This document shows positions 1 through 28,748 of a stretch of 28,748 nt of DNA, in pieces. Position numbers and translations under genes: made by a program. How positions within the stretch are numbered: the stretch's first letter is position 1; each line of letters opens with the position of its first letter. The notes below the pieces were generated by a model. That model did not search any database. It saw only the letters and a program-made list of their open reading frames with translations, and had not been told where the DNA came from. The DNA lies in the IMG/VR virus record IMGVR_UViG_3300025674_000273, positions 1 through 28,748 of that record, one strand, 5' to 3'. The DNA is from a virus.

Positions 1-920
1 GAGCGTTCTAGGTACTCTGAACCTTGGATAGCATCAAACCAACTTTCCTCATCAGCAACACCTACGGTGTCTCCCCAGAGGATTTGGAACTGACACTGAC
101 GACCTTGTGAACCAAAACGAGACTTCTCAAGTTTTACTTTCACAGTATTGCCGATACGATAACCCTTATCGTCGGTGACGAAAGATGCCTTTGCTTTTGG
201 TCGGGTCAACCAAATGCGTAGCGAATAGGTGTAAATCATTGCTTTACCACCCGGTGTCATGTAAGGAGTGGTAAGTGCTTCAGAAGGAGAACGAGTGATG
301 TTGTCCTTCAACTGATTTAGAACCAAGAATGTTGACTGACTATTCGCAATAGGAACAGTTAATTTTGACATTCCTTTGGATAGAATGCGTGCTTTAACCG
401 CCATAGTTGACTGTGGGTTGAAGTCGCCTTCTACATCTGAAATAGAAGGAGTAAGAGCCAAACTATCCCAGATAAAAAGAAACTGACTGTCTGTTGAAGA
501 GAGTAGTTCCTCGATTGTTTCCAAGACAAACTCTACCGAGGTTGCTTGAACGTAAAGAATCTTTGAAGGATCGCATCCTGCTTTCTCCAAGAAACTAAAG
601 TCAAGTGACGACTCTGAATCAAAATAAACAACATCAATGCCCATCTTTTGGGCATTACCTGCTATTTGTGCTGCCATATAGGACTTACCACTTGCTTCCA
701 GACCAGCAATCTCTGTAACTTTACCAACTGGAATACCAGCAACTTTACCTCGGCAGATAATACTATCTAACCAACGAGCGCCTGTTGGAATCCATTGCTT
801 TACAGTTGTTGGATTGTTTGGGTCTGCTAAGTCAACAGAGACTTCCTGTCCTGCTTTTTTATTAATTAATTTTCTCATCTGGTCTATTGATAAGCGACCA
901 GCAGATTTCTTTTTAGACAA
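1..920 (-). CDS. uvsX: RecA/UvsX-family recombinase, 3' end outside window
   Basis: Strand-exchange ATPase that would coat single-stranded DNA and drive recombination-dependent replication and repair, as UvsX does in T4. About 306 residues are visible; the C-terminus runs off the left edge. Walker A is GLEASGKS (residues 73-80), a YFDSES stretch at 99-104 matches the RecA catalytic-Glu region, Walker B is FLFIWD (147-152) followed by SLALTP, and FLVLNQLKDN matches the L2-proximal NQ motif. TPGGKA and a Tyr/Ser-rich strand follow, as in RecA. I chose a TTG start at 920 because GGGGAGG lies 6 bases upstream and the reading frame is open from there; the next in-frame ATG (MRKLIN, near 878) has no good ribosome site. 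It overlaps the end of the upstream gene by 8 bases. The RecA/UvsX superfamily call is firm; choosing UvsX over RecA rests on context. Confidence 0.9.
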   Translation of the reverse strand, partial: MSKKKSAGRLSIDQMRKLINKKAGQEVSVDLADPNNPTTVKQWIPTGARWLDSIICRGKVAGIPVGKVTEIAGLEASGKSYMAAQIAGNAQKMGIDVVYFDSESSLDFSFLEKAGCDPSKILYVQATSVEFVLETIEELLSSTDSQFLFIWDSLALTPSISDVEGDFNPQSTMAVKARILSKGMSKLTVPIANSQSTFLVLNQLKDNITRSPSEALTTPYMTPGGKAMIYTYSLRIWLTRPKAKASFVTDDKGYRIGNTVKVKLEKSRFGSQGRQCQFQILWGDTVGVADEESWFDAIQGSEYLER

Positions 921-1236
921 CTTCTTCCTCCCCTATACTCCCGTTCTTATCAGGTCTAAAAGCATAAATAGTTCCACGGTAAGCACGTTTATCAACTTTC
1001 ATTGAAACATTACCACCGAAGTCTCTTACTTCTAAAATATATTCCTTAGAGCGTTGGATAAGATTAGAAACATCACTGTTATCAGACCAGAACCAAGCAT
1101 AACCTTCTTTAATATCTTGTTTTGAAGCATGAACTGAAGATTCGCTATCTGGTCCCCCGCCGAGACCTTTATAACGATGTGCTAAATCTTGAAGCGCATC
1201 ATCCCAACCGTCCTCTCCTTTTTTCCACTTTTTCAC
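913..1236 (-). CDS. Hypothetical protein, 107 aa
   Basis: I do not recognise this protein. It starts at a GTG with a good ribosome site (TAGGAG, 6 bases upstream) and ends inside the start region of the recombinase gene, so it is translationally linked to it. The N-terminus is charged (MKKWKKGEDGWDDA), the middle has aromatic residues (YAWFWSDNSD, about 46-55), and the second half alternates hydrophobic and charged residues in a way that suggests beta strands (YILEVRDFGG, then a Lys/Arg-rich strand). There is no signal peptide or membrane segment. Its place between the zinc-ribbon gene and the recombinase suggests a small replication or recombination accessory protein, but that is context only. 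Confidence 0.7.
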   Translation of the reverse strand: MKKWKKGEDGWDDALQDLAHRYKGLGGGPDSESSVHASKQDIKEGYAWFWSDNSDVSNLIQRSKEYILEVRDFGGNVSMKVDKRAYRGTIYAFRPDKNGSIGEEEVV

Positions 1237-1245
1237 GATTATCTC

Positions 1246-1527
1246 CTAAAATGTATAAGTTGAATTGGTTTCTTGTTTCTTTTGTTTGATCAACCCAAAT
1301 TTATCTTCCATGTTTTCATAATCGTTATAAAGATCGTTTGGAGTTGCTTTAATGTTCATTTTGAGGGTTTTGAATTTTGTTTTTTTATCTTTGATATCAT
1401 ATTTGAAGTGAGTTAGAAAACCTCCGTAGACCATTACTCGTCCACACTCGCACTCTCTCACGTCTTCTCTTGCTCTTGAATAAACAGTTGTATTACACTC
1501 TTCACACTTGATGGCTTTTACGAACAC
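1246..1527 (-). CDS. Small zinc-ribbon-like phage protein, 93 aa
   Basis: Cys8-x2-Cys11 and Cys26-x-Cys28 form a likely zinc-binding knuckle pair, followed by GRVMVYGG. The pattern IKCxxC...RxxxxxCxCG...V.GG recalls small zinc-ribbon proteins common in T4-like phages of aquatic bacteria (a DUF7695-type family); this is from memory, not from a search. The remaining two thirds are Lys/Asp/Asn-rich and probably helical or disordered. The start is GTG with AAAGGGGAAGAA just upstream. The gene is the first after the terminator that follows gp32, so it may be read through or have its own promoter, which I could not identify. Its function is unknown; a nucleic-acid or protein-binding role is plausible. 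Confidence 0.75.
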   Translation of the reverse strand: MFVKAIKCEECNTTVYSRAREDVRECECGRVMVYGGFLTHFKYDIKDKKTKFKTLKMNIKATPNDLYNDYENMEDKFGLIKQKKQETNSTYTF

Positions 1528-1547
1528 TTCTTCCCCTTTTAATTATC

Positions 1548-1581
1548 AAAAATATGCGGGGCACCTATAAACCCGTGCCCC
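1548..1581 (-). terminator. Rho-independent terminator after gp32-like gene
   Basis: On the minus strand GGGGCAC (1581-1575) pairs perfectly with GTGCCCC (1564-1558) around a 10-base loop, followed by GCATATTTTT. It lies 22 bases beyond the stop codon of the SSB gene. The U-tract is short and offset by a few bases, so termination may be partial. Confidence 0.7.
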
Positions 1582-1603
1582 CCTGCGGTTATCTAAACAA
1601 GGA

Positions 1604-2356
1604 TTAACTACCTAGTAGATCAGCAAACGCTTGGTCCACATCAGAAACTGCACCAGTAGAGGTAGTGGATACTGGTTGGTTGGTGACTGCCTCGTCAACT
1701 GTGTTGAGGAAGCGGTCAAGAATATCCGCTACTTGCGTAGAGGAACGACGAGCGTCAGCGAAGACCTCATCAAAGTCAGGCACAGACTCCATTAGAGTGC
1801 GTGCTTGTGTCTCGTCCTCGTGAAGAAGAGAAGACTTACGACGTGGAGTAATCTTAGTCTCTGGATAAGATGCTCCTGCTGGTTTTGAGTAAGTGATAAC
1901 CAAATCAGTTCCCTCGTTAGGGTCTGTGATATCACCATATTCTGGGTTTAGAACAAGACCAAGTAGAGTTTCGTAAGCACGCTTACCAAATCCCCAAACT
2001 TTTACGCCTTCTTCCTCTTGCCCTCGGACAAGAACTGGAGCAAAGAAACGCTGCTTTGCGCCCAATTTACGTGCTACACGTTTGGACTCCTCTGAACCCT
2101 CACGCCATAGAGCACGAACGTAGTCATCAAGTGGGCAATCCTCTCCAAAGTTTCGTTTTGGTGATAGGAATCCAGGTTCACCCGCTACGTCATAGTGAAA
2201 CCAAAAATCTCGGAAGGGGTCGCCATCTGATGGCGCTACCAATCGAATAGTTTGCTCACCCTCTTCCGGTTTCCAGAAGTTGTTCTTACGTGAGTTGTTT
2301 CCGTTTCCTTGAAGCGCCTCCATACGAGCACGCATTTTCTCCATATTAATTCCCAT
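1604..2356 (-). CDS. gp32: gp32-like single-strand DNA-binding protein
   Basis: Single-strand DNA-binding protein of replication, recombination and repair. The 250-aa length is somewhat short for T4 gp32 (301 aa). Features that match: a basic N-terminal region (MEKMRARMEALQG) for cooperative binding, an OB-fold core rich in aromatics (FWKPEEG, FRDFWFHYD, KVWGFGKRAYETLLG), the stretch GDITDPNEGTDLVITY seen in gp32 homologues, and an acidic tail ending FADLLGS, which in this family binds partner proteins. The core has one Cys (Cys74) and His54, so the zinc site of T4 gp32 seems to be missing. The start has AAGGAGA 8-9 bases upstream; a second Met at residue 5 is possible. It lies downstream of the tubulin-like gene and is followed by a terminator. 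Confidence 0.88.
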   Translation of the reverse strand: MGINMEKMRARMEALQGNGNNSRKNNFWKPEEGEQTIRLVAPSDGDPFRDFWFHYDVAGEPGFLSPKRNFGEDCPLDDYVRALWREGSEESKRVARKLGAKQRFFAPVLVRGQEEEGVKVWGFGKRAYETLLGLVLNPEYGDITDPNEGTDLVITYSKPAGASYPETKITPRRKSSLLHEDETQARTLMESVPDFDEVFADARRSSTQVADILDRFLNTVDEAVTNQPVSTTSTGAVSDVDQAFADLLGS

Positions 2357-2395
2357 AATAATTTTCTCCTTAGTTAAAGTCAGTGTGTTGATCTA

Positions 2396-3244
2396 TCACG
2401 CTGCTAGTTGTTGTATCAAAGTGCTGCTTTTTTCGCAGTAAGATATAATCTCTTTATAATCGGTTGAATGGACCGAATAAGTTATTTTCATTTTTTCGTG
2501 TTCTGTGTTTTGTTTTAAGTTTCCACGAATAACCTCCATCAAGTTAGGATCTTCTTCTAGTTGTTTTTTCGGAACTCCATAATAATAACTTTTTTCCCTT
2601 GGAATGTCAAGGTCAAAAAACATTTTTTCTTCATTATTTTCTGAATCAAGCAAACCAAAGGTGGATACACGAGCAGTGTCGATACGCTTAGTTTGTGTAG
2701 TCATTACTGGCTGCGTATTTTGAAAGACATTCAACATATGATAAGTTGTTGCCACCAAGTTATTCATTGAGTTCCAGAACTTCATTATTGGAACTGGACC
2801 CATTATACCAGATAATTTAAAATTGTCAACTAAAAAAACACGGTCAAGCAAACCTGACCGGGCATATTCTTGGAAGACGTTGAAAAGAAGGCGGTTTTGT
2901 AGAAGTTTTTGACCTACAAGGTCGTCTTCTTGTGGAAGGATATACATTACTCGTATTTTGGTTTTCGTGTGTATTTTCTGTAATATTTTAAGGGAAGCAC
3001 CAGAAACAGCACCACAACTTGTGATAAATAAAGTTTCGGACATCACCCCCTCTAAAAAGTTGTTTATACCTTTCGGTAGTGTGGTTGATTCATAAAGTTC
3101 TGGACTGTCCTGATGCTTAAGACCAAAAGTAGTCTTGGTCTTTTTTAGATCTACATCTATTTTTTTTATTTGATATTGTGGGTAGGCAGAGAGTGCGTCT
3201 GCAATGCTGCAACCTGCCTTACCCAAACCTATGACGGTTTGCAT
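2396..3244 (-). CDS. FtsZ/tubulin-like GTPase (divergent phage homologue)
   Basis: The order of motifs fits the tubulin/FtsZ fold. The N-terminus VIGLGKAGCSIADAL resembles the FtsZ T1 glycine loop and first helix. IDVDLKKTK lies where the T2 loop should be. SCGAVSGASLKIL stands where FtsZ has its GGGTGTG T4 signature, keeping only part of the glycines. RVMYILPQED resembles the following strand, and FLVDNFKL the IPNDKL element. KRIDTARV sits where FtsZ has NxDFADV, with Arg in place of the second catalytic Asp. KMKITYSVHSTDY resembles the C-terminal VTVIATGF strand. At 282 aa it is a little shorter than FtsZ or PhuZ and lacks a long tail. The start ATG has TGAGGATTGA before it; the polymerase stop TGA is part of that site, so the two genes are coupled. 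It could be a degenerate, non-hydrolysing member. Fold call moderate; function (filament, DNA positioning, host division) unknown. Confidence 0.6.
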   Translation of the reverse strand: MQTVIGLGKAGCSIADALSAYPQYQIKKIDVDLKKTKTTFGLKHQDSPELYESTTLPKGINNFLEGVMSETLFITSCGAVSGASLKILQKIHTKTKIRVMYILPQEDDLVGQKLLQNRLLFNVFQEYARSGLLDRVFLVDNFKLSGIMGPVPIMKFWNSMNNLVATTYHMLNVFQNTQPVMTTQTKRIDTARVSTFGLLDSENNEEKMFFDLDIPREKSYYYGVPKKQLEEDPNLMEVIRGNLKQNTEHEKMKITYSVHSTDYKEIISYCEKSSTLIQQLAA

Positions 3245-3251
3245 TCAATCC

Positions 3252-4439
3252 TCATTTAATGTTTAATGGTTTCATTTGATCCCAGTTTTTACCGCCCTCG
3301 TGGTTTACTTTAAACTTGCCAAATCTTGTATTACTAAATAGTTTTGAAATCTTATTTATGTCTTGTTGATCTTCTTCTGAAAGGTCGATAACTAGACTGT
3401 CATGGTTGCAAAACTTGATAAAAGACTTCTTGCCCTCAAGAAATTCCCAAACTTTATACATTTGCTCAAAAACAAGGTCAGCAGCAGTAGATTGGATGAT
3501 ATAGTTTAGGGCATGGTCTTCGTCAGCATCAATCTCACGACCGAATTGTGTGTAAACCTTGCCTAAAACTTTATCATAATACATATCTTTTAGAATTTTA
3601 CGGTCGTAAATCTTATCTACCTTATCATCGGTGCTATTTGGGTTGTATAACCAAGAAAAAATCCTTTTCTTTGCATTTTCTCTGCTTTTTGTCCTAGTGA
3701 AGACATTTTCCATATTCCAATCGTGTAAATCTTCCTTTGGTTGGTCATGACCGAGCAGAGCAAGGGCAACCCGTAGTTCACAAGCATTGAAGTCTAACTC
3801 AAATAACCAATCATTAGTTGGAGTAAGGACTTGACGATACTTTTTTGGAAGCGTCATCACTGGAAATGAGTTAGGCTTTGTTGCTAAACGACCTGTGACT
3901 GTCTTAAACATATCATATTCGATGTAAGGTCGGCATTGACTGATAGTTTTGAACATATTACGGTCTTGGACTGTAAGTCGCTCTATCTGTGTAGGGTCAA
4001 TGTTGACCTTTTGGAGACGAATGTCTGCGATTACCTTATTTATCTTTAACAACTGGTCATAGTTTTGGGGTTTAGGATAGTTGTTAAAGATGTCTTCACA
4101 GATTTTATTTTTTATTTCTGCGAAGTTTTGCAGATAGTGCCTCGGGATAAGATCATAGACACAGTGCTCGTCAAGGTTTAAACCTACTTCGTTTGCTGCT
4201 TTGAGTGCTGCTTTGATTCTTCCTTGGACAGAGGACCACTCCCCTTTAAGACTTCCAGGGCAAAGGTTTTCCAGGGATTGACCCCCGGTGTAAAGATTAG
4301 CATACTCGACCTCCTTGTGTCGTAGGTAAGTAGCATAGGACCAAGTTTGGGTGCAGTTGTCACCAATTTGTTCGCTAAATGACCCCTTCCTGTAGATAAG
4401 AGAGCATTTGTTTTTTTCATCGAATGTTTGGAAAAGCAT
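3252..4439 (-). CDS. Stand-alone family A DNA polymerase domain
   Basis: Template-directed DNA polymerase, presumably the phage replicase. Numbering from the ATG at 4439 (395 aa): TGRLATKPNS and the run to motif A LFELDFNACELRVALAL (Asp216); motif B RxxxKxxxFxxxY (Arg253, Lys257, Phe261, Tyr265), with Asn where Gly usually follows the Tyr; GKVYTQFGREI; QSTAADLVFEQM; and motif C NHDSLVIDL (Asp347) with HDS instead of HDE. All catalytic residues of the palm and fingers are present. There is no 3'-5' exonuclease domain and the N-terminal 150 residues match nothing I know, so proofreading would need another gene. A longer reading from a TTG at 4496 overlaps the upstream gene by 50 bases and has no ribosome site; ATG 4439, 7 bases after the previous stop, is more likely, though its ribosome site is also weak. 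Classical T4 relatives use a family B enzyme, so this is unusual. Confidence 0.85.
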   Translation of the reverse strand: MLFQTFDEKNKCSLIYRKGSFSEQIGDNCTQTWSYATYLRHKEVEYANLYTGGQSLENLCPGSLKGEWSSVQGRIKAALKAANEVGLNLDEHCVYDLIPRHYLQNFAEIKNKICEDIFNNYPKPQNYDQLLKINKVIADIRLQKVNIDPTQIERLTVQDRNMFKTISQCRPYIEYDMFKTVTGRLATKPNSFPVMTLPKKYRQVLTPTNDWLFELDFNACELRVALALLGHDQPKEDLHDWNMENVFTRTKSRENAKKRIFSWLYNPNSTDDKVDKIYDRKILKDMYYDKVLGKVYTQFGREIDADEDHALNYIIQSTAADLVFEQMYKVWEFLEGKKSFIKFCNHDSLVIDLSEEDQQDINKISKLFSNTRFGKFKVNHEGGKNWDQMKPLNIK

Positions 4440-4446
4440 TATATCA

Positions 4447-5682
4447 CTAAAAGTTACTTCTGTATTGATTATATTTTTTATCTTTTTCTTTTGCAAGAAA
4501 ATTCGCCATCTGGATCAGAGCATAATATGTGCTTTTATTTGATGCCGTTTCGCGAAGTCTATACAATATATCATTGAAGTTTTTAGGTGTCAAGGAAACT
4601 TTTTCTTCTATAAGTTTTAATTTAAAATATTTCTCTATAAAAAAGTAATCTGGGTAATAACTTATAAATTCTTCATATGTTACTTTGTTAATATCTTTAA
4701 ACTCTGTTTTTCTATCAATTAAAATTCTTGATGTTTTATAGTTTGTTTCCACTACTGATGATCCAGGGCAACTATCTACAATTATTTTTTCCATTCTAGG
4801 TCTAGAAGAAATAACAGAATAATAAGAAGCAAACATATATTTTTTAAATGATTCATAACTAATATATTCTGCTTGTAAATAATTCTTTCGAAAGTTATCT
4901 GCAGCATCTATCACATTAACCTGAGCCATATATCTTTTCATGTTTACAGAATTCATATTTGCTACAATTGACCACGGAATGTGTTTGTTAACATAAAAAC
5001 CAAAATTGGCAGCAAGTCTAATATAATCAATAAAAAAATCACTAGATAAATATTTTACCCATTTTTGATCATCAGCATCGTATTTGTCTAAAGCAAACTC
5101 TATTATTAACCCACTTGCTCTATTGCTCATTATTGGAGACAATAAATAACCAGATAAGGTGTGAGGAAAATAACTTTTTACTTCGGCAAATGACAAATAT
5201 TTATCAATATAAAAAACAAAATCTTTAGTGTTGTTTCTACTCTTTTCACTTAAAAAACTATTTTTAAATCGTAAATCTAATTTGTTTTTAAAATAATAGT
5301 TATAAAAATAAACCGCATCTTCAAACGCTTTTTTTGGATTATTAATATCAATAACCGTTGCTGCTGATGATTTAAGTTTTCTTCTTGCTTCTAATACTGC
5401 ATTTCTAAAATCAAAATAAGCATTTGCTACAAAATTCATTGCATATAAATCAGTGCCAATTTGTTTTAAAAGATTGTTTTTTGGTATTATTGTTCTTTGA
5501 AATGTATCAACTTTCCCCCACAGTGGTCTTTGATACCATATATCAATTGGTCTTGGAATGTTATTACCAACTGGATATATCTCTGTGTTTTTTAAATAAT
5601 ATGATCTTTGTGTGTAAAGAAAATCAGGTGCCAAACCATTTTCAGCAAATGGTATCACATTATTTGATAATTGTCTAGACAT
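4447..5682 (-). CDS. Unknown, probably tail or baseplate-associated protein, 411 aa
   Basis: Not recognised. The protein is rich in Tyr, Phe, Asn and Lys, without signal peptide, membrane segment or clear coiled coil. The N-terminal 70 residues are proline-rich and extended (YPVGNNIPRPIDIWYQRPLW). The rest looks helical with many aromatics (VYFYNYYFKNK, YISYESFKKYMFASYY). It is the last gene of the tail block, directly after the hub-like gene, and the polymerase begins 7 bases after its stop, so it marks the structural/replication boundary. The start ATG lacks an evident Shine-Dalgarno site, and the DNA here is markedly AT-rich. From position it may be a baseplate or fibre-attachment protein; an early-gene role is also possible. 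Confidence 0.75.
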   Translation of the reverse strand: MSRQLSNNVIPFAENGLAPDFLYTQRSYYLKNTEIYPVGNNIPRPIDIWYQRPLWGKVDTFQRTIIPKNNLLKQIGTDLYAMNFVANAYFDFRNAVLEARRKLKSSAATVIDINNPKKAFEDAVYFYNYYFKNKLDLRFKNSFLSEKSRNNTKDFVFYIDKYLSFAEVKSYFPHTLSGYLLSPIMSNRASGLIIEFALDKYDADDQKWVKYLSSDFFIDYIRLAANFGFYVNKHIPWSIVANMNSVNMKRYMAQVNVIDAADNFRKNYLQAEYISYESFKKYMFASYYSVISSRPRMEKIIVDSCPGSSVVETNYKTSRILIDRKTEFKDINKVTYEEFISYYPDYFFIEKYFKLKLIEEKVSLTPKNFNDILYRLRETASNKSTYYALIQMANFLAKEKDKKYNQYRSNF

Positions 5683-5714
5683 AAATTAAATAGTTTTACG
5701 AAATTTTAATAATA

Positions 5715-8561
5715 TTATTCTTTTGATTTTGCTGCCGACGCCGCTTTAGACCACCAACCAGCATTACTAGAATCTATTTTTGGTGTAGAAGGGTCTACTG
5801 CTGCTTGCTTTGCAGCGTCTTTCGCCGGTTCGACTTCTGCTGCTTTTTCAGCTGGAACCGGTTCAGAAGCTTCTTTTTCGGCATCTGGTGCATTTGAACT
5901 ACCATTTAAAAACCCTTCAACTTTTGTTGTGTATGTTCCTCCTGCTTGATAATTGTGAACTACTTTGGTTACACTATAGTCCCCCTCGATAAACAACCAT
6001 GAAGATGCTCTAGAAGTTTTAATCGTCGGTGCTTTTAAGGTATATAACATACCAAGGTGAAATATAGGTGTGGCAAATAGCGTCATTGTATTTTTGTAAA
6101 ATGCTGGTTGGTACTTCGCGTCCGTTGATTTTTGCTTTGAAAATGCCGCTTTTTCTAATTTTGAATCAGATATTTCACTAATTTCTGCTTTTATTTGAGC
6201 ACCAGTAGCGGGTCCACCAAAATAAAAAACTGGTTTATATTCCGATTCAGCAACCTCTGCCCCTAAACCATCCCCCTCTCTTGCGATGTCCAAAACAAAC
6301 CCCATTCTATAATTTTTGTTTTTGTGTTTTTTCATTATTTCGTAAGGTCCATCACCAATTAGAGAATAAGTTCTAATTTTCATGGCATAAGATCCAAACT
6401 TTGAATAATCTTTCGAGAGTTTAGAAGGGAAAGTAGATAAAATAGTTTGTTTCGTGTTGTTCATAACTTGCACGATATCAGATATAACATCAAATATTGT
6501 AAGTGTATTTTCCGATTTGCCAAATAATCTTTTAGAAAATATTAATTCTAATTCTGCTATTGCAATTGGAAGATCATACATTTCTTTTACCCTTGGTCCA
6601 GCGGCGCTGGGAGTATTAACCTTGCAAGTTAGAAGTCTGCTTTTTGCCAACATCTGTTTTAGGGATGCTGTTTGCTTTAAAGCACTACTATCTGCGGTTT
6701 TTTCTGCATCACTTACCAATGCATTCATAATCAAACTCATTAAATCACCAAAAGTTATATACTTGACAACATTAAAATCAGAATATTTTTTAATTAAATC
6801 ACCTTCTTTTCCAATTTCTCCTTCTTCAGTCTTAATTGCTGAGTTCAATTCAGTTATTTGTTTGTCAACTTCTGCTAATTGTTCTTTTAATCGTTTTATT
6901 TCTTTTGCAACTTCGCCATCGGGCGCAGGTTCAACGCCCAGTGCTTTCATGGCGGCAATCCCTGCATTTTGTGCTTCTATTTCTAATTTTAAGTCTGCTT
7001 TTTTTGCTTTTAATTCCGCTTCTCTTGTTGCTTTATCACCACTATCTTCTTCACCAGTTGGTTTAGTTTCATCTTTTTTTGACTCATCGGGTTTTTCTCC
7101 ATCTTTTCCTTCTTTTCCTTTGCCATCACCACCGCCAAAAAACCCAACCATCATCGCTGCTTGAGCAGCAATTGCTTGTTCCATTAAATCTTTTTCAAAT
7201 GCCGCTCTATCATTAAAGTAATTTTTTATTTGCTCAACAGACATTTTTACTTCTTTTATAGCACCAGAAGCATTTCCTGGTGAAAAAATAACCTCATTTA
7301 ATCTTTTACCAATAGCTTGCGCTCTGTGGTTTGCAAATCTATCTTCTGCCGCTTTCTTTTTGTCTTCATATTCTTCTGTATCTTTTTCTATTTCTTCATC
7401 ATATTCTTTAGTTATTTCCTCTTTTGCTTCTTGCTCTGCTTTCTCAGCATCAGCGATCTCCCCTTCGAGGTTCATTTCTTCCAAAAAGTCCAGATAAGAG
7501 TAGTCTGCTTGATCTGAAGTTTTTCCATCATACTTATCTCGTAGTGCTTTTAGTTTGTTTTTTTGGAATGTGATAGACATTTTACCAACTTGGATAGCGG
7601 GGTTACTTGCTCGTTCTTCAAGAGCAGCTGCCTTTGCTTCGTTCTTTTCTTCTATTGCCTTTTCAAGACCTTCTTTTGCCTCTTTAAATGCTTTTTCTTT
7701 TTCTTTTTTGCTGTTTTCTAAATTTAACTTTAAGAAGTCAAATAAATTTCTATCTTCTAAAACTTTTTCCTCAAGGGAGGTCAACTTCATTTGAATCTCA
7801 GTAGTCAAATCCTCCTTGATTGCCAATTTACAAGTCATTGGAGTTAAATTTAAAGTGGTAGAAAAAGAATCATCATTTAATCCATATTTTTCTACTATTT
7901 CTTTCATTCCGCTATGAGAAATAGTCAATCTAAAAAACTTGTTTGAAGAACTTACTGCCCTTCCTTGAGTTTTAAAAATATCTGCATAGGTTAACCCTCC
8001 CATTCCAGGTACAGGTGCGGTAAATGTGTTTATAGAATCAAAAACAAAAGTCATATCAACTATATAATGTTTTGCAAAAGCGACGGCAGAAGTGCCATCA
8101 AACAGCATACTTATGCTTTTTAGACCAACAACCCCACCTTCAAAATATCCACCAGAAGCATATGAATTTAAATCTGTTGGATTAACTAATTGTAAATTTG
8201 TTTGTTTGTCTTTAGCAGCATCATAAATGGAAAGTTCTATTTTTGGCAAAAGTTGTGCTATTTCTAATGGAGTTATTTTTTCAATAAAACCTTGAGTTTT
8301 ATCTTTTCTTATTTTTGCTAAATCATTTATTTTATCTATTTCTTTGCTAAGTAATTTATAAACATTTTCAGATTCGACTTTTCTGCTTGTATCTAATGCC
8401 CCAAATAAATTAAGATTATTTGCAAACATATCAAATATAAGCATTTGACCATAAAATATATCTGGTGGCAGAACACTCTCAGCAGACGCTGCCTCAGTTG
8501 CAGCGGACTTATCCTCTGGTTTTTTACTTAAATTTGGATCTTTATTGGAATCTTCGCTCAT
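5715..8561 (-). CDS. Large hub-like baseplate protein with coiled-coil insertion
   Basis: 948 aa. Three parts can be seen: an N-terminal globular part (about 30-250), a long charged middle, and a C-terminal globular part (about 590-890). The middle has Lys/Glu/Ala heptad-like stretches at about 255-320, 365-415 and 515-590, with a Gly/Lys/Asp/Glu-rich flexible linker at 474-510. The C-terminal segment TLFATPIFHLGMLY, then a strand ending WLFIEGDYSVTKVVHNY and GGTYTTKVEG, resembles the final beta domain of gpD/gp27-type hubs, which end with a strand reporting 'G-Y-x-V-x-x-V-x-H...Y-T-T'. Its place right after a LysM baseplate protein matches the XkdP-XkdQ order of contractile tails. The last 60 residues are Ala/Glu/Lys/Pro-rich and disordered. 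Coupled to the previous gene (start 1 base after its stop). Hub assignment is inference; it could be another baseplate protein. Confidence 0.65.
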   Translation of the reverse strand: MSEDSNKDPNLSKKPEDKSAATEAASAESVLPPDIFYGQMLIFDMFANNLNLFGALDTSRKVESENVYKLLSKEIDKINDLAKIRKDKTQGFIEKITPLEIAQLLPKIELSIYDAAKDKQTNLQLVNPTDLNSYASGGYFEGGVVGLKSISMLFDGTSAVAFAKHYIVDMTFVFDSINTFTAPVPGMGGLTYADIFKTQGRAVSSSNKFFRLTISHSGMKEIVEKYGLNDDSFSTTLNLTPMTCKLAIKEDLTTEIQMKLTSLEEKVLEDRNLFDFLKLNLENSKKEKEKAFKEAKEGLEKAIEEKNEAKAAALEERASNPAIQVGKMSITFQKNKLKALRDKYDGKTSDQADYSYLDFLEEMNLEGEIADAEKAEQEAKEEITKEYDEEIEKDTEEYEDKKKAAEDRFANHRAQAIGKRLNEVIFSPGNASGAIKEVKMSVEQIKNYFNDRAAFEKDLMEQAIAAQAAMMVGFFGGGDGKGKEGKDGEKPDESKKDETKPTGEEDSGDKATREAELKAKKADLKLEIEAQNAGIAAMKALGVEPAPDGEVAKEIKRLKEQLAEVDKQITELNSAIKTEEGEIGKEGDLIKKYSDFNVVKYITFGDLMSLIMNALVSDAEKTADSSALKQTASLKQMLAKSRLLTCKVNTPSAAGPRVKEMYDLPIAIAELELIFSKRLFGKSENTLTIFDVISDIVQVMNNTKQTILSTFPSKLSKDYSKFGSYAMKIRTYSLIGDGPYEIMKKHKNKNYRMGFVLDIAREGDGLGAEVAESEYKPVFYFGGPATGAQIKAEISEISDSKLEKAAFSKQKSTDAKYQPAFYKNTMTLFATPIFHLGMLYTLKAPTIKTSRASSWLFIEGDYSVTKVVHNYQAGGTYTTKVEGFLNGSSNAPDAEKEASEPVPAEKAAEVEPAKDAAKQAAVDPSTPKIDSSNAGWWSKAASAAKSKE

Positions 8562-8562
8562 T

Positions 8563-8904
8563 TCACACTTCCAGTATTTCTAGTATTCTTTCTAGCGGCA
8601 GTGGTATTATTATTTTTTGTCCGATTTTTACATCGCTTTCTATTGGGACATTATTAAAGTACGCAATTATCCACCAGTATACTGAATCGCCATAGTATTC
8701 CTCAGAGAGTTTATAAAATCTATCTGTACTTTTCCAAGTGTACTTTTCTAGCGTTATTCCAGTTAAATCTTTATACCTTAATTGTTTCATTTTTTTAAAT
8801 GAAAACATTATTGCGCGATTTATTCCTCTACTCTCAAACAATTTAGCATATTGAGAATCCGTATTTATAACTACATCATTGTCACGATATCTACTAATGG
8901 CCAT
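8563..8904 (-). CDS. LysM-domain baseplate protein (gp53/XkdP-like)
   Basis: 113 aa. The C-terminal half (about 56-104) is a LysM-type repeat: WKSTDRFYKLSEEYYGDSVYW, then WIIAYFNNVPIESDVKIGQ and the closing KIIIPLP strand. LysM in this position is typical of small baseplate proteins of contractile tails (T4 gp53, PBSX XkdP), which help fix the hub and wedges at the tube base. The N-terminal half is beta-rich, beginning ISRYRDNDVV. The start overlaps the previous stop as TAATG, with GGAGG 10 bases upstream. No signal peptide, so a lytic role is unlikely. Confidence 0.8.
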   Translation of the reverse strand: MAISRYRDNDVVINTDSQYAKLFESRGINRAIMFSFKKMKQLRYKDLTGITLEKYTWKSTDRFYKLSEEYYGDSVYWWIIAYFNNVPIESDVKIGQKIIIPLPLERILEILEV

Positions 8905-9701
8905 TATTCTCTCGCCTCCGCTTCTTCTTTTTGACTAGGTGATTTTGCCTCTCTATCTTCTGGAGTTGTTGAGGAATTTGTGCCGCCACCTAAATTAGCA
9001 ACATTTACTACATCTTCAGGAGATATCGGAGTGGAATCTTCAGCGGATATCGGAGTCTGATATGGCGCTCCATCAGCGTATGTATAATTTTCTACTGGAC
9101 CATCTGGATCAACAGATTGATTTGGAACCTGCTCTGAATTACCAGTTCCATCTGTTCCCGTGCCCTCAAAGGTCATCCCAGCACTTCCACCTGGATCTCC
9201 ATCGCCAATCCATCCTGGTATGAATGAATGTAGTACTTGTAAAGTTAAAGAAACATTATATTTTCTTTCATAAAAGCGAGTGCCTATCACAAGAGGTGGC
9301 ACCCCTTCCGTTGACCCTGGAACAACTCCAAATGCGGTAAAATAACCTTTAAATAGAGAATAAATTGAATTATTAAGAACACTAATGCTAAATATTGGAG
9401 GCGCAGACAAAATTTGACCACCACCAGAAGAAGAATATTTTGGATATTGCATCTTTATTAGCAAATCAATATCTGCTTGTAATTTTGATGCACTATCTGG
9501 TTGTTTACCTAAAGAAGTAAAAGAAAAAGTTGCAGTTCTTTTGACATTAGCAAAAGTTGAAATAGGGTCCATTTTTCCATAAGCATCTTGAGACGCCCAT
9601 GTGGGAGAAAATTCTTGTGCAACATCCAATTGGGCACAATTGAAAGTAACAGACTTTCCAACATGTAATGCTTCTATTTTAATTGTCGCTATCTTACTCA
9701 A
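8904..9701 (-). CDS. Tube-like baseplate protein (gp48/gp54-type candidate)
   Basis: 265 aa. The first 165 residues look like a tail-tube fold: FSPTWASQDAYGKMDPIST, followed by a strand KRTATFSFTSLG, a helix with KLQADIDLLIKMQYPKY, and closing strands YNVSLTLQVLHSFIPGW. The 'W..QD.YGKMDP' signature is what I associate with tube-initiator or tube-cap proteins that link baseplate and tail tube. Residues 170-265 are a Gly/Thr/Pro/Glu-rich, low-complexity tail of unknown purpose. The start is TTG, with TAGGAG 6 bases upstream; the TAG is the tape-measure stop, so the genes are coupled. The gp48/gp54 assignment is inferred from position and fold pattern. Confidence 0.7.
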   Translation of the reverse strand: MSKIATIKIEALHVGKSVTFNCAQLDVAQEFSPTWASQDAYGKMDPISTFANVKRTATFSFTSLGKQPDSASKLQADIDLLIKMQYPKYSSSGGGQILSAPPIFSISVLNNSIYSLFKGYFTAFGVVPGSTEGVPPLVIGTRFYERKYNVSLTLQVLHSFIPGWIGDGDPGGSAGMTFEGTGTDGTGNSEQVPNQSVDPDGPVENYTYADGAPYQTPISAEDSTPISPEDVVNVANLGGGTNSSTTPEDREAKSPSQKEEAEARE

Positions 9702-9710
9702 TTTTTACTC

Positions 9711-12700
9711 CTACCCAAATGAAGTTTGTGGTTTAAGTGCTTGTTCCATTGTGTCTATTGTTATTTGTCTTGTATGTCTCGCTAGAACTTCACCATCTAA
9801 GACAATATTAATTGTTTCATTTAAATTAGTGTTTTTGTTCTGTGTTTGTGCTGGTTCAGGGCGCGGTGCCGTCATGGCTGCATTGTTTTTAATAATTTTA
9901 TTAAAAGTGTCTATAGAATCCATCATAGTTTGTGTTGGTTGCGCCGGGGTTATTTCTGTCCCCGTTGGGACATACATCATCTCTGGTCCTTCCTCTCCGA
10001 CAACCGAAAGACCACCAGGAGCAGAATTTACTCCATCTTTATAACCTTGAACCCCAAGCGTACTGTATAATGAAGATCTCACGCTATCCACACCAGCGGT
10101 CAATCCAAGACCTCCAGATTCGTCCAACAATTCAATTCCTATAAATGATCGAATTTTTTCAGGTACTAATTTAATAAGATAATTTAATCCAGCGGCAAAT
10201 TTATCAGCAACCCAATCTAATCCCATTGCGACTGCTGTAGGTATTGCTAAGAGGGCATCTACCATAGTTTTTGCGATAAAACTACCCAAACCAGAAAACA
10301 TTCCTTTTACCGCCTCAAATGAACTTGAGAAAAACCCAGTAACGGAATCCCAAGCACTTTTTATACCTCCAGTTATTGAGTCCCAAACTTCTCCCATTGC
10401 TCCAACTGTTGAGTCCCAAAGACCACCTAGATAAGAAATTGCATTTGTAATTCCACCAACTGTTGAGTCCCAAAGATCCCCCATTATTCCAACTGTTGAG
10501 TTCCAAAGATCTCCCATTACTCCAACTGTTGAATCCCAAAGGCCACCTAAATAAGAAATTAAATCACCTATTGCTCCAACTGTTGAATCCCAAAGATCCC
10601 CAATGAGTTTCAGACCTGACATAAAAGCACCTACGATATCGTCCCAATATGTATACAATAACGCAAGAACACCTACAATTGCCATAATCGCTATACCAAT
10701 TGGATTAGTCAAAAAGGCAATAGTAACCGATGCCAAACCTGCCAACATAGACCCAAAGAACGCTACCACTGGTGCCATTGCGGTAAAAAATGCTGTTGCC
10801 AGTGTCCCCAATCCAGTTAAAGCAGTGCCAATAAAAGTCATAAACATACCACCAAGTGTAGACAAGGCAACAGGTAGAGTAACAGTAAAGAATGTTACTA
10901 TTGGGGGTATAACAACAGTAGACATAAAAGTCATTAAGGTTGTAAAAGCAGCAGGAACAGTTACTGTAAAAAATGTTCCTACGGCACTTGCTGCTACGCT
11001 TAAAGCAACAGGTAGAGTAACAGTAAAAAATGTTATAATACCTGGAATTAATGTACCGGTAACATATGTTATCGCAGTAGAGGCAGCAGTGGGAAGAGTT
11101 GTTGTAAAAAATGTCATGACTGCGCTTCCTGCCGTGCTTAAAGCAGTGGGAAGAGTTGTCATAAAGAAGGCTTGGACTTCTAATGCTGCAACTCCAATTG
11201 CAGTAGGTAGAAGGGCAACCTTTGCAGCGATACCGGCGAACGCACCAGATGCGAATCCCAAAAGTGCGATCAATGGAATTAAAATTGGAGAAAGCATTTC
11301 AAGAATACCAAAAAATTCAGCAAAAGATCCCTTTAGTTTATCAAGATCAGTTAACAAATCATTTATTTTTTTAGTCGTTTCAAACATGGCAGCTGCCGTT
11401 TTTTCTTCTGTTTGTTGTTGGATTTGCTGTCTTTTTAAAACATCGTCTGTTTCTTCACCAAGAGATTTCATCGCAGCAGTTTTAGCGTCTATCCCATCTG
11501 ACATATCTTTCATTTTTTTTATATTTTTAGCATCTAATAATTTTCCTAGTTCACTTTCAGTGATATTAAGTTGGCCAGCAATTGCTTCAATTTCAAAACG
11601 ATTAAGGTTGTCCATACTTTTACCAGCTTTCTCAAAAGCTTCTGATATCATTTGTAATGCATCATCAGTTGATGCCATTACTAGTTGTGTAGAATTTAAA
11701 AATGGACCGCCCAAAAGATGATTCAATTTACCAGCATTTTCAGCAGCACCTTCAAAAGTATCAAATGTCTTCGTAATGCCCACTAACTTTTCAAACTCAA
11801 GACCTGTTGCCTTTGCATTCATTGCCAATTTCTTGAATATCTCTACACCCTTCTTTTCTCCAAACTTTGCCACTAGATTAAAGTTTTTGTTCAGCATTCC
11901 AAGCATTTTGTTTGGACCAACATTGATTGCTCTTGCGAAGTTAGTCATGCTTTTGGTTAATTTTAATGAAGATTCCGTAGACTTTCCCATAGACTTGCTA
12001 AGGTTGCTTACCAATTCAGAAGAAGTATTTGCATCTACACCTAAACGAGTTAATCTTGCAGTGACTTCTACTAATTCATTTCTTGCACTAGAGGATATTT
12101 CTGTGAAGTCAACAAAGTTATCGTTTAATGCATTAATTGCCTTAGAAGACTCACCTAGCATAATTCCACTAGTTGATATTAATTCTACCTGTAGGTTTTG
12201 CACTTCCGTTGCAAAATCCATAGTTAATCCGGTTGCTTGAACAAAATCTTTATTTAATTCTGCCAACTTAGTTCTGAATCCACCGGCACCAAAACTTTCT
12301 TGTAAACGATTGGACATATCGGTAAGTTGGTTCATTATGGCAAGACCAATTTTTAATGGAGTGAAAGCGTTTTTAACCTTATCTTTCATTGCACCAAACA
12401 CATCAGAAAGCGAATTGCCTTCCATTCCTGCTTTGAATATTGATTGAGTTAAGGTTTGTGCGTTTTCAGTAAGTCCAAAGGTGGAGGTAAGTTGCTCGTC
12501 AAAGCGTTTTCCAACATCTTTTAATGCTGCATCTTGCTTTTGAAGTTGTTCGGTTATTTTTTTCTGTTCTTCTAGTTGTTCTCTTAAAGCCTTAATTTGG
12601 TCTCGATTAACGTCTAATATATTACCATTTGCGGTGTTTATTGCTTCTAGTTGTCTAAGTCTTTCTTTTTCGGCATCAGACATTGCAATGCCTGTGTTTG

Positions 12701-12995
12701 CTTCTTTTTCTTTTAGTCTAAGAAATTCTTCTTGTTGCTTTAAACGATTTTCTTGTTCTTGTGTGACAATTTCTTGTAGTGCAATTTGCTTTTCTACTAA
12801 TGTCATATAATTAAATTGAGCACCATATATCGCCTCAAGTTCATCTTTTATAGACTCACCAGTGCTTAATGTTATATTTAATGCATCATTGACTTTACTG
12901 GCAGCACTACTCTGCTGTTCAAAAATAGTTTTGATCTGTTCGGCAACTTGTTTTGCTTCTTGTAGTTTTTCTGGATCAGGAATTATATTAGACAT
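9711..12995 (-). CDS. Tape measure protein
   Basis: 1094 aa; sets tail length and is stored inside the tube until ejection. It is the longest gene and lies after tube and baseplate genes. Residues 60-160 are a Gln/Glu/Lys-rich coiled coil; 160-570 are helical and amphipathic; about 575-790 are strongly hydrophobic, with repeats of a FFTVTLPVALS-like unit and several Ala/Leu/Gly stretches that could insert in a membrane; about 796-890 are tandem WDSTVG-type repeats. The C-terminus has the tape-measure signature VVGEEGPEMMYVPTGTEITP after a DGVNSAPGG turn. AAAAGGAA lies 7 bases before the ATG. By the usual rule of about 0.15 nm per residue a tail near 160 nm is expected, an inference only. It is about twice the length of T4 gp29. 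Confidence 0.92.
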   Translation of the reverse strand: MSNIIPDPEKLQEAKQVAEQIKTIFEQQSSAASKVNDALNITLSTGESIKDELEAIYGAQFNYMTLVEKQIALQEIVTQEQENRLKQQEEFLRLKEKEANTGIAMSDAEKERLRQLEAINTANGNILDVNRDQIKALREQLEEQKKITEQLQKQDAALKDVGKRFDEQLTSTFGLTENAQTLTQSIFKAGMEGNSLSDVFGAMKDKVKNAFTPLKIGLAIMNQLTDMSNRLQESFGAGGFRTKLAELNKDFVQATGLTMDFATEVQNLQVELISTSGIMLGESSKAINALNDNFVDFTEISSSARNELVEVTARLTRLGVDANTSSELVSNLSKSMGKSTESSLKLTKSMTNFARAINVGPNKMLGMLNKNFNLVAKFGEKKGVEIFKKLAMNAKATGLEFEKLVGITKTFDTFEGAAENAGKLNHLLGGPFLNSTQLVMASTDDALQMISEAFEKAGKSMDNLNRFEIEAIAGQLNITESELGKLLDAKNIKKMKDMSDGIDAKTAAMKSLGEETDDVLKRQQIQQQTEEKTAAAMFETTKKINDLLTDLDKLKGSFAEFFGILEMLSPILIPLIALLGFASGAFAGIAAKVALLPTAIGVAALEVQAFFMTTLPTALSTAGSAVMTFFTTTLPTAASTAITYVTGTLIPGIITFFTVTLPVALSVAASAVGTFFTVTVPAAFTTLMTFMSTVVIPPIVTFFTVTLPVALSTLGGMFMTFIGTALTGLGTLATAFFTAMAPVVAFFGSMLAGLASVTIAFLTNPIGIAIMAIVGVLALLYTYWDDIVGAFMSGLKLIGDLWDSTVGAIGDLISYLGGLWDSTVGVMGDLWNSTVGIMGDLWDSTVGGITNAISYLGGLWDSTVGAMGEVWDSITGGIKSAWDSVTGFFSSSFEAVKGMFSGLGSFIAKTMVDALLAIPTAVAMGLDWVADKFAAGLNYLIKLVPEKIRSFIGIELLDESGGLGLTAGVDSVRSSLYSTLGVQGYKDGVNSAPGGLSVVGEEGPEMMYVPTGTEITPAQPTQTMMDSIDTFNKIIKNNAAMTAPRPEPAQTQNKNTNLNETINIVLDGEVLARHTRQITIDTMEQALKPQTSFG
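10348..10601 (-). repeat. Tandem repeats in tape measure gene, WDSTVG type
   Basis: On the plus strand the core CCAACTGTTGARTCCCAAAG (one copy has a base change) recurs at about 10402, 10456, 10489, 10522 and 10577, with spacings of 54, 33, 33 and 55 bases. It encodes (L/W)W(D/N)STVG followed by a short linker. More decayed copies (WDSITGG, WDSVTG) continue towards 10340. Two period lengths, 11 and 18 codons, are interleaved. Confidence 0.85.
10790..11190 (-). repeat. Hydrophobic repeats in tape measure gene, TVTLPVALS type
   Basis: A 23-base identical block GCAACAGGTAGAGTAACAGT plus AAA occurs at 10867 and 11005, a 138-base (46-codon) period. A related block with GCAGTGGGAAGAGTTG appears twice near 11085-11160. 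The encoded units are TFFTVTLPVALS, TFFTVTVPAAFT, TFFTTTLPTAAS and AFFMTTLPTALS, separated by Ala/Gly/Ser-rich hydrophobic stretches. Confidence 0.8.
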
Positions 12996-13008
12996 TTAGT
13001 GGTTCCTT

Positions 13009-13332
13009 TTATTTAAATGGCCATTTAATGCCCGTTTCCTTTTCAAAATTCCTTACTGCACTTTCTAATTTATATCGATTGTTCAACACATTGGGGTCAT
13101 TTAAACCATACTTCAAATAAGAATCCATATAATCTTTTTCAGCAAACAAAGCAGTGCCAAATAAAGCAAGGTCGGGTTTGCTTCCCTTGATCATAAAAGT
13201 GCTATAACTTTCACCTGGGGAGGCAAACATAGTATAAAGCATTTGCTTAATTTTTATACCTAATGATAACAAAGAAGCAGATTCATTAAGCATCTTGCAC
13301 TCTTCTAGATTGATAATAATTTTGTCTTCCAT
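13009..13332 (-). CDS. Small unknown protein upstream of tape measure, 107 aa
   Basis: Not recognised. The sequence is helical with a moderately acidic N-terminus (MEDKIIINLEECKMLN) and ends FEKETGIKWPFK. There is no membrane segment or signal peptide. It ends 13 bases before the tape measure start, in the slot where long-tailed phages keep tape-measure chaperones or tail-assembly factors, so a similar assembly role is possible. No convincing ribosome site precedes the ATG, so it may depend on translation of the preceding small gene. Confidence 0.65.
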   Translation of the reverse strand: MEDKIIINLEECKMLNESASLLSLGIKIKQMLYTMFASPGESYSTFMIKGSKPDLALFGTALFAEKDYMDSYLKYGLNDPNVLNNRYKLESAVRNFEKETGIKWPFK

Positions 13333-13353
13333 AGAATTAATTAGTTTTTAGGT

Positions 13354-13575
13354 TTAAAAACGCTTTGAGTGACCACTACTTTTACCTGACGCTTTTTTTA
13401 TTTCTTCGCTTTCTTTCTCTTTGTGAGCGGTAAGTAATTTAATATACCAATTTCTTAGACCAATAGGGAGGTTGTAAAGTTCAAACAAACTCCAACCTCC
13501 GTAGTATTTCATATAAAAGAAATTTTCATAAATATTTTTAATATACTCAAGATTTAGGCCAAAAGAATTCCGCAT
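13354..13575 (-). CDS. Small overlapping tail-assembly protein, 73 aa
   Basis: The frame is open from an ATG at 13623, but the ATG at 13575 has GGAGG 9 bases upstream and is the better start, leaving a 29-base overlap with the gp26-like gene. The protein begins MRNSFGLNLEYIKNIYENFF; YMKYYGGWSLFELYNLPIGL follows, and the last 20 residues are Lys/Ser/Gly-rich. It is aromatic-rich and probably helical. A pair of overlapping genes just before the tape measure recalls the T4 gp26/gp51 hub-assembly genes and the G/GT chaperone pair of lambda-type phages. I see no canonical slippery heptamer, so ordinary re-initiation is the simpler reading. The family is not established. Confidence 0.65.
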   Translation of the reverse strand: MRNSFGLNLEYIKNIYENFFYMKYYGGWSLFELYNLPIGLRNWYIKLLTAHKEKESEEIKKASGKSSGHSKRF

Positions 13576-14377
13576 TAAGCGGAACCTCCACTTTATTTTC
13601 GTAATCACACTGTCTACATTCAAAATGACAAGAAAAATCTATACCAGGAGAAAGTTTACTATACGCTGCTCTAAGATAGCGACTATCCAAAGCAGACATA
13701 GAATCAATATATGATGTGATGAAACGAGGATCGCTGTTTCCATTGACAGATTTAATTATTTTTTTATACTGTTTGGAGACTATTTGTTCATTTTTTTGCT
13801 TTTTGTTATCATTTTCGGTTTTTTGTAATCTTAGTTCTAGTTTTACCTTAGTCCGAGGAATTGGAAGGGTAAAAGATTTTGAATTATAATCCACTGTGGC
13901 ATCAAACTCTTCAAGAGCAGATTCTGTGTCTTTATACTCCATCTCTTCTAAATTGAATTGGTGATCTTGCTTTGCTCCACACGATGGACAAGAAAACTGA
14001 GTTTCATAATCTGATCCATAACCATGAATTCTACACGCAACAAGGATTGCATCTTTATCTGCATCGTATAAATCTTTTACATTAACACCTGGAGTAACTA
14101 ATACTGATCTAATCAATCGATCAACAGCGGTTCCATTCTTAATAAAAGATTTATTTGTTAAAATATCCTCTTCTTTAGTTGTCATATGCTTAATTTCTAC
14201 TTCACTTTTCATGTGCAAAGGATGCCCCTCATCATAAAAGAGTCCTTTTGTTGGAAGTTCAACAATTTCTGTTGGTACAATAAATTGCATTTGACTGTTA
14301 TCTACAACTGGTTCATGAGAAGGCTGTAGATTATCACCAGGATTGTCTAATCCCATGCGATCTTGATTGTTTCTCAT
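13547..14377 (-). CDS. gp26: gp26-like baseplate protein with zinc-binding cysteines
   Basis: 276 aa, related to the T4_baseplate family (gp26 type). The diagnostic N-terminal stretch is VELPTKGLFYDEGHPLH (39-55), followed by VEIKHMTTKEEDILTN and KNGTAVDRLIRSVLV. Cys130 and Cys133 (SCPSCGAKQ) and Cys250, Cys254 and Cys257 (SCHFECRQCDYEN) form a likely split zinc site that brackets the middle domain. Role in this family: assembly of the baseplate hub, in the cytoplasm. The start ATG has CGGAGTG 5-6 bases upstream. The end overlaps the next small gene by 29 bases. It follows the second tail tube gene, as expected for a tail block. Confidence 0.85.
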   Translation of the reverse strand: MRNNQDRMGLDNPGDNLQPSHEPVVDNSQMQFIVPTEIVELPTKGLFYDEGHPLHMKSEVEIKHMTTKEEDILTNKSFIKNGTAVDRLIRSVLVTPGVNVKDLYDADKDAILVACRIHGYGSDYETQFSCPSCGAKQDHQFNLEEMEYKDTESALEEFDATVDYNSKSFTLPIPRTKVKLELRLQKTENDNKKQKNEQIVSKQYKKIIKSVNGNSDPRFITSYIDSMSALDSRYLRAAYSKLSPGIDFSCHFECRQCDYENKVEVPLNAEFFWPKS

Positions 14378-14394
14378 ATTACACTCCGTTTATT

Positions 14395-14946
14395 TTAATT
14401 TAATTTGTTATATTTCGCTGCTACATAAGTTACACCCATAGTAACAGTCAAAGGTGAATCACTATCATACGATAGTTCCCCACCAAAAGAAAAACTTGTT
14501 GGTTGGGGTTTTAGAAAAGTCCACTCTTCTATTGGTTTACCCTCTGCATTTAATTGGGTTAAAGTTAAAGAGAACTTGCCAGCATCTAAATTAGCAAACA
14601 AGTTAGATAATTTACCAAGAGTTTGCTCTGGTTCATAACCAGAAGCAGTTAACCATTCATATATTTTAGAACTTGCATTTAATTCAGATTGTTCAACATC
14701 CATCAAAGTCAAACTTATGTCTGGCCATTGATATGCTTTAGCAATAATCTCTGTTTCTGATGTAAAATTGTTGATAATTGTTTCACTACCAATTTCAAAA
14801 GTTGGTTTTGTGAAATTTACGACAAGAAAAGTAAAACTTGAATTGCCTTCAGTGCCGCCATCTGCAAAGAAGTCTATTTGTCCTAACCAGCGAAAAGATC
14901 GTTTGGGTTCTAACTTTCCAGATGCCCAGAAACTTGTTCCTGCCAT
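14395..14946 (-). CDS. gp19: Tail tube protein gp19, second copy
   Basis: 183 aa, the usual size of gp19 tube subunits. It begins with SFWASGKLEPKRSFRWLGQI, nearly parallel to the other copy (FWANNTLEPKRSFRFLMEF). Shared later landmarks are KPTFEIG (KPSFQME in the copy), the WPDISLTLMDVE strand, the LSNLFANLDAGKFSLTLTQL region, EEWTFLKPQPTSFSFGGELSYDSD and a final TMGVTYVAAKYNKLN strand. Tube rings stack inside the sheath and conduct DNA. AAGGTGAG lies 6 bases before the ATG. It may form a specialised ring (for example baseplate-proximal) or a minor tube component. Confidence 0.88.
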   Translation of the reverse strand: MAGTSFWASGKLEPKRSFRWLGQIDFFADGGTEGNSSFTFLVVNFTKPTFEIGSETIINNFTSETEIIAKAYQWPDISLTLMDVEQSELNASSKIYEWLTASGYEPEQTLGKLSNLFANLDAGKFSLTLTQLNAEGKPIEEWTFLKPQPTSFSFGGELSYDSDSPLTVTMGVTYVAAKYNKLN

Positions 14947-14980
14947 TTAACTCACCTTAAAATAATTAAGTTATTAACCC

Positions 14981-15541
14981 TTAAGTTGCTACGCCGTCAC
15001 GTACACCAGTAGAACTAACACTACTAAGTAGTGTAGCATAATCATAGACAATAGTTAACTGATAATTTACTATATCATCGGAATCATAACTTACTTCTCC
15101 GAAGTTAACATTGGAAATAAATGGATTCCAAAGAGTCCACTCTTCTATGTCTTTTCCTGCGTCGTCTATTTGTCTTAGTTTAATGCCACCAAGGGAAAGA
15201 TTAGCATTAAACTTGCTAATTGATCCTCTTGAGTTCTCATCAGTATCTGGTTTGTGATAACCAGAACCCTCTAAAACATTCATTAGCACTGCTGCAGCAT
15301 CAGGAGAAGCGGGGTCAACTATAGTGACATTGATATCTTGCCACATAACACGACCGGGGTATTTAAATGTATGCTGAATGTACTTTACTTGTGGACCTCC
15401 TTCCATTTGGAAACTTGGTTTGCCACTGCTTTTTACATAGTAAGAAGCAATTGTTGCACCCATTTCTGGTCCTGCAAACTCCATTAGGAATCTGAAACTT
15501 CTTTTTGGTTCTAGTGTGTTGTTTGCCCAAAATGTACTCAT
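14981..15541 (-). CDS. gp19: Tail tube protein gp19, first copy
   Basis: 186 aa tube subunit directly downstream of the sheath gene, the standard gp18-gp19 order. Landmarks are FWANNTLEPKRSFRFLMEF (4-22), KPSFQMEGGPQV, WQDINVTIVDP, IEEWTLWNPFISNVNFGEVSYDSDD and the closing strand YQLTIVYDYATLL, all typical of the family. Its leader carries a strong ribosome site (AAAGGGGAGAA) after a 17-base sequence shared with the gene at 21540. Position next to the sheath suggests it is the main tube protein. Confidence 0.92.
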   Translation of the reverse strand: MSTFWANNTLEPKRSFRFLMEFAGPEMGATIASYYVKSSGKPSFQMEGGPQVKYIQHTFKYPGRVMWQDINVTIVDPASPDAAAVLMNVLEGSGYHKPDTDENSRGSISKFNANLSLGGIKLRQIDDAGKDIEEWTLWNPFISNVNFGEVSYDSDDIVNYQLTIVYDYATLLSSVSSTGVRDGVAT

Positions 15542-15554
15542 TTAAATATTCTCC

Positions 15555-15571
15555 CCTTTATTATAAGTAGT
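15555..15571 (-). promoter_or_regulatory. Shared leader element upstream of gp19
   Basis: The 17 bases (plus strand CCTTTATTATAAGTAGT) are identical to 21551-21567 upstream of another structural gene. On the coding strand they read ACTACTTATAATAAAGG and run into the ribosome site. It may be a late-promoter-like or mRNA element; the distance to the start is too short for a normal promoter with a ribosome site in the leader. Confidence 0.35.
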
Positions 15572-15582
15572 GCCTTTAATTA

Positions 15583-18519
15583 TTAATCATCAAAAGAAGC
15601 GCCAGAGTCTGTGATAACAAAATCAATTGCGATAAATTCAATTGCTCTAGTTGGCTTCAAGAAAATCTGTGCATACATGATGTTTCTATCAATCAAATCT
15701 GGTGTTGTTGTGGTCTCATCTAGTACTAGTTTGTAAGCATCTAGACCCAATCCTGCTTTAACACCCGCAAGGAATGGTTCTACCTGACCACGGAAACGGT
15801 TCCATGTTGATTGAACATTTTGGTCAAACAATAATGTCGCCGCGTATCTTGAAATTTGACGCTTCACATAAATGAGTAGTCGTCTTACATTAATTCTATC
15901 CAAAGCAGAAGGAGTAGATTGTAGTGTCTTTTGACCAAAGATTACAATACCCTCTGATGGGAATTGTGCAATTGGGTTAATATTGGCATCATATAATGAA
16001 TCTCTATCTTTTGATACCAATCTTTCACGCACAGAGAGAACCGGAATACCGGCAGCGTTATTTACTGAAAGACCACCACGAGTAAACCCTGCAGGAGCAA
16101 ACCAAAGTTCCTGTGTTCTTTGCCCATAGGACATTGCACCAAGTGCCGCTATCGAAGGTGGTGCCCAAAGGACAGCACCGTTGATGGTATCCTGAATTTG
16201 CACCCAAGGATAGTAAGCAGCACCGAAACTTGAATTAATTTGCAAGGTGTTCTTCTTGTTAGTAATTGTTTCAGTAACTGAACCCAATCTCTGCTGTACA
16301 GTTAGTGTGTTTTCTGTTTTTGGAACATATCCACCCTTAAGGTCAACAATCGCCATTGCATCACCGCGTGCTTCACACATGTCAATCAAAGATCTATTAA
16401 GTGTGTTGTTAGTAATACCGGGCATTGCTGCAAGGTCAAATTCTACTGCCTCTGGATCTCTTAAGGTATCAATTGCAATCTTAAGAGAGTTGTAAGCATA
16501 GTTATTTAATTCAGTTTGTGTAATTGTCTGATCTAAGTATGTATTTCTAAAAGGCTCTGCCTCTGTGATATCCATACCATCAAATCCACCATGAAGAACT
16601 GTTGTAAATCTATCACAACCTGCATCAAGTACAAGTTGGTAAGAACCAGTTCCACGAATATAACCAAGACCACTTCTCTCAGATGGTCTTGCTTGTCGAG
16701 CACCTGAAAGATAAACATTAGTACCGGTCACGACAGAATTTGTAGTATCCGTGTTGCACATATCATCCAAAGTGAAGACAAATGAATCTTCTGTATTTGC
16801 AGTAGTTGCACTCTCAGCAGAGGTGAAACTGTTTATACCTGCAGGTTTTGCACCGGTATAATCACCGATTGTCTTTGATGAAACTCCATTACGATTAAAT
16901 GTAGTATCAACGCCAAAGTATACTGATCGTGGATCTGTTGGATTTCCTTCCGAAGCAGATGCACGCAAACGTAGTCTTGGAAATTCAAATCTAACATTTA
17001 GTGCTCCAGAAATTAGACTTAAGTCGGCAGCATCAAAAGATGTCGCTCCGGCGGCAGCGCCACCCGCGTAGAAGTTTCCAGCACCGGTAACTAGAGTGTT
17101 AGTGAAGGACAGTGCAGATGCAGTTGCCGCTTCAAATCTTGGAGGTCCAATCACACCGAATGGAAGAAGTGCAGGATTGCCTTTACCTTCAGAAATAATA
17201 TCTGTCATTTCTACATAGACATACTTAGAGCGGTTGTTGTAATCACCGTATTCCTTGTATCTTCTTATTTCATCATCCCATTCTAGATACTTATCACCAA
17301 TTTTTCTAGCAATATAGTTTTCAGAAGCGGGATTCAAGTTGCAGTTATTAAATTGCTCTATAATCTTTATGCGATTATCTGTGTCATCTACTGCTCTGAG
17401 CAGGACAGAGAAACTTCCATAATCATTAAAAGTATCTGAAGGTGCCTTAATGTCAGCGATAGATACTTTTAGATTTCTAGATGCCCAACGCCCTGTATTA
17501 CGTGCTCTTAGACGGAACAGTTTAACTTGACTTGCGGCATCAAAAGACCCTGTTGAATTTCCTTCTGTGAGATCTTGAGAAATAAAATACCCTGTTCTAG
17601 AATCTGCAAAGTCTTGTCTCTTATCTGCCTCATAAACACCATTTGCATTTGCTAGAGGGATGATAACGCCATACTGATCGGCAGCGCCAGTTGTCAATGT
17701 AAGTAATACTTGATCTTCATATGTTTCACCTAACCAGTATCTCTCTAGATTTTCACTTGGAGTGATATCAGAGTTTGTAAGTGTTGGGTTGGTGTTGAAA
17801 ACCTTACGAATAAAACGCTCTGAAGAATTTGTAAAGTTAAAAGTAGTTTCAATATCTGTTGTAACAGAAGATTCACCGCTAGAAATAATAACTTTAAACT
17901 CTTTATCTCTAGTTGCTCTAAAGACTTTGTTTGTACCAACCTGACCAGTTTTCTGATTAGTCGCAGCACTATAAGATGTACCGCCAGCAGTTGAACTTGA
18001 TACAGCAGTACCAGAAAGTGAAACAGAACCTGTATTTAGATACCAAACCGCAGCAAGAGTACCTGTTGGTATTACTGCTGAACTTGATTGAAATACGAAC
18101 AAACCATAAGCACCACCTTGAGTTCCTGCTGCTCCATAATCTGGAGATAATCTTGTAGTCTCCCAACCTGCTTCACCTGTATTAGCTTCAGCATCTGCAT
18201 GTGCTCTACCCACCAATCTAATAAAAGTTACTGGTGAGTTATTTCTTAACCAAGCTTGAGCAGCATATGGTGCGTATGTTGGTCCAACAGAATTACCATT
18301 TCTAGAGATATCCGCACCTAATCCTCCTGGTGTTGGTGGACCAAAGACTTCAACAAATTCTTGAAAAGAGTTTACAGTTGTTGGAATCAAACCTGGACCC
18401 TTTTCTGAACGTCCAATAACTACTGGACCGATATCTCCTGGTGCTCTTGATACTTGGGAGTTGTCAATTTCGTTGACAAATACTCCTGGTGAGATAAATT
18501 TGAAATCTGATGCTGGCAT
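15583..18519 (-). CDS. gp18: Tail sheath protein gp18, enlarged
   Basis: 978 aa; the contractile sheath subunit. The N-terminus has the classic FISPGVFVNEIDNSQV start and GPVVIGRSEKGPG, which form the inter-subunit mesh. The C-terminal core is also classic: GIVIFGQKTLQSTPSALDRI, NVRRLLIYVKRQISRYAATL, LFDQNVQSTWNRFRGQVEPF, LDAYKLVLDETTTTPDLIDR and FLKPTRAIEFIAIDFVIT. T4 gp18 is 659 aa, so about 300 residues are extra, lying mainly between residues 100 and 620, where Thr/Ser/Gly-rich beta stretches suggest surface domains inserted in the sheath core. AAAGGAGA precedes the ATG. A 77-base leader contains a short palindrome. Confidence 0.95.
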   Translation of the reverse strand: MPASDFKFISPGVFVNEIDNSQVSRAPGDIGPVVIGRSEKGPGLIPTTVNSFQEFVEVFGPPTPGGLGADISRNGNSVGPTYAPYAAQAWLRNNSPVTFIRLVGRAHADAEANTGEAGWETTRLSPDYGAAGTQGGAYGLFVFQSSSAVIPTGTLAAVWYLNTGSVSLSGTAVSSSTAGGTSYSAATNQKTGQVGTNKVFRATRDKEFKVIISSGESSVTTDIETTFNFTNSSERFIRKVFNTNPTLTNSDITPSENLERYWLGETYEDQVLLTLTTGAADQYGVIIPLANANGVYEADKRQDFADSRTGYFISQDLTEGNSTGSFDAASQVKLFRLRARNTGRWASRNLKVSIADIKAPSDTFNDYGSFSVLLRAVDDTDNRIKIIEQFNNCNLNPASENYIARKIGDKYLEWDDEIRRYKEYGDYNNRSKYVYVEMTDIISEGKGNPALLPFGVIGPPRFEAATASALSFTNTLVTGAGNFYAGGAAAGATSFDAADLSLISGALNVRFEFPRLRLRASASEGNPTDPRSVYFGVDTTFNRNGVSSKTIGDYTGAKPAGINSFTSAESATTANTEDSFVFTLDDMCNTDTTNSVVTGTNVYLSGARQARPSERSGLGYIRGTGSYQLVLDAGCDRFTTVLHGGFDGMDITEAEPFRNTYLDQTITQTELNNYAYNSLKIAIDTLRDPEAVEFDLAAMPGITNNTLNRSLIDMCEARGDAMAIVDLKGGYVPKTENTLTVQQRLGSVTETITNKKNTLQINSSFGAAYYPWVQIQDTINGAVLWAPPSIAALGAMSYGQRTQELWFAPAGFTRGGLSVNNAAGIPVLSVRERLVSKDRDSLYDANINPIAQFPSEGIVIFGQKTLQSTPSALDRINVRRLLIYVKRQISRYAATLLFDQNVQSTWNRFRGQVEPFLAGVKAGLGLDAYKLVLDETTTTPDLIDRNIMYAQIFLKPTRAIEFIAIDFVITDSGASFDD

Positions 18520-18537
18520 TCTGTTGTCTCCTTTGTG

Positions 18538-18553
18538 AACAATTGTAATTGTT
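18538..18553. promoter_or_regulatory. Palindrome in gp18 leader
   Basis: AACAATT-GT-AATTGTT is a perfect 7-base inverted repeat with a 2-base centre, 19 bases upstream of the gp18 start and just before the ribosome site. It could be a small mRNA hairpin or a protein-binding site, or chance in AT-rich DNA. No U-tract follows, so it is not a terminator. Confidence 0.3.
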
Positions 18554-18596
18554 TCTTTATTAATTAGTGAGTTAAGAGAGTAAAAACCATTTTTGT

Positions 18597-19496
18597 TTAT
18601 TCTCTATATTTTGATTTTCCGTTGCCATAATCAGGAATATCACCAAAGATTACTCTTTCTCTTGGAATCTTAACCTCTACGGCATTTTCACGTCTTATAA
18701 TTTTAGGTCTTTCACCGTTTGGTGCCTCACCTATAATGTATCCCAAAACTTCAAAAGTTACTTTTGTTGTATAGTTTCTTTCATCTGTTCCCAAAGATGA
18801 TACATTATTTGCTAAATTTAAACCTTCCTGCAAGAAAGCTTCATATCTATGTCCATTTTTTTCAATTACAAAATAACTTATTGAAGAACCCAAAGTGATA
18901 AATGGGGACATTAAATCATTCATTTGTTGAACATATTCGGTTCTAAGTGTTACTTCATAATTCATGCTGACATAAATAGGAAGTGGTACGCTCAATGTTT
19001 CATAAACAACCTTTCCTTTACTTTTACCTGGAAAGTAACCTTGTCTATTTGGTGTTCTTTCGACTGTATTAAACTTTTTAATATTGTCGGCAACGGTGAA
19101 ATTGTTTGTTTTATCTTTTACTATTTTCCTTGCTATAGTTATTCTACCAAATCTATTATCTTCTGGGAGTAGACCACTCAAACCGTAATATTTACCTTTT
19201 CTTGTTTTACTTTTATTCATTGAGGTTCTTTCTATTGTTATTAAAGGCAAAATAAGAGTACCATCATCATCTCTTAAATCTTTATTATTTTTAGACAAAT
19301 AAGAGCGTTCAGAAGATGCCCATATGATAGGAGTTTTTTTCCAACCTTCGTTGGTAATTGCACTATTGTTCATTTTATCATTGATAAAATCAAAAAAAGC
19401 AAAATCAATGTTTTCTAAAGTAGAGGGTTGTATCTCTTCTACGTTTATATTTTGATCTGCGTTTTCTACACCTCTGTATTGTGGATTATCCGGCAT
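18597..19496 (-). CDS. gp15-like tail completion / sheath terminator candidate
   Basis: 299 aa, close to T4 gp15 (272 aa) and in the same place, just before the sheath gene. The middle and C-terminal parts show a pattern found in tail terminators of contractile tails: LPIYVSMNYEVTLRTEYVQQ, a helix DLMSPFITLG, the strand SYFVIEKNGHRYEAFLQEG, and TTKVTFEVLGYIIGE. The N-terminus is acidic (NADQNINVEEIQ). The final ring caps tube and sheath and binds the neck. The start overlaps the previous gene by 11 bases with AAGGGA upstream. Assignment is by position and strand pattern, not by an unmistakable motif. Confidence 0.7.
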   Translation of the reverse strand: MPDNPQYRGVENADQNINVEEIQPSTLENIDFAFFDFINDKMNNSAITNEGWKKTPIIWASSERSYLSKNNKDLRDDDGTLILPLITIERTSMNKSKTRKGKYYGLSGLLPEDNRFGRITIARKIVKDKTNNFTVADNIKKFNTVERTPNRQGYFPGKSKGKVVYETLSVPLPIYVSMNYEVTLRTEYVQQMNDLMSPFITLGSSISYFVIEKNGHRYEAFLQEGLNLANNVSSLGTDERNYTTKVTFEVLGYIIGEAPNGERPKIIRRENAVEVKIPRERVIFGDIPDYGNGKSKYRE

Positions 19497-19974
19497 TAAA
19501 AGTTCCCTTACGTGCTTTAATACACTTTGCTTCTACTTCCATTTTATGGTCCACTTGACCAAAGATTTGCTTTGGTTCATTTAATTGAACAATTTCATAG
19601 TATGTTTCACCGTAGAGAACGAAGTCGCCTTCTCTTACAAAGAGGTCTTGATCTTCTGTTAGTCTTCTCTTGTGGAAATGAATAACAATAGAAGGTCTAC
19701 GGTCGATACCTAGATTTGTTGTTTCTGTTGTGTACCCTTCCCACATTATAAGAGCATATACCCTAACTGGGGGCAAGAATGTTTTTTCTATTGCTTCTCC
19801 ATAAAGTGGATGAAAGTTCGTGTGTTCCATGCTGATAGGGTAATAGAATATACCTTGACCGATAACACGCTCAATGAGTTCGTCATTGACTTGCTTTACA
19901 AAGTCTCGCTCTTTCTCACCCAGGAATAGCGGGGGTGGTGGAGCGTCTGGTTGTGTCCATTCGTTATCAGCCAT
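19486..19974 (-). CDS. gp14-like neck protein
   Basis: 162 aa, shorter than T4 gp14 (256 aa). The sequence FVKQVNDELIERVIGQGIFY, then YPISMEHTNFHPLYGEAIEK, resembles the neck-protein pattern in which an N-terminal helix precedes a YY-P strand that binds the connector. The rest is a compact beta domain (RPSIVIHFHKRRL, GDFVLYGETYYEIVQLN) ending with a basic KARKGTF tail. The N-terminal Pro-rich stretch PDAPPPPLF is likely flexible. It would sit between the portal/gp13 ring and the tail terminator. The start follows the previous stop (GTGGGATAATAAATG), so the genes are coupled. The family assignment is moderate. Confidence 0.7.
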   Translation of the reverse strand: MADNEWTQPDAPPPPLFLGEKERDFVKQVNDELIERVIGQGIFYYPISMEHTNFHPLYGEAIEKTFLPPVRVYALIMWEGYTTETTNLGIDRRPSIVIHFHKRRLTEDQDLFVREGDFVLYGETYYEIVQLNEPKQIFGQVDHKMEVEAKCIKARKGTFNAG

Positions 19975-19977
19975 TTA

Positions 19978-21240
19978 TTATCCCACAAAAATCCGCATTG
20001 GGATTCTTTCTTGAACTTTATTTACCGCATCAGATAACTCAACATCACCTTGAGCGATCTTAGTATAAGTAAGTTCATCAAATATTGTTTTTAGTTCCTC
20101 GCGCAATTTCTCTTGTTCAGATTGTGCCTGACTTAAAAGTGCGGGACCATCAAGAGTAACACTATCGCCAGGAATTGGAATAGAACTTATCTTAGAGCGA
20201 ATATTGCCCAGAGTTTCTTTTGAGAGAGCAAGAGCAAATCGTCTTATCCACTGCTTACCAATAGAGTTAATCTTTTGATAAGGGGTGTTCTCAAATGGTA
20301 GTGTGTTCATATTATTAATACCATCAACACCATTATCTGTCGTGCCTTCTTCTTTCCAAGGAGTATCGCCATCGACAAAAAATTCGATCCACATCTTTGC
20401 TGGACTGACCGTAACTGTATTAGGAAATATTCTTAGTTTGTTGTTTTTAATCTCAAAACTATAGTGACTGTTTCTTGTATAGATAGCATCTTCAAAAGCC
20501 ATTGCCTGTGCTTTATTTTGCCAAGTTGGGACCAATTGAAAAGTACTATCATCAGCATATTGTCCATAACTTGCTAAATCACCAACTGTGTTAAGACCAC
20601 CATAGTAACCATAGAATCTCCACATTGCTTGTGGTGTTTTATAATATACTTTTGTTACATTAATTCTGCTTCCACTTATAAGACCATAATAAGGTACAGA
20701 CGTGTCGGTCACTGCCGAAGAAGAAACAATTTGTTGTAAATCATAATCTTGCTTTCCATCCACAGTTGTAAAAGATGCAGAATATATTGGAGTTACACCA
20801 CCGAGACCCGCTTCTGTTGAATAACCATGACCCACTCGACGAGCATATTCAAACTTAAATTTGGGGAATTTTAAAGATACATCCTCAAGACCTGTTGTAT
20901 CTTGCAGTTGCCCCTCTTCATTGAAAGAACCAGTTTTAGCACCCAAAAGATCACCAATTACGTTCTTTGCTTGGTGAATATTAAGAAGGTAAGAGTATTC
21001 CAAAACTGCTTCTTGGTAAGAAGAGAATACTTGCTCTTTTGTTAACTCGATATCAAGTACATCGCCACCTAATTTGTTATATGTGTAAGCAACTTGGTCC
21101 GCTGCTCCAGATAAGAAATAGCGATCAGAGGTGTAAACACTGAAAGGGAATGCTGCCGCTTCTGCTAATGCAGGAGTACTTGAACTTGGCAGTATTACTT
21201 TACTTGTTTGCGATGAAGGTGTTAGTGTGGGTTGCGCCAT
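19978..21240 (-). CDS. gp13-like neck / head completion protein
   Basis: 420 aa. After a low-complexity N-terminus (30 residues), SDRYFLSGAADQVAYTYNKL, then GDVLDIELTKEQVFSSYQEA and VLEYSYLLNIHQAKN, form a helical module seen in head-tail connector (Ad1/gp13-like) proteins. The middle has beta-rich sequence (YDLQQIVSSSA, INVTKVYYKTPQAMWRFYGY), and the C-terminus returns to helices (IRRFALALSKETLGNIRSKI and a Gln/Glu-rich helix KEQEKLREELK-like) ending MRIFVG. T4 gp13 is 309 aa, so this copy has extra central sequence. Order upstream of gp14-, gp15- and gp18-like genes fits. The leader holds an ACTATTTATA element and GTGAGGAGAA. Identification rests on motif and order. Confidence 0.75.
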   Translation of the reverse strand: MAQPTLTPSSQTSKVILPSSSTPALAEAAAFPFSVYTSDRYFLSGAADQVAYTYNKLGGDVLDIELTKEQVFSSYQEAVLEYSYLLNIHQAKNVIGDLLGAKTGSFNEEGQLQDTTGLEDVSLKFPKFKFEYARRVGHGYSTEAGLGGVTPIYSASFTTVDGKQDYDLQQIVSSSAVTDTSVPYYGLISGSRINVTKVYYKTPQAMWRFYGYYGGLNTVGDLASYGQYADDSTFQLVPTWQNKAQAMAFEDAIYTRNSHYSFEIKNNKLRIFPNTVTVSPAKMWIEFFVDGDTPWKEEGTTDNGVDGINNMNTLPFENTPYQKINSIGKQWIRRFALALSKETLGNIRSKISSIPIPGDSVTLDGPALLSQAQSEQEKLREELKTIFDELTYTKIAQGDVELSDAVNKVQERIPMRIFVG

Positions 21241-21255
21241 TTATATTTCTCCTCA

Positions 21256-21266
21256 CTATAAATAGT
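21256..21266 (-). promoter_or_regulatory. Leader element upstream of gp13-like gene
   Basis: On the coding strand ACTATTTATAG stands 5 bases before a GAGGAG ribosome site. It is a one-base variant of the ACTACTTATA element upstream of gp19 and the 84-aa gene, at the same distance from the start. Confidence 0.3.
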
Positions 21267-21285
21267 AAGAGGATGTTCAAATGGC

Positions 21286-21540
21286 TTAGTCTGCAGATGG
21301 TTTAGTTTTTGCAGTTTTGGAGAAGAATGATTTCTGAGGTTTAGACTCCTTATCTTTTGAAGTCTGCTTTGGTTTGTCTTCAACAATTTTCTCTTCAACC
21401 TTTTTAACAGTCTTTTGTACAGGTTCTTTTGCTTGTTCTTTAACAACTGGTGCTTCTGTTGGGACTGCCTCTGCTGCAACTGCTGCTTTTTTTGCTTCAA
21501 TTGCTTTAAGTTTTAGATACTTTCTCTTTCTTGGGTTCAT
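21286..21540 (-). CDS. Lys/Ala-rich small protein between gp23 and neck genes
   Basis: 84 aa, not recognised. It is low-complexity and basic at both ends: MNPRKRKYLKLKAIEAKKAA at the start, then an Ala/Val/Pro/Glu-rich middle and Lys/Ser/Thr-rich end (KSFFSKTAKTKPSAD). There is no membrane segment. It is a real gene, since it has AAAGGAGAA 6-7 bases before the ATG, a leader shared with gp19, and it fills the slot between the gp23 terminator and the gp13-like gene. Basic, Ala-rich and disordered composition is compatible with a DNA-binding or internal head protein, but this is a guess. Confidence 0.7.
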   Translation of the reverse strand: MNPRKRKYLKLKAIEAKKAAVAAEAVPTEAPVVKEQAKEPVQKTVKKVEEKIVEDKPKQTSKDKESKPQKSFFSKTAKTKPSAD

Positions 21541-21550
21541 TTAAATTTCT

Positions 21551-21567
21551 CCTTTATTATAAGTAGT
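21551..21567 (-). promoter_or_regulatory. Shared leader element upstream of 84-aa gene
   Basis: Identical over 17 bases to 15555-15571 upstream of gp19, and at the same place relative to the ribosome site. As it lies just after the gp23 terminator, this is a natural place for a promoter that restarts transcription. Confidence 0.35.
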
Positions 21568-21578
21568 TGTTTAAACAT

Positions 21579-21611
21579 AAAAAAACCCCGCACCTCAAAG
21601 AAGCACGGGGT
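21579..21611 (-). terminator. Strong rho-independent terminator after gp23
   Basis: On the minus strand ACCCCGTGC pairs with GTGCGGGGT (two G-U pairs) around a short loop of TTCTTTGAG, followed directly by TTTTTTT. It lies 28 bases beyond the gp23 stop. Such a terminator after the most abundant structural gene would set its mRNA level apart from the neck genes. Confidence 0.9.
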
Positions 21612-21639
21612 CGGTTTGATTAGGTTATGTCAGTAGAAA

Positions 21640-23463
21640 TTAACTTCCTGACTCACCTAGAAGACCACGGCAGACGACAAGACCGTACATATCTGGACGG
21701 ACCATCTTCTTAGCGTAGCGGGTCATGACACCCTTACGTGGCACGAAGTCCTCCACACCGAAGATGGTAGGAGTGACCTGTAGTGGCACGTATGGAGCGT
21801 AAACATAACCGCTCTCTAGGAATGAACCACCCTTACGACCAACGAGAACGAGGTTACGTGGGAAGTAAGGATCAACAAGAACGTCGTAACGCTTGCTTAG
21901 AGTACCAACATTCTGAGCACCTGCGGTACCCTTGTCAGCATCAGCAGTTACGTTAGCGCGGAAACCTGACATGAACTCCATGATTGAAGCCATCTCTGGT
22001 GAAGTGACGATAAAGTTAGCGCCACCACGTAGAGTCTTACGGTGAATCTGAGCGGAAACATCGTTGATGGTCTCGCCAAGAGTCTCGTACCACTCTGAAA
22101 CAGTACCAGTGAAGTCTGGAGCGGCAGTTGAAGCACCGACCTCTACACCAGTTAGTTTGTTTACAAATAAACCTGGGCTACGTGACCAGTAGTAAGTACC
22201 AGCAGTTGCACCTTTTACGAGGTCTTCGACGATCTCACGGTCAATCTCAAGAGCGATTTGCTCAGAAAGGATTGAAGTAAGTTCGACCTCTGCATCAAGG
22301 TTGTGGTAAGCGTTGAGGTCTTGACCCAACTCTGGTGTCCACTTTGCCTTGAGTTTCTTGGTGATTGCTGTCACTGATACGGAATCGACTTTGAGGTTGA
22401 TCTCTGGAATATCATCGTCACCCTCAAGACCCCATGCATCTTGACCAACAACTGCACCTAGAGCGGAAGCATTTGTTAGGTTATCGATGATTGGGAAAGT
22501 CAAACCTGCACCATCAATACTAGCAGTTAGTTCTTTTAGTGTACGAGTATCGGTTGCAACAATTGTAAGAACATCAGCAGTACCACGAGCAGGAGCAACA
22601 CCAGCGTTCTTGTCAGCAATTGACTGACTGAACTGTGTCAAACGACGAACGTGACTCTCTGCGGCATTCAAACCAGTAAAGGTTAGTGAAACCAAGTCAT
22701 CAAAGTTAAACTCAGTACCGTTAGCATCCGAACCAGTTAGAGATGCACGAGTAACCGCAACAACGGCGAATCTAGTTGAACCAGAAGCAAACGCAGGGTC
22801 AAAACGTAGAACAGAGTCAATATGATTTGCTTCTGCCAAACTAACAACGGTACCTGCGCCGCCGCCAGACTTATAAGTTGACTTTTGACCGAAAGTACCA
22901 GAGAAAAGAATTTCTACGTTTGTACCATCGAGATCCCCAGCAGCAACTGAAGAAGTTGGTGAAGAATAACCATTGGTTAGGTTGTACAACTGACCAGCAG
23001 CGGTACCCTCTGCACCGTTGAGATCAACACCACCGGTAATCTCTGAACCTACTTTTCCACCACCGTATAGTGAATCACCAGCGCCGAATCCAAGACGATC
23101 ATCGGTTGGACTGTTAAGAGTGCCACCGAAAGTAAAGTCAAGGAAGAAGATAAGACCTGATGGAAGTGACATTGGTTGAACACTAACAAGGTCATTCGCA
23201 ATAAGACCACCGAATACACGACGGACAATTGGGAAAGCAACAGCAGCGAAACCTTCTACATCGCCACCGCTCATTGATGATGCTGCCTCTTTTAGAAGCT
23301 GCTTTGCTTGGTTCTCAAGAAGACGCGCCATGTTGTTTTTCTCTACGTCGTTCTGAAGACCCTCAAGAAGACCGGTCTGCTCCCACTTGTTGAGGAGTGC
23401 CGCACCTTCCTTACGCATGTCGCGTGAAACGACACCTTCTGTAAGTTTTTGTAAAATAGACAT
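21640..23463 (-). CDS. gp23: Major capsid protein gp23
   Basis: 607 aa; the T4 protein has 521. The N-terminal propeptide (about residues 1-59) is helical and charged, ending in LLKE before AASSMSGG; this fits the (L/I)xE prohead-protease site, so Glu59/Ala60 is the likely cleavage point. Mature-chain landmarks are FPIVRRVFGGLIANDLVSVQ (77-96) and PMSLPSGLIFFLDFTFG, as in T4 VRRAIPNLIAFDICGVQPM. Later, WTPELGQDLNAYHNLDAEVE and LTSILSEQIALEIDREIVED match the spine-helix region, and NFIVTSPEMASIMEFMSGF the P-domain. A Gly/Ser/Thr-rich stretch at about 110-290 is likely the inserted accessory domain. AAAGGAGAT precedes the ATG. Followed by a strong terminator. Confidence 0.96.
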   Translation of the reverse strand: MSILQKLTEGVVSRDMRKEGAALLNKWEQTGLLEGLQNDVEKNNMARLLENQAKQLLKEAASSMSGGDVEGFAAVAFPIVRRVFGGLIANDLVSVQPMSLPSGLIFFLDFTFGGTLNSPTDDRLGFGAGDSLYGGGKVGSEITGGVDLNGAEGTAAGQLYNLTNGYSSPTSSVAAGDLDGTNVEILFSGTFGQKSTYKSGGGAGTVVSLAEANHIDSVLRFDPAFASGSTRFAVVAVTRASLTGSDANGTEFNFDDLVSLTFTGLNAAESHVRRLTQFSQSIADKNAGVAPARGTADVLTIVATDTRTLKELTASIDGAGLTFPIIDNLTNASALGAVVGQDAWGLEGDDDIPEINLKVDSVSVTAITKKLKAKWTPELGQDLNAYHNLDAEVELTSILSEQIALEIDREIVEDLVKGATAGTYYWSRSPGLFVNKLTGVEVGASTAAPDFTGTVSEWYETLGETINDVSAQIHRKTLRGGANFIVTSPEMASIMEFMSGFRANVTADADKGTAGAQNVGTLSKRYDVLVDPYFPRNLVLVGRKGGSFLESGYVYAPYVPLQVTPTIFGVEDFVPRKGVMTRYAKKMVRPDMYGLVVCRGLLGESGS

Positions 23464-23484
23464 TTTTAATCTCCTTTGTTTATT

Positions 23485-24714
23485 CTATTTTAATCCTGCC
23501 AAACGCTTCATCCTATCGGAGAATGCGTCTGTATTGGGTTTTGCCTCTTTACGAGGAATAAACGCTGAAGAGCTACGTTCTACAACTTCGTTCAGTGATT
23601 CTTGCTTTCTGGTCTTCTTAGACTTAATGCCCACTGCACTTTGAAGAGTTTCAAAAATGATTTTTGCTTCTTCAACACTAGTTGCATTTGAGATAGCTTC
23701 GACAATTTTATCTTTTTGTCGCTCATTCAGGGAGATGCTATTTAAAATGCGGTTTTGGTATAACAACTTAGCATTAGTTAAGTTGCTCTCATCCAGCTTT
23801 TCTTTAAGCTGTTCAATGACTGTGCCATACTTTTCTACTTTGTTTTCTAACAACTGGACTTTGTTGTTCATTTTCTTTTGCTCTCTTAGGAGAGTTTTGT
23901 TCTTTTTTTGAAGGAGTTTAGACTCTTTTAAATCAACGCCTCTGCCTTGGAGAATATCCGCTTTAGTGACCTTACCGTCGCCTGTAAGATCGGGAAATGA
24001 CTTCTTCTTTTTCTTTTCTTCGATCTCTTCTGTCTCTTCAACTACCTCGACCTCTTCAAGAGCCTCGGCAGCAAGTTCATCTGCCTCTGCCTCTTCTGCG
24101 GCAACAGGGGCAAGGTCGGGACCAAGTTCATCTTCTTCCTCGGAAAGAAGTTCAGCGATAACCTCTGCTAGTTGTGCTTCGTCGATATCAATTTCTTCGT
24201 CTAACTCAACTTCTTCTTTCATTTGACCAGTGATGGCAGCAGCAAGTTTTTCATCGTCAATCTCGATTGTTGCCTCATCTAGATCATCTTCCTCTTCTAA
24301 AAGATCGTTAATGTCCTCATCGAGTTCAATTTCCTCATCGAGTTCTTCTTCAGTTAAAGCAGCAATCTCTTCAGCAACTTCTTCACGCTCAAGCATATCA
24401 GCAGGGTCCATTGTACCCTCTTCCATTTCTTGTGCCATCATCTCTTCAAGTTGATCTAGGTTGATTTCTACAATATCATCCTCTTCTGTTAATTGTGCTG
24501 AAGGTAGGTCATCTACTAAAGATACGTCGCCCTCGCCATCTACAACTAAACCCGCCTCTTCTTCTGCTAAAGGATCTTCCTGCTCTAAAATGGCATTAAC
24601 AGCCTCTTTGATTTCAGATTGATACTTCTCGATTACTGCTTCTTCAGCAGTTCTTTGAGCAGTTTCTTTTAGTTGCTCGGCATCAATAATAGCTTGTTCT
24701 AACATTGAGGACAT
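23485..24714 (-). CDS. gp22: Prohead core scaffold gp22 with EF-hand-like motif
   Basis: 409 aa; the scaffold on which gp23 assembles, degraded by gp21 during maturation. The middle (45-235) is Glu/Asp-rich and repetitive. The C-terminal part has a coiled coil (NKTLLREQKKMNNKVQLLEN onwards, 272-320) and LNERQKDKIVEAISNATSVE, then EAKIIFETLQSAVG, typical of gp22 relatives. The tail ends RMKRLAGLK, likely the capsid-binding end. An EF-hand/dockerin-like calcium motif, PDLTGDGKVTKADIL (241-255), interrupts the core after a KKKKK run. T4 gp22 is 269 aa, so the acidic section is longer. AAAGGAGAT precedes the start, and a TTAGTTATA element lies upstream. Confidence 0.9.
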   Translation of the reverse strand: MSSMLEQAIIDAEQLKETAQRTAEEAVIEKYQSEIKEAVNAILEQEDPLAEEEAGLVVDGEGDVSLVDDLPSAQLTEEDDIVEINLDQLEEMMAQEMEEGTMDPADMLEREEVAEEIAALTEEELDEEIELDEDINDLLEEEDDLDEATIEIDDEKLAAAITGQMKEEVELDEEIDIDEAQLAEVIAELLSEEEDELGPDLAPVAAEEAEADELAAEALEEVEVVEETEEIEEKKKKKSFPDLTGDGKVTKADILQGRGVDLKESKLLQKKNKTLLREQKKMNNKVQLLENKVEKYGTVIEQLKEKLDESNLTNAKLLYQNRILNSISLNERQKDKIVEAISNATSVEEAKIIFETLQSAVGIKSKKTRKQESLNEVVERSSSAFIPRKEAKPNTDAFSDRMKRLAGLK

Positions 24715-24771
24715 ACGAATCTCCTTTTATAACTAACATTAATTAGTTATTAAAACTCTAAAAACCTATTT

Positions 24772-25008
24772 TTACCTTTGTTCTTCACGTAGTTGGCGCT
24801 CTCTGTGAAGTTTCTGAAGAAGTCTTTTTTTTCTTTCTTTTTCTCTTCGTCTTTTAACCGAAGGTTTTTCATAGCGTTTTCTTGCTAATGCACCTTCTAT
24901 AATTCTTTCGTTCTTTACTTTTTTACTAAAACGTTTGATCATTTTTTCTACTGGTTCGTCTCTGTGTCTTGGTTTTACCTCGACGTGAACTGGTCTTTTC
25001 TTTCCCAT
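24772..25008 (-). CDS. rpsU: Phage-encoded ribosomal protein bS21 homologue
   Basis: 78 aa with the start at 25008, where AGAGG lies 5 bases upstream. The in-frame ATG at 25035 has no ribosome site and lies in the previous gene. The order of motifs is that of bS21 (E. coli 71 aa): a first strand HVEVKPRH, then DEPVEKMIKRFSKKV as the first helix, RIIEGALARKRYEKPSVKRR with the YEKP signature at 46-49, and a long Arg/Lys-rich C-terminal helix (REKERKKRLLQKLHRERQLR). bS21 binds the 30S platform near the anti-Shine-Dalgarno region, so a phage version could enter host ribosomes and change initiation. It lies between the scaffold and a prohead-core gene, suggesting late expression. Other phages, including marine myoviruses, carry bS21. 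Confidence 0.88.
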   Translation of the reverse strand: MGKKRPVHVEVKPRHRDEPVEKMIKRFSKKVKNERIIEGALARKRYEKPSVKRRREKERKKRLLQKLHRERQLREEQR

Positions 25009-25016
25009 AATAACCT

Positions 25017-25436
25017 CTATATCATTTTGGACCAATCACGGTTAGCGATTGCCATAATACCTTTAATGTCCACACCTGGGTCGTCAGACGCTACGCCACT
25101 TAGTGCTCCTGCCTGACCGTTGGAGGGATCTGCTGCTTCCTCTATTGGTTGTGTTCCTGCAAACACGTCAATACCGAAACCAGCAGCATCTAGTAGTTTT
25201 CTTTTTTGTGCCTTCATCATTTCAAACTTTTGTTCTTGTAGTTCTTGACGCTGTTGTTGCATGAGTTTGTTCTCTTGCATTTGGGGTCTTTGTTGAACTA
25301 CTGGTTGTTGGATTGGTTGAATACCCTTTACAACCTCTGAAATGATACTAGATAATAAACCTTTCTCTAAAAGAACTTCATTTAGACATTCTTCTACGAT
25401 AGGTTTAATAACTGTTTTTAGTTGTGATTTTTTCAT
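25017..25436 (-). CDS. Gln-rich prohead-core-like small protein, 139 aa
   Basis: Not identified with a named family. The N-terminus MKKSQLKTVIKPIVEECLNE resembles that of the 119-aa gene two genes upstream; such short amphipathic N-termini are frequent in phage head proteins. The middle (40-80) is Gln/Met-rich, with QQPVVQQRPQMQENKLMQQQ, and probably coiled coil. The C-terminal part has Gly/Ala/Asp-rich sequence and ends MAIANRDWSKMI. Position between gp21 and bS21/gp22 suits a prohead core protein such as T4 gp67/gp68, or an internal protein cleaved by gp21. The start has AAAGGTTAAA, which overlaps the gp21 stop. Confidence 0.65.
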   Translation of the reverse strand: MKKSQLKTVIKPIVEECLNEVLLEKGLLSSIISEVVKGIQPIQQPVVQQRPQMQENKLMQQQRQELQEQKFEMMKAQKRKLLDAAGFGIDVFAGTQPIEEAADPSNGQAGALSGVASDDPGVDIKGIMAIANRDWSKMI

Positions 25437-25437
25437 T

Positions 25438-26085
25438 TTAACCTTTTAAGATTTCATTTAGCGAGCGATTGATTCTATCACCCTTGGTAAAAAACTCTTT
25501 TGATTTATTCTCAGCCATTTGAAGTTTAATCTCTCCCCTATGTGGTTCTAAAACATAAGCACCAGGAGACGAAGGTTCTGACACAGCGTCAAAACAAATA
25601 AGTTGCAGATCGTCCTGAACAACTTGAACTGAGTTTCCATATTCATCACGACCTTCTTGAAGTGAACCCATTGCCCTTGAAGAGAAACCAAAAAGAACGC
25701 CACTTTCATAAAGACCACGTAGAATATCCCCAGAGGGAGTCTTAAGGACTTTGATGGTCCCTAAGACACTATCACCATCCCACCACATTCTTGTGACCAT
25801 GTGGGAGGCGTTTTTTAGATTAATAACTGAATCATCTGGGTGATCACACTCACCAAGAGCACGATTTTCTCTAATCAACTTTTGATAGTTTTCGACTTCA
25901 CGTTGAAGAACGTCACGAGGATAAGTTCTGCCATTACCATTCTTAACATTACATTGCTGTAACTTAGCAGGAAAGACAAGAAAACCTTCAGTAATCATAT
26001 TCTTCTCGCCTTCGGTTAGAAGGTCACGACATCCTCTATCGTCGCATTTAAGTTCAAAAAATTCTCGTAAAAGTTGTTTAGTCAT
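25438..26085 (-). CDS. gp21: Prohead maturation protease gp21
   Basis: 215 aa, matching T4 gp21 (212 aa). A serine protease of the herpesvirus-assemblin-like fold; it cuts core and capsid proteins inside the prohead and then itself. His82 in GECDHPD and Ser136 (or Ser135) in FGFSSRAMG form the catalytic pair, with Asp166 (ICFDAVSEPSSPGA) nearby as in the family. NGRTYPRDVLQREVENYQKL and NASHMVTRMWWDGDSVLGTI are further typical segments. The N-terminal leader has LLTEGEKNMITEG, with LTE and ITE sites usable for self-processing. The start directly follows the previous stop (TAATAATG), with GGAAGAG upstream. Confidence 0.93.
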   Translation of the reverse strand: MTKQLLREFFELKCDDRGCRDLLTEGEKNMITEGFLVFPAKLQQCNVKNGNGRTYPRDVLQREVENYQKLIRENRALGECDHPDDSVINLKNASHMVTRMWWDGDSVLGTIKVLKTPSGDILRGLYESGVLFGFSSRAMGSLQEGRDEYGNSVQVVQDDLQLICFDAVSEPSSPGAYVLEPHRGEIKLQMAENKSKEFFTKGDRINRSLNEILKG

Positions 26086-26087
26086 TA

Positions 26088-26447
26088 TTACTCTTCCAAT
26101 GCCGCCAAAGTATTTACAGCTTTCTTGGCATTCGTTACTCCACCTTTTAATCCAGATATTGCCTTCTTATATGCCGCCTTTTGCTCGTCAGGGATCAGAT
26201 CCATATTTTTTTCTGCTTTGGCAACAACATTTGTCAAGTATTTAATACCTAAATTTAAATCACCAGAAAGTGATCCGGTTTTATAAGTTTTAGCAATTGC
26301 TTGACCAGCAGCTTTGATTCCCGCACCTGCTTTTTTTGCAAGGTTTCCTAACCCACTAAAAATGCCCTCGTCGATTTCACCTTCTTCGACCATTGTGGCG
26401 ATTTCTTCATTTATAAGTTTTCTTAATTGTGATTCAGTTAATTTCAT
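26088..26447 (-). CDS. Small prohead-core-like protein with capsid-targeting-type N-terminus
   Basis: 119 aa. The N-terminus MKLTESQLRKLINEEIATMV, then EEGEIDE, carries the amphipathic start and an (I)xE site before GIFSGLGNLAKKAGAG, as in T4 internal proteins whose capsid-targeting leaders are removed by gp21. The rest is Lys/Ala/Gly-rich and helical. The gene lies directly upstream of the protease, fitting a core or internal head protein. AAGGAGA stands 7-8 bases before the ATG. No named family can be given, and the targeting role is inference. Confidence 0.7.
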   Translation of the reverse strand: MKLTESQLRKLINEEIATMVEEGEIDEGIFSGLGNLAKKAGAGIKAAGQAIAKTYKTGSLSGDLNLGIKYLTNVVAKAEKNMDLIPDEQKAAYKKAISGLKGGVTNAKKAVNTLAALEE

Positions 26448-26559
26448 CGTTTGCTCTCCTTGATAAAATGTGAGCGGGCGTTACCCGCTCGTTTATTGAT
26501 CCGCTGCAGCAGCGACGGACAGGTTGAAGTTTCCACTTGGAAGTCCACTCGTTACGCAT
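26434..26559 (-). CDS. Possible 41-aa mini-ORF with strong ribosome site
   Basis: ATG at 26559 has AAGGAG 5 bases upstream, part of which is the last codon of the DUF1360-like gene. The frame starts MRNEWTSKWKLQPVRRCC, runs through a terminator hairpin, and stops 14 bases inside the next gene. The other open frame, that of the upstream gene after its TAA, reads SGLPSGNFNLSVAAAADQ and stops just before the hairpin, which looks more like protein but has no start. It may be a real mini-gene, a shifted frame, or remains of one. Confidence 0.3.
   Translation of the reverse strand: MRNEWTSKWKLQPVRRCCSGSINERVTPAHILSRRANDEIN
26465..26490 (-). terminator. Rho-independent terminator upstream of 119-aa gene
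   Basis: On the minus strand GAGCGGG pairs perfectly with CCCGCTC around TAACG, followed by ACATTTTAT. The stem is strong, the U-tract poor, so termination may be partial or the hairpin may stabilise the mRNA of the downstream gp21-gp22 genes. Confidence 0.65.
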
Positions 26560-26561
26560 AA

Positions 26562-26870
26562 TTACTCCTTCTGGTTTACTTTCAAACCAAAATCATTCAC
26601 GAGCATCGCTAATAAATAACTCGTCCCAGAGGATAAACACCCTAAAAGAAAAGCATTTATTAAAATGTAATCAAATGTAAATAGTTCTGTGTAGGGGTTT
26701 ATGCTCCATAAAAATACTCCCGCCCAAAAACCGAAGCACAGAGGGCACTTGAAGACCTTGCCCCAGAACCCTGCTTTTTCCATTAGTGCGCGGAAGCGTT
26801 CAAAAATAGACCCATAGACAACAATCATTGTTAGACCATAGGCACATAAAACAAAATGTAATAGATTCAT
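26562..26870 (-). CDS. DUF1360-like small membrane protein
   Basis: 102 aa with a hydrophobic N-terminal segment (LLHFVLCAYGLTMIVVYG, 3-20), a short charged part, the signature FKCPLCFGFWAGVFLW at about 40-55, and a further hydrophobic stretch at 65-90. This CPLC-x-GFWAG pattern with two or three membrane segments is typical of DUF1360-type proteins frequent in phage genomes; no function is known. The two cysteines could bind metal or form a disulphide. It lies in the head block without a clear structural reason. The start overlaps the previous stop region, with GAGG 5 bases upstream. Confidence 0.75.
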   Translation of the reverse strand: MNLLHFVLCAYGLTMIVVYGSIFERFRALMEKAGFWGKVFKCPLCFGFWAGVFLWSINPYTELFTFDYILINAFLLGCLSSGTSYLLAMLVNDFGLKVNQKE

Positions 26871-27437
26871 TTATTCCTCGTAGTAATAACCGACAAGACC
26901 GTAGGCAGCAGTTGAACCTGGATAGGTGTTTACTGTGCCTTGTCTTGGTTCGTGTGGGACTTTGCCTAAACGGGTGGTGTCTTCGTCAGAAGGTTCTGTT
27001 AGAGACTTATCAAAGTTATTTTCATAATCTTTGTAAGCTCGGACAGAAGGTGCTTCTTCGTGAAGAAACTTTGCTATTGAATAAACAGCAACGTCAACAG
27101 GACTTATTTTGTCTTTTTGTTTTTCCTCTGGGATAAGCATTGTGCTTTCCAAAGAACCAAACACATTTCCTCCCCTTGTTTTGGAAGGATCAACAACGCC
27201 GTGTTTTCTCAACCACTCGAAAAGTCTAGACTGTGTAGCATAAATATGATCGCCATATTGATCTTTTGATAGGGCGAAGATTTTGTTTTTAGAAGGTGAA
27301 ACCATAATGTCTATGTCTGGGTGATCAAAAATCATTATGTCTCCCGCCATAGTCTTTCTTGCTTTAAGTTCGACAACCGCATCTGGTTTGTCAATCTTTA
27401 TTTGAACTGGTTTGCTGTTATCTATTACAATCTTCAT
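26871..27437 (-). CDS. Unknown protein near portal, 188 aa
   Basis: Not recognised. The first 75 residues alternate hydrophobic and polar residues (MKIVIDNSKPVQIKIDKPDA), suggesting beta structure; residues 80-105 look helical (LFEWLRKHGVVDP); VDVAVYSIAKFLHEEA forms a second helix; and the C-terminus is Pro/Gly/Tyr-rich (PGSTAAYGLVGYYYEE). There is no membrane segment. Start and previous stop overlap as TAATG, so it is coupled to the 270-aa gene. Its position between portal and protease genes suggests a virion or head-assembly role, but I cannot say which. Confidence 0.7.
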   Translation of the reverse strand: MKIVIDNSKPVQIKIDKPDAVVELKARKTMAGDIMIFDHPDIDIMVSPSKNKIFALSKDQYGDHIYATQSRLFEWLRKHGVVDPSKTRGGNVFGSLESTMLIPEEKQKDKISPVDVAVYSIAKFLHEEAPSVRAYKDYENNFDKSLTEPSDEDTTRLGKVPHEPRQGTVNTYPGSTAAYGLVGYYYEE

Positions 27438-28249
27438 TATGCTATAATCTCTTTTTCAAGTTGCTGAATTTGTAGAACCTTGTAAAGAACATCTTTACTA
27501 ATAGGTTCGTCTTTGATACTCTCTAGAATATCGTGTACTTTTAGGAGGTTTTCTTTTATAGTCTCGTCTTTTTGTGTTTCTTCTAGATTTTGAGCGTTTG
27601 TAACAACTTCTTTTAAACGACCGATTTCTTCACTTAAAAAGAAGTTAAATTCCAAACCGTTATCGGCAAATGAAGAAATATAGTTAGAAAGTAGTTGCTT
27701 TTGATTCTCAAGTAGTGTAGAGTAGGAATCATTAAATCTTTTAGTAAAGGTCTTGACAACCAGCGAAGACACTTGTGGGGTTTGTGTTTTTTCTACTGGT
27801 TTGGAAGTAAGACGTTCTACTATCTGTGTTTCTAAAAGGACTTTTGTTTTTGGACTATCTGTGGTTCCAAAGATCTGTGCAATAGTTGCAAGGTGCTTGT
27901 AGTTTGGAACAAAGTTGTTAAACACATCTTTGGACAACTGTTTGTTAATCTTTGAGATAGCAACGCTTTGCTCTTTGAAAAGTTGCTCTTGATTTACTCT
28001 GGTGTGTTGGGTTTTTGTCTCTACAAGAATCTTCTCTGCGATTTTCTCTTGTAAGTCATTGTTCTCCATAAGAGTTTTGTAAAGGTCCAACTCTTTACGG
28101 AGTTCTGTTCTTGGAGCAAATGCTTCTTTCATTATCTGAATGGCAGCATTTCGTTTCTTGTTGTTCTTTGCTACTGACTGCTTTACGATCTCTCTAACGA
28201 GTGCTTCATAAATAAAAGCAGTGTTTCTTTTCTTGTTGTGCTTACCCAT
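27437..28249 (-). CDS. Unknown helical protein downstream of portal, 270 aa
   Basis: Not recognised as a named family. It starts MGKHNKKRNTAFIYEALVRE and is Lys/Glu/Gln/Asn-rich and almost wholly helical, with coiled-coil-like segments (ELRKELDLYKTLMENNDLQE; LSEEIGRLKEVVTNAQNLEE). No membrane segment or catalytic motif is visible. It is coupled to the previous gene (stop TAA directly before the ATG, GGAG upstream). Location between portal and protease suggests a role in head assembly, for example as an internal or chaperone-like protein, but that is context only. Confidence 0.72.
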   Translation of the reverse strand: MGKHNKKRNTAFIYEALVREIVKQSVAKNNKKRNAAIQIMKEAFAPRTELRKELDLYKTLMENNDLQEKIAEKILVETKTQHTRVNQEQLFKEQSVAISKINKQLSKDVFNNFVPNYKHLATIAQIFGTTDSPKTKVLLETQIVERLTSKPVEKTQTPQVSSLVVKTFTKRFNDSYSTLLENQKQLLSNYISSFADNGLEFNFFLSEEIGRLKEVVTNAQNLEETQKDETIKENLLKVHDILESIKDEPISKDVLYKVLQIQQLEKEIIA

Positions 28250-28748
28250 TTAGTTTTGCTCCAAGTCTTTAAAAATTTCTTTTAGTTCTTCTTTAACTTC
28301 GAAGATTTGTCTTTCCTCTTCTTCGTAATTAGTTGCTTTGTTCTCAAAAATGCCCTTACTCATTGACTTGAAAGAATCAAGACCTAGCATTGTCTTTGCG
28401 TCTTTTGATAGGTTCATTCTTATTTGTCTGTCTGGCATTCTTGATATCTCATGTGAATGGTCGGCACGGTAGGAACGCTTGCGTGCTCCTTCTGGTCGTT
28501 TATCTGTAGCAACTGGCTTATACATTTTACCTTTTGACTTTGTAGTTGTAGTCTCACCAGTTTTCTTGTTCTTTATTTTATAGCTCGGACTGTCGTCTCG
28601 TTTACCAAGAGGTTCGCCCTCAACTGGCTCAGACCCTGGCTCTGCTAGTAGAGTTGTATCTTCTTCAGCCGCTGGTTCTTCTGCTGGTGGCTCTTCTCCT
28701 CCCAGTTCGTCTCCGAGGTCTAGGTCGCCTTCTTCACCACCCAAGTCT
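28250..28748 (-). CDS. gp20: Portal protein gp20 C-terminal fragment (probable), 5' end outside window
   Basis: Open frame to the right edge, with about 165 residues visible. An acidic Gly/Glu/Pro stretch (EEPPAEEPAAEED) is followed by basic, disordered sequence (KNKKTGETTTTKSKGKMYKP) and a helical end (FEVKEELKEIFKDLEQN). Long acidic C-terminal extensions of this kind occur on portal proteins of divergent T4-like phages, and the gene lies upstream of gp21, gp22 and gp23 in the T4 order. No core portal sequence is visible, so the call rests on position. It could instead be a separate acidic core protein. Confidence 0.5.
   Translation of the reverse strand, partial: DLGGEEGDLDLGDELGGEEPPAEEPAAEEDTTLLAEPGSEPVEGEPLGKRDDSPSYKIKNKKTGETTTTKSKGKMYKPVATDKRPEGARKRSYRADHSHEISRMPDRQIRMNLSKDAKTMLGLDSFKSMSKGIFENKATNYEEEERQIFEVKEELKEIFKDLEQN

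Follow-up and report, generated by a model that had tools for sequence, protein, structure and literature searches.

PhuZ and TubZ, the known phage tubulins, move DNA or virions as dynamic GTPases. TubZ hydrolyzes GTP, has helix H8 and a C-terminal tail, and works together with TubR and tubC; CetZ is a cell-shape factor. No tubulin relative is known to us to take part in DNA synthesis as such. In solved protofilaments, the contact between subunits is formed by loop T7, the base of helix H8, and strand S9, and the catalytic acid is supplied by T7 (PMC3678025).

We analyzed a 28.7-kb record from an uncultured virus, and refer to this whole stretch of 28,748 nt as the window. T4-superfamily genes for structural proteins (major head protein, head protease, tail sheath, tail tube, baseplate hub, and tape measure) are present, as is a replication block that contains the gene of a reduced tubulin relative, P0001 (ATG start, 282 codons plus stop; Table 1). 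Three other features of the window, all on the minus strand, were recorded along the way. The tail sheath protein (15583–18519) is very large, with 978 aa, and its match to a sheath profile of ~500 aa spans residues 8–976, which implies large insertions. Two adjacent tail-tube-like proteins (14395–15541) both match PHROG 4542 and are perhaps a duplication. A phage-encoded homolog of ribosomal protein S21 (PF01165) lies at 24772–25035; the host could not be named from its best cellular matches, which are weak (30–54% over short stretches) and spread over many phyla.

Table 1 Features of the replication block and of the tubulin-like gene, in positions of the window
Feature	Position	Strand	Basis
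RecA (UvsX-like) recombinase, cut by window end	3..920	minus	PF00154, E 2.4e-34
Small conserved protein of unknown function	913..1236	minus	No Pfam/PHROG match; syntenic in near relatives
Small Cys-rich (zinc-ribbon-like) protein, DUF7695	1246..1527	minus	PF24749, E 5.6e-8
gp32-like single-strand DNA-binding protein (SSB), immediately downstream of P0001	1604..2356	minus	PF08804, E 3.6e-13; PHROG 1192
P0001, tubulin/FtsZ-superfamily protein, reduced form, 282 aa	2396..3244	minus	ORF, AF2, Foldseek, VIA, dN/dS
Promoter-like element 2, TTGACA-N17-TATTAT, 11/12	2582..2610	minus	Codons 212–222
Residues 176–192, position of T7 and H8; reduced in length, lacking a helix and a conserved acid	2669..2719	minus	DSSP of both models; column counts
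Beginning of core helix H7 with F156/W157 (counterparts of the base-stacking aromatic) and N161 (counterpart of the guanine-contact Asn/Asp)	2762..2779	minus	Conservation; hhalign
Promoter-like element 1, TTGACA-N16-(TG-N)-TATAAT, 12/12, extended -10	2802..2829	minus	Exact sigma70-type consensus; codons 139–148
T6, V139-D140-N141, counterpart of FtsZ IPN (guanine contact Asn)	2822..2830	minus	N141 96/96; hhalign
Terminator-like hairpin just upstream of element 1	2841..2860	minus	Consensus scan
Degenerate T4 loop, residues 75–84, TSCGAVSGAS	2993..3022	minus	Family pattern
T1 phosphate loop, G6-LG-K-A-G-C12 (form GLGxAGC)	3209..3229	minus	Conservation; hhalign to FtsZ T1
Family-A DNA polymerase, immediately upstream of P0001	3252..4439	minus	PF00476, E 1e-13; conserved polymerase residues

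The original prediction had described a divergent FtsZ/tubulin-like gene in a T4-like replication block. The block is T4-like in its gp32-family SSB (PF08804) and its RecA (PF00154), but its polymerase belongs to family A (PF00476) and not to the family B of T4 gp43; nor was DNA_pol_B detected in eight relatives of 131–191 kb. The polymerase (~395 aa) has no relative above ~28% identity in GenBank phages, and probably starts at the ATG at 4439 instead of the TTG at 4496 given in the ORF list, because relatives align only from about residue 19–20. P0001 had been described as translationally coupled to the polymerase, which overstates the case: it is separated from the polymerase stop by 7 nt here, but by 300–1100 nt in ~35 relatives. 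Some relatives have insertions of 300–1400 nt in the block, between polymerase and tubulin (loci L010 and L021) or between tubulin and SSB (loci L083, at 8850–9655, and L170), and where an insertion has widened the tubulin–ssb gap, a strong promoter-like site again stands just before ssb.

AlphaFold2 (AF2) returned a confident full-length model of P0001 (pLDDT 93.4, pTM 0.91; alignment of 41 sequences), and its top Foldseek matches in the PDB were only FtsZ, TubZ, and tubulin (best E = 6.8e-13, to FtsZ; 617 chains below 0.001). VIA-align superposed the model on CetZ (Z = 24.7, 258 residues, 3.0 Å), TubZ (Z = 23.4, 273 residues, 2.8 Å), and FtsZ (Z = 22.6, 270 residues, 3.7 Å); solved CetZ, TubZ, FtsZ, and tubulin cover it over its full length (Z 21–25, rmsd ~3 Å) at 10–17% identity. 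A second AF2 model, of a divergent member 33% identical to P0001 and based on 43 divergent sequences, has the same order of elements (pLDDT 94.3; Z = 25.7 against CetZ). The two-domain fold of the superfamily (nucleotide domain, core helix H7, and C-terminal domain) is present in both models (pLDDT 93–94), which align with tubulin-superfamily chains over 256–277 residues (Z 21–26), H7 and the C-terminal domain included. Sequence and profile searches were largely uninformative, so the superfamily assignment rests on predicted structure: direct searches with P0001 gave nothing significant in Pfam, PHROGs, PDB sequences, or GenBank phages, and searches of PDB sequences with profiles of 41 and 96 members gave only chance-level matches (SirA, cysteine synthase). 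The gathering score of Pfam PF00091 was not reached, with no match to P0001 even at E = 10 and none in the window record. When the 96 members were scanned singly, 17 matched Pfam Tubulin weakly (best E = 1.4e-4). Tubulin was the most frequent and best supported Pfam family match across the 96 members. The predicted structures strongly support P0001 as a member of the tubulin/FtsZ structural superfamily, as had been proposed from its motifs. They also bear on the possibility that P0001 is no tubulin at all but a dehydrogenase of the Rossmann type or some other protein that binds nucleotide through GxGxxG, a motif that GLGxAG resembles; TrkA_N was weakly touched by 11 of the 96 members (best E = 0.016). 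With two confident models fitting tubulin-superfamily chains, H7 and C-terminal domain too, and with Tubulin as the best supported and most frequent Pfam match, we find this scarcely credible. A non-tubulin fold was the outcome that had been named as speaking against the prediction; both models came out tubulin-type, and a Rossmann fold is strongly disfavored.

Relatives were numerous in IMG/VR (104 confirmed in a first scan and at least 588 stretches in a second), so that a profile and a sufficiently deep alignment could be built. The motifs quoted originally all occur in the P0001 translation (GLGKAGC at residues 6–12, SCGAVSGAS at 76–84, VDNFKL at 139–144, KRIDTARV at 186–193, and the C-terminal strands). 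The gene is under purifying selection (dN/dS 0.10–0.18), and 96 sequences reaching down to 33% identity to P0001 all share G6, G8, G11, Y24, L85, Q125, S130, N141, and N161; together with the same fold in two AF2 models, this argues that the motifs are not due to chance. In loop T1, the three glycines G6, G8, and G11 are found in 96/96 sequences, L7 and C12 in 95/96 each, and A10 in 93/96. Loop T4 has the pattern [GS]-x-G-x-[IV]-[ST]-[GA] in the 96 sequences instead of the FtsZ signature GGGTG(S/T)G, which it does not match, the Thr and Gly of FtsZ being replaced by a variable residue and by Ile/Val, respectively; the degradation first noticed in P0001 is thus family-wide. An hhalign comparison of the family with an FtsZ profile (12 sequences: E. 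coli and 11 others) lines up T1, T3, T4, T6, and H7, and matches N141 to the IPN Asn and N161 to that of FGAAND in E. coli, at a weak score (E = 0.087). The FtsZ/tubulin counterparts of N141 and N161 contact guanine. N161 (96/96) is preceded by an aromatic residue at 156 (Tyr in 75 sequences, Phe in 10) or 157 (Tyr in 44, Trp in 22, Phe in 12), as by Phe in FtsZ and Tyr in tubulin, and the family has the guanine-contact set made up of an Asn in T6 and an aromatic and an Asn/Asp in H7.

We infer guanine-nucleotide binding from these residues, although the degenerate T4, judged from sequence, might mean that binding has been lost. Two stretches conserved specifically in this family, at the end of H5 (FNVxQEYARS) and in the middle of H7 (HMxN), mark an interface or a core. 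Strong conservation of this kind, away from the nucleotide loops (Q125, Y127, R129, and S130 in H5; H169, M170, and N172 in H7), would suit a protein that has kept the tubulin fold for architecture only and no longer binds nucleotide, and so would the family-wide loss of the Thr and one Gly from T4 and the loss of T7/H8. Such a scaffold is made quite improbable by the invariance of G6, G8, G11, N141, and N161, which correspond to nucleotide-facing residues of FtsZ and tubulin.

From H7 to the first strand of the C-domain (S7), where FtsZ has T7 and H8, there are 17 residues, and the helix is absent from both models (DSSP). Asp/Glu account for at most 52% of any column in this region, and R192 is found in 89/96 sequences. 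What had been noted as an altered T7 acid in P0001 is a family-wide loss of the catalytic acids, and neither model has helix H8. The register of T7 is ambiguous: KRIDTARV was originally taken for this loop, and hhalign places a different stretch (the end of H7) against the T7 of FtsZ. No acid pair is conserved in either register. With the T7/H8 region shortened, helix-free, and acid-free, hydrolysis of the tubulin type would be lost, and, as far as the models indicate, so probably would the canonical filament contact. The family-wide loss of the catalytic T7 acids and the missing H8 make it reasonable to suppose that P0001 binds but does not hydrolyze nucleotide.

The same region weighs on the idea that P0001 polymerizes to position virions or the phage genome during replication, like PhuZ of phiKZ-like phages or plasmid TubZ. 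The phage tubulins of known function form such filaments (PMC4244570, PMC3678025), and P0001 shares their fold, has a conserved nucleotide face, and is encoded among replication genes. However, its T7/H8 region, needed for canonical contact and hydrolysis, is reduced as described, and the protein ends a few residues past the last strand, with no C-terminal tail of the PhuZ/TubZ type. Of the components of a phage nucleus system, multisubunit RNA polymerase genes, which the PhuZ phage 201phi2-1 has, were not found in eight long contigs, which are possibly incomplete, and a chimallin search of these contigs, run without a positive control, was empty. We regard positioning filaments as unlikely.

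The gene order is family-A polymerase, tubulin, gp32-like SSB, and RecA. In all tubulin-seeded loci that hold polymerase and SSB, the tubulin lies in between (193/193). To remove the bias due to seeding with tubulin, we also seeded the search with the polymerase, taking the best 80 matches and hence covering this polymerase clade only: tubulin was found in 71 of 72 new loci, the exception ending right after the polymerase, and the order polymerase–tubulin–SSB held in all 65 loci with all flanks. Pairwise distances of tubulin and polymerase are strongly correlated (r = 0.938, 127 loci; reached by 0 of 300 permutations), the two diverging equally fast, and the correlation of tubulin distances is lower with SSB (0.844) and with RecA (0.68). 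The constant place between polymerase and SSB, and a divergence that tracks the polymerase, indicate that the tubulin gene behaves like a vertically inherited core gene of the replication block.

Such behavior is not that of a typical host-takeover gene, which matters for the role originally suggested for P0001, the capping or poisoning of filaments, perhaps those of the host FtsZ. In this reading, the intact nucleotide face of P0001 would bind FtsZ, or a different tubulin of the host, and division would be blocked. The contrast between a conserved upper nucleotide face and a degenerate lower T7/H8 face is the asymmetry expected of a one-sided cap, and P0001 has no second phage tubulin to pair with, all eight long contigs (131–191 kb) having one tubulin copy per genome. 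Against this stand the fixed polymerase–SSB place and co-divergence with the polymerase, which suggest a core replication gene, and the loss of the FtsZ-specific T3 features (GAGANPE); we found no evidence supporting a cap, and hold it to be highly doubtful.

The cultured phages nearest in capsid and SSB are Flavobacterium phage immuto and Microcystis phage Mel-JY01; in the stretches examined of their polymerase–SSB–RecA or SSB–RecA block, no tubulin was detectable. The tubulin was therefore gained in the present clade or lost outside it, and is not needed for such replisomes in general. In immuto-like phages, unrelated small genes fill the polymerase–SSB slot. Relatives of immuto have there a conserved protein of 151 aa (L149:1346–1801) with no detectable kinship to tubulin. 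That the two small genes of immuto in this slot represent a split or decayed tubulin is unsupported (hhalign probability <1%). A scan with the Mel-JY01 protein just upstream of the SSB, taken for the polymerase, returned no relatives.

P0001 may thus be viewed as a reduced member of the tubulin/FtsZ superfamily that forms a core part of the DNA replication block in a large uncultured clade of T4-related phages. Guanine nucleotide would most likely be bound in the conserved pocket of T1, T6, and H7, and could not be hydrolyzed in the tubulin way by subunits without the T7/H8 element that completes the active site of the neighbor. The protein might then act at the phage replisome as a nucleotide-bound adaptor or a short non-dynamic oligomer, not as a dynamic spindle of the PhuZ type, and might contact the family-A polymerase and/or the SSB, e.g., tethering or regulating them. 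A nucleotide-binding, non-hydrolyzing tubulin relative serving the replisome as adaptor, tether, or regulator is the reading that we tentatively prefer, at a little under an even chance; within it, the fold (as predicted), the conservation, the single copy, the constant position, and the co-divergence with the polymerase are observations, and we infer the GTP binding, the lack of hydrolysis, and the partnership with the replisome alike. It is suggested by the conserved nucleotide face, the lost catalytic and lower face, and the permanent linkage to, and co-divergence with, the polymerase. However, adjacency and shared genealogy alone would yield much of the co-divergence, and non-canonical filaments would be compatible with the monomer model. 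A stronger form, in which the tubulin has been recruited as an obligatory replisome subunit, with guanine nucleotide as a structural or sensing ligand, physical pairing with the family-A polymerase, and no dynamic filaments, seems to us rather doubtful; if true, P0001 would to our knowledge be the first tubulin relative in DNA synthesis itself, and a core gene of an abundant phage clade.

The coding sequence of P0001 also contains two promoter-like elements. Element 1 runs in the direction of transcription, has TGG directly before its -10 hexamer, and is the only exact consensus match in the window (0.02 expected). Almost all relatives with more than ~56% identity keep it in the same codon positions. 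Of 135 unique coding sequences, 42 contain a 12/12 site, compared with 1.5% when codons are shuffled synonymously, the sequences being related and the counts therefore not independent. Element 2 is more widely kept than element 1: the codon of D213 is GAC in 51/51 near relatives, and in far ones GAC outnumbers GAT by 50 to 4, although Asp is otherwise more often encoded by GAT. There are three peaks of synonymous conservation, at codons 137–148 (element 1), 207–220 (element 2), and 271–282. In many of the far relatives, a promoter close to consensus stands where the tubulin gene ends or between this gene and SSB. The third peak (2399–2434, minus strand), which adjoins the ssb start at the 3′ end, possibly reflects translation signals or another promoter. 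Judged by its consensus, element 1 probably drives ssb and recA, and the simplest reading is that the predicted SSB–RecA transcript starts inside the tubulin gene, making part of the coding sequence dual-use. Promoters conserved within codons would make this phage core gene a clear example of dual coding.

No description of tubulins of this phage group was found in the literature searched, although a preprint or subscription paper could exist, and P0001 and its relatives match neither a tubulin PHROG nor any cultured phage. The family is best described as a new, reduced branch of the known tubulin superfamily. It escapes Pfam and PHROG annotation and belongs to the core genes of a large group of uncultured phages, in which its place between polymerase and SSB is fixed. 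The family extends the uses of the tubulin fold in viruses, provides a natural case of a tubulin without the catalytic element, and raises the question of whether a cytoskeletal fold can be part of a replisome.

Among viral predicted structures, the nearest to P0001 are FtsZ/tubulin proteins of uncultured phages in BFVD (A0A6J5RW92, A0A8S5UFG9, and A0A8S5USZ9; E = 2.9e-12 to 1e-5, compared by predicted structure), which are longer (347–452 aa) and 12–14% identical. PhuZ, the spindle tubulin of phiKZ-like jumbo phages, is likewise a phage-encoded member of the superfamily, and its profile matches the family weakly from T1 to S5 (hhalign E = 0.002, probability 14%); its absence among the 50 structural matches listed is no argument against kinship. 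PhuZ keeps both T7 Asp residues (D187 and D190, invariant in seven sequences) and an acidic C-terminal tail, P0001 has neither, and the neighbors of the PhuZ gene in 201phi2-1 are unrelated to those of P0001. FtsZ has a like fold (Z ~22) at ~10–14% identity, but its T3, T4, and T7 signatures and H8 are lost in P0001, which ends at S10 and lacks the FtsZ linker and C-terminal FtsA/ZipA-binding peptide; P0001 is not a cellular gene, a tubulin scan of ~85,000 cellular genomes having detected no relative. The partition tubulins of Bacillus plasmids and phages (TubZ; PDB 2xka and 4ei7) also have a like fold (Z 23.2–23.6, 272–276 residues) and the same type of guanine pocket. The flanking genes here are polymerase and SSB, in contrast to the TubZ system, and a search of positions 1200–4600 for TubRC-like centromere iterons gave only scattered two-copy repeats of low identity, at chance level. 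Archaeal CetZ (PDB 3zid and 4b45) is the best structural match of both models (256–258 residues aligned), with Z only 1–2 above TubZ and FtsZ, and hence no special kinship is claimed; at 13–16% identity to CetZ, P0001 differs from it as a phage core protein of ~280 aa without the conserved T7 acids or helix H8.
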